Source: Silvimonas iriomotensis (lineage in GTDB: Bacteria > Pseudomonadota > Gammaproteobacteria > Burkholderiales > Chitinibacteraceae). Taken from it: 64,000 bases of DNA. Location: positions 1,295,169 to 1,359,168 of the forward strand of contig NZ_BMLX01000001.1 of NCBI RefSeq assembly GCF_014645535.1. The letters are read 5' to 3'. Shown here in pieces: positions 1 to 64,000 of this stretch. Position 1 is the first letter of the stretch. Each line of letters starts with the position of its first letter. The position numbers were made by a program, and so were the translations under genes. The notes under the pieces are model-generated. The model did not search any database. It was not told the DNA's origin and saw only the letters and a list, made by a program, of their open reading frames with translations.

Positions 1-718
1 TCATGGCCAGCAGGCGACCATCCAGCGAGAACGCGGCGATACCTTCCATCAAGGTGCCGACGAACTCGCGCCGGCCGTGAAATCCCAGATACAGCACGTC
101 GGTAAACGCATCACGCAGCAGCTGATTTTCCAGCGTCTGCGCCGACATGCGCACCAGCGCCATGGTGTGCCGGTGATAGCCGCGGTAGTCCCCTGTCACG
201 TCAATCACGCCAGACAGCCCGCCTTGCGGGTCAAGAATGGGCACGCTGGCGCAGGTCAGAAACTGGTTCGCCTTCAGGAAATGCTGATCACCATGCACCG
301 TGGCCGGCCGCAATTCTGCCAGCGCTGTACCAATGGCATTGGTGCCCTGGTTTTGCTCGGTCCAGACCGCCCCGGGCTGCAAGGCCACCTTTTGCGCTTT
401 GGCGAGGAAATCATCATCACCCAGCGAGTGCAGCACAAGACCGGAGGCATCCGTCAGCACAATCATGCTGTGGGTGTTGGCGATCTGCTGATATAGCGTC
501 TCTACCAGCGGCAGCGCGTGCTGGTAAAACAGGCGGTGGCGATCGACCTCTTGCGCCAGCGCATTGGGGGTGAGCAAGGCGTAATCAGGGCGGATGTTCT
601 CGGTCAGGCCAAACCCGCGCGAGCGGGCGTGGGCGCTTTGCAGCGTGGTGACATCCAGCGGCAAGGCATAGGCCAGCGGATCGCCCACGCCGGGAAACGG
701 GGAAGCAGAGTGAGGCAC
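1..718 (-). CDS. AcoR-type sigma-54-dependent transcriptional activator, N-terminal part (partial)
   Basis: The reverse strand is open from a GTG at 718 to the window edge, so only about 239 N-terminal residues are present. The visible part is the GAF-type sensor region of AcoR-like enhancer-binding proteins, including a TEQNQGTNAIGTAL segment near residues 115-130 and a SVPILDPQGGLSGVIDVTG stretch. The AAA+ and Fis-type DNA-binding domains would lie beyond the window. GTG 718 is preceded by GAGG at a good distance; an in-frame TTG at 780 is a possible earlier start. Divergence from an aldehyde dehydrogenase gene with -24/-12 sequences suggests that it activates that gene in response to an alcohol, aldehyde or acetoin. 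The ligand is not readable from sequence. Confidence 0.85.
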   Translation of the reverse strand, partial: MPHSASPFPGVGDPLAYALPLDVTTLQSAHARSRGFGLTENIRPDYALLTPNALAQEVDRHRLFYQHALPLVETLYQQIANTHSMIVLTDASGLVLHSLGDDDFLAKAQKVALQPGAVWTEQNQGTNAIGTALAELRPATVHGDQHFLKANQFLTCASVPILDPQGGLSGVIDVTGDYRGYHRHTMALVRMSAQTLENQLLRDAFTDVLYLGFHGRREFVGTLMEGIAAFSLDGRLLAM

Positions 719-747
719 CAGCGCGTTCCTCAAGTTGATGAATCCAT

Positions 748-820
748 GTTGCAGTGCAACCAGATTTTTCTTTCGAATCAAAGCCTTGAGTGTTCACGGA
801 TCAATGTAACACCTGTTGCA
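748..820. promoter_or_regulatory. Candidate upstream activator sites for the AcoR-type regulator
   Basis: Two related dyads lie between the regulator and the aldehyde dehydrogenase gene. GTTGCA-G-TGCAAC at 748-760 is a perfect inverted repeat, and TGTAACAC-CTGTTGCA at 805-820 is an imperfect one (6 of 8 positions). They share the half-site TGTTGCA and lie about 100-170 bp upstream of the -24/-12 element, the usual placement for enhancer-binding proteins. Assignment to this regulator is inference. Confidence 0.45.
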
Positions 821-915
821 CAATGGCGCAAAAGCCGCGTTGTACAGCGCGGCCACTCACAAAAAACCCCATAAATATCAGCGTCTTGCCTGTTTTCTGA
901 GCACGAATCGGCCCA

Positions 916-931
916 TGGCATGCACCTTGCA
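916..931 (+). promoter_or_regulatory. Sigma-54 (-24/-12) promoter for the aldehyde dehydrogenase gene
   Basis: TGGCAT-N5-TTGCA matches the consensus TGGCAC-N5-TTGCA, with GG and GC separated by exactly 10 bases. A second, weaker match TGGCAC-N5-TCGCA lies at 956-971 with the same GG-N10-GC spacing. The element is about 70 bp before the start codon, and the divergent gene encodes a sigma-54-dependent activator, which supports the call. Confidence 0.7.
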
Positions 932-1002
932 ATAAACCGGTTAGCCCGCCCGGGCTGGCACAGGTATCGCACCTGACCCACTCAAAGAGGAGAACCGGTC
1001 AA

Positions 1003-2523
1003 ATGAACCACGCTGAGATGAAGTTTCTGAACTTGCCGTTTCCGTACCGCAAACAGTACGACAACTACATTGGCGGGAAGTGGGTTGCCCCGGTCGATGG
1101 CGCGTATTTCGACAATGTCTCCCCGATCACCGGCGAACCGTTCTGCCAGGTGCCGCGCTCGCAAGCGGCCGACATTGAACTGGCGCTGGATGCCGCCCAC
1201 GCCGCCAAAGGCAGCTGGGGCAAGACCTCGCCGGCCGAACGCGCCAATATCCTGAACAAGATCGCGGACCGCATGGAAGCCAATCTGGAACTGCTGGCCG
1301 TGGCAGAGACCATCGACAACGGCAAGCCCATCCGCGAAACCCGCGCAGCAGATATCCCGCTGGCGATTGATCATTTCCGCTACTTTGCCGGCGCCGTGCG
1401 GGCGCAGGAAGGCGGCATCTCCGAGATCGACCACACCACCATTGCTTACCATTTTCATGAGCCCCTGGGCGTGGTCGGGCAGATCATTCCGTGGAATTTC
1501 CCGATCCTGATGGCGACATGGAAACTGGCGCCGGCGCTGGCGGCAGGCAACTGCGTGGTGCTCAAGCCGGCGGAACAGACACCGGCCTCGATCATGGTCT
1601 TGCTGGACCTGATTGGTGATCTGCTGCCGCCGGGCGTGCTCAATGTCGTAAGCGGGTTCGGGCTGGAAGCTGGCAAGCCGCTGGCCAGCAACAAGCGCAT
1701 TGCCAAGATTGCCTTTACCGGGGAAACCACCACCGGCCGCCTGATCATGCAATACGCCAGCCAGAACCTGATTCCGGTCACGCTGGAACTGGGCGGCAAG
1801 AGCCCGAACATCTTTTTTGACGATGTGATGCGGGCGGACGACGCCTTCTTTGACAAAGCACTGGAAGGCTTTGCCATGTTTGCGCTCAATCAGGGTGAAG
1901 TGTGTACCTGCCCCTCACGCGCGCTGGTGCAGGAATCGATCTACGAGCGCTTTATGGAACGGGCCGTCAAACGCGTTGAGGCCATCCGTCAGGGGCATCC
2001 GCTGGATGGCAATACCATGATCGGCGCCCAGGCCTCGCAAGAGCAGTTCGAGAAGATCGTGTCGTATCTGGATCTGGGCAAACAAGAAGGCGCGCGCTGC
2101 CTGACTGGTGGCGAGCCCGCCCGTTTTGACGGCGAACTGACCAAGGGTTACTACATCAAGCCCACGGTGTTTGAAGGCAATAACAAGATGCGCATCTTCC
2201 AGGAAGAAATCTTTGGCCCGGTGGTCTCGGTGACCACCTTCAAAGATGAAGCCGAAGCGCTGGAGATTGCCAATGACACACTCTACGGCCTGGGTGCCGG
2301 CGTATGGACGCGTGATGTGAACCGGGCGTATCACTTTGGCCGGGAAATCCAGGCCGGCCGCGTCTGGACCAATTGCTACCACGCCTACCCGGCACACGCC
2401 GCGTTTGGCGGCTACAAGCAATCGGGCATTGGTCGCGAGAACCACAAGATGATGCTCGATCACTATCAGCAGACCAAAAACCTGCTGGTGAGCTACTCCG
2501 ACAAGGCGCTGGGTTTCTTCTGA
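1003..2523 (+). CDS. exaC: NAD-dependent aldehyde dehydrogenase (AcoD/ExaC/AldB type)
   Basis: A 506-residue class 3-type ALDH that oxidises acetaldehyde or similar short aldehydes to the acid with NAD(P)+ in the cytoplasm. It has the cofactor segment IIPWNFP, the FTGETTTGR loop, the general-base glutamate in LELGGK (about residue 263) and the nucleophilic cysteine in GEVCTC (about residue 301). Length equals that of Ralstonia AcoD and Pseudomonas ExaC. The ATG follows AAAGAGGAG. A DUF779 gene follows after 55 nt and a sigma-54 activator is divergent, the arrangement typical of ethanol/acetoin ALDHs. The exact substrate, and whether acoD, exaC or aldB is the best name, cannot be decided here. 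Confidence 0.92.
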
Positions 2524-2578
2524 TCGACATAAACCGGTATGCGGGCGGCCAGCGGCTGCCCGCAATCAGGGAGGCGGC

Positions 2579-2965
2579 ATGACCGACACTGTTGAACGGG
2601 TAACAGCCACACCCGATGCACTCAAGCTGATTGAACAACTCAAGGCACAACACGGCGATTTGCTGTTTCACCAGTCCGGTGGCTGCTGTGATGGCAGCGC
2701 GCCGATGTGTTTTCCCAAAGGCGAATTCATGGTGGGCTCGTCAGATGTCTATCTGGGCGACATTGGCGGCGTGCCGTTTTACATGAGCGAATCCCAGTTT
2801 TCTTACTGGGAACACACGCAGCTCAACATCGACGCCATCCCCGGCAACGGCGGCATGTTTTCTCTGGAACGCCCGACCGGGCTGCGCTTTCTCACCCGCT
2901 CACGGCTGTACTCAGACGAAGAGTGGGCATGGCTGGCGCAACACCCAGCGCCATTGGCGGCCTGA
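2579..2965 (+). CDS. DUF779 domain-containing protein
   Basis: A 128-residue cytoplasmic protein of the DUF779 family, which is regularly encoded next to AcoD/AldB-type aldehyde dehydrogenases. It carries a cysteine-rich GGCCDGSAPMCF motif around residues 37-48 that could bind metal or be redox active. The start follows GGGAGGCGGC. It is probably cotranscribed with the dehydrogenase 55 nt upstream. Biochemical function of the family is unknown to me; a role in aldehyde detoxification or dehydrogenase maturation is inferred only from context. Confidence 0.85.
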   Translation: MTDTVERVTATPDALKLIEQLKAQHGDLLFHQSGGCCDGSAPMCFPKGEFMVGSSDVYLGDIGGVPFYMSESQFSYWEHTQLNIDAIPGNGGMFSLERPTGLRFLTRSRLYSDEEWAWLAQHPAPLAA

Positions 2966-2984
2966 ATGATAGCGCCAGGCCGGA

Positions 2985-4334
2985 TTAATCCGGTTGCCAG
3001 ACCGGCCACCAGCCGGTTTCACCCTCGGCGGCCTGAAACGCTGCGGCGACGCCCACACCGGGCCAGGCCAGCAGTTGATCGCCCGCCAGCAGCAAGGGCG
3101 TCATGCTGCGCACCCACGGCGCGATGCCGCGGCTCTGGGCCAGTGTTTTGAGTTGTTGTGCCGGGCCATCAGCACGCAGGCGCAGGGTACGAGCGCCCTG
3201 CCAGGGCGCCAGCGTCAGCGGAACCGCCAAGTGGCGGGCCGCAATGCCGCCCTTTTCCACTGTTTGCCAGGTCAATTGGCCATGCCATGCGGCAACTGCC
3301 GTCGGCGCGGCGTCACTCCAGGCCACAGTGGTGACCGGCCCCGGTTGCACATTGGCCGGCGTGACAGAGAGACGATCGCGATAACGTCGCACCGCGTGCT
3401 TGCGCCAGATCAGCGCGGGCTGGCTATCGCTGGCGGCCTCAGTGGCCGTGCGCCAAAGCTCGTCAAACGCGCGCGTATCCAGCACCAACCCCTTGCCGGC
3501 CAGCCAGTGGCGCAAGGCGTGACGCAGTCGGAGCGGGCTGAGCGGCGCGGCCAGCACAAAGGCATCATCTGCCACGCATTGCGGCAAATCACTTTGCGCC
3601 AGTTCATCCAGCAAGGCTTGCGCCTCAGCAATATGCCGGGCACTGCGCGTGATGCTGGTTGCCAGAGCAGGAAACGCTTCTTGCGCGACCGGAATCACCT
3701 TGAGCCGCAGGAAATTGCGATCAAAATCCGTCTGCTGATTGCTTTCGTCTTCAACCCAACTCAGCGCGTGCGCCTGGGCGTAGTCCAGCAATGCGCTGCG
3801 CGGCACATCCAGCAAAGGGCGCAGCAAGGTTGCGTGATCATCAAGCGCGCGCGCCAGCGGCATGGCCGCAAGGCCTGGCAAACCGCTGCCACGCAGCAGA
3901 TTGAGCAGCACGGTCTCTACCTGGTCGCCCTGGTGATGCGCCGTGACCACCACATCGGCTCCGGTGGCGGCAAATGCGGCGTACCGCGCACTGCGGGCTG
4001 CGGCCTCAATGCCGTGACTGCGCCGCTGCGTGAGGGTGACCCGTTCTACCTGGCAGTCCACGCCGAGGCTGGCGGCATAGCCGTGCGCAAACGCGGCCCA
4101 GTCATCTGCATGTGCAGACAGGCCGTGATGCACGTGAATGGCGGCAAGCTGGAACGGGAATGCGCTGCGGGCGGCAGCCAGAAGATGCAATAGCACGACA
4201 GAATCAAGCCCGCCGGAAAGTCCCACGCAAACGCGGGCGGGCGGGCTTGTTTCTGCGCAAAAAGGCGCCAGGCGGGCGACGATAAGCTCGCCCGACAAAC
4301 GATCAGCCAGGATCAACTTCCTTGAACTTGCCAT
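2985..4334 (-). CDS. tilS: tRNA(Ile)-lysidine synthase TilS
   Basis: This enzyme lysinylates C34 of the AUA-reading tRNA-Ile using ATP and lysine. The PP-loop SGGLDS lies at residues 40-45, followed by an N-type ATPase domain with HVHHGLS and the [22 protein letters not shown] block, then the TilS substrate-binding and C-terminal domains. At 449 residues it has the full E. coli-like length. The first 32 nt overlap the 3' end of accA, so the two are probably translated from one message. accA-tilS adjacency is common in Beta- and Gammaproteobacteria. Confidence 0.95.
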
Positions 4335-5271
4335 AAGCCATCAGGCGTTCAAAGCGGGTTTCCAGCAGATCGTCGATCGACTTGTCCTGCACCGACTTGA
4401 GCGCGTCGGTCAGTGCCTTTTTCATGGCAACCATCATTTGCTGGTGATTGCGATGCGCACCGCCCACCGGCTCATTGATGATCTTGTCGATCAGACCCAG
4501 GGTTTTCAGACGGCCAGAGGTAATGCCCATGGCTTCAGCGGCATCGGCCGCTTTTTCGGCCGTTTTCCACAGAATGGAAGCACAACCTTCCGGCGAAATG
4601 ACAGAGTACGTGGAGTACTGCAGCATCATGACCTGGTCAGCCACGGCGATCGCCAGCGCGCCACCAGAACCGCCCTCACCGATCACGGTGCAGACCACCG
4701 GCACACGCAGCGTGGTCATTTCAAACAGGTTGCGGCCAATGGCCTCAGACTGACCGCGCTCTTCTGCGCCGATACCCGGATAGGCACCCGGGGTGTCGAC
4801 AAAGGTCAGGATGGGCAGGTTGAATTTCTCTGCCAGCTTCATCAAGCGCAGCGCCTTGCGATACCCCTCAGGACGCGGCATGCCGAAATTGCGGTACTGG
4901 CGATCCTTGGTATCACGGCCCTTCTGATGGCCCATCACCACGACGCTCTGACCATTAAAGCGGGCGACACCACCCACAATGGCCGCATCATCAGCGTAGT
5001 GACGGTCGCCGTGCAGTTCTTCGAAATCAGTAAACAGCGCCTTGATGTAATCAAGCGTATAGGGGCGCTGCGGATGGCGGGCCACCTGGCCGATCTGGGC
5101 CGCGGTGATCTTGCCGTAAATGGTTTTGGTCAGTTCCTGGCTTTTCTTTTCCAGGTGACCGATTTCCACAGAGATGTCGACTGCCGAATCGTCCTGCACA
5201 TAGCGCAGTTCCTCGATCTTGTTCTCGAGTTCAGCGATCGGTTGTTCAAAATCCAGAAAAGTGGTCTTCAT
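4303..5271 (-). CDS. accA: Acetyl-CoA carboxylase carboxyltransferase subunit alpha
   Basis: A 322-residue alpha subunit of the biotin-dependent carboxyltransferase that makes malonyl-CoA with AccD, AccB and AccC. Recognisable segments are the start [32 protein letters not shown] and [14 protein letters not shown], which form the crotonase-fold active site. Length matches E. coli AccA (319). It precedes and overlaps tilS on the same strand. Confidence 0.97.
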
Positions 5272-5691
5272 GCTGTTTTATGTTTCCCTGAGAAGCCGCC
5301 AGGGCTTTGGGTATTGCGTAAGATTGCGTCGAGTTCCACTGTTGTACCGCGCCTGTTCTAGCGGCTTTGGCGGCTCTTTTGGTCTGGGGTGGAACCCAAA
5401 AATCACGCAACTATACAGCAACGTTCTGCCCTCCCCAAGCACGGCACGTCGGAGAAACGGCCCGGCGCCGGCCCTGACAGCCATGACAACTGGCGCAACC
5501 CTTGTGCGCCAAGGCTTTGCGGCAGGTGGCGGACTGTCTGTACTGTCCCCTTTGCCGCAGCATCTGCCATTTGTCTGCCCGACCCGGCATCCACCGGGGT
5601 ACTCAGGCATGCTCTGGTTCAGGCTGAACGCGGCTCAAAGCGGTTTGCGGCTTTTTGGCCCGCTGATGCTACCAAACACGCAAATCAGCCC
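5272..5691. other. Intergenic region between accA and the flgM promoter, no supported gene
   Basis: About 420 bases separate the divergent accA and flgM units. Short open frames exist on both strands but have no ribosome-binding site and no family resemblance, so I call none. The accA promoter should lie in the left part; I cannot point to a convincing -10/-35 pair. Confidence 0.6.
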
Positions 5692-5718
5692 TAAAGTTCC
5701 CACGTGCGCTGCCGATAA
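5692..5718 (+). promoter_or_regulatory. Sigma-28 (FliA) promoter of flgM-flgN
   Basis: TAAAGTTC-N11-GCCGATAA agrees with the FliA consensus TAAAGTTT-N11-GCCGATAA in 15 of 16 defined positions and has the exact spacing. It lies 58 bases before the flgM start codon, so flgM would be a late flagellar gene transcribed by the sigma factor it inhibits. Confidence 0.93.
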
Positions 5719-5775
5719 TTGGCATAATAAACGTTAATGCGCAGCCTGCCGTACCGGCGGGCGGGAAAGGTAACC

Positions 5776-6087
5776 ATGAAAATAGACCAATCTGGCAAAG
5801 TATCCCTGCCGACGCCTTCGCGTTCCGACGCCAGTCGTTCGTCTTCGACTGCCAGTCAGTCCGCATCGACACAAACCACTGCTGGCGCCGCCCAGGAAAA
5901 CGTCACGCTCAATCCGGCCGCAGCACAACTGGGCCAGACTGACCAGACAGGCAGCGACAACAGCGTGTTCGACAGCGATCGCGTTGCTTCCTTGCGTCAG
6001 GCCATCAGCGAAGGCAAATTCACCGTGCGCGCTGACAACATTGCCGACAAGCTGCTTTCCAGCGTGCAAGACCTGCTGAGCCAGTAA
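5776..6087 (+). CDS. flgM: Negative regulator of flagellin synthesis FlgM (anti-sigma-28 factor)
   Basis: A 103-residue protein that binds and inhibits FliA until it is exported through the finished hook-basal body. The N-terminal half is low complexity and rich in Ser/Thr/Ala, as expected of a disordered FlgM. The C-terminal third (DSDRVASLRQAISEGKF and NIADKLLSSVQDLL) matches the sigma-binding helices. The ATG is preceded by GGGAAAGG. It is expressed from the sigma-28 promoter just upstream and is followed by flgN. Confidence 0.92.
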   Translation: MKIDQSGKVSLPTPSRSDASRSSSTASQSASTQTTAGAAQENVTLNPAAAQLGQTDQTGSDNSVFDSDRVASLRQAISEGKFTVRADNIADKLLSSVQDLLSQ

Positions 6088-6182
6088 TACTTGTGATGTC
6101 CGCGGCGGCGGTGTAAAACCAGCTTGCGGACTCACTCCAACGCCCGCGTTTTTGAATTCTCTTCTTCGTAGCGACTACGCCT

Positions 6183-6653
6183 GTGGTTCAAGCCCAATCC
6201 GTCACCGATCTGATCCAGAACGCCTCCACTGCCCTGGACGCGCTGCTCAAACTGTTGCATCAGGAACAGGATTGTCTCGTCAACAATCGCATTGATGAGC
6301 TGGGCGGGCTGCTGCAAGCCAAACAGCAAGCGGCCAACGCCACCGAACAGGCCACCGGCCTGGTTGAAGCCTGGTTTACCGCCAACGGCATCGCCACGCA
6401 ACAAGCCGATGTGCAACGCTGGTTCGAGGCCAACCAGCCCGCTGGCGTCGCCGCCTGGAACAATCTGCGGGAACAAGCCCGTCAGGCCGCAGCCATCAAC
6501 CGCAGCAATGGCCAGTTGATCGACACCCGCCGCCAGCTGGTAGACGGTTTTGTTGCCGATCTGGTGCAAGAGCGTGACGATGGCTCGCAAGTGTATTCCG
6601 GTACGGGCCAGATCAGCGGCCGGCCCGGGTCCATTACCCGCGACAAAGCCTGA
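6183..6653 (+). CDS. flgN: Flagellar export chaperone FlgN
   Basis: A 156-residue mostly helical protein of the FlgN family, the cytoplasmic chaperone for the hook-filament junction proteins FlgK and FlgL. It has a long heptad-like helix (LDALLKLLHQEQDCL) at residues 15-30 and a second helical half. The assigned start is a GTG at 6183 without a clear Shine-Dalgarno sequence, so translation may be coupled or weak. flgM lies 95 nt upstream and a terminator follows, making a two-gene operon. Confidence 0.87.
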   Translation: MVQAQSVTDLIQNASTALDALLKLLHQEQDCLVNNRIDELGGLLQAKQQAANATEQATGLVEAWFTANGIATQQADVQRWFEANQPAGVAAWNNLREQARQAAAINRSNGQLIDTRRQLVDGFVADLVQERDDGSQVYSGTGQISGRPGSITRDKA

Positions 6654-6670
6654 TCGCCAGAAATCTGCAG

Positions 6671-6711
6671 CCAAACAAAAAAGCACGTCATTGACGTGCT
6701 TTTTTGTTTGG
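6671..6711. terminator. Bidirectional rho-independent terminator
   Basis: The hairpin AAGCACGTCA / TGACGTGCTT with a two-base loop is flanked by A- and T-runs that extend the stem (CCAAACAAAA and TTTTGTTTGG). It separates the convergent flgN and NlpC/P60 genes and can serve both. Confidence 0.92.
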
Positions 6712-6724
6712 GGCGCGGCAACGG

Positions 6725-7258
6725 CTAATTGGTCGCCATCAGCGTGCGCCCGCCCTCAAACCGTGCGGCAAACCACGGCGAGTTCAGCGACTCCACCTTG
6801 ATATGGCCTTTGCTGGAGGGCGCGTGGACAAACTTGTTATCGCCAATATAAACGCCCACATGCGAATACGGCCGGCCCAGGGTATTGAAGAACACCAGAT
6901 CACCGGCCTGCAGGCTCTGGCGATCAACCGGTCGTGACAAGCGCGCAATTTCTGCGGCGTTATGCGGCAGCTTCACGCCCAGCGCGTTTTTGTAGATGAA
7001 ATACACAAGACCGGAGCAATCCAGCCCGGCTTCCGGGTTGGCGCCACCAAACTGATAGTTCACATCCAGCAGGCTGAGTGCATAAAGCACAACCTCTTGC
7101 CGATCTTCAGACGGCACCTGAATGGTACTGACGCTGCGGTCAACCGGACGACTGACACTGCTCTGGGCCGGCCGGCTGACAGGGGGCGTGGAAGAACACC
7201 CGGCCAACAGCAGCAGCGCCATCAACAGCACATGTTCTGGTCGGCAAACTGACTTCAT
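6725..7258 (-). CDS. NlpC/P60 family peptidoglycan endopeptidase lipoprotein
   Basis: A 177-residue lipoprotein: MKSVCRPEHV is followed by a hydrophobic stretch and the lipobox LLAGC with the acylated Cys at residue 21. A Ser/Pro-rich linker leads into a C-terminal NlpC/P60 domain with the catalytic Cys in GLDCSGLVYF and the His in YSHVGVYIG. It should cleave peptide crosslinks of murein at the outer membrane. The frame is open 96 bases further upstream, but the ATG at 7258 gives the proper signal peptide. Similar to the Spr/MepS type; the exact bond cut is not known. Confidence 0.88.
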   Translation of the reverse strand: MKSVCRPEHVLLMALLLLAGCSSTPPVSRPAQSSVSRPVDRSVSTIQVPSEDRQEVVLYALSLLDVNYQFGGANPEAGLDCSGLVYFIYKNALGVKLPHNAAEIARLSRPVDRQSLQAGDLVFFNTLGRPYSHVGVYIGDNKFVHAPSSKGHIKVESLNSPWFAARFEGGRTLMATN

Positions 7259-7359
7259 GGCAAACCCGCACAATACAGATGTTTGCGATTGTAACTGGCT
7301 GCCAGCCAAAAGCCAGGCCCTGACAGGCAAAAAGCGCGCCTGGCAACAGTTCATTGCAA

Positions 7360-7390
7360 CAGAAACTGTTTCTTGTCTAATCAGTTTCTG
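7360..7390. promoter_or_regulatory. Inverted repeat upstream of cfa
   Basis: CAGAAACTG-N13-CAGTTTCTG is a perfect 9-bp inverted repeat about 90 bp before the cfa start. It could be a regulator site in the divergent NlpC/cfa control region or a leader hairpin. No regulator is assigned. Confidence 0.4.
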
Positions 7391-7478
7391 GTCATTTGGG
7401 CTTGATGTTCTACTTTTAATTCAAGGCTGGCGTTAGAAAGCCCGTGATGATGATTTGCAACCTTGAACTGAGGTCAAC

Positions 7479-8675
7479 ATGCCCTGGAATAATCTTTTTG
7501 AGGATTTTTTGGGTCGTATGCGCAGTCATGGCATCCCCCTGCGTTTGCAGCTCTGGAACGGCAAGCACTTTGACTTGCACCCGGAACCCCGCGTGACCCT
7601 GATTGCCAATACCGCCGGTAGTCTGCGTCATGTCATCAACCCGACGCTGGATACGCTGGGCAAAGCCTATGTGGAAGGCGAAATCGATCTGGAAGGTCAT
7701 GTGCTGGACGTGGTGGACATCGCCACCCGGCTGGCTGCGGCCGAAGGTGACGACGGCCGCCCGGCCGCGCGGACCGGCCGTCACTCGCGGGAGACTGACA
7801 AGAACGCGATCGCCTACCACTACGATGTCTCCAACGAGTTCTACAGCGCCTGGCTGGACAAGGAAATGGTGTATTCCTGCGGGTATTTCCGCACGGAAAA
7901 CGACACGCTGGATCAGGCACAGCTCCAGAAACTGGATCACATCCTGAACAAGATCAATATCCAGCCGGGCCAGACCTTGCTGGACATTGGTTGCGGCTGG
8001 GGTGCGCTGATGATCCGTGCGGTCAAGCAATACGGCGCGCGTGCGGTCGGCGTCACGTTGTCAGAAAACCAGTATGAATACGCCAAAGAACGCATTGCCC
8101 GCGAAGGCATTGCCGACCGCTGCGAAGTGCGTCTGCAAGACTACCGCGACGTGACCGGCCAGTTTGACCGCATCACCAGCGTGGGCATGTTTGAACACGT
8201 GGGTCTGAAGAATCTGGAATCGTATTTCCGGCGCATTCATACGCTGCTGGCCGACGGCGGCGTGGTCATGAATCACGGTATTACCAGCACTGACGTCAAT
8301 TCCGGCGACACGCCGTTTGGTGGCGGCGATTTTATTGACCGCTATGTTTTCCCCGATGGCGAACTGCCGCACATTGCCCTCACGCTCAAGGAAATGTGTG
8401 CCGCCGGACTGGAACCCATGGATGTGGAAAACCTGCGCCGCCATTACGCGCTGACGCTCAAGCACTGGGCCGAGCGGTTCGAGGAGCATAGCGAACACAT
8501 GCGCAAACTGGCGGGTGAACAAAGATACCGGATCTGGCGGGTGTATCTGGCCGGCTGCGCTTACGGGTTCACGCACGACTGGATCTCGCTGAACCAGATT
8601 GTCGCCGTCAAGGCGGGCGGCCCGGGCATGAACCGGCTGCCACTGACCCGTGAGTACATGTACGCGGGCCGCTAG
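7479..8675 (+). CDS. cfa: Cyclopropane-fatty-acyl-phospholipid synthase
   Basis: A 398-residue SAM-dependent methyltransferase that converts cis double bonds of membrane phospholipid acyl chains into cyclopropane rings. An N-terminal lipid-binding domain precedes a Rossmann methyltransferase with the SAM loop LLDIGCGWGALMIRA near residues 166-180 and GVTLSENQYEYAKERI. YHYDVSNEFYSAWLD and the C-terminal AGCAYGFTHDWISLNQIVA are hallmarks of the family. It is a single gene, probably with its own promoter. Confidence 0.95.
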   Translation: MPWNNLFEDFLGRMRSHGIPLRLQLWNGKHFDLHPEPRVTLIANTAGSLRHVINPTLDTLGKAYVEGEIDLEGHVLDVVDIATRLAAAEGDDGRPAARTGRHSRETDKNAIAYHYDVSNEFYSAWLDKEMVYSCGYFRTENDTLDQAQLQKLDHILNKINIQPGQTLLDIGCGWGALMIRAVKQYGARAVGVTLSENQYEYAKERIAREGIADRCEVRLQDYRDVTGQFDRITSVGMFEHVGLKNLESYFRRIHTLLADGGVVMNHGITSTDVNSGDTPFGGGDFIDRYVFPDGELPHIALTLKEMCAAGLEPMDVENLRRHYALTLKHWAERFEEHSEHMRKLAGEQRYRIWRVYLAGCAYGFTHDWISLNQIVAVKAGGPGMNRLPLTREYMYAGR

Positions 8676-8696
8676 TTTCCTGGCCTTGTCATACCG

Positions 8697-8733
8697 GCAA
8701 AAAAGAAGGGGGCGGACCTTGCGGTACGCCCCC
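8697..8733 (-). terminator. Terminator downstream of the Do-family protease gene
   Basis: GGGGGCG (8708-8714) pairs with CGCCCCC (8727-8733). Read on the reverse strand the stem is followed by CTTCTTTTTT, so it terminates leftward transcription from the protease gene about 125 nt downstream of its stop. Confidence 0.75.
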
Positions 8734-8857
8734 GAGCTTATCAGGGAGAGTCAATAACACTTCAGGTACATCAAACTTCGTACTTCAGTACAACTACCGC
8801 TTGCAGGGTCTGCCGAACCTGCAATCAACCAGACCGCCTGCCGGATGCCGCCGGCAA

Positions 8858-10336
8858 TCAGCCCAGATTGATCGGTACAAAAATCCTGGCATCCCCACGC
8901 TGCACCAGCAACGCAACATGGTCACCTGCTTTGGATACCAGAGACTTCAATTGATCTGCACTGTTAATGTTGGTGCCATTAATGGCTAAAACAACATCGC
9001 CCGGTTCAATTCCTGCCTGAGCGGCCGGGCCTGCAACCTGCTCGACCACCAGACCACCGGCAATGCCCGATTCCTGTTTTTCATCCGGCGACAAGGGGCG
9101 TACCGACAAGCCCAGCCGGCCATGATCTTGCGTCGGGTTGGCCGCAGCAACCCTGGTATCCTGCGCCTCGCCTACTTTGGCGGTGATATCCAGCGTCTTG
9201 CCATTGCGCCATACCTGCATGGCCGCATCAGCCCCAGGCGCCATGGCCGCAATGGCGGGCGGCAACTCACTCGAGTTATCGACCGTTTTGCCATTGAGCT
9301 TGAGCACAATATCGCCCGCTTTCAGACCCGCCCTGGCGCCCGGGCTATCGGGTTCGACCCCGCTGACCAGCGCACCGGACGGCGTCTTCAACCCGAATGA
9401 CTGTGCCAGCGCCTGGTTGACGTCCTGAATGGTGATGCCCAGGCGGCCACGCGTGACCTTGCCGTGCGCCACAATCTGCTGTTCCACATTCCGGGCAATG
9501 TCGATCGGAATAGAGAACGACAAGCCCTGGAAGCCGCCGCTGCGCGAGTAAATCTGCGAGTTGATGCCAATGACTTCGCCATTCAGATTGAACAGCGGGC
9601 CGCCCGAATTACCCGGATTGATCGGGGCATCGGTCTGGATAAACGGGGTGTAGCCTTCATCGGGCAAAGAGCGCGACTTGGCGGAGATAATCCCGGCGGT
9701 AACCGAGTTTTCAAAGCCGAACGGTGAGCCGATCGCCAGCACCCAGTCGCCCACGTGCGAGCTGGCCGGTTCGCCCAGCTTCACGGTTGGCAGGTTATCC
9801 GCCTTGATCCGCAGCACGGCAATGTCGGTGGCTTTGTCTGCCCCCAGCACTTTGGCGGTGAATTCACGCTTGTCGGTGAGCTTGACCGTTACTTCGCTGG
9901 CGTCTGCCACCACGTGGGCATTGGTCAGGATCAACCCGTCCGGGCTGATGATGAAGCCCGAACCCAGCGCATGCAGCGGTTGGGCCTGCTCGCCGCCCCC
10001 GCCTTGCGGGCCGGGAATACCAAAGCGACGGAAGAAATCATAGAAAGGATCGTCCGGATCAACACCGGGCGATTGTTGCGCGCGGTTGGCCGTTTTGACT
10101 TGACCGGTCACGCTGATGTTCACAACCGCCGGGCCGTAACGGCTGACGATTTCGCTGAAATTGGGCAAAGCCATCTGCGGCGAGGCCACGCCGGTCACTG
10201 CTTGCGCAGCGACCGGTTGCGCACTGGCGGCCGCTTCGGGCAGCAGGTGCGGGTTCATCTTTGCCACGGAGAAGCCCAGTACCCCAGCCAGTGCCAGTGC
10301 AATGGCAGAGGTTTTCCAGGATCGAGGTGTCTTCAT
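8858..10336 (-). CDS. Do-family (DegP/DegQ/MucD-type) periplasmic serine endoprotease
   Basis: A 492-residue exported protease for misfolded envelope proteins. An N-terminal signal/anchor (TSAIALALAGVLGFSVA) precedes a trypsin-like domain with the complete triad: His141 in LTNAHVVAD, Asp171 in KATDIAVLRI and Ser244 in NPGNSGGPL. Two PDZ domains follow at about residues 295-385 and 405-490, which places it in the DegP/DegQ/MucD group rather than the one-PDZ DegS group. It lies 93 nt after a two-component kinase gene, and that gap holds a PmrA/QseB-type box, so regulation by the adjacent system is likely. Confidence 0.93.
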   Translation of the reverse strand: MKTPRSWKTSAIALALAGVLGFSVAKMNPHLLPEAAASAQPVAAQAVTGVASPQMALPNFSEIVSRYGPAVVNISVTGQVKTANRAQQSPGVDPDDPFYDFFRRFGIPGPQGGGGEQAQPLHALGSGFIISPDGLILTNAHVVADASEVTVKLTDKREFTAKVLGADKATDIAVLRIKADNLPTVKLGEPASSHVGDWVLAIGSPFGFENSVTAGIISAKSRSLPDEGYTPFIQTDAPINPGNSGGPLFNLNGEVIGINSQIYSRSGGFQGLSFSIPIDIARNVEQQIVAHGKVTRGRLGITIQDVNQALAQSFGLKTPSGALVSGVEPDSPGARAGLKAGDIVLKLNGKTVDNSSELPPAIAAMAPGADAAMQVWRNGKTLDITAKVGEAQDTRVAAANPTQDHGRLGLSVRPLSPDEKQESGIAGGLVVEQVAGPAAQAGIEPGDVVLAINGTNINSADQLKSLVSKAGDHVALLVQRGDARIFVPINLG

Positions 10337-10396
10337 GGTATTGCTCCTTTGCAGTCATCTTGGTGGACCGTTGCATTGGAGATTAAAACCGCCTGG

Positions 10397-10413
10397 CTTA
10401 AACAAGCCTTAAA
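10397..10413 (-). promoter_or_regulatory. PmrA/QseB-type box upstream of the protease gene
   Basis: On the reverse strand TTTAAG-N5-TTTAAG fits the YTTAAK-N5-YTTAAK direct-repeat consensus of PmrA/QseB-class OmpR-family regulators. It lies about 60 bp before the protease start and downstream of the genes for just such a regulator and kinase. Confidence 0.55.
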
Positions 10414-10429
10414 GTCGCAGAACGAATGT

Positions 10430-11749
10430 TCAGGCAGGCTGGTTTTTGGGGGTAAATATTACCTCTACCGCCAGTCCACCCAGCGGTGAACTTCCCAGCA
10501 CCACGCGCGCAGATTCTTTGTGGGCCAGTGTTTTCACAATGGCCAGCCCCAGGCCGCTGCCGGCAGCGGTCTCGCCTGGCCGGCGGTAGAACCGGTCGAA
10601 CACCCGTTCTTGTTCTTCGGCAGGAATGCCCGGCCCGCTGTCGCACACCCTGAACACCGGCTGACCCTCCGCATTCAGCCCGGTCGAGACATCCACCTGC
10701 CCGCCTTGCGGGGTGTAGCGGATGGCGTTGCCGATCAGATTGGCAAACATGGTGCGCACGGCTTCCCGGTCGGCCACCACGTGGGCGGCACCGGCGGCGG
10801 GTTCAAGGCCGATATCCAGCGCATTGGCCTCGGCCAGCGGCAGGTGGTCGGCCAGCACTTCTCCGGCCAGTTCGGCCAGATCAATATCGCTCAGGTTCTG
10901 GTTGTGGTTGTCTGGCTCGGCGCGGGCCAGCGTCAGCAGTTGTTGCAGCACGTGGGTCGCCCGGTTCAGGCCCGATTGCAGCGAGTTCAGCGCCGCGTGG
11001 CGTTCCTCATCGCTCCCTGCCCGCTCCAGCAATTGCAGTTGCAGTTGCAGCGCGGTCAGCGGCGTGCGCAGTTCATGCGCGGCGTCGGCAGTAAAGGTGC
11101 GCTGCGCGTCCAGCGTGCGGCCCAGCCGCGCCATCAACGAGTTGATGGCGTTGACCAGCACGCCCGCCTCTACCGGCACGCGCTTGTCCTCAATGGGTTC
11201 CAGCGTGGCCGGCGTGCGCGCGGCGACCATGCCGGCCAGGTCTTCCAGTGGCTTGAGTCCGCGCCCCACCGCCAGCCAGCCGATCACGGCCAGCAAGGGC
11301 AGCATGGCCAGGAACGGCATGGATGTTCGGATCGCGGCCATCAGCGCCAGCTGGTTGCGGATTCGCATGGGTTGCGCCACCTGGATTACTTCCTCGCCCA
11401 ACGGGATCGAAAACGCCCGCCAGGTGCCGTCACGCGTTTCTACCGTAGAAAAACCCAGTTGCGCCTGATCCGGCAAGACACGGTTGGGGTGCGACATGTA
11501 AATGCGCATGCCGCGTTCGTTCCAGACCTGGATCACAAAGTCGAAATCACTGCGATCATTGGTGGGCGCCGGCAAAGCGCGGGCGAAACTCTGATCCCGC
11601 AGCGCCAGCGCCATTTGGCGCAGTTGATAATCAAACAGCGTATTGGCTTCTTGCCGGGAACGATAAAACGTAATGCCCGCACCCAGCGCGATGGCGCCAC
11701 ACAGCACCGCCAGCAAGGAGGCGACCAGTTGTCTGCGGATTGAAATCAT
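10430..11749 (-). CDS. Sensor histidine kinase, QseC/PmrB-like
   Basis: A 439-residue membrane kinase. A first membrane segment (residues about 9-28) and a second (about 145-165) enclose a periplasmic sensor of roughly 115 residues, followed by a HAMP-like region. The phosphoacceptor His is in DAAHELRTPLTAL (about residue 224), the N box is NLIGNAIRYTPQGG, and the G boxes are DSGPGIP and GSGLGLAIVKTLA. The start overlaps the stop of the response regulator by 4 nt (ATGA), indicating translational coupling. The signal sensed is not known. Confidence 0.92.
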   Translation of the reverse strand: MISIRRQLVASLLAVLCGAIALGAGITFYRSRQEANTLFDYQLRQMALALRDQSFARALPAPTNDRSDFDFVIQVWNERGMRIYMSHPNRVLPDQAQLGFSTVETRDGTWRAFSIPLGEEVIQVAQPMRIRNQLALMAAIRTSMPFLAMLPLLAVIGWLAVGRGLKPLEDLAGMVAARTPATLEPIEDKRVPVEAGVLVNAINSLMARLGRTLDAQRTFTADAAHELRTPLTALQLQLQLLERAGSDEERHAALNSLQSGLNRATHVLQQLLTLARAEPDNHNQNLSDIDLAELAGEVLADHLPLAEANALDIGLEPAAGAAHVVADREAVRTMFANLIGNAIRYTPQGGQVDVSTGLNAEGQPVFRVCDSGPGIPAEEQERVFDRFYRRPGETAAGSGLGLAIVKTLAHKESARVVLGSSPLGGLAVEVIFTPKNQPA

Positions 11750-12411
11750 GCGGCGGCCTTGGGCACAAAATAACCCACGCCGCGCAGGTTCTTGATCCAG
11801 TCCGGCCCCAGTTTGCGCCGCAAGGCGTGGATATAGACTTCCACCGTGTTGGAGCCGATCTCTTCGCCCCAGCCATACAAACGCTCTTCCAGTTGCGAGC
11901 GCGACAGCGGCACACCCGGGCGTTCCGCCAGCGCCGCCAGCAAGGCGTATTCGCGCGCTGACAAGGTCACCGGCTCGCCTTTGAGCGACACTTCCCGCGT
12001 GGCAGGGTTAATGCGCAACTCACCCAGATCAATCACCGGATCAACCCGGCCGGCATGCCGGCGCAACACCGCGCGGATCCGGGCCGCCAGTTCATGCAGG
12101 TCAAACGGTTTGACCACGTAGTCATCCGCGCCGGCATCCAGGCCTTCAATGCGGTTTTCCACGGTATCACGCGCGGTCAGGATCAACACCGGACGGCCAT
12201 CCTGGCGCCGCCGCATGCCTTGCAAGAGTTGCAGGCCGGACTTGCGCGGCAATGAGAGATCCAGCAGCACCAGTTCATGCTCGCCACAATTGAGCGCAGT
12301 CTCGCCCTCGCCGCCATCACGCGCCCAGTCCACCGTCATGCCCAGCGGCTTGAGGCCCTGCTGTACTGCCTCGCCGATCATTGCGTCGTCTTCTACCAGC
12401 AAAACCCGCAC
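11746..12411 (-). CDS. OmpR-family response regulator, QseB/PmrA-like
   Basis: A 221-residue regulator with a receiver domain (acidic pocket EDD at residues 8-9, phosphoacceptor Asp51 in LLDLSLP, Lys in VVKPFD) and a C-terminal winged helix (LSAREYALLAALAERPG, NTVEVYIHALRRKLG). It is the first gene of the leftward unit regulator-kinase-protease, with clcB divergent. The box before the protease gene matches what this regulator class binds. Confidence 0.93.
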   Translation of the reverse strand: MRVLLVEDDAMIGEAVQQGLKPLGMTVDWARDGGEGETALNCGEHELVLLDLSLPRKSGLQLLQGMRRRQDGRPVLILTARDTVENRIEGLDAGADDYVVKPFDLHELAARIRAVLRRHAGRVDPVIDLGELRINPATREVSLKGEPVTLSAREYALLAALAERPGVPLSRSQLEERLYGWGEEIGSNTVEVYIHALRRKLGPDWIKNLRGVGYFVPKAAA

Positions 12412-12517
12412 TGCTATTCTCCCGTTGCACCATGACGCCTGTGACGCGCGTCTGAATGACCTGTATTGTAGCGAGCACCTTTACGATTGGCGCAAGCCTC
12501 ACCCGATCATAACCCGA

Positions 12518-13801
12518 ATGCCGACTTCTTCCCGCCATGTTGCCATGCTGCTGCTCTGGTCCGCGCTTGCGGGCGTGGGCGGTGCGCTGGCGACGTGGCT
12601 GTTTCGCGAGATCATCTCGCTCTGTCTGTTCTGGATCAACGGCGCCCAAGGCTTTGGCCTGGTCGAGACCGCACGCGCCCTGCCTGGCTGGTTGCGGGTA
12701 GCCTTGCCCATGGCGGGCGGCCTCTGTGCCGGGCTGGTCTTGCAATATCTGCTGACTGACGCGCAACGACGCGCCCGCGTTGACTATATGGAAGCCGTCA
12801 CCGTCGGCGATGGCAGCGTCAGTATTCGTGGCAGTCTGGTGCGCAGCCTCTCCTCGCTGCTCAGCATTGTGTCGGGCGGTTCGCTGGGCCGTGAAGGCTC
12901 GATGGTGCAACTGGCGGCGCTGGGCGGCTCCTTGCTGGGCCAGTTGACGCGCATGCCCACTGGCGAACGCCGGCTGCTGGTGGCCTGCGGTGCAGCCTCC
13001 GGCATGGCATGTGCCTATAACGCACCGCTGGCCGGCACCTTGTTTGTGGCAGAGATCGTACTGGGGTCGATCGCCATGCCCAGCCTGGGGCCGTTGCTGA
13101 TCGCCGCGGTGATCGGCAACCAGTTGTTTCATCATCTGTGGAATGCCGCGCCGATTTTCGAGATACCGCCGCTGGGTTTTGTCTCGCCGTGGGAAATGCC
13201 GGGCTACATCACGCTGGGTTTGTTGTGTGGCGCGCTGGCGCCATGCTTTCTGGGTTTGCTCAATGGTGCGCGCAAAGGCTTTGCCCTACTGCCGCTACCC
13301 TTGCCCGTTACCCTGGCGCTGGGCGGCCTGATTGTCGGCGTGATTTCGCTGTGGCGGCCGGAAGTCTGGGGAAATGGCTACAGCGTGGTCAGCGATCTGT
13401 TACGCGGCGCGTGGCCCTGGCAGATGGTTCTGGTGCTGTTGCTGTGCAAAGCGCTCTCGACCAGCGCCAGCATCGGTTCCGGCGCCGTGGGTGGGGTGTT
13501 CACGCCGACGCTTTTTATGGGTGCAGCCATTGGCGTGTTGTTTGGCATGGCCTCACAAACACTGTTTCCGCATCACGTGGCCAGCCCTACCGTCTACGCA
13601 GTGCTGGGCATGGGCGCCTTCCTGGCTTCCGCAACCCAGGCGCCGCTCATGGCCATTGTCATGATTTTTGAAATGACCCGGGATTACGAGGTGGTGGCGC
13701 CGCTGATGGTGGCCTGCGCTCTGGCCTGGTTTGTATCGCGCTGGATGGGCGCGCCGACCATGTACCACTCTGGCCGGGAAAACCCGCCACCCTCGGCGTA
13801 G
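12518..13801 (+). CDS. clcB: ClC-family chloride channel/transporter, ClcB-like
   Basis: A 427-residue polytopic membrane protein of the CLC family. It contains the selectivity elements SLGREGSMVQLAAL (with the gating glutamate), CAYNAPLAGTLFVAEIVLG, PEVWGNGYSVVSDLL and GSGAVGGVFTPTLFMGAAIG, all closely resembling E. coli ClcB. In the helix with AEIVLG, the residue at the usual internal proton-glutamate position appears to be Ile, as in ClcB, so strict Cl-/H+ antiport is uncertain. The start chosen gives a membrane-inserting N-terminus; the frame is open further upstream, but that part is antisense to the response regulator gene. No strong Shine-Dalgarno is visible. Confidence 0.88.
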   Translation: MPTSSRHVAMLLLWSALAGVGGALATWLFREIISLCLFWINGAQGFGLVETARALPGWLRVALPMAGGLCAGLVLQYLLTDAQRRARVDYMEAVTVGDGSVSIRGSLVRSLSSLLSIVSGGSLGREGSMVQLAALGGSLLGQLTRMPTGERRLLVACGAASGMACAYNAPLAGTLFVAEIVLGSIAMPSLGPLLIAAVIGNQLFHHLWNAAPIFEIPPLGFVSPWEMPGYITLGLLCGALAPCFLGLLNGARKGFALLPLPLPVTLALGGLIVGVISLWRPEVWGNGYSVVSDLLRGAWPWQMVLVLLLCKALSTSASIGSGAVGGVFTPTLFMGAAIGVLFGMASQTLFPHHVASPTVYAVLGMGAFLASATQAPLMAIVMIFEMTRDYEVVAPLMVACALAWFVSRWMGAPTMYHSGRENPPPSA

Positions 13802-13820
13802 CGGTGACCACGCAGACATG

Positions 13821-13850
13821 AAAAAAGGCAGCGCAATGCGCTGCCTTTTT
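13821..13850. terminator. Bidirectional terminator between clcB and psiF
   Basis: AAAAAGGCAGCGCA pairs with TGCGCTGCCTTTTT around a two-base loop, with T-runs in both directions. It lies 20 nt after clcB and 20 nt after the end of the convergent psiF-like gene. Confidence 0.92.
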
Positions 13851-13869
13851 GATGGTGATCGTGCCGGAC

Positions 13870-14172
13870 TTATTTCTTCAGGCAGGTGCTCATAAAGGCC
13901 TTGCGGGCGTCGCCCTTCAGGCTCTGGGCAGAAGCATCGGCATTGCAGGACTTCATCTTGTCTTGCTGGGTGGCCGGCATCGATGCGGCCGGGGCGCTCG
14001 CCGTTGCCTTCAGACATGTGCTCATGAAGGTATTGCGGGCATCGCCCTTGAGCGATTTGGCAGTGGCATCGGCATTACACGACTTCATCTTGTCTTGTTG
14101 CGAATTGGCAGCCATCACTTGCGTGGACAGCAACAGCGCAACAGCCAGCAGCGAAACACGAACGATCGTCAT
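13870..14172 (-). CDS. psiF: PsiF repeat family exported protein
   Basis: A 100-residue protein with a signal peptide (MTIVRVSLLAVALLLSTQVMA) and two tandem PsiF repeats, each of the form QQDKMKSCNADA...LKGDAR..FMSTCLK, at residues about 25-55 and 69-99. Each repeat has two cysteines that probably form a disulfide in the periplasm. PsiF proteins are named after a phosphate-starvation-inducible E. coli gene; their function is unknown. The start is preceded by AAGGAGAATCTCC. Confidence 0.87.
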   Translation of the reverse strand: MTIVRVSLLAVALLLSTQVMAANSQQDKMKSCNADATAKSLKGDARNTFMSTCLKATASAPAASMPATQQDKMKSCNADASAQSLKGDARKAFMSTCLKK

Positions 14173-14334
14173 GGAGATTCTCCTTGTTGGACTGCAGCGG
14201 GGCAGTGATTGCCAGTGTAGTCAAATCAGCCCGGATTATCGCAAGCGGCTCTGTAACATTGTTTTCAGCATCACAATGCCTGGCCGCCTGCGACTGGATA
14301 TGCGCTATTAGCCGTCCTGTCAGATCAAAACAGA

Positions 14335-16596
14335 TCAGAACGGATTTCCCAGCGTGAGGTAATAGCGCCACTGGCGGTTATCGCCATACGCCGCGCCCAG
14401 ATAAAGCGGCCCAAGGAATGAATCGACCGCAATAAACCCGACGCCGGAGTAATGCCATTTTTCATCACCGGTATCCAGTGCGGACGAATACACTTTGCCG
14501 CTTTCCGCTGCCATGCCGATCATGGTGCGTTTGCTTTCCGTATTCAAAAAGGGCAATGGCCGGTACAGCGCTACACGACCGTAAATGAACTTGTCACCAA
14601 TCAGCCCTTGATAAGGATAACTGGACAAATTCAGGAAACCACCCAGCCAGCTGGTATCAATAAACGCGTCATCACCATTGCGCGTGGCCTGCGCTTTCAC
14701 CAGCAAATACCCGCTGGTTTCACCCAGCGAGAAACCCTGCCGCGCATTCAAGGACGCGCGGCCATAGCTGGCAGTATCAGACGACCCACTCACCGCCTGA
14801 TACGCGCTGAAATGCACCTGGGTGCCACTGGTGGGGAAATCGGCGTTATCCAGTTGATCAAAGGTAAGGCTGACCCGCAGACCATAATCGGACTGATACA
14901 GATCAGGCAGCGCCACCACGCCGTCACCGGTCCAGATGCCGCCTACTACGCCGCTGGCATGTGCGTGTTCAGCCATGATCCCGACGCGGGCCTCGCCATA
15001 GCGCGAGAAACCGGAGCCAAGATCAATGCCGCCTTGTTGCTTGTACAAGCGGAACTGGCCAATTTCGTTATCGCCCTCATAGACCGCCAGCGGGCTGGAC
15101 TGGATCGAGAAATTGGGCGCAATGAACGCGTAACCGTCAATCTGCAAGGGCTGATAGAACTCGCCCGCCAGCGCCATGGTATCGCCCGCCCGCAACGACA
15201 GCGAGGCCTCGGCACCCAGCGAATTGAGCCAGGTACGGCGATACCGCGCCAGCAAGGCATACGGCGACGCGTTTTCAAAGTCGGTACCCAATGCGATACC
15301 GAAATTGAGGTAATTCGGGCCCCAGTCTTTTTCGACCGGAATCAGCCGCAGTTTCTGGCCGGCGCCATCATCAAGCAGTTCGTAATCCAGTTGCGAGAAA
15401 TCACCGCGCGCATACAGGCGCGACAATTGATCATGAAACTCGGTGCTATCCAGATTCTTGCCCAGCTCAACGTCGACATTGCGGCTGAGGACATCCGGAT
15501 TCACCCGGTTCATGCGCTCAACCTGAATGCTGTCGATGGGCTTGGGTTGCAAACGCCGGTCTTCACGCGCTTGTTCCCATTGCTCGTACGCGGCGGTGGG
15601 CAAGGCGTAACGCTGCAGGTTCACCAATTGCTGGCGCGTGGCTTTTTCGCCGGCAAGGATAAAGTCTTTGGCTTTGGCAAAGTCGGTGCTTTCCAGATTG
15701 CCCAGCGATGGCGTAATCAGCACATCGTCCTGCTTCAGGCTGGCAATTTGCGGGCGCTGGTTCTGCACGATCATCAGCCGCGTGTACTGTGCGGCGACAT
15801 CAAAAATGGTGTTGATCCCGTCGCGTTTGAGCGGCGGCGAGGCCACATCGACGGCGATCACCACATCAGCGCACATCTTGCGGGCGACATCCACCGCCAG
15901 ATTGCGTGACAAACCGCCATCCACCAGCAAGTGTTCACTGCGCGCCACCGGCGGAAACACGCCTGGCACTGCCATACTGGCACGCATGGCGGTCACCAGA
16001 TCGCCATCGCCCATGACCACCATCTCGCCGGTTTCCAGATCGGTAGCAATCGCCCGGAACGGTACGGAGAGTTCGTCAAAATTCCTGGCCGTGCCGCTAT
16101 AGGTCAGGTCACGCAGCAGGGTTTCGATTTTCTGGGTATCAATGGCCGACTTGGGCAGCGCCAGCGAGCCATCATCCCTCACCCCCACATCGATCGGGGC
16201 CAGATGCATGTTGTCATCCTGCTTCTGGCGGTATGACATCTGCTGACGCGGCAGGCCGGACTGAAACAGCGTGTCCCAGTCGGTTTTGCCGGAACGATCA
16301 ATCATGGTGTCGGCCGTCTGGCCAGCGGCATAACTGCCCCCCACGAGGGCGCCAATGCTGGTCCCGACCACGCAATCGACGGGGATGTGGTTTTCGGCCA
16401 GCACCTTGAGCACGCCGATATGCGCCAGGCCGCGCGCGCCACCGCCGCCCAGCACAAGGCCGATCCGCGGACGGTGCGCCGGCATGGAGGCGTCGCTGGC
16501 TGCAGGCGCGTCTTGCGCCACGGCAGGCAGGGCCGCAACCAGGCCCACCGCCAGCCAGAACCACTTTGTCATTTGCCCGATCTGCATATTTACCAT
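14335..16596 (-). CDS. Patatin-like phospholipase with C-terminal outer-membrane barrel (PlpD-type, type Vd)
   Basis: A 753-residue protein. A signal peptide ends at AVA-QD near residue 27. The patatin domain follows, with the oxyanion loop GGGGARGLAHIG (about 50-61), the nucleophile Ser80 in GTSIG and the catalytic Asp in LLVDGGLSRN. A POTRA-like linker leads to a Bam/D15 surface-antigen barrel ending in RYYLTLGNPF with the terminal Phe needed for barrel assembly. This matches the PlpD/FplA layout, in which a phospholipase A1 passenger reaches the cell surface. The gene stands alone. Whether the passenger is released or surface bound cannot be told. Confidence 0.9.
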   Translation of the reverse strand: MVNMQIGQMTKWFWLAVGLVAALPAVAQDAPAASDASMPAHRPRIGLVLGGGGARGLAHIGVLKVLAENHIPVDCVVGTSIGALVGGSYAAGQTADTMIDRSGKTDWDTLFQSGLPRQQMSYRQKQDDNMHLAPIDVGVRDDGSLALPKSAIDTQKIETLLRDLTYSGTARNFDELSVPFRAIATDLETGEMVVMGDGDLVTAMRASMAVPGVFPPVARSEHLLVDGGLSRNLAVDVARKMCADVVIAVDVASPPLKRDGINTIFDVAAQYTRLMIVQNQRPQIASLKQDDVLITPSLGNLESTDFAKAKDFILAGEKATRQQLVNLQRYALPTAAYEQWEQAREDRRLQPKPIDSIQVERMNRVNPDVLSRNVDVELGKNLDSTEFHDQLSRLYARGDFSQLDYELLDDGAGQKLRLIPVEKDWGPNYLNFGIALGTDFENASPYALLARYRRTWLNSLGAEASLSLRAGDTMALAGEFYQPLQIDGYAFIAPNFSIQSSPLAVYEGDNEIGQFRLYKQQGGIDLGSGFSRYGEARVGIMAEHAHASGVVGGIWTGDGVVALPDLYQSDYGLRVSLTFDQLDNADFPTSGTQVHFSAYQAVSGSSDTASYGRASLNARQGFSLGETSGYLLVKAQATRNGDDAFIDTSWLGGFLNLSSYPYQGLIGDKFIYGRVALYRPLPFLNTESKRTMIGMAAESGKVYSSALDTGDEKWHYSGVGFIAVDSFLGPLYLGAAYGDNRQWRYYLTLGNPF

Positions 16597-16836
16597 CTGT
16601 TTTTATCCGGCATTGCCCGATGTATTTACGTTATTCGATATTCGGGCGCGATTCTAACTGAGTGCGTTTAAAAACACGCATAAGGAAATACACGTTCACA
16701 ATCAGTATTGTCCGGATTCGCCACTGTTTTTTCAGACATGAACGACTGCGCCCGCATGGGGAACACTGAGAAAATCGGCAGTTTCCCGTTCATTGCCAAT
16801 AATGAACAAACCCTGCGTATTAACGGATAACCAATA

Positions 16837-18153
16837 ATGATTGCCTTGCAACTGGCCGTGGTACTGGCCGCCATCCTGATCGGAGCCCGCCTGGGCGGTG
16901 TAGGTCTGGGGGTCATGGGCGGCCTTGGCCTTGCCTTGCTCACCTTTGTGTTTCATCTGCGCCCGACAACGGCCCCCATCGACGTGCTGTTGATGATTCT
17001 GTCCGTGATTACCGCCGCCGGCTGCCTGCAAGCCGCTGGCGGCATGGACTGGCTGGTGCGCGTGGCAGAACGCCTGCTGCGGCGCAACCCCAGGCGCATT
17101 ACGTTTTTTGCTCCGCTGGTCACCTACACCTTCACCCTGTTTGCCGGCACCGGCCATGTTGCATATTCAGTATTGCCGGTGATTGCCGAAGTAGCCCGGG
17201 ACTCTGGCGTGCGCCCGGAACGCCCGCTCTCGATTGCCGTCATCGCCTCGCAAGTGGGCATTACCGCCAGCCCGATCTCTGCGGCCACCGTCACGCTGCT
17301 GGCCATGCTGGCGCCCTCCGGCGTGAGCCTGAGCCAGATTTTGCTGGTGGCCATTCCGGCGACCTTGCTGGGAGTTTTTGCCGGCGTGCTGGTTGCCGGC
17401 CGCCTGGGCGTGGAACTCAAGGATGATCCGGTCTACCAGGCACGGCTGGCGTCGGGCGAGATCACCCCGGCACAACCGCATGAAGACAAACCGGCGCTGC
17501 CGCGCTCGGCGTTCATTTCGGTCATCGTATTCCTGCTGGCGGCGCTGTCTGTGGTGGTGCTGGGTTCGGTCGACAGCCTGCGGCCGCAATGGGATGTCGG
17601 CGCCCAGGCCATCAAGCTGGATATGCCGACCGCCATTGAAGTCATCATGCTGTCTGCCGCCGCGCTGATCCTGCTGCTGGGCCGGGTTGATGCCAACAAA
17701 GTGGTGCGCGGCAGCGTATTCCAGGCCGGTGCCGCGGCGGTGATCGGCATTTTCGGCATTGCCTGGATGGGTGACACCTTCATTCAGGCCAATATGTCGT
17801 TCTTCTCGGCCGAGATCAAAACCATCATTACCGAAGTGCCATGGCTGTTTGCGCTGGCCCTGTTCGTGATGTCGATCCTGTTGTACTCGCAAGCGGCCAC
17901 CATCCGCGCGCTGATGCCCCTGGGCATGGCGCTGGGCTTGTCGGCACCGACGCTGATTGCCATGTTCCCCAGCGTAAACGGCTATTTCTTCATCCCCAAC
18001 TACCCCACCGTGATTGCGGCGATCAACTTTGACCAGACCGGCACCACGCGGATCGGCCGCTGGTTGTTGAACCACAGCTTCATGCTGCCGGGGCTGGCTT
18101 GTTCCGTGGTCAGCGTGGCGGCCGGGTTTGGTCTGGTACGACTGGTGTTCTAA
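16837..18153 (+). CDS. dcuB: Anaerobic C4-dicarboxylate transporter, DcuA/DcuB family
   Basis: A 438-residue inner-membrane protein with about a dozen hydrophobic segments. It carries Dcu signatures near the N-terminus (ARLGGVGLGVMGGLG, CLQAAGGMDWLVRVAE) and FFAPLVTYTFTLFAGTGHVAYSVLPVI, GITASPISAATV, and at the end FFIPNYPTVIAAINFDQTGTTRIGRW. DcuA/B exchange fumarate, aspartate or malate for succinate during anaerobic respiration. The choice of dcuB over dcuA is tentative. The ATG lies after AACGGATAACCAATA, a weak ribosome-binding site. Confidence 0.9.
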   Translation: MIALQLAVVLAAILIGARLGGVGLGVMGGLGLALLTFVFHLRPTTAPIDVLLMILSVITAAGCLQAAGGMDWLVRVAERLLRRNPRRITFFAPLVTYTFTLFAGTGHVAYSVLPVIAEVARDSGVRPERPLSIAVIASQVGITASPISAATVTLLAMLAPSGVSLSQILLVAIPATLLGVFAGVLVAGRLGVELKDDPVYQARLASGEITPAQPHEDKPALPRSAFISVIVFLLAALSVVVLGSVDSLRPQWDVGAQAIKLDMPTAIEVIMLSAAALILLLGRVDANKVVRGSVFQAGAAAVIGIFGIAWMGDTFIQANMSFFSAEIKTIITEVPWLFALALFVMSILLYSQAATIRALMPLGMALGLSAPTLIAMFPSVNGYFFIPNYPTVIAAINFDQTGTTRIGRWLLNHSFMLPGLACSVVSVAAGFGLVRLVF

Positions 18154-18219
18154 TGGGCAGCGGGGCGCTTTCAGACACGCCTGATTCAGCTTCAATCATG
18201 ATGGCGGCATTGTGGGCGG

Positions 18220-18453
18220 ATGACCGCCTTCGCCCACACCCTGAATGCCCACTTGCTGCCCGTCGCGCCGGTCCCGCCACGCCAGGACAGCAAGCAAGCG
18301 CCGTCTCAGGACGTGTTGCTGACCGCTTTTGGCCAGGGCTGGCGCACCCCGCTCTGGCAGCTCACTCGCCCTGCCGCGCAGCCTGTCAGCAACAAGGTCG
18401 ATTACGCGACCAGCAGCGCGCCACCCTTGCAACGCATTGATGAACGCGCCTGA
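18220..18453 (+). CDS. Small hypothetical protein of 77 residues
   Basis: I do not recognise this protein. The frame starts at ATG 18220 and ends two bases before a strong terminator hairpin, which is what a real last gene would do. Third codon positions are strongly G/C biased, as in the neighbouring genes. The product is Pro/Ala/Gln-rich with no signal peptide, membrane segment or known motif. It follows the Dcu transporter gene by 66 nt on the same strand, so it may be the second gene of that unit. The ribosome-binding site is weak (GGGCGG). Confidence 0.5.
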   Translation: MTAFAHTLNAHLLPVAPVPPRQDSKQAPSQDVLLTAFGQGWRTPLWQLTRPAAQPVSNKVDYATSSAPPLQRIDERA

Positions 18454-18454
18454 A

Positions 18455-18488
18455 ACAACAACGCCGGCAGTATGCCGGCGTTGTTGTT
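18455..18488. terminator. Strong hairpin terminator
   Basis: AACAACGCCGGCA pairs perfectly with TGCCGGCGTTGTT around a three-base loop. The flanks lack a pure T-run but are AC/GT-rich. It lies between the 77-codon frame and the convergent tex gene and probably serves both. Confidence 0.8.
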
Positions 18489-18506
18489 GATAGGTCCATC
18501 CCGCCC

Positions 18507-20822
18507 TTACTTGCGCAGTTTCAGACCGGCCAATGCCGCCGCCATGGCGCCTTGTGCCTCTGGCTGACGCTGCATCACCTTGCGCTCGCCCTTGCTCATG
18601 TTCTGTGCAGATACGCCGCTATCCGGCTTCTGGCGCACGTCATCGTCAAGTCGCATGGTCAGCGCGATACGTTTGCGCTTCACATCCACCTCTTGCACCT
18701 TCACCTTGACCACATCGCCGGCCTTCACCACTTCACGCGGGTCCTTGATGAACTTGTGGCTCATGGCAGAGATATGGACAAGGCCGTCCTGGTGTACGCC
18801 GATATCCACAAACGCGCCAAAAGCGGTGACGTTGGTGACTACGCCTTCCAGCACCATGTCCACTTTCAGATCGGCAATTTCTTCCACGCCTTCGGCAAAG
18901 CTGGCGGTCTTGAACTCCGGGCGCGGATCGCGGCCGGGTTTTTCCAGTTCGGCCAGAATGTCTTTTACCGTTGGCAGACCAAAGCGCTCATCGGTGAACT
19001 CGGCGGCATTCAGTTTTTTCAGGAATGCGCCATCGCCAATCAGGCTGGTCACGTCCTTCTGCACCTTCGCAATGATTTTTTCCACCACCGGGTAGGCTTC
19101 CGGGTGAACCGCGGAGCGATCAAGCGCGTTGTCGCCGTCCATCACCCGCAAGAAGCCGGCAGCTTGCTCAAAGGTCTTGTCGCCCAGCCGCGGCACTTTC
19201 AGCAACTGCTTGCGGTTCTGGAACGCGCCGTTGGCATCACGGTAATTGACGATCTGCGTTGCCAGCGTGCTGTTCAGGCCGGAAATACGCGTCAGCAGCG
19301 CGGCGGACGCCGTATTCACATCCACACCCACCGCGTTCACGCAGTCTTCTACCACGGCGTCCAGCGAGCGCATCAGATCAAGCTGGTTCACGTCATGCTG
19401 GTACTGGCCCACGCCGATGGATTTCGGGTCAATCTTGACCAGTTCGGCCAGCGGGTCTTGCAGACGGCGCGCAATCGACACCGCACCGCGCAGCGAGACA
19501 TCCAGTTCCGGAAACTCTTTGGCCGCCAGTTCAGAGGCCGAGTACACCGATGCGCCGGCTTCAGACACCACCAGCTTGGTCATCTGCAGTTCCGGATACT
19601 TCTTGATCAATTCGATCGCCAGTTTGTCGGTTTCACGGCTTGCCGTGCCATTTCCAATGGCGATGAGCTGAACCTTGTGCTTGGCCGCCAGCGCCGCGCA
19701 AATCGCGATCGACTGATCCCACTGATTGCGCGGCTCATGCGGGTAAATGGTCGCGGTATCCAGCAATTTGCCGGTGGCATCGACCACCGCCACTTTACAA
19801 CCGGTACGCAAACCCGGGTCCAGGCCCATGGTAGCGCGCGGGCCGGCCGGGGCTGCCAGCAGCAAGTCCTTGAGGTTGGTGGCGAACACCTTGATCGCCT
19901 CTGCCTCGGCTTTCTCGCGCAACTGGTTGATCAGTTCTGATTCCAGATTCAGCGCAATCCGGGCGCGCCAGGTCAGGCGCACGGTGTCTTGCAGCCATTT
20001 GTCTGCCGGGCGCCCCAGGTTCTCGATGCCATAACGGCGGGCAATTTTCAGCTCGCACACGCCGGGGCCTGCCGGTTTGGCGGTTTCATCCAGTTCTTCG
20101 GGCAGCGGCAACGCCAGCGTCAGAATGCCTTCGTTACGGCCGCGCAGCACCGCCAGCGCCCGGTGCGACGGCACATCACGCCACGGTTCATCGTATTCAA
20201 AGTAATCAGAGAACTTGGCGCCCTCTTCTTCCTTGCCTTCGACAATGCGGGTTTTGATATGCGCCTTGCCTGCAACGTGTTCACGCAATTGACCCACCAG
20301 CTCCGGGTCTTCGGCAAATTGCTCCATCAGGATCGCGCGTGCGCCATCGAGTGCCGCTTTGGTATCCGCCACGCCCTTGTCTGCATCGACAAACCCGGCG
20401 GCGACGCTTTCCGGATCTTGCGCCGGATCACCCAGCAAGCCCTGCGCGAGCGGCTCCAGCCCTGCCTCTTTGGCAATCTGCGCCCGTGTGCGGCGCTTGG
20501 GCTTGTACGGCAGGTACAAGTCTTCCAGCCGCTGTTTGTTATCGGCATCCAGCAATTGCGCTTTCAGTTCCGGCGTCAGTTTGCCTTGTTCATCCACACT
20601 GGCAATCACCGCACCGCGGCGCTCTTCCAGTTCACGCAGATAGCGCAGGCGTACTTCCAGATTACGCAACTGGGTGTCATCCAGACCCCCTGTCACTTCT
20701 TTACGATAACGGGCAATAAACGGCACGGTCGCGCCTTCATCCAGCAACTGGACGGCAGACGCCACTTGCGCCTCGCGGCAGACAAGTTCAGTTGCAAGGC
20801 GGGAATGAATACTGGGCAGCAT
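18507..20822 (-). CDS. tex: Tex family RNA-binding transcriptional accessory protein
   Basis: A 771-residue Tex protein. The N-terminal region ([27 protein letters not shown], residues about 29-55) is characteristic. It is followed by a YqgF/RNase H-like domain ([16 protein letters not shown]), helix-hairpin-helix repeats ([19 protein letters not shown]) and a C-terminal S1 domain ([25 protein letters not shown]). Tex binds nucleic acids and influences transcription and toxin gene expression in several bacteria. It is a single gene followed by a repeat-rich gap. Confidence 0.95.
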
Positions 20823-20918
20823 GCAGCGGGGAATCCTGAATACGTTGAGTGGAAAACTGGTTCATAGGGCTGGTTGTAACAGACCTGTTCATCGCAGCAG
20901 GCCATTCTTGCCGGCCAA

Positions 20919-20962
20919 GGCCGCCTGTGGCGGCCGCACTGGATTCCCGCCTTCGCGGGAAT
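20919..20962. repeat. REP-like palindrome pair, including an ATTCCC-N8-GGGAAT (dRS3-type) unit
   Basis: Two hairpins lie in tandem: GGCCGCC-TGT-GGCGGCC at 20919-20935 and ATTCCC-GCCTTCGC-GGGAAT at 20943-20962. The second fits the Neisseria dRS3 consensus exactly and is the widespread proteobacterial unit that yields VIPAKAGIQ when wrongly translated. Such units are dispersed in intergenic DNA and can be recombination or insertion targets. Confidence 0.75.
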
Positions 20963-21239
20963 GACGCAGCAGTGAAGCGATAACAATTCATTTTTGCCCA
21001 CCGACGCAGCGTCGTTGGGGTTGCCGTTGTCTTTGACTTGCTTCCCCATCGGCAGCGCCGGGCATCGCAGCAGAGTCCGGAGTTTCGGCGCAGGGGTGTT
21101 TGAGGCCCAAAGCCGAGTTCCCCGGAGCCAGCCGGACTTCATGAGAAGCGCAGGGAACCCACGCAGTGGGCGCTATCGCAGGGCGCTAACATCAGCAATG
21201 ATGCCAGCACACCAAACGACACCGGCCAAACAGACGATT
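20963..21239. other. Gene-free, probably repetitive intergenic DNA upstream of tex
   Basis: No gene is supported between tex and usg. The stretch holds small dyads such as CGACGC-A-GCGTCG and G/C-rich segments typical of dispersed intergenic repeats. One reverse-strand open frame across it translates the REP-like unit and is rejected as coding. Whether the rest is also repeated elsewhere in the genome cannot be judged from one window. Confidence 0.45.
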
Positions 21240-22112
21240 TTACGCCGACAACAACTCTGCGACGACTGCCAGTGCGCCCAGACGAGCGTTATCCACCACC
21301 GCCCACAGCGTCACCGTCTTGCCGTCTTCGCTCACATCAATATTGCTGACCCACACCAGATCGGCACCGATCACGTCCTGCGGCGTCGCCACGCCGCTCG
21401 GGCCTTCCACGTCCAGCACAAACAGGCCGGCGCTGGCGCGCAATGCGGCAATCACGGCTTCACGGGTGGTATCCTGGATCAGACGGATCGACAACGTGGC
21501 GCCATGGCCAAAGAACAACGGCGCCTGCACGCGTTGCACGCTATCGAGCAACGGCGCGCCCAGTTGCTGGTTCACCACGTTGCGGATGCTTTCAGACTGC
21601 GCGTGCGGCAGCGGGAACAGGTTGAATGCCAGACGCTTGGGGAAAGCGCCGTTTTCAATCTCTTCATTGGCGTACAGCGCGCGGGTCTGTTTCGAGAGCG
21701 TTTCCACGCCGGTCTGGCCCTGTGCAGAGGCCGATTCCAGCAGCGTGGCGTGGGCACGGGCAATCGACAGGCCGGTCAGCGCCGAGAGCGGGCGCGACAG
21801 CACGGCAAATGCCGCCAGCGGTGCCGTGGCATCCAGCAGGCGGCAACCGGCTGCTTTGGCAGCCGGGGCATATTTCTTCAGTTCTTCGCGGCTGCCGGCG
21901 AACACGGCCACTTGCGCAACGGACCAGTCAAACTCTTCGACTTCCAGCACCGGATAATCTTCGCCGCGAAACGACACCAGCGAGCCTTCGTCGGCCACGG
22001 CCAGGGCATACAGTTCTTTCACCGGCACAGTGCTTTCTGCCAGCACTTCCAGCAAGGTGGTACCAAAAGGGCCATGAGCGCCAAGAATGGCAATCGACAA
22101 CGGTGCGGACAT
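21240..22112 (-). CDS. usg: Aspartate-semialdehyde dehydrogenase-like protein (USG-1 type)
   Basis: A 290-residue protein with the ASADH fold: an N-terminal Rossmann loop ILGAHGPFGTTLLEVL and the C-terminal dimerisation/substrate part (PLFFGHGATLSIRL). The catalytic-cysteine motif of genuine Asd (an NCS/NCT turn) is replaced by RAHATLLES, so dehydrogenase activity is unlikely. This matches USG-1 paralogues of Asd. ATG 22112 is preceded by GGAGAAATC; the frame is open upstream but without a suitable start. It follows leuB on the same strand, where Betaproteobacteria normally carry asd. Confidence 0.82.
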   Translation of the reverse strand: MSAPLSIAILGAHGPFGTTLLEVLAESTVPVKELYALAVADEGSLVSFRGEDYPVLEVEEFDWSVAQVAVFAGSREELKKYAPAAKAAGCRLLDATAPLAAFAVLSRPLSALTGLSIARAHATLLESASAQGQTGVETLSKQTRALYANEEIENGAFPKRLAFNLFPLPHAQSESIRNVVNQQLGAPLLDSVQRVQAPLFFGHGATLSIRLIQDTTREAVIAALRASAGLFVLDVEGPSGVATPQDVIGADLVWVSNIDVSEDGKTVTLWAVVDNARLGALAVVAELLSA

Positions 22113-22297
22113 GATGATTTCTCCAGGGCGGCAGGCAGACACACGAGCGGTGCATAAAGACACTTCGACCAGACTACACGCCCTTTCCGTGTGGCCCGGG
22201 CAGTACTGTGTCTGCCAATAGATGAATATGTAGAACGCGCCAGCACAAAACAAAACAGGACGCCAAGGCGCCCTGTTTGTGCGAGCAATCGCGTATT

Positions 22298-23365
22298 TTA
22301 CAACGCGCCAACCACGGCGTCGCCCATTTCAGAGCAAGACACTTTGCGCGTGCCTTCTTCGTAGATATCCGCCGTGCGCAGACCATCGGCCAGCACCTTC
22401 TTCACGGCGTTTTCCACGCGCACTGCCGCGGCTTCGTTCGCCAGGCTGTAACGCAGCAACATGGCCAGCGAGAGAATCGTTGCCAGCGGGTTGGCCAGGT
22501 TCTTGCCGGCGATATCCGGTGCCGAACCATGGCTGGGCTCGTACAGGCCCTTGTTGTTCTGGTCCAGCGAGGCCGACGGCAGCATGCCGATGGAACCCGT
22601 CAGCATCGAGGCTTCGTCAGACAGGATGTCACCGAAGATATTGCCGGTCACCATCACGTCAAACTGCTTGGGGTTGCGCACCAGTTGCATGGCCGCGTTA
22701 TCCACGTACATGTGGCTCAACTGCACATCCGGATATTCCTTCGCCACATCGGTGACGATTTCTTTCCAGAACTCGGTGGTTTCCAGCACGTTGGCCTTGT
22801 CGACCGAGCACAGCTTCTTGTTGCGCTTTTGCGCAGCCTGGAAAGCCACGTGGGCGATCCGGCGGATTTCGCTCTCGGCATAACGCATGGTGTTGAAGCC
22901 TTCGCGCTCGCCGGCTTCGTTCACGTGCACGCCGCGCGGCTGACCAAAATAGATGTCGCCGGTCAGTTCACGCACGATCAGGATATCCAGACCGGAAACC
23001 ACTTCAGGCTTGAGCGTGGAGGCATTGGCCAGTTCCGGGTACAGAATGGCCGGACGCAGGTTGGCAAACAGATTCAGATCCTTGCGGATGGCCAGCAGAC
23101 CGCGCTCCGGGCGCAGCGGGCGATCCAGCGTGTCGTATTGCGGGCCGCCCACGGCGCCCAGCAGCACGGCATCCGCTTCGCGCGCCAGCTTCTGGGTGAA
23201 TTCCGGATACGGCGAGCCGTACTGGTCATACGCGGCACCACCCAGCGGGGCTTCGGCGGTTTCGACTGCCAGGCCATCGTTGCGCAGTACGTCGAGCACA
23301 CGTTTCGCCTGGGCGACGATTTCAGGACCAATGCCATCACCGGGCAGAATCAGGATCTTCTTCAT
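22298..23365 (-). CDS. leuB: 3-isopropylmalate dehydrogenase
   Basis: A 355-residue NAD-dependent beta-decarboxylating dehydrogenase, the third step of leucine synthesis. It has the start [17 protein letters not shown], the substrate arginines in [24 protein letters not shown], the catalytic [11 protein letters not shown] segment and the NAD-binding [14 protein letters not shown]. It starts only about 17 nt after a terminator-like hairpin, so expression must depend on read-through or on a regulated structure. Confidence 0.97.
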
Positions 23366-23374
23366 GCTTTGTTT

Positions 23375-23413
23375 TCACCAGAAATAAAAAAGCCCGGCTG
23401 CCCGACCGGTCAT
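23375..23413 (-). CDS. Possible 12-codon leader peptide before leuB
   Basis: ATG at 23413 opens a short frame, MTGRAAGLFYFW, ending in TGA 10 nt before the leuB ATG. It runs through the descending arm and U-tract of the hairpin. An in-frame GTG at 23434 would extend it by seven residues. AGGT stands seven bases before the ATG. There is only one Leu codon, so classic leucine attenuation is not obvious, and the frame may be chance. Confidence 0.25.
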   Translation of the reverse strand: MTGRAAGLFYFW

Positions 23414-23442
23414 GTCCTGACCTGTCGCGCTCACGCCGGGCT
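23382..23442 (-). terminator. Terminator or attenuator between nagB and leuB
   Basis: On the reverse strand AGCCCGGC (23442-23435) pairs with GCCGGGCT (23398-23391), enclosing an inner near-perfect stem GACAGGTC / GACCGGTC. A run CTTTTTTATTT follows. This is a complete intrinsic terminator for nagB, yet it lies immediately before leuB with no room for a promoter, so it is either an attenuator or a leaky terminator. Confidence 0.75.
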
Positions 23443-23457
23443 CGATTTTGAAAAATC

Positions 23458-24192
23458 TCAGCTGTGCGAGAGCTTGTAGTTCACATCGCAATCCGTCAGC
23501 ACAATCACGCGCGGATGGGTTTGCAGCAACGTTGCCGGCACTTGCGTCGTGATCGGACCATTGACGGTGCGATCGAGGATCTCGGCCTTTTCCTGCCCCT
23601 TGACCACCAGCAAGATGGACTTGGCATGCAGGATGGAACCCATACCCATGGTCACGGCGTGTGTCGGTACTTCGTCAATCGAGTTAAAGAAGCGCTTGTT
23701 GGCTTCGCGGGTGTCTTCCTTGAGCGTTACCTTGTGGGTAAAGCGCGAAAGCGTGGTATCCGGCTCGTTAAAACCAATGTGGCCGTTGTGGCCAATACCC
23801 AGCAGTTGCATATCCACCGGGCCTTGCTGATACAGCGCTTCGTCGTAACGACGGCATTCGGCTTCGATATCGGCCGCATTGCCGTTGGGCACATGCGTGT
23901 TTTTCGGGTCGATATCAATATGGTCGAACAGGTTGCGCTGCATGAAACTGCGGTAAGACTCCGGATGCGTCACCGGCAGGCCGACGTATTCATCCAGGTT
24001 AAACGTGCGCACTTCCTTGAAACTGATCAGGCCTTGCTTGTAGCTCTTGACCATCTCCTGATACAGGCCCACCGGCGAACCACCGGTAGCCATGCCCAGC
24101 ACCGCATTCGGGCGGCCACGGACAACGGACATCATCAAATCAGCTGCAACGCGATCGAGCTCAGCCTGGTTCTTGAACTTGTGAAGAATCAT
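23458..24192 (-). CDS. nagB: Glucosamine-6-phosphate deaminase
   Basis: A 244-residue enzyme that converts glucosamine 6-phosphate to fructose 6-phosphate and ammonia in amino-sugar catabolism. It shows GMATGGSPVGLYQEMV (phosphate loop), FNLDEYVGL with the catalytic Asp67, LGIGHNGHIGFNEP with the catalytic His, and THAVTMGMGSILHAK. It is shorter than E. coli NagB (266) and resembles the short Bacillus form. It lies between leuD and leuB, an unusual place, with 221 nt before it and a terminator behind it. Confidence 0.95.
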   Translation of the reverse strand: MILHKFKNQAELDRVAADLMMSVVRGRPNAVLGMATGGSPVGLYQEMVKSYKQGLISFKEVRTFNLDEYVGLPVTHPESYRSFMQRNLFDHIDIDPKNTHVPNGNAADIEAECRRYDEALYQQGPVDMQLLGIGHNGHIGFNEPDTTLSRFTHKVTLKEDTREANKRFFNSIDEVPTHAVTMGMGSILHAKSILLVVKGQEKAEILDRTVNGPITTQVPATLLQTHPRVIVLTDCDVNYKLSHS

Positions 24193-24307
24193 GATTTCGT
24201 TTCCCCGTACTTATTTTTTAATCAGAATGTAAGACCTGAAGCACGAACTATAGCAACTACCAGCGCGTGGTGCTGCGGTCGGCCCAATAATACCGCCATT
24301 CTGCGTT

Positions 24308-24379
24308 ATACGGCGGCCACAACAAGCCGCCATATAGCGTTTGGGACAACCCGGGTAAATTTCCTTGCCCGGATTGTCC
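24308..24379. other. Two stable hairpins in the leuD-nagB gap
   Basis: ATACGGCGGC-N8-GCCGCCATAT (24308-24335, 9 of 10 pairs) and GGACAACCCGGG-N12-CCCGGATTGTCC (24344-24379, 11 of 12 pairs) lie side by side downstream of leuD. No T-run follows either on the reverse strand, so they look like mRNA-processing, stability or rho-assisted termination structures rather than intrinsic terminators. Confidence 0.6.
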
Positions 24380-24413
24380 TGGGGAAACGCAATTTTTACC
24401 GCTACTGCGCCAG

Positions 24414-25055
24414 TCAGTCGGCAAACAGCCAGGGCTGGGTCCGGCGATGGCGCGCTTCAAACGCCTTGATATCGTCGGCGTGCTGCAGCGTCAGGCCGAT
24501 TTCATCCAGCCCTTCAAGCAGGCAATGCTTGCGGTGGCCGGTGATATCAAAGCTGTACGACTTGCCCGACGGCGTGGTCACGGTTTGCGCGGCCAGATCA
24601 ACGTTCAGGCGGTAGCCTTCTGTCGCCTCGGTTTCCTTGAACAACTCTTCGACTACTTCGGCCGGCAACACGATCGGCAATACGCCGTTCTTGTAGCAGT
24701 TGTTAAAGAAAATATCGGCAAAGCTGGGGGCGATCACGGCTCGGAAACCGTAGTCGTCCAGCGCCCACGGCGCATGCTCGCGGGAGGAGCCGCAACCGAA
24801 GTTATCGCGTGCCAGCAGCACTTGCGCGCCGGCATAGCGCGGGAAATTCAGCACGAACTCCGGGTTCACCGGACGGGTGCTGTTATCCATGCCCGGTTCG
24901 CCGTGATCCAGATAGCGCCACTCGTCAAACAGGTTCGGGCCAAAGCCGGAACGCTTGATCGACTTGAGGAATTGCTTCGGAATAATGGCGTCGGTATCCA
25001 CGTTGGCCCGATCAAGCGGGCAAACGAGGCCATTCAATTGCGTAAAAGCTTTCAT
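24414..25055 (-). CDS. leuD: 3-isopropylmalate dehydratase small subunit
   Basis: A 213-residue swivel-domain subunit that partners LeuC to isomerise 2- to 3-isopropylmalate. It has the motifs [20 protein letters not shown] near the start and [16 protein letters not shown] around residues 80-95, which contacts substrate. Length agrees with other proteobacterial LeuD. It lies downstream of leuC and the entericidin gene on the same strand. Confidence 0.97.
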
Positions 25056-25127
25056 GGCGTGTCCTTTAAAAGACCAGAACCGCCAGCAAGTCCGGCTGCA
25101 CGGCAGCAGGGCTTGTCCGGCAATTCA

Positions 25128-25247
25128 TTACTTGCCCTGAATCTTTTCACCCACTTTTTGCACATCCTGACCAAAGCCGTGCACGGTATTGCAACCGGCC
25201 AGCATCAATACGGACAGCATCATCAACAAGGCAAACAGTGATTTCAT
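25128..25247 (-). CDS. Entericidin A/B family lipoprotein
   Basis: A 39-residue frame between leuC and leuD. It has a short signal sequence (MKSLFALLMMLSVLM), the lipobox LAGC with Cys at residue 19, then NTVHGFGQDVQKVGEKIQ, the signature of EcnA/EcnB-type small lipoproteins. E. coli EcnB is a bacteriolytic toxin and EcnA its antidote; single copies elsewhere have unclear roles. Entericidin genes are found between leuC and leuD in many Betaproteobacteria, which supports it. The gaps are 51 nt to leuC and 72 nt to leuD. Confidence 0.92.
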   Translation of the reverse strand: MKSLFALLMMLSVLMLAGCNTVHGFGQDVQKVGEKIQGK

Positions 25248-25298
25248 GGGTTCAAAGACTCCGCAAGTTTCATAAATTCAACAAGCCAGGCGCAGGGC

Positions 25299-26705
25299 TC
25301 AGGCAAAGTTGCGGATGTCGACAAAATGTCCGGCAATGGCGGCCGCAGCTGCCATTTCGGGGCTCACGAGGTGAGTACGGCCACCCTGCCCCTGCCGCCC
25401 TTCAAAGTTGCGGTTAGAGGTAGAGGCACAACGCTCACCCGGTTCCAGACGATCCGCGTTCATTGCCAGGCACATGGAGCAACCTGGTTCACGCCATTCA
25501 AAGCCTGCCTCGATGAAAATCTTGTCGAGGCCTTCGGCTTCCGCCTGTTGTTTTACCAGACCAGAGCCTGGCACGACCATAGCGAGCTTCACATTCGCGG
25601 CCTTTTTGTGGCCTCGGGCCACAGCGGCAGCGGCGCGCAAATCTTCGATGCGCGAATTGGTACAGGAGCCAATAAACACCTTGTCGATCTGGATTTGCTC
25701 GATCGGGGTATCGGCTTGCAGGCCCATGTAATGCAGCGCCCGTTCCAGGCTGCCGCGCTTGACCGGATCAGCTTCGTTGGCCGGGTTGGGCACGGCGCCG
25801 CGCACGTTGGTAACTTGCTCGGGCGAAGTACCCCAGGTCACTTGCGGTTCGATCTCGGCGGCGTTCAGTTCAACCACCTTGTCAAACTGCGCGCCTTCAT
25901 CGGACACCAGCGTCTTCCAGTAATCAACGGCCTGCTGCCATTGCTCACCCTTGGGCGCATAGGTGCGGCCCTTGAGGTAATCAACGGTTTTCTGGTCGAC
26001 CGCAACCATACCGGCGCGGGCGCCTGCTTCGATCGCCATATTGCACAGCGTCATGCGGCCTTCCATCGACAGGCTACGGATGGCCGAGCCGCCAAATTCC
26101 ACGGCATAACCAGTACCGCCGGCAGTACCGATCTTGCCGATGATGGCCAGCGCGACGTCCTTGCCGGTCACGCCACGGCCCAGTTCGCCTTCCACCTTGA
26201 CCAGCATGGCTCTGGATTTCTTGGCGGTGAGCGTCTGGGTGGCAAGTACGTGTTCAACTTCAGACGTGCCGATACCATGCGCCAGCGCGCCAAACGCGCC
26301 GTGGGTAGAGGTATGGCTATCGCCGCATACCACGGTCATGCCGGGCAGCGTGGCACCGTTTTCCGGGCCCACCACGTGCACGATGCCTTGACGCAGATCC
26401 TTGAACGGGAAATACGCCAGCGCGCCAAAATGCTTGATGTTGGCATCCAGCGTCTCTACCTGCAGGCGCGAGATCGGGTCCTTGATGCCCTCATCCCAAT
26501 GATCTGTCGGCGTATTGTGGTCGGCCGTGGCCACCACCGAATCCACGCGCCAGGGCTTGCGACCGGCCAGATTCAGGCCTTCAAAGGCCTGCGGGCTGGT
26601 GACTTCATGCACCAGATGGCGGTCGATATAGATCAGACAGGTGCCGTCTTCTGACTCATGCACCACGTGGGACTGCCAGAGTTTGTCGTAAAGCGTCTGT
26701 GCCAT
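25299..26705 (-). CDS. leuC: 3-isopropylmalate dehydratase large subunit
   Basis: A 468-residue aconitase-family subunit with a 4Fe-4S cluster held by cysteines in [18 protein letters not shown] and GCSMCLAMN. Substrate loops [24 protein letters not shown] and [16 protein letters not shown] are present. ATG 26705 ([10 protein letters not shown]) is preferred over an ATG three codons upstream because it matches other LeuC N-termini and has GGGA eight bases before it. It is the first gene of the leftward leucine cluster. Confidence 0.96.
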
Positions 26706-26846
26706 GTGTTTCATCCCGGTTGGATCACACCGTTTTTGCCGGTGTGGCTGGTTGTGGCAAGGGGCCGCAGAGTCAGGCCCGTTGCCGCTTTAACTGGTTT
26801 ACGGGGTACAGCTTATGCGCAAGATTTTGTACTAACAAGGCAGGCG

Positions 26847-26862
26847 TTTATACTGGTATAAA
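26847..26862. promoter_or_regulatory. Palindromic operator between leuC and the XRE/MmyB-type regulator
   Basis: TTTATAC-TG-GTATAAA is a perfect inverted repeat 24 bp before the regulator start codon. Two copies of TACTAAC (26830-26836 and 26863-26869) flank it. The position over the probable promoter suggests autoregulation, or control of both divergent genes. Confidence 0.5.
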
Positions 26863-26886
26863 TACTAACTGGTAACAGGATCAGCC

Positions 26887-27672
26887 ATGTCTATCCGCCG
26901 CAAGGAACTGGGCGAGTTTCTCTCCGCGCTGCGCCAGAAATGCGAACCCGCCGCATTCGGTTTTCCGGTTGGACAACGCCGCCGCACGCAAGGCCTGCGC
27001 CGCGAAGAAGTCGCCCAGCTGGCCGACATCAGCCCCACCTGGTACACCTGGATTGAACAAGGCCGCGAAATCAGCGTGTCTGGCAAGGCGCTGCACCGCC
27101 TGGCCGTGGCGCTGCGGCTGGACAAAACCCAGCGCGCCTATCTGTTTGAACTGGCAGGCCAGCGGGACCTGCAACCCGTCGCGCCAGAGCAGGAAATCGC
27201 CCCGCCCTTTTTACAGCAGATTGTCGATGATTTCGCCATGCCCGCCTATGTCATGGGCCGTTACTGGGACGTGCTGGCCTGGAATACCGCTGCGGCAGAC
27301 CTGTTTGGCGACTGGTTAGCCACGGACACAACGCCCAACATGCTGCGTTTTGTGTTTGCTGATCCGTATGCGCGCACCCTGGTAGAAGACTGGGAAACCC
27401 GGGCCCAGCGCATTGTGGCCGAGTTCCGCGCCGATAGCCGGGACCAGGTGGATGACCCGGCGCTGATACAACTGGTGGACAGCCTGCATCAATCCAGCCC
27501 GGAATTTGCTGCGTTCTGGAAACGCTATGACGTGCTGGAACGACACGGTGGCTTGCGCGGCTTTAACCACCCCAGACACGGACATATGAATCTGAGTCAG
27601 GTGACTTTCCAGCTGGTCGACCAGGCCGATCTCAAACTGGTGCTGCTTACCCGCACCACCGCCTCCGCTTGA
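26887..27672 (+). CDS. Helix-turn-helix regulator with MmyB-like ligand-binding domain
   Basis: A 261-residue regulator. An N-terminal XRE-type helix-turn-helix (RREEVAQLADISPTWYTWIEQG, residues about 39-60) is followed by a PAS-like MmyB domain (about 105-255) ending LSQVTFQLVDQADLKLVLLTR. Members of this family often control a neighbouring oxidoreductase gene and bind fatty-acid-like ligands. Here the divergent neighbour is leuC and no obvious target sits beside it. A perfect palindrome upstream may be its own operator. Confidence 0.87.
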   Translation: MSIRRKELGEFLSALRQKCEPAAFGFPVGQRRRTQGLRREEVAQLADISPTWYTWIEQGREISVSGKALHRLAVALRLDKTQRAYLFELAGQRDLQPVAPEQEIAPPFLQQIVDDFAMPAYVMGRYWDVLAWNTAAADLFGDWLATDTTPNMLRFVFADPYARTLVEDWETRAQRIVAEFRADSRDQVDDPALIQLVDSLHQSSPEFAAFWKRYDVLERHGGLRGFNHPRHGHMNLSQVTFQLVDQADLKLVLLTRTTASA

Positions 27673-27724
27673 TTTTGACCGGCGCGCGTTGCATGCACAT
27701 AATCAGCACGTCTCCCCTGTGGAT

Positions 27725-28165
27725 ATGCCCATGCGCTGCCTTGTCATGCTTTGTCTTGGTATTGTCGCCCTGCCCGCACTGGCCGCCCCGGCCTGCAAGC
27801 AAGTCGCGCAGGAACTGAACCAGCGCATCAAACCCCAGGTCGATGCCACCCAACTGGCGCAGACCTTGACCAGCCTTAACCAGACCGGGCGGCTACCGGA
27901 TAGTTACCTGACCAAGCGCAGCGCCCAGAACGCAGGCTGGGAGCCCGGCCAGGATCTTTGGCGCACGCTCCCGGGTAAATCCATTGGCGGCGATCGTTTT
28001 GGCAATTATGAGAATCGTTTGCCCAAAGGCCAGTACAAGGAAGCCGATCTGGATTACCGTGGCGGCAAGCGCGGTGCCAAGCGGCTGATTTTTGGCACGG
28101 ATGGCCACCGCTATGTCACCGTCGATCACTATCAAACCTTTACCGAGGTGCCGCCATGCCAGTGA
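27725..28165 (+). CDS. Barnase-type secreted guanyl-specific ribonuclease
   Basis: A 146-residue preprotein with a signal peptide (MRCLVMLCLGIVALPALA), probably processed near AA-PAC. The mature part matches barnase: LPDSYLTKRSAQNAGWEPG, PGKSIGGDRFGNYENRLP and the catalytic set, Glu in YKEADLDY, Arg in AKRLIF and His in TVDHYQTF. It should cleave RNA after guanosine. A second ATG at 27731 has a better spaced GGA and may be the real start. The barstar gene overlaps its end, forming an RNase-inhibitor pair. Confidence 0.92.
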   Translation: MPMRCLVMLCLGIVALPALAAPACKQVAQELNQRIKPQVDATQLAQTLTSLNQTGRLPDSYLTKRSAQNAGWEPGQDLWRTLPGKSIGGDRFGNYENRLPKGQYKEADLDYRGGKRGAKRLIFGTDGHRYVTVDHYQTFTEVPPCQ

Positions 28166-28440
28166 AAAAAGCCCGGCAAGTCACGCTGAGCCACGTCCAG
28201 AGCCTGGATGACGTGTACGACCAGTTTGCCGCCCAGCTCGCCCTGCCTGATTACTTTGGCCGCAATCTGGATGCACTGTATGACGTACTGAGCGCAGAGG
28301 TTCAGGGCCCCTTGAAGATAGTCTGGCAAGACGCCGGCGCCGCCGCCAGCGCCATGGGTAAAAAGCACTACGCCGCGGTGCTTGAGGTATTCAATGATGT
28401 CGGCGAGGAACGCGACGATCTGGAAGTCGTGATTGCCTGA
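28156..28440 (+). CDS. Barstar family ribonuclease inhibitor
   Basis: A 94-residue acidic protein of the barstar family, the intracellular inhibitor of barnase-type RNases. It has the SLDDVYDQFAAQLALPDYFGRNLDALYDVL segment that supplies the inhibitory helix and the conserved YFGRNLDAL motif. It overlaps the end of the RNase gene by 10 nt, so both are translated from one message and the producing cell is protected. Confidence 0.92.
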   Translation: MPVKKARQVTLSHVQSLDDVYDQFAAQLALPDYFGRNLDALYDVLSAEVQGPLKIVWQDAGAAASAMGKKHYAAVLEVFNDVGEERDDLEVVIA

Positions 28441-28449
28441 GCCCGCCGC

Positions 28450-29232
28450 TCAGGTGTTCAGCGTCGCCAGCAAGTCCAGTTCTTCCTGCGTGAACCCGGC
28501 GGCCAGGCGTGCGTCGTGGTTCATCGGGCCACCAAACGGCGTCACGTACTCGCGGTACAGGGTAATGAAATGGGGCACGGGGTCGATCCCGCGTTGCTCA
28601 CAGCACCAGCGATACCAGCGATTGCCGATCTGCACATGACCGATTTCATCGCGCAGGATAATGGCGAGGATCTCCATGGCGCGCGTATCGCCCACCTCTT
28701 TCAGGCGTGCCTGAATCCCCGGCGTGACATCCAGCCCGCGCGCTTCCAGTACGCGCGGCACCAGCGCCATGCGGATCAGCACATCATGATCGGTCCGCAA
28801 GGCCATTTCCCATAAGCCGTTGTGGGCCGGGAAATCACCGTACTCAAAGCCCAGTTGCTGCAGGTATTCACGCAACAGCGTGAAGTGATACGCCTCCTCC
28901 TGCGCCACCTTCAACCAGTCTGCGTAATACGCCTGCGGCATGCCGCGGAAACGGTAGATCGCGTCCAGCGCCAGATTCACGGCGTTGAACTCGATATGCG
29001 CCAGCGCATGCAATAACGCGGCCCGGCCTTCCAGCGTTCCCAACCCGCGTCGGGGCACGTCACGCGGCATGACAAGCTGCGGCTTTTGCGGGCGGCCAGG
29101 CGCGGGCAAGCGCTCAGGCGGCGGCACTGACGGCGGCACTTCAGCCTGCGTCAGAAATCGCGTGAGCGAGACCTTTTCTGCGGGATCACAGCTCTTGAGG
29201 GCGCATTCAACGGCAAAAAGAAAATCAGACAT
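28450..29232 (-). CDS. DUF455 family ferritin-like protein
   Basis: A 260-residue protein of the DUF455 family. The helical core has candidate di-metal ligands in HALAHIEFNAVNLALDA, AQEEAYHFTLLREYL and RDEIGHVQIGNRWYRW, an arrangement like ferritin-like di-iron proteins. An N-terminal basic and proline-rich segment (about residues 25-60) precedes it. Function is not established; an oxygenase or hydroxylase-like activity on RNA or metabolites has been suggested for relatives, but I cannot support one here. It is convergent with barstar, 9 nt away. Confidence 0.85.
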   Translation of the reverse strand: MSDFLFAVECALKSCDPAEKVSLTRFLTQAEVPPSVPPPERLPAPGRPQKPQLVMPRDVPRRGLGTLEGRAALLHALAHIEFNAVNLALDAIYRFRGMPQAYYADWLKVAQEEAYHFTLLREYLQQLGFEYGDFPAHNGLWEMALRTDHDVLIRMALVPRVLEARGLDVTPGIQARLKEVGDTRAMEILAIILRDEIGHVQIGNRWYRWCCEQRGIDPVPHFITLYREYVTPFGGPMNHDARLAAGFTQEELDLLATLNT

Positions 29233-29268
29233 TTCTCATTATTTTCAACAAGTTCCAATCGCCCTACC

Positions 29269-29340
29269 GTGATTAATCACAAAGTAAAATCAGGAATAGT
29301 CACGTATTCCTCTTGGCATATGGCGATAAGATGACGTCAT
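29269..29340. promoter_or_regulatory. Cluster of three palindromes upstream of a small HTH regulator
   Basis: GTGATTAATCAC (29269-29280) and ATGACGTCAT (29331-29340) are perfect palindromes, and AGGAATA-N6-TATTCCT (29292-29311) is a perfect inverted repeat. All lie in the 150-bp gap between the divergent DUF455 gene and the HTH gene, so at least one is probably an operator. Confidence 0.5.
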
Positions 29341-29383
29341 AGTTTTTTAGCCATCCAGCATGGCATGACAAAGGAGGCCTACC

Positions 29384-29707
29384 ATGGCGAATAATGCAGT
29401 CAATCCACGGGAAGTCCGCCGCCAGCTCGGAATGAACCAGCAAGAATTCTGGAGCAAGATCGGCGTAACCCAAAGTGGCGGTTCCCGCTACGAAAGCGGC
29501 CGCAACATGCCGCGCCCGGTTCGCGAGCTTTTGCGCGTCGTCCACATTGAACAGATCAACCTGGAAGAACTGACCCGGGAAGACTTTCAAGTGATGCGCT
29601 ATCTGCGCGAACACAAGCCTGAGCTGCTGGATACCCTGCGCTCTGCTGCGCGCGAACGCGAAAAGCATCAAAGCCGTTTTACCATGGCCGGCGCACTGGC
29701 CCGCTAA
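29384..29707 (+). CDS. Small helix-turn-helix (XRE-like) DNA-binding protein
   Basis: A 107-residue protein whose N-terminal half is an HTH: VNPREVRRQLGMNQQEFWSKIGVTQSGGSRYESG at residues 6-39 is an XRE-type scaffold. The C-terminal half is helical and charged. The start has a near-perfect AAAGGAGG. The target is unknown; the palindromes just upstream fit autoregulation. The gene ends 23 nt before a 66-bp inverted-repeat structure. Confidence 0.82.
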   Translation: MANNAVNPREVRRQLGMNQQEFWSKIGVTQSGGSRYESGRNMPRPVRELLRVVHIEQINLEELTREDFQVMRYLREHKPELLDTLRSAAREREKHQSRFTMAGALAR

Positions 29708-29730
29708 ACGGTGCGGGCCATTCCGGCCCT

Positions 29731-29796
29731 TGAGCGGTTAACAAAATCCCGCATGGCGGTGCCAATGGCAACTGGCAGGATTTTGTTAACCGCTCA
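29731..29796. repeat. Perfect 19-bp inverted repeat with 28-bp centre
   Basis: TGAGCGGTTAACAAAATCC at 29731-29749 and its exact complement at 29778-29796 enclose a 28-bp centre with a small inner dyad (TGCC-AAT-GGCA). It abuts the stop codon of the radical SAM gene and lies between convergent genes. There is no T-run, so it may be a rho-independent-like barrier for both genes, a MITE-like remnant or a protein site. Confidence 0.7.
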
Positions 29797-30663
29797 TTAG
29801 ATGCTTAGTTTTACCTCAAGGCCCTGTGCTGAAATCCGTTCAGCCAGGGCCTTCATCCATTCTACCGGCGCAGCATGCAAGCGCGGTGCTTCGGGTTGCA
29901 TGGACGGCCGGGCCAGCCCGTACAGCAAGACCCCTTTCAGACCGGGCGCCTGCGCCTTCAGTTCTGCCACAAATGTCACATAGGCCGCGATATCTGCATC
30001 TGACGGCAAAGCACCATCCAGCCCGAACATACAGGTTTGCAGCCAGGTTGCGCAGCGCTCGCTGGCCGCAATCAGGTGGCGGATTACCGCCGCGCGATTC
30101 AGCTGCACCTGGTTGACCACCGCAAAGCCGTCCTGCGGGGCGCGATCCACCTTGAACCACAACTCGCCATTGATCTGGCCCATGCGCCCGACCACGTCCT
30201 GCACTTCGGGCTTGTACAGCTGACTGCCATTGGTAATCAGCACGATCTTGATCTGGCCCAGCAAGCCAAACGCTTGCAACTGGCGCTCGACAATCTCCAG
30301 CGCGTGGCCAAACTCGGGGCTCATGGTGGGTTCGCCGTTGCCGGAAAACGCCACATCATTAAGGCGCCGCAGTTCTTCCGGGACGCGCTCTTGCATGAAA
30401 TCGCCATCGACGATCTGATGCAGCATGGTGGCGAGTTCGTCTTCCAGTTGCGCCAGATCAACCGGCGGCGGACCGCCGCGCTTCAGATCCGGTACCTGGC
30501 AGTAAAGGCAACGCCAGTTACAGGCGTTGTTCGGGTTCAGATTGATCCCGATCGACACCCCGCCGGCGCGACGGGAAACAACGGGGTAAACGTAGGTAAA
30601 GCCTGCGCTGTCGCGGGAGTGGTCAGACACCCGCAACACGCGCACCGGAAAACCATCAGCCAT
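29797..30663 (-). CDS. Radical SAM protein
   Basis: A 288-residue enzyme with the radical SAM cluster motif C48-x3-C52-x2-C55 (NACNWRCLYCQ). The SAM-binding GNGEPTMSPEF segment is around residues 110-120, and a TIM-barrel core follows. The target is not evident; the layout resembles small stand-alone radical SAM proteins of the organic-radical activating or modifying class. Its start overlaps the 3' end of the Usp gene by 8 nt, suggesting a two-gene leftward unit. Confidence 0.85.
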   Translation of the reverse strand: MADGFPVRVLRVSDHSRDSAGFTYVYPVVSRRAGGVSIGINLNPNNACNWRCLYCQVPDLKRGGPPPVDLAQLEDELATMLHQIVDGDFMQERVPEELRRLNDVAFSGNGEPTMSPEFGHALEIVERQLQAFGLLGQIKIVLITNGSQLYKPEVQDVVGRMGQINGELWFKVDRAPQDGFAVVNQVQLNRAAVIRHLIAASERCATWLQTCMFGLDGALPSDADIAAYVTFVAELKAQAPGLKGVLLYGLARPSMQPEAPRLHAAPVEWMKALAERISAQGLEVKLSI

Positions 30664-31108
30664 GTGCCTGGGCTCTCACCAGCAAGGTAGGAATACGGGT
30701 ATGCCGCATGACGCCTTCGGCCACGCTGCCCAGCAACAAATGCGTGAGCCCGCTATAGCCATGGGTGCCCATTACGATTACATCGGCATTCCACTCAGTG
30801 GCATCGTCCACAATGGCGCGGGCCAGATTGCCGCCCCATGCTTCCAGCAAGCCTGACTCGCAATTGACGCTCTGTTGTTTCAGGGCATCTACATATTTGA
30901 CGAGAAGCTGTTCGCCACTCTTGCGCAAGGAATCTTGAAGTTGAGGCACATCAAGAAACTCATTCGCACTCCACGCAAACTGCGCCAGATCAATAACATG
31001 CACGAGGCGAACAACGGCCTTCTGATCTATCGCAAGACGAATGGACTCACGCAGTGCTGCGGCGCTGGTATCACTGTCATCAACCGGAACAAGAATGCGC
31101 TGATACAT
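30656..31108 (-). CDS. Universal stress protein, UspA family
   Basis: A 150-residue single-domain Usp protein. It has the N-terminal ILVPVDDSDTSAAAL strand and loop, and the C-terminal ATP-binding motif GTHGYSGLTHLLLGSVAE (G-x2-G-x9-G-S type), so it is probably of the ATP-binding subclass. It is cytoplasmic and linked to stress survival in other bacteria. It precedes the radical SAM gene with an 8-nt overlap. Confidence 0.93.
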   Translation of the reverse strand: MYQRILVPVDDSDTSAAALRESIRLAIDQKAVVRLVHVIDLAQFAWSANEFLDVPQLQDSLRKSGEQLLVKYVDALKQQSVNCESGLLEAWGGNLARAIVDDATEWNADVIVMGTHGYSGLTHLLLGSVAEGVMRHTRIPTLLVRAQAHG

Positions 31109-31238
31109 ACAACCTCCCCTTGCTGAAAATACCGCTCTATATGGAAGTCTAGCAGATCACGACTAGCCGGTTGCGGGGGGCGAGCCATCCGAATACACTC
31201 GATTGGGACGTAAATTTTGCAGCTTTCGGCTTTAACCA

Positions 31239-31694
31239 ATGACCAGAATCAAACTTGACCCGCCCGAACATATTGATCTGACAGTGGAACTGGACATTCG
31301 TGTCACTGATCTGAACTACGGTGCCCATCTGGGCAATATGGAATTACTGGGCATGTTGCATGAAGCGCGGGTGAAATATCTGGCGCATTACGGAAATACC
31401 GAATTGGGGGATGCGCAGACCCCCGGCATCATCCTTAATGACGTTGCCATAACGTTTCATAGTGAAGGCTTTCTGGGCGAGCGGCTTTCTATCGCCATGA
31501 CCGCCGCCGAACCCTGGCGCGCGGGATATGTTCTTTATTACGTGGTGCGTGCCGTCAAGGATGGCGCGGCGCCACGGCTGGTTGCAACAGCACGAACCGG
31601 CATTGCGTTCTTTGATTATGCATCACGCAAACTACAGAACATGCCCAAGGCATGGTCAGACCGGCTCAATATCGACAGGACTGAAACAACATGA
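31239..31694 (+). CDS. Hotdog-fold acyl-CoA thioesterase family protein
   Basis: A 151-residue protein of the 4-hydroxybenzoyl-CoA thioesterase-like hotdog class. The first strand and helix are VELDIRVTDLNYGAHLGNMELLGMLHEAR, with the acidic residue and the conserved LGN, and a later ATARTGIAFFDYASRK strand ends the fold. It probably hydrolyses a short or branched acyl-CoA. The stop overlaps the start of the TerB-like gene by 4 nt (ATGA), suggesting coupled expression. Confidence 0.83.
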   Translation: MTRIKLDPPEHIDLTVELDIRVTDLNYGAHLGNMELLGMLHEARVKYLAHYGNTELGDAQTPGIILNDVAITFHSEGFLGERLSIAMTAAEPWRAGYVLYYVVRAVKDGAAPRLVATARTGIAFFDYASRKLQNMPKAWSDRLNIDRTETT

Positions 31695-32104
31695 AAAAGT
31701 ACCCCAACAACAGCGCGGAGGCGATGGCACGCATTCTGGTCATGCAGATGATGTGCGATGGCAATTTTGACCCCGCCGAAATCGACGAGCTGGAGCACAA
31801 GCGCGTTTACGAAGCCCTGGGCATCAGCCGCAAGGCCTTCATCCAGGTGTTTCAGGACTACTGCAATGACGTGTCCGACGACGCCTCTGAAGACGGCAAC
31901 ATCCGTCTGGTGGACCGTGAGCGAATTGACCAGATGCTTGATGCCGTCGACGAACCGCGCAAGCGTTTGATGCTGGCGGCCATTGCGCTGGGCATTGCCA
32001 AGGCCGACAACGATTTCTCTAACGTGGAACTGGCCGTTTTCCGCCACATGCTCAAGCGCTGGCACCTGAATCTGGAAGACCTGCAAACCGCATTTGCTGT
32101 TTGA
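31691..32104 (+). CDS. TerB-like helical protein
   Basis: A 137-residue acidic, all-helical protein. MARILVMQMMCDGNFDPAEIDELEH and ALGIAKADNDFSNVELAVFRHMLKRW are two related acidic loop-helix units, as in TerB/tellurite-resistance-like domains that bind metal. No signal or membrane segment is seen. It is translationally coupled to the thioesterase gene. A specific function cannot be given. Confidence 0.6.
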   Translation: MKKYPNNSAEAMARILVMQMMCDGNFDPAEIDELEHKRVYEALGISRKAFIQVFQDYCNDVSDDASEDGNIRLVDRERIDQMLDAVDEPRKRLMLAAIALGIAKADNDFSNVELAVFRHMLKRWHLNLEDLQTAFAV

Positions 32105-32110
32105 TGGACC

Positions 32111-32131
32111 GCCCCGGCCACCGGCCGGGGC
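32111..32131. terminator. GC-rich hairpin after the TerB-like gene
   Basis: GCCCCGGCC-ACC-GGCCGGGGC is a perfect 9-bp stem starting 7 nt after the stop codon. No T-run follows, so it may be a weak or rho-assisted terminator. Confidence 0.55.
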
Positions 32132-32162
32132 AAGCTGCACACGACCTGCATCCGGCACCAGA

Positions 32163-32189
32163 TCAAGTTTCTGTCAGCCCAGCCGATAG
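32163..32189 (+). promoter_or_regulatory. Sigma-28 (FliA) promoter of the MCP gene
   Basis: TCAAGTTT-N11-GCCGATAG differs from the consensus TAAAGTTT-N11-GCCGATAA at two positions and has the exact spacing. It lies 81 bp before the chemoreceptor start codon and fits flagellar-class expression. Confidence 0.85.
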
Positions 32190-32270
32190 ATTCAACAGTC
32201 AAGCCGGATTGAAACATCCAATAAAATAAAGAATCTGCACAAAAGCAGATTTGTCACCGGGGAGTCCGCT

Positions 32271-34073
32271 ATGCAGTGGTGGAGCCATTTTCACGCCGCG
32301 CTTGAGCGATCTTTGCTCCAGACGCTTACCCGCAAGTTCGCTTTTCTGTATCTCCTGCTGGCCGCACCGGTCATCCTTCTGATTGTCACCAGCCTTGCCA
32401 GTAGCGAGCTTGCCCAGACCGCGCACAGCCTTGGTCTGGCAGAACCTGCCATTACCCGCCTGACCGCCAGTTTTGACAGCCTGTATGTCTGGGCCTGGGC
32501 GCTGACCATCCTGTCGGCCCTGTTTATTACCGTGCAGGTGGTGTATTTCCGTTTCTGGATCGCCCGGCCGGTGCTGGCCATTACCAAAGTGCTCAACGAT
32601 GTGGCCGGTGGCGAGGGCGATTTGTCGCGCGATGTTCCGGTGATTACCAGCGATGAAATTGCCGCCCTGGCCGGCGCCTGTAACCGCTTTCTGGCCAAGC
32701 AGCGCGAGATCATCGCCAGCGTGCAGACCATGACGGTGGGCATTGCGCTGGAAGCGGCACGCTCCATGAAGAGCATCAGTGACTCGGCCCAGTCTGCGCA
32801 TCAGCAAGACGCGCTAGCCCAGAAAGTGGTGGCTGCCAGCGACAGCACCACTGTCGGCATCAACGATGTCTCGCACCGCACGCAAGAGATCTCTGGCTCT
32901 ACCACGCACAACCTGGAAATGGCGCGCGCTTCTTATGCCGAGCTACAGGATGTGACGGACCGCATTCACGCCATCAGCCTCAGAATGTCCAGCTTCAATG
33001 AAACTGTGGATGGGCTGAACCAGCGCTCGGCCAGCATCAAATCCATTGTGGATCTGATCAAGGAAATCTCTGGCCAGACCAATCTGCTGGCCCTGAACGC
33101 CGCCATTGAAGCGGCCCGCGCTGGTGAAACCGGCCGTGGTTTTGCCGTGGTGGCCGATGAAGTGCGCAAACTGGCAGAGAAAGTCGGAGAAGCGACCGAT
33201 GATATCTCGCGCGATATCGACAACATGCTGAACGAAGTGGCGCACACCCGCGAAGAAACGCATGTGATCACGCACGACGCGCAGCTGACGCGTTCGGTCG
33301 TGGAAAAAGCCTCGGGTCAGTTCCAGCGCATGATGGCGGATTTTGAATCCACCTCTTCTGCCCTTGTCGGCATTGCCTCAACGCTGGAAGAGTTCACCGA
33401 AGCCAATAATGTCGTGAACGCCAATGTGTCTGAAATCCACCAGCTCTCGCTCAAGGTGAATGAGCGCATGGCCGGTTCGGCCGAATCCTCGCAAGGGCTG
33501 GCCCGCGCGGCAGAACAGGTCCAGGCGCTGATCGGCCGCTTTACCGTGGGCCAGGGCAATCTGGATGCCAATATCCAGAAGGCCAGCAAGGCGCGTGATG
33601 AAGTGCAATCACGGATTGAAGCCATGAGCCGTCAGGGCGTCAATGTGTTTGACCAGCAATACCAGGCCATCACCGGCACATCGCCCGCCAAGTACAAGAC
33701 GTCTTACGACCACCGTTTTGAAAGCGAAATCCAGCCGATTTACGATCAACTGGCCAAAAGCGCCATTGGTGGCAAGTTTGTGCTGGCCGTCGATACCAAT
33801 GGCTACGGCCCGACGCATAATAGCTGGTATTCCAAAGCGCCTACGGGCGACAAGGCCACAGACCTCGTTAGCAGTCGCGACAAGCGCATTTTCAACGATC
33901 CGGCCGGCCTGCGTGCGGCGCGTAATACGCAGCGTTTCCTGCTGCAAACCTATGTGCGCGATACCGGCGAAATCATGACCGAGCTGGATGTGCCGATTTA
34001 CGTGAATGGTCGCCACTGGGGTGGTTTGCGGCTGGGCTTTGACGCCAGCCAGATGCTGGACCAGAAAACCTGA
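32271..34073 (+). CDS. Methyl-accepting chemotaxis protein with C-terminal sensor-like domain
   Basis: A 600-residue chemoreceptor. Two membrane helices (about 22-42 and 75-98) enclose only some 30 periplasmic residues, so there is no ordinary periplasmic ligand domain. A HAMP-like segment follows ([20 protein letters not shown]). The signalling hairpin tip [21 protein letters not shown] is around residues 265-285. After the kinase-control helices, a separate domain (about 455-600, with [17 protein letters not shown] and [17 protein letters not shown]) looks like a cytoplasmic Cache/PAS-like sensor. No CheR-docking pentapeptide ends the protein. It is monocistronic. Confidence 0.92.
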
Positions 34074-34101
34074 TCGCCAGATCAGCAAGCCGGAAAACAC
34101 A

Positions 34102-34132
34102 AACGCCACCATGAATCACTCATGGTGGCGTT
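34102..34132 (+). terminator. Terminator downstream of the MCP gene
   Basis: AACGCCACCATGA pairs perfectly with TCATGGTGGCGTT around a five-base loop, 28 nt after the MCP stop. The T-run is short, but the 13-bp stem is strong. Confidence 0.8.
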
Positions 34133-34172
34133 CTGCATTTGGCGGCCGTCGCCGCCACCCCCTGTTACCTGC

Positions 34173-34262
34173 TTAACGGCTGACTTTGCGAACCACATAT
34201 TGATAACGATGTTGCAGCATCAGTTCGCCAGTTTGTTGCAGCCATTGAATAAGTGTACGCAT
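34173..34262 (-). CDS. Small ORF, 29 residues, unknown function
   Basis: On the reverse strand ATG 34262 opens 29 codons ending in TAA. GGAG stands about nine bases before the start, a proper ribosome-binding site. The product is basic (pI clearly high by composition), starts MRTLIQWLQQTGELML and ends in YQYVVRKVSR, so it could form one amphipathic helix with a cationic tail. It is preceded by a promoter region with three TACGTA sites. I do not recognise a family. Confidence 0.5.
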   Translation of the reverse strand: MRTLIQWLQQTGELMLQHRYQYVVRKVSR

Positions 34263-34278
34263 GATGAGTTCTCCGTGG

Positions 34279-34333
34279 TTACGTAGTTTTGCTACGTACA
34301 TAATGCGCCATAGGCGTCCACAAAACTACGTAA
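34279..34333. promoter_or_regulatory. Operator-like inverted repeat with three TACGTA sites
   Basis: TTACGTAGTTTTG (34279-34291) and its exact complement (34321-34333) are 29 bp apart, and a third TACGTA lies at 34293-34298. The region is A/T-rich compared with its surroundings and lies just upstream of the 29-codon ORF, so it looks like a regulated promoter with several binding sites for one protein. Confidence 0.55.
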
Positions 34334-34442
34334 AACTCACATCTTGCTGCGGCAATTATTCACATGGCATTTGCGTTCTTCATGCCAGACCGGCCTCTTT
34401 AACCAGGTTACGGGGTATGGTGATACCCAGGGCGGCGCGGCA

Positions 34443-34952
34443 TCACAACACGGCAGCCAAAGCCGACCAGACGTTCAGTTTCTGTGCAAACGCCAGCGTG
34501 TATGCCGGGCTGGACGAAGGCAGGTCGATCAGTTGCAAGCCTTGGGCGACCTGCAATTGCTTGCGGCCAATCCGCGCCGATGTCCCGCCGTTGAACGCCA
34601 CCGCACGCAGCGCCGGCAAGGTGGCAATCAGATCAGTCAAGGCATTGTGGGCATGGTTGCGGATGGCGGCATCCAGACTGCCCTTGCGCTCTGCCTGGGC
34701 AATCACATCCCACAGGCCCACGCCGTGCGCCAGCAGCGTATCAAGGCGCTGGGCATAGGGCTGGGCGCGTAGATCCACACCGATGACGCTGCCCAGGAGT
34801 TCCCAGAAACGGTTTTGTGGATGCGCGTAATACTGCTGCTGCGCCAGAGAGGCCTCGCCGGGCAAGCTCCCCAGGATCAGTAGCCGGGTTTGCGGGTTAA
34901 CCACAGGTGGAAAACAGCGTTTGAGGTCCATATCCGGCAAATGAGGCGTCAT
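34443..34952 (-). CDS. DNA-deoxyinosine glycosylase (UDG family 6)
   Basis: A 169-residue member of the uracil-DNA glycosylase superfamily, of the hypoxanthine-DNA glycosylase group that removes deaminated adenine from DNA. It has LLILGSLPGEASLAQQQYYAHPQNRFWELL at about residues 25-55 and the later LPSSSPAYT motif. ATG 34952 lies 3 nt after the LysR stop, so it probably shares its message. Homology to characterised archaeal HDG is at family level only. Confidence 0.85.
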   Translation of the reverse strand: MTPHLPDMDLKRCFPPVVNPQTRLLILGSLPGEASLAQQQYYAHPQNRFWELLGSVIGVDLRAQPYAQRLDTLLAHGVGLWDVIAQAERKGSLDAAIRNHAHNALTDLIATLPALRAVAFNGGTSARIGRKQLQVAQGLQLIDLPSSSPAYTLAFAQKLNVWSALAAVL

Positions 34953-34954
34953 GA

Positions 34955-35890
34955 TCAAAAGGACAAGGCAGCCTTGCCCTGGCTTGCGACCTCGGCCAGC
35001 AGCCAGTCTTTGAACGACTGGACCTTATCCAGATTGTCGCTTTCCGGCCGGTGCACGATGTAATACGCGCTGGGCACCGGGCTGATGTGCTCGCCAAACG
35101 GGCGGACCAGCCGGCCGGAGGCCAGATCGTCTGCAACCATGACGCTACGGCCTAGTGCCAGACCCTTGCCTTCCAGCGCCGCCTGCACCACGGCGGCGGC
35201 GTTGTTGATGCGCAGGCCGTGCTCAGCCGCAATCTCAGGATAACCGGCGTCATCCAGCCAGCGCCGCCAGGTGGGGTAGTCCGGGTTGGCAGCCATGGAG
35301 ACATCATGCAACAAGGTACTTTGCGCCAGCGCGGCCACGCTAAGCCGGCCGTTTTCCAGCAAGGCGTAATCGGGCGAGCACACCGGAAAGATCGATTCTT
35401 CCATCAGCAAGGTGGCGCTCAGGCCAGGCCATTTGCCGGCGCCATAGCGCACGCCGATATCCACGCGCTCTGCCAGAAAATCTACCGTGCCCTGGCTGGT
35501 ATCCAGCAATACATCCAGTTGCGGGTAGGCCTGCTGGAAACGATCAATGCGTGGCAGCAGCCATTTGGCGGCAAAAGCCGGGCTCACCGTGACCGTCAGG
35601 CATGCATGGGCGTGGGCGTCCTTGAGCCGCGCCAGCCCGACCGACAAACGGGCGAAGCCATCCTGGATATCCGGCAAGGCGGCACGGGCAGCATCGGTCA
35701 GTGTCAGACGCTTGCTACCGCTGCTGGCGCGGTTGAACAAGGTGATGCCCAACCAGGCCTCCAGGCTGCGCACCTGTTGCCCGACGGCGGCGGCGGTGAC
35801 GTTCAGCTCTGCCGCCGCGCCGGCAAAACCCTGGTGGCGGGCCGTGGCTTCAAAGGCGCGCAAGGCGTTGAGATACGCAAGTGACGGCAT
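34955..35890 (-). CDS. LysR-type transcriptional regulator, GcvA-like
   Basis: A 311-residue LysR regulator. The N-terminal winged HTH (LNALRAFEATARHQGFAGAAAELNVTAAAVGQQVRSLEAWLG) is of the GcvA/AmpR type, and a periplasmic-binding-protein-like effector domain spans about residues 92-300. It starts 2 nt after the cupin gene stop and is the penultimate gene of the leftward cluster, so it is probably expressed with the oxidoreductase genes it may regulate. Confidence 0.92.
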   Translation of the reverse strand: MPSLAYLNALRAFEATARHQGFAGAAAELNVTAAAVGQQVRSLEAWLGITLFNRASSGSKRLTLTDAARAALPDIQDGFARLSVGLARLKDAHAHACLTVTVSPAFAAKWLLPRIDRFQQAYPQLDVLLDTSQGTVDFLAERVDIGVRYGAGKWPGLSATLLMEESIFPVCSPDYALLENGRLSVAALAQSTLLHDVSMAANPDYPTWRRWLDDAGYPEIAAEHGLRINNAAAVVQAALEGKGLALGRSVMVADDLASGRLVRPFGEHISPVPSAYYIVHRPESDNLDKVQSFKDWLLAEVASQGKAALSF

Positions 35891-35892
35891 GG

Positions 35893-36582
35893 TTAACCTT
35901 GTGTGGATGCGGGTGGCGCGGGCAGATGCCCCAGATGGCCGGTTTTCGCCCAGAGCCAGACGCCCGCCTCGCCTGCGGTGGCGTCAAGCGCAGCGCCGCA
36001 CGGCAAGCGATACCACGATAATGCCGCGAGTGTGGCACCCGCCGTCATCAGCGTGCCACGCAGCACCAGCCATTCGCCACCACCCGGTACGGTACTGGAC
36101 CAGCGCTGACTAGCAGGGAGCCAGATCAGGCTCACGGTTTCTGTGCTGCTGCGATACACCGGCCAGGTTTGCTGCGCGTCCGGAGCAGCCTGACCGGCCG
36201 TTGGCCAGCCGGGCACCGGCACCGCTTGCTGCGTTTCGTCCCCGGGCACGAACTGCCACAACCGGACCAGCAATAAACAGCCTTCCTGCGTATGCGGGCT
36301 GTGGCGCGTGCCGGGTGGATTGCGAAAATATGTCCCTGCCGGAAAATCGCCGTGTTCATCGCTGAACATGCCGTCGATCACCAGGATTTCTTCGCCGCCA
36401 TGATGCGTATGCGCATGAAAACGGCTGCCCGGCGCATACCGCACCAGCGACGTCGCCTGCGCGACTTCGCCACCAATACGAAACAGCGGGCGCCGGGTCA
36501 CATCGGTATCCGGTGTGGGCCGCCACGCGCCGGGGGTCTCGTGTTCCAGCGCGGGCAGCGTCAGATCGGCATTGATCTGCAT
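35893..36582 (-). CDS. Cupin domain protein, ChrR-like
   Basis: A 229-residue protein with a cupin metal-binding barrel: FHAHTHHGGEEILVIDG supplies His and Glu ligands, followed by GTYFRNPPGTRHSPHT with a further His. The part resembles the C-terminal cupin of the anti-sigma factor ChrR, but no N-terminal zinc anti-sigma domain is present, and a second weaker cupin half follows. It starts 1 nt from the stop of the FAD enzyme gene, so it is translationally linked with it. Confidence 0.83.
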   Translation of the reverse strand: MQINADLTLPALEHETPGAWRPTPDTDVTRRPLFRIGGEVAQATSLVRYAPGSRFHAHTHHGGEEILVIDGMFSDEHGDFPAGTYFRNPPGTRHSPHTQEGCLLLVRLWQFVPGDETQQAVPVPGWPTAGQAAPDAQQTWPVYRSSTETVSLIWLPASQRWSSTVPGGGEWLVLRGTLMTAGATLAALSWYRLPCGAALDATAGEAGVWLWAKTGHLGHLPAPPASTQG

Positions 36583-36583
36583 T

Positions 36584-37678
36584 TCAGTATTCCTTCATGA
36601 CATCCTGCACCTGTGCGACGGCGGCATGGGCCGAGGCCAGCGCGCCTTCCAGATAGCCGCCGAACTCTGGCGCAAATTCAGTGCCGGCCAGCACCAGGCG
36701 CCCGGCCCACGGCTGCGGCAGTGGCATCGGGGTGTAAAGCGGGTGCTGGTATAGCGGTTGTTGATCCTGCTGCTGCGCAGTATACGGGTCTTGCGCCCAA
36801 TCCTTGAGGGTAGTCCAGCGCGGCGCCAGCGCTTGCGGCCCGAACAGGCGCGCCAGTTGCTTGAGCGCCAGCCGGTGCAGTTCGGCCTCGCCCATCTGCT
36901 GCCGCATGGGTGCCGGCACGCCGATAAACCCGAACAACAGCGCCACCTGCCCGGCAGCGTCTGAGGCATCATGGATTTCCACCAGCGGCCCGCGCTGGCT
37001 GCCCGCATCACCTGACAAGCCGGCGTCCCGCCAGAAAGGTTGATCATACGCGGCGACAAACTTGGCATTGCCCGCCATCCAGGTAGGTGTGGCCAGCCAG
37101 CGTTGCTGCTCATGGGCAGGCCAAGGCGGATTGGCCTGCAGCCCGGCCAGCAAACGCGGCGGCAAGGTGCTGATGACCAGATCGGCCGTCAGCTGCTGTG
37201 GCTGGCCAGCGCGAATCACCTGCAATGTCACCGCATCCGGCGTCAAGGCTACCGACTGCACCACGGTCTCCAGATGCAGTTCCACCGCATCAAGCCGCGC
37301 CAGCAGCGCCTGCACCAGCGCCCCCATGCCGCCCACCAGCCGCATGGATTCGGGCTGCTGAATCCAGCTTTGCCTGATGGTGTGGCGCGTGCCATCCGCA
37401 CCTTCGCGCAGGCTGGCACCTTGTGCCCATTGCGGGTAATCGGCCAGATCAAACTGCCGGACCAGTTCTGCCAGGCGCGGGTTCAGTTCCGGCCAGTACC
37501 AGCCCGGGCCCAGATCGGCGCGATGCTGCTGGCCCGCAACGGGCTCGCTCAAAATGCGGCCGCCCGCACGCGCGCGGGCTTCCAGTAGCGTGACGCGCAA
37601 ACCGGTCCTGGCCAGTTGCTGCGCAGCCACAAGGCCGGCCAGCCCGGCGCCGACGATGACAATGTGTTGATGCTTCAT
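36584..37678 (-). CDS. FAD-dependent amine oxidase family oxidoreductase
   Basis: A 364-residue flavoprotein of the monoamine oxidase/phytoene desaturase superfamily. The FAD-binding Rossmann loop is IVIVGAGLAGLVAAQQLA near residue 6-22, followed by LLEARARAGGRI. The C-terminal FAD motif is GTEFAPEFGGYLEGALAS around 340-357. ATG 37678 was chosen over an in-frame TTG four codons upstream. The substrate is unknown. It lies in a tight cluster with two SDRs and a cupin. Confidence 0.87.
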   Translation of the reverse strand: MKHQHIVIVGAGLAGLVAAQQLARTGLRVTLLEARARAGGRILSEPVAGQQHRADLGPGWYWPELNPRLAELVRQFDLADYPQWAQGASLREGADGTRHTIRQSWIQQPESMRLVGGMGALVQALLARLDAVELHLETVVQSVALTPDAVTLQVIRAGQPQQLTADLVISTLPPRLLAGLQANPPWPAHEQQRWLATPTWMAGNAKFVAAYDQPFWRDAGLSGDAGSQRGPLVEIHDASDAAGQVALLFGFIGVPAPMRQQMGEAELHRLALKQLARLFGPQALAPRWTTLKDWAQDPYTAQQQDQQPLYQHPLYTPMPLPQPWAGRLVLAGTEFAPEFGGYLEGALASAHAAVAQVQDVMKEY

Positions 37679-37686
37679 GTTGTATC

Positions 37687-38361
37687 TCAAAAGCTTCCGC
37701 CCATGGGGCGGATATCCAGTTCCTGGGTCCAGACACTGGCCGGTTGCCGGAACAACTCCAGATACTGTGCGGCCAGATCATCCGGGTTGATCATGCGTTG
37801 CGGATCGCTGCCCGGAAAGCGCGCCGCGGTTTTGTCGCTGGCGATCAGGCCATCAATGATGACACTGACGGCATGAATGCCGCGCGCGCCGTGTTCACGC
37901 GCCACCGCCTGGGCAAACCCGCGCAAGGCAAACTTGGCGGAGCTGAACGCGGCAAAACCCGGCCCGGCACGGCGACTGCCCGATGCGCCCGAGTAAATCA
38001 GCGTACCGCCGCCCTGGCTTTCCAGCCGCGGAACGGCCTCCCGCGTGAGCAGAAAGGCACTCATGACACTGGCCCGCCAGACGGACTCCAGTTGCGCCGC
38101 CGTGGTACTCAACAGCGGTTCACGCAAAAACGCCATGACGTTGTGAATGACACCGGCTAGCGGCGGGTAATCACGATCCAGACAACTGAACCACTGGTGA
38201 ACCGCGGTTTCGTCGGTCAGATCAAGCTGTTCTCCGTCGCCAGAGCGCGAGGCTTTGATTACCGTGTAGCCCGCGGCTTCAAAATGCCGGGCAAGCGCTG
38301 CGCCAAAGCCCGCGCTGTAACCGGCAATCAGCACGGAACGCGGTGAAGTGAGACTGGACAT
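37687..38361 (-). CDS. SDR-fold oxidoreductase with Tyr-to-Phe change in the active site
   Basis: A 224-residue short-chain dehydrogenase/reductase-like protein. The nucleotide loop is IAGYSAGFGAALARHF (variant of GxxxGxG) at about residues 12-27. The active-site segment reads FAAFSSAKFAL, so the YxxxK tyrosine is replaced by Phe while the Lys is kept; a related subfamily of SDRs shows the same. Catalysis may therefore differ or be lost. It ends 8 nt before the FAD enzyme start. Confidence 0.85.
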   Translation of the reverse strand: MSSLTSPRSVLIAGYSAGFGAALARHFEAAGYTVIKASRSGDGEQLDLTDETAVHQWFSCLDRDYPPLAGVIHNVMAFLREPLLSTTAAQLESVWRASVMSAFLLTREAVPRLESQGGGTLIYSGASGSRRAGPGFAAFSSAKFALRGFAQAVAREHGARGIHAVSVIIDGLIASDKTAARFPGSDPQRMINPDDLAAQYLELFRQPASVWTQELDIRPMGGSF

Positions 38362-38409
38362 GGGTTGATCCTTAACCTTAAGGGCGCGGCAGCGCCGCGC
38401 CCGTCTGTG

Positions 38410-39195
38410 TTACGCCAGATTGCGACCGGCCATGACGCCACCGTCGACATCCCAGATTGCCCCGGTCACCCAGCCGGCCTTGTCAGACAGCAAGAACGCG
38501 ACCACTTCAGCCACATCCAGCGGTGTACCTACGCGGCCGATCGGGTGGAAGCTGTTAAAGCCCTGCAGCGCGCCGTGGACTTCTTCTTTGGGGATGAACC
38601 CTTCGTAGATCGGCGTTTGCACCACGGCCGGCGACACGGCGTTTACGCGGATGCCCTTGCCGGCCAGTTCCATGGCCAGATGCTGGGTCAGCGCATGCAA
38701 ACCGGCCTTGGCCATGGAATACGCCGACGACGGCGTGGCTTCAATGGCTTGTTGCGCCCACATCGAACCAATATTGACGATCGCGCCCGGCTTGCCCGCG
38801 GCGACCAGATTTTTTGCCACGGCCTGCGTCACAAAAAAGAACGCGCGATTGATCGCCTGATACTGGTCGTAGTCAGACGTGCCATGGTCCAGAAACGGCT
38901 TGGGAAAAAACACGCCCGCTGCGTTCACCAGCAAGTCGATATCGGCATGGCGCTGGTTCAGCGTGCTGATCAGCGCGTCCACACCGGCGGCAGAGGTCAG
39001 ATCGGCCTCGATCACATCCACCTGCCCGCCCGACTGCTGCAGGCTCTGGCGCGCAGTTTCAAGTTTGCCGGTGTTGTGGCCGATGACCACAACCGCGCCG
39101 CCCTGGGCTGCGATCAGTTTTGCGGTTTCAAGGCCCATGCCGCTGGTGCCGCCAACGACAAGCAGTTTGCGACCGGTAAATGTCTGGGTAGTCAT
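38410..39195 (-). CDS. SDR family NAD(P)-dependent oxidoreductase
   Basis: A 261-residue classical SDR. The loop [20 protein letters not shown] fits the TGxxxGxG pattern with Gly for Thr, [14 protein letters not shown] is the NNAG-like motif, and [14 protein letters not shown] supplies the catalytic Tyr and Lys. The Ser is in NIGSMWAQ. The substrate is unknown. It lies between the AhpD-like gene and the second SDR in the same direction, in a probable operon. Confidence 0.9.
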
Positions 39196-39252
39196 GATGT
39201 TTTCCTTTATTCAGAGAATCACAGAATCAGAGAAAGATGTGTTCGGGGTAGA

Positions 39253-39597
39253 TCAGGCCGGGGTGAGCTGGTCGTGTACTTCCAGCACGCGCGCGGTGTA
39301 AGTGAGTGCGGCACCGGCATTGAGCGCAATGGCCACGCCGAGCGCTTCGGCAATTTCTTCGCGGCTCGCGCCCTGCGCCACCGCCGCTTTGGTGTGAACT
39401 GCAATGCAGCCATCGCATCGGGTAGTGACCGCCACGGCAAGCGCAATCAGTTCATGGGTTTTGGCGTCCAGGTGGCCGGTTCGGGCGGCGCTGTTTTCCA
39501 CCGTCTGCAGACCACGCAATACGTCCGGGCTCAGCTTGGCGAAGTCGTTCACGCGGGCCAGCAATGCGTCGCGATAGTGATTCCAGTCTTGCATCAT
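39253..39597 (-). CDS. Carboxymuconolactone decarboxylase family (AhpD-like) protein
   Basis: A 114-residue all-helical protein of the CMD/AhpD family. The redox pair CDGCIAVHTKAA (CxxC with the following His) at about residues 60-70 is the AhpD-type peroxidase centre. It could give thiol-dependent peroxide reduction. It is the first gene of the leftward cluster AhpD-like, SDR, SDR, FAD enzyme, cupin, LysR and glycosylase. Confidence 0.88.
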   Translation of the reverse strand: MMQDWNHYRDALLARVNDFAKLSPDVLRGLQTVENSAARTGHLDAKTHELIALAVAVTTRCDGCIAVHTKAAVAQGASREEIAEALGVAIALNAGAALTYTARVLEVHDQLTPA

Positions 39598-39782
39598 GTT
39601 GTCGTTCCTTTTTCGGGATGTGGCATGGTTTTTCTATGCGGTCATATTGATCTGGCATCGCACTTTGCTTTGACAGAGCCGCTTGGCATGACTGGATTTT
39701 TCTCCGATCCCGGCCAGGTCACAAATCAGGATATCTGCGCGTCATAAGAAGAAAATCTTTCTCTACCGGCGCATGCAGGCAA

Positions 39783-39816
39783 TAAAAACCCCTGCCCGGC
39801 AAAACCGTACAGGGGT
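39783..39816 (-). terminator. Terminator downstream of the nucleoside hydrolase gene
   Basis: ACCCCTG pairs with CAGGGGT around a 15-base loop; read on the reverse strand the stem is followed by TTTTTATT. It ends the leftward unit of the nucleoside hydrolase 20 nt after its stop codon. Confidence 0.85.
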
Positions 39817-39836
39817 CATCATTGGGGCAGTGGAGT

Positions 39837-40940
39837 TCAGAATACGGGCAATGTCACCGGCACCGGGCGGGTCAGCAGGTCGATGTATTCGGCCAGAAAG
39901 CGGGCGTTATCAAACTGGCTCACGTAACGGATCTTGCGCACAGAGCCACCGGCAATTGGCGTCGTGGTGCTGGCGGTGACCTGCCCTTGCTGATCGGACA
40001 GCGTGGTGTTGATGCTCAGATAAGCATCTGTGGTTTGCGTCGCCATGGTCGGATCAAGCAGCCAGGCAATGGTCAAAGTATCGAAAATATGCGCGTCCGG
40101 CCCCAGGAACTGCGCGTTTTCGGTGTCGTAAATCTGCGTGACGATGGTCTGCCTGGCCGGGTTGTGCGCAATGGCATCAAAGGTGGCCTGATCGAGCGGG
40201 ACGGTGTCTGTGACATCCAGTGGAATGACCGATTGCGGAATATCCTGGCGCAAGACTTCCTGGATGGCGACCGGGTCAAACCACCAGTTCATCTCCGCCA
40301 CCGCATTGGAATTTCCGGGCACGTTGATATTGCCGCCCATATACACAATGGCCTTGATCAGCGGCGCAATTTCCGGCGCCTTGCGCAAGGCAATGGCAAG
40401 GTTGGTGGCCGGGCCGACTTCCAGAATGGTGACTTCGTGCGGGTGCGCCTTGATGGTCTGGATCATGAAATCAGACGCGTTCTGGCCCTGCAGGCTGGTA
40501 TGCGTGGCAAAGCCATCCGGGGGTGCGGTCAAGTCTGCCGCAGTTTGCGGTTTGGGGAACATCCACGCGCCAAACCAGCCGTTGGGGTTAGCGGCAATCT
40601 GGGCGTTGATGCTGTTCACATCGTACGTCAGCGGGTAATCCGCGCCGCCGTATACGCCAATCTGCTGCGAGACGCCCATGCGTTCCACCGCCTTGAGTGC
40701 ATCGCTTTGTTCCTGCATCAGCCAGCCGTTGCCGCTTTCTATGGTCAGGCCAAGCACGTTGACCTTGCCTTGCGCCATCAGTTGCGTGGCCATGACAAAC
40801 AACTGGCCATCATCGCCCATGGTGTTGAAGTCAGAATCGATAATGATTTTGGGTGCTGGCGTGCTGGCGCTGTTGTCGCCACCACATGCGGTCAGTAAAG
40901 CGGAACCGAGCAACAGCACGGATAAAACTGTTTTCTTCAT
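39837..40940 (-). CDS. Lipoprotein nucleoside hydrolase (IUNH family)
   Basis: A 367-residue protein with a lipobox: MKKTVLSVLLLGSALLTACGG, with the acylated Cys near residue 19, so it is exported and lipid anchored. The hydrolase fold starts with IIIDSDFNTMGDDGQLF, a variant of the calcium-binding DTDPGxDDA motif. Later come TILEVGPATNLAIAL and MGGNINVPGN with the metal site and MNWWFDPVAIQEV. It should split ribonucleosides to base and ribose outside the cytoplasm. The gene follows rbsD by 200 nt. ATG 40940 is chosen for its signal peptide. Confidence 0.87.
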   Translation of the reverse strand: MKKTVLSVLLLGSALLTACGGDNSASTPAPKIIIDSDFNTMGDDGQLFVMATQLMAQGKVNVLGLTIESGNGWLMQEQSDALKAVERMGVSQQIGVYGGADYPLTYDVNSINAQIAANPNGWFGAWMFPKPQTAADLTAPPDGFATHTSLQGQNASDFMIQTIKAHPHEVTILEVGPATNLAIALRKAPEIAPLIKAIVYMGGNINVPGNSNAVAEMNWWFDPVAIQEVLRQDIPQSVIPLDVTDTVPLDQATFDAIAHNPARQTIVTQIYDTENAQFLGPDAHIFDTLTIAWLLDPTMATQTTDAYLSINTTLSDQQGQVTASTTTPIAGGSVRKIRYVSQFDNARFLAEYIDLLTRPVPVTLPVF

Positions 40941-41140
40941 GTTGTCTCCTTGGTTTTTCTCAAAATGCGGCGTGCACGAATCCCCGCCCGAAGTCTGGAA
41001 AGAATCCGGCGTAAGCAAGGTCGTGCAGATTTCAGAAATACAACTACGGAACGACTACAGCGCCCGACACAACCGCAGGCCACGCGGTCATGTCAGGAGA
41101 GGGAAAACAGCAAATTCAACTGGCCGGCAGATGGCCAGAA

Positions 41141-41548
41141 TCAGAAGGTAACGCCGGCCACCAGCATCACATTGGCATACGGCGTGCATTCACCCGTGCG
41201 GATAAATGCGCGCGCGTTGTGGCTCAGGGCCTTGAGCGCTTCGTGGCTGACCACCTGGCGCTCGCCCGTCAGGGTGGCAGACTGGTCCAGCGCGGCCAGC
41301 GGCGGCAGGCGGCCATCCAGCATTTCCTGGGCGACCACATGCGATTGCACCTGCATTTCGCTCAATACCACGGCCAGCACCTCGGCAAACGCCGGGGTGC
41401 CGGCGGTCAGCGCCAGATCAATGATTTCCACATCCGGCGCGTGCAGCGGCGTGGGCATGCCAGCATCGGCAATCAGGATCATGTCGCCATGCCCCAGCGC
41501 GGCGATCACGCGGGAGAGCGCGCTGTTCAGCACCTTGGTTTTCTTCAT
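41141..41548 (-). CDS. rbsD: D-ribose pyranase
   Basis: A 135-residue RbsD/FucU-type mutarotase that interconverts beta-pyranose and beta-furanose ribose before phosphorylation. It has [24 protein letters not shown] near residues 11-34 with the catalytic His, and ends with [16 protein letters not shown], which carries the conserved C-terminal Tyr. Its ATG overlaps the rbsK stop (ATGA), giving translational coupling. Confidence 0.95.
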
Positions 41549-42492
41549 GCGGTTTGCTCCACTTCATGCAGATACGGAATGGATGGCTGCGCGCCAGCAC
41601 GCGTGACCGAGATCGCGGCCGCCCGCTGACCAAGCAAAATGGCGTCATGCACGCTGGCACCCCGCGCCAGCGCTGCAGCAAAACCGCCGGTAAAGGTGTC
41701 GCCAGCGGCGGTGGTATCGATGGCTTTGACCGGCGTACCGGGGTAATGCGCCATATCCTCCCCAGTCAATGCCACAAGACCACGGGCGCCCAGGGTGATG
41801 AGCACATTGCGGGCACCCAGGGCACGCAGGCGTTGGGCGGCAATGCACGCGTCCTGCGGCGAATCCACGGCGATACCGGACAACGTCGCGGCTTCGATCT
41901 CGTTGGGGATGAGGTAATCGACTTCCGGCAACCAGGACGCCAGCAAGGGCTCGCTGACCGGTGCCGGGTTCAGGATGGTGACTTTGCCCAGGCGGCGCGC
42001 GGTTTGCAGCGCGGCCAGCACGGTGTCATGCGGTACTTCCAGCTGGCAGACCACCACATCGGCGGTGGCGACCAGCGCCTCGTGTTGCTTGATGGCAGCC
42101 GGCGTCACTTCGCCATTGGCGCCCGGTACGATCAGGATCGCGTTCTGGCTGGCATCATCCACAATGATCATGGCGACGCCGGTGGGCGTATTGGCCCGCG
42201 TGGTAATGCCACTGCAGTTGATGCCCTCGTCCGCCAGACCAGCGCGCAGCGCAGCGCCGTAACTGTCTGCGCCGGTGGCGCCAATCATGGCCACGTGCGC
42301 GCCCAGGCGTGCCGCAGCAACCGCCTGATTGCCGCCCTTGCCGCCGGCGATGGTGGCAAAAGACGTGCCGGACAAGGTTTCGCCCGGCTTGGGCAGGCGC
42401 GGCGCGCGGCCCACCAGGTCCATATTCAGACTGCCGACGATCAGCACATGGCCGGCCTTGTGTTCATCTTTGTTGCTGTTGACTGCGTTCAC
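41545..42492 (-). CDS. rbsK: Ribokinase
   Basis: A 315-residue PfkB-family sugar kinase that makes ribose 5-phosphate. It has [24 protein letters not shown], the [15 protein letters not shown] sugar-binding motif and [17 protein letters not shown] with the catalytic Asp. I prefer the GTG at 42492, which has AGGA nine bases upstream. The frame continues to a TTG at 42555 without a ribosome-binding site. It lies between rbsR and rbsD in the leftward rbs operon. Confidence 0.93.
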
Positions 42493-42582
42493 TGCCTTGT
42501 TTCCTGTGTTCTGCCGCGCATTGCGGTCTTGCCGTTTTTCTTGTGTGCGTTGCAAGGTTATTCAAATCGGGCGGCGCCAGCC

Positions 42583-43584
42583 TCACACGCAGGGCGCGGT
42601 GGATTCGCGCAGCGTCAGTTGTGGCGCCACAATCTGGCGTCGCGGCGTGCCGGAGGCCGTGCCGTTGATGCGATCAAGCAGCAGTTGCGCGGCTTGTTCG
42701 CCCAGTTGGGGAATCGACTGCCCGACCGTGGAGAGCGCCGGGTATACATAACGACTCAGTTCAATGTCATCGAAACCGATGACGGAGCAATCTTGCGGTA
42801 CGCGGATCCCCCGCTCTGCCGCGGCCCGCAACACGCCAATGCCCATCATGTCGTTGCCGGCAAAAATGGCGGTGGGCATCAGCCCGGCAAACAGGCGCGA
42901 CGCCGCGTAGTAGCCGCCCGGGCTGGAGAAATCGCTCTCTACCACGGCATCGGGCAATACCGGCACGCCCGCCTCTGCCATGGCGCGGCGAAAACCCGCC
43001 ACCCGCAACGTGCCCACAGCCATGGTCGATGGCCCGCTGATACAGCCAATGCGCCGATGCCCCTGTTCCAGCAGGTGTCTGGTCGCAACGTAGGCACCCA
43101 GTTCGTGGTCGATTTCGACCAGATCTGCTGCCACGCCCTCGACTTCACGGTCGACGATGACCACTGGCACGTGGTTATCGACCAGACCCTGCATCAGCGA
43201 GTAGTTGTCCCCGGCCGAGGCAATCACGAGGCCGTCGATGCGTTTCTCACGCAGCGCCCGCAGGTAATTGCGCTGCTTTTCTGGATCATCGTCCGAGTTG
43301 CACAGAAACACGCAGTAGCCATTGCGCTCGCAGCGTGTCTCTATCCCGCGCGCCAGCTCGGCAAAGTACGGGTTGGTGCTGTTGGGCACCAGCAAACCGA
43401 TGGTCGATGTGGCCCGCACCTTGAGCGAACGGGCCACGCCAGAAGGCACGTAATTGAGCTGGCGAATGGCCTGTTCCACTTTTTCGCGTGCTGAACGGCT
43501 GACCGGGCGCGTGCGGTTCACCACGTGCGATACCGTGGTAAACGACACGCCTGCCAGCGTAGCGACGTCTTTGATGGTGGCCAT
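42583..43584 (-). CDS. rbsR: LacI-family ribose operon repressor
   Basis: A 333-residue LacI-type repressor. The HTH and hinge are MATIKDVATLAGVSFTTVSHVVN followed by YVPSGVARSLK, and a periplasmic-binding-protein-like effector domain occupies residues 60-333. It lies within the operon, between rbsC and rbsK, so its level follows the operon. Two GCAAACGTTTGC palindromes of the kind LacI proteins bind lie upstream of rbsB. Confidence 0.92.
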   Translation of the reverse strand: MATIKDVATLAGVSFTTVSHVVNRTRPVSRSAREKVEQAIRQLNYVPSGVARSLKVRATSTIGLLVPNSTNPYFAELARGIETRCERNGYCVFLCNSDDDPEKQRNYLRALREKRIDGLVIASAGDNYSLMQGLVDNHVPVVIVDREVEGVAADLVEIDHELGAYVATRHLLEQGHRRIGCISGPSTMAVGTLRVAGFRRAMAEAGVPVLPDAVVESDFSSPGGYYAASRLFAGLMPTAIFAGNDMMGIGVLRAAAERGIRVPQDCSVIGFDDIELSRYVYPALSTVGQSIPQLGEQAAQLLLDRINGTASGTPRRQIVAPQLTLRESTAPCV

Positions 43585-43618
43585 GGTCTGTTATTCCGGT
43601 TCTTTTGTTGGCAGAGGA

Positions 43619-44650
43619 TCAGGCGCGCTTTTTGGCGCGATGACTGCGATAGGTATCCAGCACCACCGCAACCACAATCACTGCACCGGTAATGATGCGT
43701 TTGGTCGGTTCATTGGCCCCGATCTGCGCCAGACCAGCCGCCAGTACCGAGATAATCAGCACACCAAAGAAAGTGGCGATCACCGAACCACGCCCGCCCA
43801 TCAAGCTGGTGCCGCCAATCACCACCGCCGCGATCACTTGCAGTTCCATGCCTTGACCCGCATTGGGGTCAGCGGCTTCCAGACGCGAGATCTGGAACAA
43901 CGCGGCCAGACCCGACAACAGACCCATCAGCGCAAACACGGCCAGCTTGTACGGCTTGGGGTTGATCCCTGCCAGGCGCACGGCTTCTTCGTTGGTCCCG
44001 ATGCCGACCAGATAGCGGCCGAACACGGTGCGGGTCAGCACCAGCTGGGCAATGATCATGACCGCCACGGCAATCAGGAAAGCCGGCGAAATCCCCACCG
44101 CGATCGGGTTGGAGAGCCAGTCAAACTGCGCGCCAATATAGGCCGTGCGCGAGTTGGTCAGCTGATAAGCCAGACCACGGGCGATTTCCAGCACGCCCAG
44201 CGACACAATGAACGACGGAATACGCCACGCCACCGTGACTGTACCGGTCAGCGCGCCGGCCAGTGCGGCCACGCCCATGCCCAGCAAGGCCGACGACCAC
44301 GGGCCCATCTGGTACTTGAGCGCAGCCACGCTGACGACCGATGCGGCCAGCGCCAGGACCGAACCCACCGACAAATCGATACCGGCAATGATCAGGATGA
44401 ACGTCATGCCCACCGCCATGACCACCAGATCAGGAATCTGGTTGGCGATCAGGCTGAAGGTGTCGTAGGTGAAAAAGTGCGAACTGAGCACCGAGAACAG
44501 CGCAATCATCGCGATCAGCGCGCCGGCAAGGCCCAGATAAGTACTCAGACCGCGCATGATGCCGCCATTGTTGTTGGGCAGCGCGGTCGACGGCGCAGCA
44601 GCGGGTGCCTGGGCATCCGGTGCGACGGCGTTGGTTTGTTGGTCAGTCAT
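43619..44650 (-). CDS. rbsC: Ribose ABC transporter permease
   Basis: A 343-residue inner-membrane permease of the BPD_transp_2 (RbsC/AraH) family with about nine hydrophobic helices. GIDLSVGSVLALAASVVS, AAVVIGGTSLMGGRGSV (the EAA-like loop) and GANEPTKRIITGAVIVVAVVLD near the end are family signatures. An N-terminal Ala/Pro-rich hydrophilic tail of about 30 residues is longer than usual. ATG 44650 has GGAG at good distance. Confidence 0.94.
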   Translation of the reverse strand: MTDQQTNAVAPDAQAPAAAPSTALPNNNGGIMRGLSTYLGLAGALIAMIALFSVLSSHFFTYDTFSLIANQIPDLVVMAVGMTFILIIAGIDLSVGSVLALAASVVSVAALKYQMGPWSSALLGMGVAALAGALTGTVTVAWRIPSFIVSLGVLEIARGLAYQLTNSRTAYIGAQFDWLSNPIAVGISPAFLIAVAVMIIAQLVLTRTVFGRYLVGIGTNEEAVRLAGINPKPYKLAVFALMGLLSGLAALFQISRLEAADPNAGQGMELQVIAAVVIGGTSLMGGRGSVIATFFGVLIISVLAAGLAQIGANEPTKRIITGAVIVVAVVLDTYRSHRAKKRA

Positions 44651-44727
44651 TTGATCCACTCCTGTCACCACGCTGTGTCAGCGTGGTCTGCATCCTGGTT
44701 TTGCAATGTGTTTGTTGTGTCGGGACT

Positions 44728-46278
44728 TCAAGCGCTGGCGGGCTCGGCATGGCCTTCGGCCAGCATGCGGTCACGCGTCTGGTAGCCGGCAAAGGCCGCG
44801 GCCAGAATGGCATCCTGGGTCCAGGTGTCGCGCTCGAACGTGCCCGTCACCTTGCCGGCAGACAGCACCGCAATGCGGTCGCAAATCAGCATCAGTTCAC
44901 GCAGATCGCTGGACACCACCACCAGCGCCTTGCCTTTGCGCGCCAGTTCGCCAAACAGCGCGTAGATATCAAACTTGGCGCCGATATCGATCCCGCGGGT
45001 GGGTTCGTCGAACAGCAGCACGTCGCAGTCGCGCTCCAGCCAGCGGCCAATCACGACTTTTTGCTGATTGCCGCCAGAGAGTTCCTGCACCGTCTGGGCC
45101 GCACCGGAAGTACGAATGCGCATGGCGGCAATCTGGCGCTGGGCCAGCGCGGTTTCTTTCTGCTGATCAATGATGCCGTGGCTGGAAACGGCATCCATAT
45201 TGCCCAGCGAGACATTCGCGGCAATCGACTGCGACAGCAGCAGCCCTTCCCCTTTGCGGTCTTCGGTAATCAGCGCAATGCCTTCACGCACGGCGTCCAC
45301 CGGCGAGTTGATCGAGACCGTGCGCAGCGGGTGGCCGATCTGGATCGTGCCTGCGTCGGCCTTGTCGGCGCCGTAGATCAACCGCATCAGTTCTGTGCGC
45401 CCGGCGCCGATCAAACCGCTGATGCCGAAGATTTCGCCACTGCGCACTTCCAGCGACACATCGCGCACCACGTTGCCACGGCGCATGCCTTGTACCGACA
45501 ACATGGGCTCGCCGATATGACGCACGCCAAAATCGATTTTCTCGCCCAGTTCACGGCCCACCATCAGCGTCACCAGCTGGTCGCTGGTATAGCGGTTGAT
45601 GTCATCCGCACAGACCAGACGGCCATCGCGCAGCACCGCAATGCGGTCGGCAATACGAGCCAGTTCTTCCAGCCGGTGCGAGATATACACCAGCGCTACA
45701 CCACGTGCCTTGAGGATGGCGATCTGGTCAAACAACAGATCCACTTCCCGCGCGGTCAGCATGGCCGTGGGTTCATCCAGGATCAGCACGCGGCATTCAC
45801 CGATCAGGTTGCGGGCGATTTCCACCATTTGCTGGTGACCAATGCCCAGATCACCGACCAGCGTGTCCGGATCAATACTGTCCAGCCCCACCTGCGCCAT
45901 GGCGCGGCGGGCGTCTTCACGCAATTGCCGGCGGGAAATCCAGCCAGCCTTGCGCGGCAATTTGTTCAGAAAGAGGTTTTCTGCCACCGACAAGGTGGGC
46001 AGCAGGTTCAGTTCCTGCATCACCATGCGCACACCGGCGTCTTCGGCAGCGGTGCGGCTTTGCGGGGCGTAGGGCTGGCCCAGATAGTTCATCTGGCCAT
46101 GCGTGGGGGCCACCAGACCGCCAATGATCTTGGATAGCGTGCTCTTGCCAGCGCCGTTCTCACCCGTCAGCGCCAGCACTTCACCCGCAAACAACTGCAG
46201 GCTGACATCGGCCAGTACCGTTGTGGCGTAATCCTTGCCCACGCCGGTGACGGCCATGATTTCACGATCAGACGACAT
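44728..46278 (-). CDS. rbsA: Ribose ABC transporter ATP-binding protein
   Basis: A 516-residue tandem ATPase of the RbsA/MglA/AraG type. The first domain has Walker A GENGAGKSTLSK and Walker B ILDEPTAML; the second has the altered Walker A-like GLIGAGRTELMR, signature LSGGNQQKVVIGRW and LFDEPTRGIDIG. Only one full catalytic site is usual in this class. It lies 77 nt before rbsC and 263 nt after rbsB. Confidence 0.95.
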   Translation of the reverse strand: MSSDREIMAVTGVGKDYATTVLADVSLQLFAGEVLALTGENGAGKSTLSKIIGGLVAPTHGQMNYLGQPYAPQSRTAAEDAGVRMVMQELNLLPTLSVAENLFLNKLPRKAGWISRRQLREDARRAMAQVGLDSIDPDTLVGDLGIGHQQMVEIARNLIGECRVLILDEPTAMLTAREVDLLFDQIAILKARGVALVYISHRLEELARIADRIAVLRDGRLVCADDINRYTSDQLVTLMVGRELGEKIDFGVRHIGEPMLSVQGMRRGNVVRDVSLEVRSGEIFGISGLIGAGRTELMRLIYGADKADAGTIQIGHPLRTVSINSPVDAVREGIALITEDRKGEGLLLSQSIAANVSLGNMDAVSSHGIIDQQKETALAQRQIAAMRIRTSGAAQTVQELSGGNQQKVVIGRWLERDCDVLLFDEPTRGIDIGAKFDIYALFGELARKGKALVVVSSDLRELMLICDRIAVLSAGKVTGTFERDTWTQDAILAAAFAGYQTRDRMLAEGHAEPASA

Positions 46279-46343
46279 GATCTTGTCCTGTTATGCGCCA
46301 GAACCCTGCTGGCTTGCCAGCACCGTGGCACCGGATCGGGCTC

Positions 46344-46378
46344 GGGCCCGGGTGCAGCGCATGGGGACGCTGCACCCG
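46344..46378 (-). other. Hairpin in the rbsB-rbsA gap
   Basis: CGGGTGCAGCG (46349-46359) pairs perfectly with CGCTGCACCCG (46368-46378). It lies in the 263-nt space downstream of rbsB. Such hairpins protect the upstream binding-protein mRNA from 3' decay and raise its level over the other subunits; that role is inferred. Confidence 0.65.
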
Positions 46379-46541
46379 AATACCTGTTACTCAACTACGC
46401 TGAAAGCGGCTGACAAAAATCAGCAAAACAAGTCTGGCAACGCACCTGCACAGGCCCCTGGCACCCCGGTTTCAGGGCCGGCAATCCGTGTGGATAAGGC
46501 ACGTGCGTGCAACGCCGCCAGACCATGTTTGTCAGGCGCGC

Positions 46542-47495
46542 TTACTTGGTGATCAGTTGTACCGGTGTTTCTACGGCGCCAGCCAGATCAGCCTGCTTCT
46601 TGTGATCCTTGATGGCCTTCAGGGCAACGTCGATTCCGAACACGGCTTGCTTGGCAGCAAACTGGTCGGCAGTCGCCAGCACACGGCCGTCCGCCAGCAT
46701 CGGCTTGATGGCGTTGATGTTGTCGTAACCGACAATCATCACCTTGCCTTGCTTGCCCGCAGCGCGCACGGCAGACACGGCGCCAATGGCCATGTTGTCG
46801 TTACCGGCCAGCAGTGCCTTGATGTTCGGGTATTCGTTCAGCATGGCGGCAGCAACGCTGTTGCCCTTGTCGATTTCCCACTCGGCCGATTGCACCGAAT
46901 CAATCTTGGCGCCCACGGCAGTCATCGCATCCTTGAAGCCGGCAGTACGTTGCTGGGCGTTGGTGGTGGTCGATACACCTTCCAGGATCCCTACTTCGTC
47001 ACCGGCCTTCAGTTTCTTGGCCAGGTAGTCGCCCACTTGCTTGGCGCCTGCGCGGTTGTTCGGGCCAACGAACGGCACGTTCAGGTTCTTGGACTTGAGC
47101 ACGTCGTTGTCGAGCTTGTTATCAATGTTCACAACGATGATGCCGGCATCAACGGCCTTCTTCACCACCGGCACCAGTGCCTTGGAATCTGCCGGGGCGA
47201 TCACGATGGCGTCCACCTTGGAAACGATCATCTGTTCGACGATGCGGATCTGGTTGGCGGTGTCGGTTTCGTCCTTGATCCCGTTGGTGATCAGGTCAAA
47301 CTGGGCGGCGTTGGCCTTCTGGTAATCCTTGGCACCGTTCTCCATGGTCAGGAAGAACTCGTTGGCCAGGGACTTCATCACCAGCGCAACCTTGGGCTTG
47401 TGTGCATCAGCGGCAAAGGCGCTGGAAATCGGCAACACGGCAGCGACGGTGACTGCAACTGTCATCGCGGCCAGGCGACGGAAATTATGTTTCAT
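46542..47495 (-). CDS. rbsB: Ribose ABC transporter substrate-binding protein
   Basis: A 317-residue periplasmic binding protein with a signal peptide (MKHNFRRLAAMTVAVTVAAVLPISSAFA) and the RbsB-type two-lobe fold: KVALVMKSLANEFFLTM at the start and PVVKKAVDAGIIVVNID in the first lobe. ATG 47495 has GAGGAG upstream; the frame is open 11 codons further but without a matching start. It is the first gene of the rbs operon, directly below the two operators. Confidence 0.95.
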   Translation of the reverse strand: MKHNFRRLAAMTVAVTVAAVLPISSAFAADAHKPKVALVMKSLANEFFLTMENGAKDYQKANAAQFDLITNGIKDETDTANQIRIVEQMIVSKVDAIVIAPADSKALVPVVKKAVDAGIIVVNIDNKLDNDVLKSKNLNVPFVGPNNRAGAKQVGDYLAKKLKAGDEVGILEGVSTTTNAQQRTAGFKDAMTAVGAKIDSVQSAEWEIDKGNSVAAAMLNEYPNIKALLAGNDNMAIGAVSAVRAAGKQGKVMIVGYDNINAIKPMLADGRVLATADQFAAKQAVFGIDVALKAIKDHKKQADLAGAVETPVQLITK

Positions 47496-47549
47496 GCTGG
47501 GACTCCTCATCATCGATTTGTACTGCACTGATTTGGTGATTTTGATAAA

Positions 47550-47561
47550 GCAAACGTTTGC
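47550..47561. promoter_or_regulatory. LacI-type operator 1 upstream of rbsB
   Basis: GCAAACGTTTGC is a perfect palindrome with the central CG typical of LacI/PurR/RbsR proteins. It lies 55 bp before rbsB and is extended to AGCAAACGTTTGCG. Confidence 0.85.
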
Positions 47562-47624
47562 GCATCAAGCTAAAAAAGATGCGCAATCTGGATTGCTGGC
47601 CCTGCCTTGGCAGAGCCGGATGTA

Positions 47625-47636
47625 GCAAACGTTTGC
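47625..47636. promoter_or_regulatory. LacI-type operator 2 upstream of rbsB
   Basis: A second identical GCAAACGTTTGC, extended to AGCAAACGTTTGCGC, lies 75 bp (centre to centre) from operator 1. Two identical sites at this spacing suggest RbsR looping or occupancy of both promoter flanks. Confidence 0.85.
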
Positions 47637-48219
47637 GCACTACAATTTACGTTCATTTCGCCTGCCGTCGTCAACTGCATTTCGTATTGCGCTGCACTAG
47701 CCAGGGGCGATCTGGCCAGCGTTTTTTACTATAAATTCACCACAATGGTGCATATTTCTGGCGTTTTCTGACAAGCCCGGTTATGCCATTTGAGAATCAA
47801 TAAAATGACAATTGCTTGTTTTTAATCGGTTTTCAAATATTCCATTTGCGTAAAACTGTAAGCATGATCCGCAGACGGGCCATCAGCGCCCAAAACAGGC
47901 CCCCGCATGCGCAAACAACGCGCAAAGACGAACGGTAGGCGCCTTACTGTAGCGCGCTGGCGGCCAGTACATTTTTGCAACACCGTTGTCATCACGCCAA
48001 CGCAGCGGCAAACCGCGCTGGGCGGCGCAACCGGCGGTGCGCTCCCGCCAGAAACACCCGCCCCGCTTGCGGAACGCCATTGAGCGCCTGACAAAATGTC
48101 ATGAAAAATCCGGCATTTACCCTCTGATTGCGGAAAGTCCGATAGGAAAATTGCCTGCTACAGGCAACAATCAAGGCTCACCGGCTGACACCAGACCGGC
48201 AATACAAAGGAAACCGCAC
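47637..48219. other. Intergenic region between rbs operators and the M48 gene, no gene found
   Basis: About 580 bases without a supported gene. The left part is A/T-rich (promoter-like for the divergent rbs unit) and the right part G/C-rich. I see a short dyad CACC-N5-GGTG around 47740 but no structure with clear meaning. Frames that run through it lack a start with a ribosome-binding site. Confidence 0.5.
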
Positions 48220-48969
48220 ATGAAACGCCGTCTTTACACCCCTGCCCTTGTGGCCGCCCTGCTGCTGGCGGGCTGCGCCAATATGGATACCAATGCGCTG
48301 ATGCAATCGGGCGCGACAGCGGCCCAGGCCGCCATGCTGACTGATAGCGACGTTCAGCAACTGTCTGTGGCGTCCTGCCAGGATCAGGACAGCAAGAACC
48401 AGATCGCCGCCGCCAGCAGCACCTACGTGAAACGCCTGGCCAACGTCAGCAAGGGCCTGCCCACCAGCGTTAACGGCGCCCCGCTGAACTTCAAGGTGTA
48501 CCAGACCAAGGATGTGAACGCCTGGGCCATGGCCAACGGCTGCGTGCGCGTATACAGCGGTCTGATGGACCTGATGACCGACGATGAAGTCCGCGCCGTG
48601 CTGGGTCATGAAATCGGCCACGTCGCACTGGGTCACACCAAGAAAGCCGCCCAGGTGGCTTATAGCGTTAGCGCAGCGCGCGGCGCAGCCGGCTCGGTCG
48701 GCGGCACGGTGGGCGCGCTGAGCAAATCGCAACTGGCTGATCTGGGTGAGCAACTGGTCAACGCCCAGTTCTCGCAAAAGCAGGAAAGCCAGGCTGATGA
48801 TTACTCGTTTGATCTGTTGAAGAGCAAGGGCTACAACCCGCAAGCGCTGGTGACCAGTTTCCAGAAACTGGCGAAGCTCGATGGCGGCCAGAGCAGCATC
48901 ATGAGCTCGCACCCGGCCTCTGCTGACCGCGCCAAACACATTCAGGACCGCATCGCCTCGGGCAAATAA
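48220..48969 (+). CDS. M48 family metallopeptidase lipoprotein
   Basis: A 249-residue lipoprotein: signal and lipobox LLLAGC with the Cys at residue 19. The zinc site is HEIGH (His130, Glu131, His134) with a downstream Glu in QESQADDYSF as third ligand. It resembles the YcaL/LoiP group of periplasmic M48 peptidases that act in outer-membrane quality control. ATG 48220 follows AAAGGAAACC. The open frame extends upstream but lacks a ribosome-binding site there. Confidence 0.9.
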   Translation: MKRRLYTPALVAALLLAGCANMDTNALMQSGATAAQAAMLTDSDVQQLSVASCQDQDSKNQIAAASSTYVKRLANVSKGLPTSVNGAPLNFKVYQTKDVNAWAMANGCVRVYSGLMDLMTDDEVRAVLGHEIGHVALGHTKKAAQVAYSVSAARGAAGSVGGTVGALSKSQLADLGEQLVNAQFSQKQESQADDYSFDLLKSKGYNPQALVTSFQKLAKLDGGQSSIMSSHPASADRAKHIQDRIASGK

Positions 48970-48985
48970 GCCCTGGCAACGCCAA

Positions 48986-49014
48986 CAAAAAAGCCCGCGG
49001 TTGCGGGCTTTTTT
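48986..49014. terminator. Bidirectional terminator
   Basis: AAAAAGCCCGC-N4-GCGGGCTTTTT, with T-runs on both sides, ends the M48 gene on the plus strand and lies 10 bp past the end of the convergent unknown gene, which it can also serve. Confidence 0.93.
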
Positions 49015-49023
49015 AGTTGGCTA

Positions 49024-49596
49024 TCATTCACATTCGGGTTGCCAGTCTTGCTTGAGCAAGAGCGCCAGATCCGCCCGGGCCGCATCGGCGGCGGCGACGT
49101 GTGCCTTTTGTTTTTCATCGGCACTGGCATCTGCCGGTGCATCGGCTATTTGCCGCGCCAGCTGCCAGCTCACAAGGCCACCGCAGCTTTGCACATAACG
49201 CGTCAGCCAGGCATTGGTCTCGTACACCGGATGCGTGGGGCTGGGCGGGTAAATGATCAACGCCGTGGCGTCTTGATCGTTGTTGCGCTCACCCAGCTGG
49301 AAATCCTGCACTTTGGCCTTTTGCAGCTGGATAGAGACGCTTTTGTTCCATTCCAGCGCCGTGATCTTGCCGGTATTGAGCCGATTCAGCGTGATCAGGC
49401 GAGTCCATTTCCAGTCTTCCGATTGCTCGCCGTTGGTGGTGTATTCATACACTTCTTGCTTGCCTGCTTTTTTATGCCAGACCTGGCTCCAGGTTTGATC
49501 ATCAAAGCGCAGCGTTTGCGGCGCACGTAATCCGTCGGCATGCGCCTGGGCGGCCACGGCCAGCAGACATCCTGCCCATAAGGCGTTGAATCGCAT
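49024..49596 (-). CDS. Hypothetical exported protein
   Basis: A 190-residue protein with a signal peptide (MRFNALWAGCLLAVAAQAHA). The mature part is strand-rich up to about residue 120 (FDDQTWSQVWHKKAGKQEVYEY, NAWLTRYVQSCGG), then an Ala-rich helix (AAADAARADLALLL) and a Cys-containing end. Two cysteines are likely to form a disulfide. I recognise no family. It is convergent with the M48 gene. Confidence 0.7.
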   Translation of the reverse strand: MRFNALWAGCLLAVAAQAHADGLRAPQTLRFDDQTWSQVWHKKAGKQEVYEYTTNGEQSEDWKWTRLITLNRLNTGKITALEWNKSVSIQLQKAKVQDFQLGERNNDQDATALIIYPPSPTHPVYETNAWLTRYVQSCGGLVSWQLARQIADAPADASADEKQKAHVAAADAARADLALLLKQDWQPECE

Positions 49597-49679
49597 GAAT
49601 CCACTCCGGGTTGACTGTTTTTATCGGGACTTCATGATACTGGCATGCCCTGCCCGCGCCCAGCCAGCGCCAATCAAAC

Positions 49680-49705
49680 AAAAAGCCCGCAAACGCGGGC
49701 TTTTT
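49680..49705 (-). terminator. Terminator of the TCA operon after sucD
   Basis: AAAAAGCCCGC-N4-GCGGGCTTTTT lies 26 nt past the sucD stop. On the reverse strand the stem is followed by TTTTT, so it ends the long leftward TCA transcript. It is nearly the same sequence as the terminator at 48986-49014. Confidence 0.92.
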
Positions 49706-49731
49706 GTCAGGCCAGAAACACGATCAATGAC

Positions 49732-50616
49732 TTAGATCATGCCCTTGGACTTCAGCAGTTCATGCATGGTCTTGCCGATTTCAGCCGGGCTGCGGGTGTA
49801 CGCAATGCCAGCTTTCTCGAAAGCCTTGAACTTCTCTTCAGCCGTACCCTTGCCGCCAGAAATGATGGCGCCAGCGTGGCCCATGCGCTTGCCCTTGGGG
49901 GCAGTCACACCGGCGATGTAACCCACCACCGGCTTGGTCACGTACTGACGGGCGAACTCGGCGGCTTCTTCTTCAGCAGAGCCACCAATTTCACCGATCA
50001 TGATGATGGCGTCGGTATCCGGATCGTCCTGGAACAGCTTGAGGGCGTCGATGTGGCTGGTGCCCGGGATCGGGTCGCCGCCGATACCGATACATGTGGA
50101 CTGGCCCAGACCCAGCGCAGTGGTTTGCGCCACGGCTTCATAGGTCAGCGTGCCGGAGCGGCTGACGATGCCGATGCGGCCCGGGTTGTGGATGTGCCAC
50201 GGCATGATGCCGATCTTGCACTCGCCCGGGGTGATAACGCCAGGGCAGTTCGGGCCGATCAGGCGCACGCCGGCTTCGTCCACGGCCTTTTTCACGTACA
50301 ACATGTCGATGGTCGGCACGCCTTCAGTGATACACACGATCAGCTTCACGCCGCTGTCCAGCGCTTCCAGGATGGAATCCTTGGCAAAAGCTGCCGGCAC
50401 GTAGATGACAGAGGCATCAGCACCGGTCTGGCGCACAGCGTCTTTCATGGTGTTGAACACCGGCAGGCCCAGATGCTCGGAACCGCCCTTGCCCGGGGTC
50501 ACGCCGCCGACGACCTTGGTGCCGACCTTCAGCGCTTGTTCAGCGTGGAAGGTGCCATTCTTGCCGGTGAAACCCTGCACCAGCACTTTCGTATCTTTGT
50601 TTACAAGAACGCTCAT
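49732..50616 (-). CDS. sucD: Succinyl-CoA synthetase alpha subunit
   Basis: A 294-residue CoA-binding subunit that with SucC converts succinyl-CoA, ADP or GDP and phosphate to succinate and NTP. It has the N-terminal [20 protein letters not shown], the CoA-binding [15 protein letters not shown] and the phosphohistidine in [12 protein letters not shown] near residue 246. It is the last gene of the TCA unit. Confidence 0.97.
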
Positions 50617-50627
50617 TGCTTTTCCTT

Positions 50628-50761
50628 GTGAGGTGTGAGGGATCAGGTGTGAGGTGTAACCCTCAAAACCTGCACCACTGCACCCTGCATAACTGTCTCA
50701 AGATAAAGGATGTACGTGAACAGCAGGGTTTACCCCTCACTCCTCACGCCTCACCCCTCAC
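50628..50761. repeat. Facing heptamer arrays in the sucD-sucC gap
   Basis: The left array (50628-50659) is four GTGAGGN-like heptamers ending in GTAA; the right array (50729-50761) is its complement-facing counterpart. Folded, the arms pair over about 33 nt. The right array overlaps the sucC stop codon. The same design recurs in two neighbouring gaps. Confidence 0.8.
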
Positions 50762-51927
50762 AGCGCGGCAACAGCCGCGACGATCTTCTGTGCTGCGTCG
50801 TTCAGGCCTTGGGCAGAAGTCAGCTTCAGACCGGAATCATCCAGAATCTTGGCGCCCAGTTCGGCGTTGTTGCCTTCCAGACGCACCACAACCGGCACGG
50901 TCACGTTCACTTCCTTCACGGCGGCGATAATGGCTTCAGCGATCATGTCGCAACGGACAATACCGCCGAAGATGTTGATCAGCACGCCCTGCACCGAGGT
51001 ATCGGCCAGGATCAGCTTGAACGCTTCGATCACGCGCTCTTTGGTCGCACCACCGCCCACGTCCAGGAAGTTGGCCGGCTGGCCACCCTTGAGCTTGATG
51101 ATGTCCATGGTGGCCATCGCCAGACCGGCGCCGTTCACCATACAACCGATATTGCCTTCCAGCGCCACGTAGTTCAGTTCGAACTCGGAGGCCTTCACTT
51201 CACGCTCGTTCTCTTGCGACTTGTCGCGCTGGGCCAGCAGGTCCGGGTGACGGAACAGTGCGTTGGAGTCCAGGTTGATCTTGCCGTCCACGCAGGCCAG
51301 TTCGCCGTTTTCACGCAGGGCCAGCGGGTTCACTTCAAACAGGGCGAAGTCGTTTTCGACGAAGGCCTGGTATGCGCCCAGCATCAGTTTTTCGAACGAC
51401 TTCACCTGTGCGCCAGCCAGACCCAGTGCAAACGCAGCATCACGTGCCTGGAACGGTTGCATGCCGGTCAGCGGGTTCACTTCAATCTTGATGATCTTTT
51501 CCGGGGTCTCTTCAGCCACCTTCTCGATTTCCACGCCACCTTCAGTGGAAACCATGAATACGATGCGCTGCGAACCGCGATCCACCACGGCGCCCAGGTA
51601 CAGTTCGCGCTGCACCGGGTACATGTCTTCACACACCAGCACGCTGTGCACCGGCTGGCCGGCGGCGTCAGTCTGGTAGGTCACGAGGTTGGTGCCGATC
51701 AGGGTCTTCGCAACTTCAGCGGCTTCTTCGCGGCTCTTCACCACTTTCACGCCACCGGCCTTGCCACGGCCACCGGCGTGAACCTGGGCCTTGACCACGG
51801 CAAACTTGCCACCCAGCTGGTCGTACGCAGCAGCGGCAGCTTCTGCGCTGTCCGCCAGAATGCCACGTTGTACCGGCAGACCGTATTTGGCCAGCAGTTC
51901 CTTGGCCTGGTATTCATGCAGATTCAT
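50758..51927 (-). CDS. sucC: Succinyl-CoA synthetase beta subunit
   Basis: A 389-residue ATP-grasp subunit (nucleotide and substrate binding). It has [38 protein letters not shown] for nucleotide binding, [20 protein letters not shown] for metal binding and a [13 protein letters not shown] segment. Length is typical. The 141-nt gap to sucD is longer than usual and is filled by facing heptamer repeats. Confidence 0.97.
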
Positions 51928-51939
51928 TTGTAAATCCTT

Positions 51940-52020
51940 GTGAGGAGTAAGGAGTGAGGAGCGAGGCGTAAAAGCGTGGTTTGCGGGTTAACCCCTCACG
52001 CTTCACACCTCTGTTCTCAC
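51940..52020. repeat. Facing heptamer arrays in the sucC-lpd gap
   Basis: The left array (51940-51971) reads as GTGAGGA, GTAAGGA, GTGAGGA, GCGAGGC, then GTAA. The right array (51988-52020) is its reverse-oriented partner, more degenerate. It fills nearly the whole 96-nt gap and can form a long stem with a short loop. Confidence 0.8.
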
Positions 52021-52023
52021 ACA

Positions 52024-53457
52024 TCAAGAATGCAAACCGCGCTTGTCGACGCCCAGAGCCGCTTCATGCACGGCTTCAGACAGCGACGGATGCGCATGAA
52101 CAATGCGGGCCAGGTCTTCAGACGAAGCATTGAATTCCATGGCTACCACGGCTTCGGTAATCAGTTCCGAGGCAAACGGGCCGATGATGTGCACGCCCAG
52201 GATGCGATCGGTTTTGGCATCAGCCAGCATTTTGACAAAGCCGGCAGTCTCCCCGAGGCCCAGTGCGCGGCCGTTGGGGCCAAACGGGAACTGGCCCTTG
52301 CGGTATTCAACGCCTTCGGCCTTGAGTTGTTGTTCGGTCTTGCCCACCCAGGCCATTTCCGGGCTGGTGTAGATCACCCACGGCACGGTGTTGAAGTCGA
52401 TGTGCGGGTGCTGGCCGGCAATGCGTTCAGCCACGGCCACGCCCTCTTCCGACGCCTTGTGCGCCAGCATCGGGCCACGCACCACGTCACCCACGGCCCA
52501 CAGGTTGGGCAGGCTGGTGCGGCAATCGGCGTCTACCTCGATGAAACCACGGGCGTCCAGCGGCAGGCCAACGGCTTGTTCGGCCAGGTTCCAGGTATTG
52601 GGCACGCGGCCGATCGACACGATCAGCTTGTCGAAAGTCTCGGTGTGATCCTTGCCTTCGTTGTCGGTGTATTCCACCTTGACCGACTTGGCCGCGGCCT
52701 TGGTGCTGTTGATCTTCACACCGGTGCTGATCTTCAGGCCCAGTTCCTTGATGAAAATCTTCTGCGCTTCCTTGGCAATGGCTTCATCCGCAGCCAGCAA
52801 GAAACCCGGGGCCGCTTCAAGGATGGTGACATCGGCACCCAGACGCTTCCAGACCGAGCCCATTTCCAGGCCGATCACGCCTGCCCCGATCACGCCCAGC
52901 TTCTTGGGCACATCCGGAATCGACAGCGCGCCGATGTTATCGAGCACAACCTTGTTGTCCACCGGCAGGCCCGGCAGCTGACGCGGCACGGAACCGGTGG
53001 CGATGATGACGTGGGTCGCTTCAACGACTTCGGTCTTGCCCGACTCCGTCACTTCGACTTGCCACTTGTCGCCATTGCGGCTCAAGAGCTTGCCGTGGCC
53101 AAACAGGCTGGTGACCTTGTTCTTCTTGAACAGGAAACCGATGCCGCCGGTGAGCTTGGCAACGATGCCGTCCTTGCGTTCCAGCATTTTGGAAACATCA
53201 AACTTCGCACCGGATACCGTGATGCCATGGGCGGCGAACTTGTGGTTCACGCGTTCCCAGTTCTCGGACGATTCCAGCAATGCCTTGGACGGGATACAAC
53301 CCACGTTCAGGCAAGTGCCGCCCAGGCTTTGCTTGCCTTCGGCGTTCTTGAATTCGTCTACGCAGGCCGTCTTGAAACCGAGTTGCGCAGCGCGGATAGC
53401 AGCCACGTAACCACCGGGGCCACCGCCAATGACCAGTACGTCAAATTGTTGTGCCAT
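52024..53457 (-). CDS. lpd: Dihydrolipoyl dehydrogenase (E3 of 2-oxoglutarate dehydrogenase)
   Basis: A 477-residue flavoprotein that reoxidises dihydrolipoamide with NAD+. It has the FAD loop [19 protein letters not shown], the redox disulfide [16 protein letters not shown], the NAD-binding [19 protein letters not shown] and the C-terminal [16 protein letters not shown] with the catalytic His/Glu. There is no N-terminal lipoyl domain. It follows sucB and precedes sucC. Confidence 0.97.
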
Positions 53458-53469
53458 GTGTTGTTAACC

Positions 53470-53576
53470 GTGAGGAGTAAGGCGTGAGGGGTGAGGTGTA
53501 ACCCCGGCACACCATTGCAATTTGCCAGCGCGAGTGGCGAGGGTTTGCACCTCTCACCTCACCGCTCACGCCTCAC
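53470..53576. repeat. Facing heptamer arrays in the lpd-sucB gap
   Basis: The left array (53470-53502) reads GTGAGGA, GTAAGGC, GTGAGGG, GTGAGGT, GTAA. The right array (53544-53576), in reverse orientation, reads GTGAGGC, GTGAGCG, GTGAGGT, GAGAGGT, GCAAA. The 126-nt gap is nearly filled. The arms can pair into an imperfect hairpin with a loop of about 40 nt. Confidence 0.8.
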
Positions 53577-53583
53577 ATTCAGA

Positions 53584-54831
53584 TCAGATGTCCAGAATCA
53601 GACGGCTCGGGTCTTCAATCGCTTCCTTGATCGCCACCAGGCTCAACACGGCTTCGCGGCCGTCGATGATGCGGTGATCGTAAGACTGGGCCAGGTACAT
53701 CATCGGGCGCACAACCACTTCACCGTTCTCGACCACAGCGCGTTCCTTGGTGGCATGCATGCCCAGGATCGCCGATTGCGGCGGGTTGATGATCGGGGTC
53801 GACATCATGGAGCCGAACGTGCCGCCGTTAGAGATGGTGTACGTGCCGCCAGTGAGTTCTTCCACGGTCAGCTTGCCTTCCTGGGCGCGCTTGCCAAAGT
53901 CAGCGATGGTCTTTTCGATGTCCGCCAGGCTCAGCTGGTCAGCATTGCGGATGATCGGCACCACAAGGCCACGCGGGCTGCCGACGGCCACGCCGATATC
54001 GTAGTAGCCGTGGTAGACAATCTCGTTACCGTCTACCGAGGCATTCACAATCGGGTACTTCTTCAGGGCATGCACGGCAGCCTTGACGAAGAAACCCATG
54101 AAGCCCAGCTTCACGCCGTGTTCTTTCTCGAAACGGTCTTTGTACTTGTTACGCAGATCCATCACCGGCTTCATGTTCACTTCATTGAAGGTGGTGAGGA
54201 TGGCGTTGGTCTGTTGCGATTCCAGCAGGCGCTCTGCCACGCGCTGGCGCAGGCGGCTCATGGCCACGCGCTGCTCCTGGCGATCACCCTGCGGCAGCAC
54301 AAAGGCCGGCACGGCCGGGGTCGGTGCAGCGGCAGGCTTGCTGCCAGAGGCAATGGCGGCTTGCACGTCTTCTTTCAGTACACGACCACCGCGGCCAGAA
54401 CCGGCAACCTGACCGGCATCGATCCCTGCATCTGCGGCCAGCTTTTTGGCGGCCGGCATGACGGCGGTGCCAAAGCCAACGGCAGAGGCTTCCACGCCGT
54501 GGGCTTGTGCGGCTTCAGCCACACGCTTTTTGTCTTCAGTCACTTGTGCAGCCGGTGCTGCGGCCGGTGCCGGGGCAGCGCCTGCGGCCTTGGCTTCGGT
54601 ATCAATCGTTGCGATCACTTCATTGCTGCCGACGTTATCGCCTTCGTGCTTGACGATGGACACCAGCACGCCCGCCTGCGGTGCCGGGATTTCCAGCACA
54701 ACCTTGTCGGTTTCCAGGTCGATCAGCGTTTCGTCACGGGCAACCGCCTCGCCTTCTTTTTTCTTCCATTGCAACAGGGTGGCTTCAGCAACGGATTCCG
54801 GCAGTTGCGGGACTTTGATTTCAATGATCAT
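53584..54831 (-). CDS. sucB: 2-oxoglutarate dehydrogenase E2 component (dihydrolipoyl succinyltransferase)
   Basis: A 415-residue acyltransferase core of the complex. The lipoyl domain has the lipoylated Lys in [14 protein letters not shown] near residue 43. An Ala/Pro-rich linker leads to a peripheral-subunit-binding domain ([25 protein letters not shown]), then the catalytic domain with [12 protein letters not shown] carrying the active-site His. Length is typical (E. coli 405). Confidence 0.97.
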
Positions 54832-54865
54832 GAGTTACTCCAATTTGGTTCTTGTTGGTAACAAG

Positions 54866-54897
54866 ACGCGGCAAGCTGTGCGATGCGCTTGCCGCGT
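54866..54897 (-). other. Hairpin in the sucB-sucA gap
   Basis: ACGCGGCAAG pairs perfectly with CTTGCCGCGT around a 12-base loop. It occupies the centre of the 80-nt gap within the operon. No T-run follows; the likely role is mRNA stability or processing. Confidence 0.6.
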
Positions 54898-54911
54898 TGG
54901 AAGGCGAGTTG

Positions 54912-57737
54912 TTAAAGGGTCAGTGCGTCGTCGAGGAAAGCCTTGAGCTGCGCGGTGTGCTTGCTCATGTAACCCACGGCCGGCGATGCGGACGACGGGC
55001 GACCGGCATAGCGCAGGGTCTGCTTTTGCGTGGTCACGCTTTCCAGACGATGGCGGATCTGGTGCCAGGCGCCCTGGTTGCGCGGCTCTTCCTGCACCCA
55101 GACCATTTCGCGGGCATTGGGGTATTTCTCCATTTCTGCCTGCAATTCTTCGGTCGGGAACGGGTACAGCTGCTCAACGCGGACAATGGCAATGTCCTTG
55201 ATCTCGCGTTCGCGGCGGGCATTGTCGAGGTCGTAATACACCTGACCGGCACACACCACCACGCGCTTGACCTTCTTGGCATCCAGGCCGGCGGTATCGC
55301 CAATCACGTTGCGGAACTCGCCGCTGGTGAAATGTTCGATCGGGCTGGCGGCGTTCTTGGCCTTCAGCAAACGCTTGCTCATGATCACGATCAAGGGCTT
55401 GCGGACCGGGCGCACCATCTGGCGACGCAGCATGTGGAAGACCTGGCTGGCTTCAGTCGGCTGCACCACCTGGATATTGTGCTCGGCGCACAACTGCAGG
55501 AAACGCTCGACGCGTGCCGACGAATGCTCAGGACCGGCACCGTCGTAACCGTGCGGCAGCATCATGGTCAGGCCACACAGACGGCCCCACTTGGTTTCGC
55601 CGGAAGCGATGAACTGGTCAATCACCACCTGCGCGCCGTTGGCGAAGTCACCGAACTGCGCTTCCCAGATTACAAGTTCATCCGGTGCAGAAGACGCATA
55701 GCCGTATTCAAAGGCCAGCACCGCTTCTTCGTTCAGGATGGAGTCGATGACCGCAAAGTGCGCCTGGTTATCCGACAGGTTTTGCAGCGGCACGTACACG
55801 CCCTGGTCCCAGCGCTCACGATTCTGGTCGTGGAACACGGCATGGCGGTGGTTGAAGGTGCCGCGACCGGAGTCTTCACCGGAGATACGCACGGCGTAGC
55901 CTTCGGTCAAGAGCGTGGCGTAGGCCAGATGTTCGGCCATGCCGTAGTCGACATTCAGGTTGCCAGCAGCCATCTCGCGACGATCTGCCACCACCTTCTC
56001 TACCGTACGGTGCAGCTTGAAGCCTTCCGGCACGGTGGTGAATTTCTCGGTCAGGCGGGCCAGGTCGGCCTGCGGTACCGAAGTCACCACCGGATGACGC
56101 CAGTGCGTCCCCATGTAGCGGCTGAAATCGATGGCGTAAGAGCGCTTGTAGTCCGTCAGCGAGGTCTGCTCAACGTGCTCGCCTTTATCCAGCGCAGCGC
56201 GGTAAGCGGTGATCAGCGCGGCGGTCTGTTCGGCTTGTACCACGCCTTCGGCGATCAGCTTGTCGGCATACTTCTGGCGCACGCCCGGGTGGGCGGCGAT
56301 GCGCTTGTACATCATCGGCTGGGTGAGGTACGGATCATCCGCCTCGTTGTGACCGTGCTTGCGGAAGCAAACGATATCGACCACGACATCTTTCTTGAAG
56401 ACGCGGCGGTATTCCATGGCAGCGTGCACCACAAAACACACGGCCTCCGGATCATCCCCGTTCACGTGGAAGATCGGCGCCTCGACCATCTTGGCGATGT
56501 CGGTACAGTACAGCGTGGAACGGGTGTCGCGCGTGTCGGACGTGGTAAAGCCGATCTGGTTGTTGACCACCAGATGCACCGTACCGCCCGTGCCGTAGCC
56601 ACGGGTGTGCGACAAGTTGAACGTACCCTGGTTGGTGCCCAGACCAATAAAGGCCGAGTCACCGTGGATCAGCACCGGCAACACCTGGTCGCCCGTGCGG
56701 TCCTGGCGGCGTTGTTGACGCGCGCGCACCGAGCCCTCAACCACCGGGTTGACGATTTCCAGGTGCGACGGGTTGAACGCCAGCGACAGATGGATCGGGC
56801 CGCCCGGGGTCGGGATATCAGCCGAGAAACCATTGTGGTACTTCACGTCGCCAGACGGCAGTTCGGTGGTCGGACGACCTTCGAACTCGCTGAACAGATC
56901 GCGCGGCTGCTTGCCCAGAATATTGACCAGCATGTTCAGGCGGCCACGGTGGGCCATGCCGATCACCATTTCCTGGATGCCCTGCTCGCCTGCCATCTGC
57001 ACCAGATAATCCATGGCCGGGATCATCGAATCGCCGCCTTCCAGCGAGAAACGCTTCTGGCCGACGTATTTCTTGTGCAGGTACTGCTCCAGCGTTTCCG
57101 CAGCAGTCACTTGCTTGAGGATGCGCAGCTTCTGGTCTTTGTTGAACGACGGCGTGGAGCGGCGTTCTTCAAAGTATTCCAGCACCCATTTGCGGGCCTC
57201 GGAATTGGTCATGTGCATGAACTCAAGGCCCACATTGCCGCAGTAGGTCTGCTTGGCAAAGGCGATGACTTCAGACAACGACGCGCGTTCCATCGATTTG
57301 ATATTGGTGCCGAACGTCAGCGCCATATCGGCTTCGGTGAAACCGTAGAATTTGGGGTCGAGTTCTTCGACGTAGTCTGTGTCCATGCGGCACAGCGGGT
57401 CCAGCGTGGCATTGCGGCTGCCCAGCAGACGGTAGGCCTGCATCATGCGCAGCACTTCTACCTGTTTGCGCGAGACCGAATCCTCGGCCACCGAAGCGTG
57501 CACAGCCATGGCGCGCGGCTGGCGGGCCAACTGGCGGAACGACTCTTCGATCGGCGCGCGCGGAATATCGCGGGCGGTGGCACCAGGCAATTGCTGGAGT
57601 TTGTCGAAGTAAGTACGCCAGCCCGGATCAACCAGGTTGGGATCTTCCAGATATTGCTCGTACAAGTCCTCCACAAAGGGGGCATTGCCGCCGAACAAAT
57701 GAGAATTCAATGCTAACTGTTCCAGCTCTCGTTTCAT
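54912..57737 (-). CDS. sucA: 2-oxoglutarate dehydrogenase E1 component
   Basis: A 941-residue ThDP-dependent decarboxylase. It has DLYEQYLEDPNLVDPGWRTYF at the start, GMAHRGRLNMLVNILGK, HGDSAFIGLGTNQGTFNLS and the ThDP/Mg motif around GTVHLVVNNQIGFTTSD, plus GEDSGRGTFNHRHAVFHDQ and the C-terminal GRPSSASPAVGYMSKH. Length is typical (E. coli 933). It lies between gltA and sucB, 107 and 80 nt away. Confidence 0.97.
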   Translation of the reverse strand: MKRELEQLALNSHLFGGNAPFVEDLYEQYLEDPNLVDPGWRTYFDKLQQLPGATARDIPRAPIEESFRQLARQPRAMAVHASVAEDSVSRKQVEVLRMMQAYRLLGSRNATLDPLCRMDTDYVEELDPKFYGFTEADMALTFGTNIKSMERASLSEVIAFAKQTYCGNVGLEFMHMTNSEARKWVLEYFEERRSTPSFNKDQKLRILKQVTAAETLEQYLHKKYVGQKRFSLEGGDSMIPAMDYLVQMAGEQGIQEMVIGMAHRGRLNMLVNILGKQPRDLFSEFEGRPTTELPSGDVKYHNGFSADIPTPGGPIHLSLAFNPSHLEIVNPVVEGSVRARQQRRQDRTGDQVLPVLIHGDSAFIGLGTNQGTFNLSHTRGYGTGGTVHLVVNNQIGFTTSDTRDTRSTLYCTDIAKMVEAPIFHVNGDDPEAVCFVVHAAMEYRRVFKKDVVVDIVCFRKHGHNEADDPYLTQPMMYKRIAAHPGVRQKYADKLIAEGVVQAEQTAALITAYRAALDKGEHVEQTSLTDYKRSYAIDFSRYMGTHWRHPVVTSVPQADLARLTEKFTTVPEGFKLHRTVEKVVADRREMAAGNLNVDYGMAEHLAYATLLTEGYAVRISGEDSGRGTFNHRHAVFHDQNRERWDQGVYVPLQNLSDNQAHFAVIDSILNEEAVLAFEYGYASSAPDELVIWEAQFGDFANGAQVVIDQFIASGETKWGRLCGLTMMLPHGYDGAGPEHSSARVERFLQLCAEHNIQVVQPTEASQVFHMLRRQMVRPVRKPLIVIMSKRLLKAKNAASPIEHFTSGEFRNVIGDTAGLDAKKVKRVVVCAGQVYYDLDNARREREIKDIAIVRVEQLYPFPTEELQAEMEKYPNAREMVWVQEEPRNQGAWHQIRHRLESVTTQKQTLRYAGRPSSASPAVGYMSKHTAQLKAFLDDALTL

Positions 57738-57789
57738 GGCCAGTGTCCTGTCTACTGAACCCCCGGTCTGCCTGGCCGGGGTGCTTGCG

Positions 57790-57813
57790 CACGGTCCGCG
57801 CCCGCGGACCGTG
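57790..57813 (-). other. Hairpin in the sucA-gltA gap
   Basis: CACGGTCCGC pairs perfectly with GCGGACCGTG around a four-base loop. A second dyad (CCCCGG / CCGGGG) lies 10-30 bases to the left. No T-run follows; it may stabilise the gltA 3' end or be a partial terminator within the operon. Confidence 0.6.
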
Positions 57814-57844
57814 GTACTACGTGTTGCTTTACATCACAACCTGA

Positions 57845-59128
57845 TTACTTGCGCTTCTCGACCGGCACGTAATCACGACGCGGCGAGCCGGTGTACAACT
57901 GGCGCGGACGGCCGATCTTCATGCCCGGATCGGAAATCATTTCGTTCCAGTGGCTGATCCAGCCCACGGTACGGGCCAGCGCGAAGATCACGGTGAACAT
58001 GGAAACCGGAATGTTCAGCGCGGTCAGCACGATGCCGGAGTAGAAATCGACGTTCGGGTAGAGCTTGCGTTCGATGAAGTACGGGTCTTCCAGGGCGATC
58101 TTTTCCAGCGCCATGGCCAGCTTGAACTTCGGATCGTTTTCCAGACCCAGTTCTTTCAGTACGTCGTCGCAGGTCTTTTTCATGATGGCGGCGCGCGGGT
58201 CCATGTTCTTGTAAACACGGTGACCAAAACCCATCAGCTTGTGGGTCTTGTTCTTCACGCCTTCCATGAACGCCGGCACGTTGTCGACCGAACCGATTTC
58301 GTCGAGCATTTTCAGCACGGCTTCGTTGGCGCCACCATGCGACGGGCCCCACAGACATGCGATACCGGCGGCGATACATGCAAACGGGTTGGCGCCCGAC
58401 GAACCGGCCAGACGCACGGTCGAAGTCGAAGCGTTCTGTTCGTGATCAGCATGCAGCGTGAAGATGCGATCCAGCGCGCGGACCAGCACCGGGTTGGGCT
58501 TGTAGTCTTCGCACGGGGTGGCAAACATCATTTGCAGGAAGTTGGCCGCGTAAGAGAGGTCGTTCTTCGGATAGTTGAACGGCAGACCCTTGCTGTAGCG
58601 ATAACACATGGCCGCGATCGTCGGGATCTTGGAGATCAGGCGGTACATGGTCACTTCGCGGTGACGCGGATTGTTGATGTCCAGGCTGTCCTGATAGAAC
58701 GCAGACAAGGCACCGGTCACGCCAACCATCATCGCCATCGGGTGCGCGTCACGACGGAAACCCTGGAAGAAACGGGTCATCTGGTCGTGCACCATGGTGT
58801 GGCGGGTCACGGTCTTGACGAAGTCGGCCTTTTGTTCGGCCGTCGGCAGTTCACCGAAAATCAGCAGATAGCAGGTTTCCAGGTAGTCGGAATGCTCTGC
58901 CAGTTGCTCAATCGGGTAACCACGGTAGTAAAGCTGGCCCTGATCACCATCAATAAAGGTGATCGCGGATTCGCACGAGGCGGTCGCCAGGAAACCCGGG
59001 TCATAAGTAAACATCCCGGTTTTGGAGAACGTGCGGATATCCACCACATCGGGACCCAGCGTGCCCGACTGGACCGGCAGGTCAATGGTGCCGCCGGTGT
59101 AAGTCAGAGTAACTTTGTTTTCTGCCAT
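57845..59128 (-). CDS. gltA: Citrate synthase, type II
   Basis: A 427-residue hexameric-type citrate synthase that joins acetyl-CoA and oxaloacetate. It has the N-terminal strand domain present in allosteric Gram-negative enzymes ([17 protein letters not shown]) and catalytic segments [11 protein letters not shown] and [12 protein letters not shown] with two His, and NVDFYSGIV with the Asp. It is downstream of sdhE. Confidence 0.97.
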
Positions 59129-59192
59129 GTTTACAAGCTCCTGGTTTGCAATGCCGCACCTCCCCGCGGGGAGGTCAGACCGTGTATCTAAA

Positions 59193-59435
59193 CTATCTCT
59201 GCGCGCGAACCCGTTCGATCATCGGCACAAGGCCCTGATCCGGGCACTGCGCCTTGCCGTTCAGGTAATCCAGCAAATCGTTATCAGAGAGCAACAACAT
59301 CTGCGAATAGGCTAACCATTCAGCATCACTGAACCCGGGCACCACGTCGCGCACAAAGCGCTCCAACTGGATGTCCAGCTCCAGCAAACCCCGGCGTGAC
59401 CGCCAGACGATGCGTTTCTTTTCAACTTCGTCCAC
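59193..59435 (-). CDS. sdhE: FAD assembly factor SdhE
   Basis: An 80-residue protein of the SdhE/YgfY family, needed for covalent flavinylation of SdhA. The RGLLELD motif, with the conserved RG pair that contacts SdhA, is at about residues 13-19, followed by [20 protein letters not shown]. The start is a GTG at 59435 with GGA/GAGAG upstream; the open frame extends about 55 codons further upstream but those residues are unlike the family. It lies between sdhB and gltA, as in other Betaproteobacteria. Confidence 0.88.
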
Positions 59436-59568
59436 TGCTCTCAGTCCTGCAAAAACATTTTCAGACAACGCCCGAACCGCGCCCCTGGCATACCACCAAA
59501 CCATCAGCCGACGCCTCGGGCGTAGCGAGCGCTTGCGGATTGGGTTCCGCCTGCGCGCAGCGACCGGA

Positions 59569-59585
59569 ACGTACGGTATGTACGT
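59569..59585. repeat. Dyad in the sdhE-sdhB gap
   Basis: ACGTAC-GGTAT-GTACGT is a perfect 6-bp inverted repeat in the 200-nt space between sdhB and sdhE. The surrounding sequence is G/C-rich and looks like dispersed intergenic DNA. It may be an mRNA hairpin or a small repeat unit. Confidence 0.4.
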
Positions 59586-59635
59586 GAGGAACACGAGCAC
59601 AGCCGGGACTCACTCTGCATGCGCGCAGTAGCCCC

Positions 59636-60337
59636 TCACACCACGCGCTTGACCATCAGGTCTTTGATCTTGCCAATCGCCTTCGTCGGGTTCAGATGCT
59701 TCGGACACACATCAACGCAGTTCATGATGGTGTGGCAACGGAACAGACGGTACGGGTCTTCCAGGTTGTCCAGACGCTCGTTGATGGCGGTGTCGCGGGT
59801 ATCGGCAATAAAGCGGTACGCCGCCAGCAGGCCGGCCGGGCCAACGAACTTGTCCGGGTTCCACCAGAACGACGGGCACGACGTGGAACAGCAGGCGCAC
59901 AGAATACACTCGTACAGGCCGTCGAGTTCTTCGCGGTCTTCCGGCGATTGCAGACGCTCACGCTCCGGGGCCGGATCGTTGTTGATCACATACGGCTTGA
60001 TCGAGTGGTATTGCTTGAAGAACTGGGTCATGTCCACGATCAGATCGCGGATCACCGGCAGGCCCGGCAGCGGGCGGATCTGCACCGGCTGCTTCAGTTC
60101 GGTCAGGTCGGTAATACAGGCCAGACCATTCTTGCCGTTGATGTTCATGGCATCAGAACCGCACACGCCTTCACGGCAGGAACGCCGAAAGCTCAGTGTG
60201 TCATCCACGGCCTTGAGGCGAACCAGCGCGTCCAGCAGCTTCTTGTCAGACGGTTCCAGTTCGACGTGGTAGTCCTGCATGTAGGGCTTGGCGTCGACAT
60301 CCGGGTTGTAACGGTACAGCTGGAAATGCATTTTCAT
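59636..60337 (-). CDS. sdhB: Succinate dehydrogenase iron-sulfur subunit
   Basis: A 233-residue subunit with three Fe-S clusters: 2Fe-2S from CREGVCGSDAMNINGKNGLAC, 4Fe-4S from CILCACCSTSC, and 3Fe-4S from CHTIMNCVDVCPKHLNP. It passes electrons from SdhA to quinone at the membrane anchor. It begins 20 nt after sdhA. Length is typical (E. coli 238). Confidence 0.97.
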   Translation of the reverse strand: MKMHFQLYRYNPDVDAKPYMQDYHVELEPSDKKLLDALVRLKAVDDTLSFRRSCREGVCGSDAMNINGKNGLACITDLTELKQPVQIRPLPGLPVIRDLIVDMTQFFKQYHSIKPYVINNDPAPERERLQSPEDREELDGLYECILCACCSTSCPSFWWNPDKFVGPAGLLAAYRFIADTRDTAINERLDNLEDPYRLFRCHTIMNCVDVCPKHLNPTKAIGKIKDLMVKRVV

Positions 60338-60357
60338 GATCTGTGTACTCTCGCCGA

Positions 60358-62124
60358 TTAGTAAACGCGCTTTTGCGGAGCAATGTATTCAACCGACAAC
60401 GGCTGGGTATGCACCGGCTTGTACGACAGCGAGCGCTTCTGGCCGTCGTACAGCGTGTGCTTCATCCATTCGTCATCGTGGCGATCCGGATGGTCATCCT
60501 GGGCATGGGCACCGCGCGATTCTTTACGGGCTTCGGCCGAAATCAGTGTGGCCAGCGCCACTTCGATCAGGTTTTCCAGCTCCAGCGCTTCGGTACGGGC
60601 GGTGTTCCAGACCTTGGACTTGTCCTTGATCTGGGTGCGCCGGGCGCGTTCGGCTATCTCTTTGATCTCCACCACGCCCTTGGCCAGGTTCTCATCGTTA
60701 CGGAACACGCCAGCGCGCAGTTGCACGCACTTTTGCATGGCGGCGCGAACGTCGGCCACTTCTTCACCACCGGTCTGGTTTTCCAGACGCTCAAGGCGGG
60801 CCAGCGAGAAGGCTTCGGCGTTTTCCGGCAGCGGCTTCCAGTCCGGACGCTCGTTGCGGATGAAGTCGATCATGCTGTTGCCGGCAGACTTGCCGAACAC
60901 CACCAGATCCAGCAGCGAGTTGGTACCCAGACGGTTGGCGCCGTGCACCGAGGCACAAGCGCACTCGCCGGCAGCGTAGAAACCATTCACGCGCACTTCC
61001 GGGTTGTCACCCTGCGGGGCCACCACTTCGCCCTTATAGTTGGTCGGAATGCCGCCCATCATGTAGTGCGTGGTGGGTACCACCGGGATCGGGTCTTTGA
61101 TCGGATCTACGCCAGCAAACTTGATGGCGATTTCGCGGATACCCGGCAGGCGATGGTTGATGATTTCCGGGCCCAGGTGATCGAGCTTGAGCAGAACGTG
61201 GTCTTTTTCCTTGCCACAGCCACGGCCTTCCAGAATTTCCAGCGCCATGGCGCGGGACACCACATCGCGGGAGGCCAGATCCTTGGCGTTCGGGGCGTAA
61301 CGTTCCATGAAACGTTCGCCATTGGCGTTCAGCAAAATGCCGCCTTCGCCACGCACGCCCTCGGTAATCAGCACGCCGGCACCGGCCACACCGGTCGGGT
61401 GGAATTGCCAGAACTCCATGTCTTCCAGCGGAATACCGGCCCGCACGGTCATGCCCAGACCGTCACCCGTATTGATAAAGGCGTTGGTGGAAGCAGAATA
61501 GATACGACCGGCACCGCCAGTAGCAAACAACACCGCCTTGGCGTGCAGCACGTAGGTTTCGCCGGTTTCCATTTCCAGCGCGGTCACGCCGACCACATCA
61601 CCATCGGCGTCACGGATCAGGTCCAGCGCCATCCATTCCACAAAGAACTGGGTGTTGGCGCGCACATTGCGCTGATACAGCGTGTGCAGCATGGCGTGGC
61701 CGGTACGGTCAGCGGCGGCACAGGCGCGTTGCACCGGTGTCTTGCCGAAGTTGGCCATGTGGCCACCGAACGGACGCTGATAAATCTTGCCGTTTTCCAG
61801 GCGGTCAAACGGCATGCCGAAGTGTTCCAGCTCAACGACCACTTCTGGCGCCTGACGGCACATGAATTCAATCGCGTCCTGATCGCCCAGCCAGTCCGAC
61901 CCCTTCACGGTGTCGTACATATGCCATTCCCACTTGTCTTCCTGCACGTTGCCCAGCGAGGCGGAGATGCCGCCTTGTGCTGCAACGGTGTGGGAACGGG
62001 TCGGGAACACCTTGGACAGCACGGCGGTTTTCAGGCCGGCTTCAGACAATTGCAGGGCTGCGCGCAGACCGGCGCCACCGGCACCGACGATGACTGCATC
62101 AAATTTGCGAACGGGAACAGACAT
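60358..62124 (-). CDS. sdhA: Succinate dehydrogenase flavoprotein subunit
   Basis: A 588-residue flavoprotein that oxidises succinate to fumarate. It has the FAD loop [20 protein letters not shown], the covalent FAD His in [16 protein letters not shown] near residue 45, substrate-binding [21 protein letters not shown] and the conserved Arg in [11 protein letters not shown]-like and [15 protein letters not shown] segments. ATG 62124 overlaps the sdhD stop by 1 nt (TGATG). The frame is open four codons further upstream. Confidence 0.97.
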
Positions 62125-62471
62125 CAGGCACCCCACACCACTTTAACGGAATAAATGAGGCTGCCCAGCAGCCATACCAGCGTGAGCACGTGCATGGTCA
62201 AACGCACGCCGACGGGCTGGATGTAATCCATCCAGATATCGCGCACGCCAATCCAGGCATGCCACAACAGCGCAAGGACGGTGATCTGGGTCAGCACTTT
62301 CACCCAGGTACAGGCGAACAAGGCTTTCCAGCCATCAAAACCCTGATTGTGGGCGGCCAGCAAAAACACGACGACAGCCAGCGTATAAACCAGCATGACC
62401 ACGGCGGTGACGCGCTGGGCCAGCCAGTCACGCAGACCATAATGCGCGCCGATGACGTGACGATTTACCAT
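62124..62471 (-). CDS. sdhD: Succinate dehydrogenase membrane anchor subunit
   Basis: A 115-residue membrane protein with three helices (about 15-38, 55-75 and 88-112). It begins [27 protein letters not shown] with the conserved R/AxR pattern near the quinone site; [16 protein letters not shown] contains the heme-ligand His region. With SdhC it anchors SdhAB and binds heme b and quinone. It overlaps sdhC by 7 nt and sdhA by 1 nt. Confidence 0.93.
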
Positions 62472-62839
62472 GTCAGACCCCCGATGATGACAGTCAGCGC
62501 CAGGCTCACGACCAGCACCAGTTTTGCAGTCAGGCGGGCAGTGGCCAGATCAAGACCCTTGTGCACATCCAGCAGCAAGAAGCGGACACCGGCACAGGCG
62601 TGATGCAAAAAGCCCCACAGCACGACCAGCAACAGGATTTTTACGAGCGGGTTGGCAATACAGGCGCGAAACGCATCAAAGTGCTCCGCGGAAGAGAGGG
62701 AACCTGCGAGGGCATACAACATGAAGGGAATCGCTACAAACATCAGCGCCCCACTGGCGCGATGCAGAATCGAGACTATCCCCGGTATCGGCAATCTGAT
62801 TTGCCACAGCGCGAGGTGCTTGGGTCTTGTTTGACTCAT
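62465..62839 (-). CDS. sdhC: Succinate dehydrogenase cytochrome b556 subunit
   Basis: A 124-residue membrane subunit with three helices. It has the family start RPKHLALWQIRLPIPGIVSILHRASGALM (with the quinone-site Ser and Arg) and HHACAGVRFLLLD, in which the first His is the heme ligand. ATG 62839 is chosen because it gives the usual N-terminus; the frame is open about 20 codons further upstream. It is the first sdh gene, 119 nt after the GntR regulator gene. Confidence 0.94.
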   Translation of the reverse strand: MSQTRPKHLALWQIRLPIPGIVSILHRASGALMFVAIPFMLYALAGSLSSAEHFDAFRACIANPLVKILLLVVLWGFLHHACAGVRFLLLDVHKGLDLATARLTAKLVLVVSLALTVIIGGLTW

Positions 62840-62958
62840 ACGCACAAATCCTTCTTTTTGACTCACAAGTTTGAGAACCGTTACTGCCATCCACTGCATC
62901 GTTCAGATTGTTCACATCACTTTTCAGGCAAATGAACAACCCGGATACAACCTGTGCG

Positions 62959-63681
62959 TCAGCCGATCATCTCGACCGACTGCAACGCATATTTCTCACT
63001 ACAGAACCATGCCGCGCTCCACACCTGCGGCACGTCCTCAAAATCTTTCGACAGGCGAATCACCTGTAGTACCGGCTCGTTGACTTCAATCTGCAACAGC
63101 CTGGCTTCCGTCTGCGCCGCCGGCACCGCGCGGTAGCGGATGTCGCTACCCTTGAGCCGGACACGATAATCACGCCAGCACATGGCGCGGATATTGCCGC
63201 CCAGCTCACGCAGCCGCCGCATATCCAGCGCCGGGAATGTCACCTCGGACAGCAAGGATTCATCCACGCCAATCACTTCACCCTCAACCCGCACCAGCCG
63301 GCGGATCTGCCACAACGGCGCACTACGGCGCAGATTCAGCACTTCTGCAAGGTATTCGCCGGCATGAATTTTCACGCAACTCAGCACTTCAACCTTGGGG
63401 GCTCTTGCCGCATGCTCATTGAGCGCCGCAAACCGCATGTTCCCCAGATCGTCCCCTGCGTCGGTGACAAACGTGCCCACACCCTGGCGCCGATACAACA
63501 CATTGCTGGCCACGAGGACATCCAGCGCTTTGCGGACGGTTCCCTGACTGACACCGAAACGCTGAGCCAGTTCTTGCTCGCTGGGCAGGGCTTCATCGCC
63601 TTGCCACATGCCGGTTTCAATATCAGTGAGAACCTCACGCATCACCTGTTGATAGAGCGATTGGGCAATGAGCTTTTTCAT
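62959..63681 (-). CDS. GntR-family regulator with UTRA domain
   Basis: A 240-residue regulator. The winged HTH (LPSEQELAQRFGVSQGTVRKALDVLV, residues about 33-58) is of the HutC/UTRA subfamily, and residues about 90-235 form the UTRA effector domain. It lies directly upstream of sdhC on the same strand, so a role in controlling the TCA genes is plausible. A palindrome with flanking half-site lies 45 bp before its start and may be its operator. Confidence 0.88.
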   Translation of the reverse strand: MKKLIAQSLYQQVMREVLTDIETGMWQGDEALPSEQELAQRFGVSQGTVRKALDVLVASNVLYRRQGVGTFVTDAGDDLGNMRFAALNEHAARAPKVEVLSCVKIHAGEYLAEVLNLRRSAPLWQIRRLVRVEGEVIGVDESLLSEVTFPALDMRRLRELGGNIRAMCWRDYRVRLKGSDIRYRAVPAAQTEARLLQIEVNEPVLQVIRLSKDFEDVPQVWSAAWFCSEKYALQSVEMIG

Positions 63682-63725
63682 GATTTGCAGCTTTTTAACA
63701 TGTTGTCGCCATGGAGTCTACTACA

Positions 63726-63746
63726 GTCTTATATAAGACATAAGAC
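63726..63746. promoter_or_regulatory. Candidate GntR operator GTCTTATATAAGAC plus half-site
   Basis: GTCTTATATAAGAC is a perfect 14-bp palindrome and ATAAGAC repeats directly after it at 63740-63746. It lies 45 bp upstream of the GntR-family gene and overlaps the likely promoter, so negative autoregulation is probable. No copy is seen in the 119-bp gap before sdhC. Confidence 0.6.
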
Positions 63747-64000
63747 AAACCACCGAATAGCGGTACAAAGCCGCCAAAACGTACCACCTGCACGGGAGTG
63801 CGTGATAGACTTTCGCCACTTTGTAATAACAGTCTGGTTCGGTACTGCCCTGCTCAACCTCAGCCAAAGCCCCAAAAAAGATGTAGCAACGGCTTTGCCA
63901 CAACATACGGGCTGACGAGAACCGGACACGCTGCTTCATGGCGCGCAAGGCCACGCCCTGCGCTGTCGTCGATGGCGGGATGCCCGCCCACTTTTACGCG
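63747..64000. other. Right-hand end of the window, no supported gene
   Basis: The last 254 bases contain no frame I can assign. GGCGGG-ATG-CCCGCC near 63974-63990 is a hairpin followed by CACTTTTACG and may be a terminator for a gene beyond the edge or a repeat. A frame starting at ATG 63938 runs off the edge and is not recognisable. Confidence 0.4.

What the first reader, a model, noticed from the sequence alone, without database searches (positions are those of the whole stretch)
23375..23442. Terminator-like hairpin with mini-ORF immediately before leuB
A full intrinsic terminator (8-bp outer stem, inner stem, U-run) lies only about 17 nt before leuB. There is no space for a promoter between them, so leuB must be reached by read-through. 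A 12-codon frame with AGGT at good distance runs through the descending arm and ends 10 nt before the leuB ATG. This looks like an attenuator, although the peptide ends FYFW rather than with Leu codons. It may be the old leuD-leuB leader that nagB now precedes.
Basis: partly seen in the sequence, partly recalled or inferred. Interest (0 to 1): 0.55.

Follow-up and report, generated by a model that had tools for sequence, protein, structure and literature searches.

The report
Ordinary nagB terminator before leuB
The hairpin just before the leucine-synthesis gene leuB is real, but comparison with relatives shows that it is the transcription stop signal of the neighbouring gene nagB, not a leucine-sensing switch; how leuB is transcribed past it remains open.

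Summary
On the minus strand, between nagB (24192-23458) and leuB (23365-22298), lies a strong intrinsic terminator: a 54-nt hairpin at 23443-23390 (-36.4 kcal/mol, z -5.2) with TTTTTTATTT. Its T-tract ends 16 nt before the leuB ATG. The window lies in a Silvimonas-like member of the Chitinibacteraceae. A hairpin plus T-tract follows nagB in 33 of 35 distinct nagB 3' regions of the family; the two misses carry one by inspection. This includes genera in which leuB is elsewhere or about 1 kb away. The sequences differ between genera. leuD-leuB spacers without nagB (5 of 24) and leuB upstream regions without nagB (3 of 13) are nearer to shuffles. So the hairpin belongs to nagB. The 12-codon mini-ORF is not kept even within the genus, holds one Leu codon and runs through the terminator arm: no leucine attenuator, no old leuD-leuB leader. 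No ordinary promoter fits after the T-tract, so leuB probably depends on read-through of a transcript begun upstream or inside nagB; that step is inferred. Ordinary find, new member of a known kind. In passing: a fixed-length 49-bp dyad element, tens to over a hundred exact copies per genome, in three sister genera.

The parts
24414..25055 (-). leuD, 3-isopropylmalate dehydratase small subunit
   Evidence: NCBIfam NF002458/TIGR00171 above cut-off
23458..24192 (-). nagB, glucosamine-6-phosphate deaminase, the gene that the terminator follows
   Evidence: NCBIfam TIGR00502 above cut-off
23390..23443 (-). terminator hairpin: 9-pair outer stem GAGCCCGGC/GCCGGGCTT with inner stems
23382..23391 (-). 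T-tract TTTTTTATTT of the intrinsic terminator (its first two T's also pair at the stem base)
   Evidence: sequence
23375..23413 (-). 12-codon frame MTGRAAGLFYFW*, judged a chance frame
23375..23379 (-). likely leuB ribosome-binding site GGTGA, 9 nt before the ATG
   Evidence: sequence
22298..23365 (-). leuB, 3-isopropylmalate dehydrogenase, one copy in the genome at E <= 1e-100
22253..22278 (-). terminator-like hairpin just after leuB

Best explanation
The feature is the Rho-independent terminator of nagB. RNA polymerase leaving nagB makes a GC-rich hairpin followed by a U-tract and mostly stops there, which fixes the nagB mRNA 3' end. nagB sits between leuD and leuB in most of the family but not in three genomes of one genus, so it probably came in there with its own terminator (inferred). 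In this genome leuB starts 16 nt after the U-tract, too close for an ordinary promoter, so leuB is most likely transcribed by polymerases that read through the leaky terminator, started upstream of leuC, upstream of nagB or inside nagB (inferred). The terminator would then lower leuB relative to nagB with no leucine sensing. Shown: hairpin, T-tract, family-wide association with nagB, absence of a conserved leader peptide. Inferred: termination in the cell, its leakiness, the source of leuB transcripts. The confidence given is for the nagB-terminator reading; for the read-through source of leuB it is about 0.6.
For: Fold and T-tract. Hairpin plus T-tract in 33 of 35 distinct 120-nt regions after nagB, against 27 of 175 mononucleotide shuffles; both misses carry hairpins by inspection (L005 a very long nested one, L029 AAAGAGGGGCTTGCCCCTCTTT followed by TTCAC; sequences). 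Present too in Iodobacter (L044, L047, L052 and the two MAGs L045, L046), where leuB is not within 3 kb, and in Jeongeupia and Chitinolyticbacter, where 0.9-1.4 kb separate nagB from leuB. leuD-leuB spacers without nagB: 5 of 24 (shuffles 16 of 120). leuB upstream regions without nagB or leuD in the locus: 3 of 13 (shuffles 7 of 65). In 26 of 43 family genomes nagB lies directly before leuB (gap under 500 nt), in 14 of these with a spacer under 100 nt. One leuB per genome in 43 of 43, so leuB must be transcribed here. No rise of synonymous conservation at the 3' end of nagB that would mark a hidden promoter (10 genomes).
Against: No RNA data, so neither termination nor read-through is shown. 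A sigma-70-like pair inside nagB (TTGGCC-17-TTTAAC/T, window 23795-23767; scores 5.84, 9.4, 5.8, 5.8 in four Silvimonas-type genomes) and one overlapping the hairpin (ATGACC-18-TTTTAT, 6.78) cannot be excluded; the scan finds 1.7 hits of score 6 or more per kb on this strand, so these scores mean little, and the matrix was recalled, not fitted.
Confidence: 0.85

Rival explanations
1. A leucine-responsive attenuator: a ribosome on the mini-ORF decides whether the terminator forms, as in leader-peptide attenuation of leu operons.
For: A terminator close before a leu gene, and a 12-codon frame with an SD-like AGGT.
Against: The ATG frame is absent in the two nearest relatives: L003 has an ATG in another frame that runs into leuB, L004 has ATT at that place. 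One Leu codon. The frame overlaps the terminator arm and U-tract instead of ending before it. The best structure with the 3' arm blocked is 10.3 kcal/mol weaker. The hairpin is found after nagB also where leuB is not next.
Confidence: 0.03
2. The terminator is an efficient full stop and leuB has its own promoter, overlapping the hairpin and T-tract or using a non-sigma-70 sequence.
For: Chitinibacter, Chitinilyticum and some Deefgea have 155-459-nt spacers with room for a promoter, and 5 of 6 Chitinibacter have a terminator after leuD too, so separate units occur in the family. Promoter-like pair 6.78 at 23413-23384.
Against: In the window only 16 nt separate the T-tract from the ATG; a start site 7 nt after that -10 would cut the leuB SD; its -10 (TTTTAT) lacks the A at position 2.
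Confidence: 0.15
3. The hairpin mainly stabilises or processes a joint nagB-leuB mRNA and terminates little.
For: Short spacers (66-93 nt) with leuB directly after the hairpin recur in several genera.
Against: The T-tract is kept across genera although the hairpin sequence changes, which an RNA-stability role alone would not need.
Confidence: 0.06

Closest known systems
Rho-independent (intrinsic) transcription terminator
   Same: GC-rich hairpin directly followed by a U-tract, 14 nt after the nagB stop codon
   Different: Its T-tract ends only 16 nt before the next start codon on the same strand
Internal terminators that set transcript ratios in ABC importer operons of Ruminiclostridium cellulolyticum (PMC9045158; outline and abstract seen)
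   Same: A stem-loop between two genes on one strand that would lower the downstream gene
   Different: There measured; here inferred. That abstract reports lower U content for internal terminators; here the tract is T6AT3
Leader-peptide attenuators of leu operons (recalled)
   Same: A terminator before a leu gene
   Different: No Leu-rich leader, no conserved frame, wrong geometry, hairpin goes with nagB

Membership tests
Intrinsic terminator | GC-rich stable hairpin beyond chance | tested here: met
   -36.4 kcal/mol, z -5.21
Intrinsic terminator | U-tract directly after the stem | tested here: met
   TTTTTTATTT at 23391-23382
Intrinsic terminator | Position kept after the same gene in relatives | tested here: met
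   33 of 35 distinct nagB 3' regions, both misses explained by inspection
Intrinsic terminator | Transcripts end there in the cell | not testable with these tools
   no RNA data held
Leader-peptide attenuator of a leu operon | Short leader ORF rich in Leu codons, kept in relatives | tested here: not met
   one Leu codon; ATG frame absent in L003 and L004
Leader-peptide attenuator of a leu operon | Leader ends before the terminator | tested here: not met
   frame 23413-23375 runs through the 3' arm and T-tract
Leader-peptide attenuator of a leu operon | A competing antiterminator structure | tested here: inconclusive
   best structure with the 3' arm blocked is 10.3 kcal/mol weaker than the terminator fold; only this alternative was tried
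Leader-peptide attenuator of a leu operon | Hairpin goes with the leu gene | tested here: not met
   goes with nagB; 3 of 13 leuB upstream regions without nagB or leuD, 5 of 24 leuD-leuB spacers
Known cis-regulatory RNA family (Rfam 15) | Match at gathering score | tested here: not met
   0 matches in the whole window

The most novel reading that the evidence does not exclude
The nagB terminator is a regulated valve: nagB and leuB levels are tied through tuned or antiterminated read-through, so that amino-sugar supply from chitin sets leuB expression in these chitin degraders, and the short spacers in Silvimonas, Amantichitinum, Andreprevotia, Chitiniphilus and some Deefgea are kept for that reason.
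Probability: 0.07. Interest if true: 0.4.

Novelty: new member of a known kind. Interest (0 to 1): 0.15.

Why it matters
It removes a false lead (a leucine attenuator) and leaves a small testable point: the only leuB of this genome starts 16 nt after a strong terminator, so either intrinsic terminators here leak enough to feed a biosynthetic gene or there is an unseen start site. nagB between leuD and leuB is a clean natural case for how a gene with its own terminator is tolerated inside a pathway cluster.

Tried and rejected
Leucine attenuator: rejected on non-conservation of the frame, codon content, geometry and association of the hairpin with nagB. Old leuD-leuB leader: rejected; most leuD-leuB spacers without nagB are short or lack such a hairpin (5 of 24 pass the same test, shuffles 16 of 120). 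Known RNA element: no Rfam match. Hidden promoter in nagB: third-base conservation at the 3' end of nagB is unremarkable, 0.60-0.67 in the last windows; a weak promoter-like pair is there, not excluded. Mobile repeat: the window hairpin occurs once in its genome. The repeat-like palindrome that fills the terminator loop in the sister genome G041 has only two weak matches in the window's genome.

Limits. In one search the terminator test is crude: it takes the best hairpin of at most 61 nt, and in L008, L010 and L014 it picked an extended or another hairpin than the compact one printed. Distinct sequences only were counted; duplicates between the two collections were dropped. Of the 143 leuB-bearing genomes of the order search only 30 had loci, 5 of them of this family, so the group without nagB rests on those plus genomes of the family. 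shuffles keep base content only.

Literature: the searches gave one paper on internal terminators (PMC9045158, abstract and outline seen) and nothing on leuB attenuation in this group (0 papers) or on the 49-bp element; for the other papers only listings were seen.

Full report
What is there. On the minus strand the gene order is leuC, leuD (25055-24414), nagB (24192-23458), leuB (23365-22298), then an asd-like frame (leuD, nagB and leuB named; leuC and asd are named from recall of sequence and order). The 92-nt spacer between nagB and leuB holds a hairpin at 23443-23390 and the T-tract TTTTTTATTT at 23391-23382. The fold is -36.4 kcal/mol, z -5.21. Placed after the last 150 nt of nagB, the outer pairs form with probability 0.80-1.00. 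The leuB start codon is 16 nt beyond the T-tract, with GGTGA as its likely ribosome-binding site.

Where it comes from. NagB is 98% identical to that of Silvimonas terrae and S. amylolytica, and the family search holds three other genomes of the same genus and 39 of other genera. In 26 of 43 family genomes nagB lies directly before leuB (gap under 500 nt), in 5 it lies 0.9-1.4 kb before it, in 9 (one genus, Iodobacter-like) it is not in the leuB locus, and in 3 (another genus) leuD is followed by leuB without nagB. Outside the family the loci seen have leuD, or nothing recognised, before leuB. The simplest history is an insertion of nagB between leuD and leuB within this family, or its loss in the three; no tree was made.

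The comparative test. If the hairpin were a leu leader it should go with leuB; if it is the nagB terminator it should go with nagB. A hairpin with T-tract follows nagB in 33 of 35 distinct sequences (shuffles 27 of 175), and the two misses have hairpins by inspection. It follows nagB in Iodobacter, Jeongeupia and Chitinolyticbacter, where leuB is not next. Without nagB, leuD-leuB spacers pass in 5 of 24 (shuffles 16 of 120) and leuB upstream regions in 3 of 13 (shuffles 7 of 65). The sequence of the hairpin changes completely between genera (GAGCCCGGC in Silvimonas, AGAGGGGC in Chitinibacter and Deefgea, GACCCAAACCCC in Chitiniphilus), while position and T-tract stay. This is the pattern of a gene terminator.

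The mini-ORF. MTGRAAGLFYFW* starts in the loop and reads through the 3' arm and T-tract. In L003 the ATG is in another frame, and in L004 there is none. A GTG frame VSATGQDMTGRAAGLFYFW* has a counterpart VSATGQAWTSRAAGLFYFW* in L003, but in L004 its frame runs on past the start of leuB, so it too is not kept. Such frames are expected by chance in 2% (random window stretches) to 6% (spacer shuffles) for ATG, and 18% for any start.

How leuB is transcribed. The genome has one leuB. A second terminator-like hairpin follows leuB (22278-22253). No ordinary promoter fits after the T-tract. Read-through from upstream, or from a start inside nagB, is the simplest source; a weak promoter-like pair inside nagB recurs in four genomes but lies in conserved coding sequence and scores near background, and third-base conservation gives no hint of a promoter. 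Internal terminators that set the ratio of flanking transcripts have been measured in Ruminiclostridium (PMC9045158, abstract). The read-through step here is inference.

Verdict.

Noticed in passing
L010, L014, L022-L026, L029, L030, L113 (leuB upstream); L199-L238 (large stretches): A fixed-length 49-bp dyad element GGGTAT-N37-ATACCC. The exact form GGGTAT-N36-TATACCC occurs 27-140 times per strand in each of 15 genomes of three genera (Chitinibacter, Chitinilyticum, Deefgea) and 0-1 times per strand in the other 28 family genomes; the reversed control pattern occurs 0 times in 42 of 43 and once per strand in G040. In 150 genomes of the order, five genomes outside these genera have 1-3 matches. 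With up to 1 mismatch: 62 in 400 kb of G007, 31 in 200 kb of G019, 13 in 200 kb of G011, almost only at spacer 37. Conserved blocks about 10 bp apart (GGGTAT, CTnnAG) and self-pairing barely above cross-pairing (0.40 v 0.36 in G007) suggest a protein-binding DNA site more than an RNA hairpin. Of 106 copies 60 lie outside crude ORFs, 2 of these 60 between divergent genes, where 21% of the placeable intergenic bases lie. Function unknown to me; nothing found in print.
   Followed up: partly
L005 2566-2735 (G041:C1:442660-442829): In this sister genome the loop of the nagB terminator is filled by a long nested palindrome (whole 166-nt spacer -84.6 kcal/mol) whose inner part is a dispersed repeat: 10 places at E below 1e-4, the spacer itself included; 8 weaker matches in G042 and 2 each in G040 and the window's genome.
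   Followed up: partly
window 24193-24413: The leuD-nagB spacer on the minus strand holds two inverted repeats by eye (GCGTTT..GGACAATCCGGG ... CCCGGGTTGTCC..AAACGC and TATATGGCGGC ... GCCGCCGTATA) without a T-tract; possible operator or structured region before nagB.
   Followed up: no
L008, L011, L015, L016, L018: About 0.9-1.3 kb, probably an extra gene, lies between nagB and leuB in Jeongeupia and Chitinolyticbacter.
   Followed up: no
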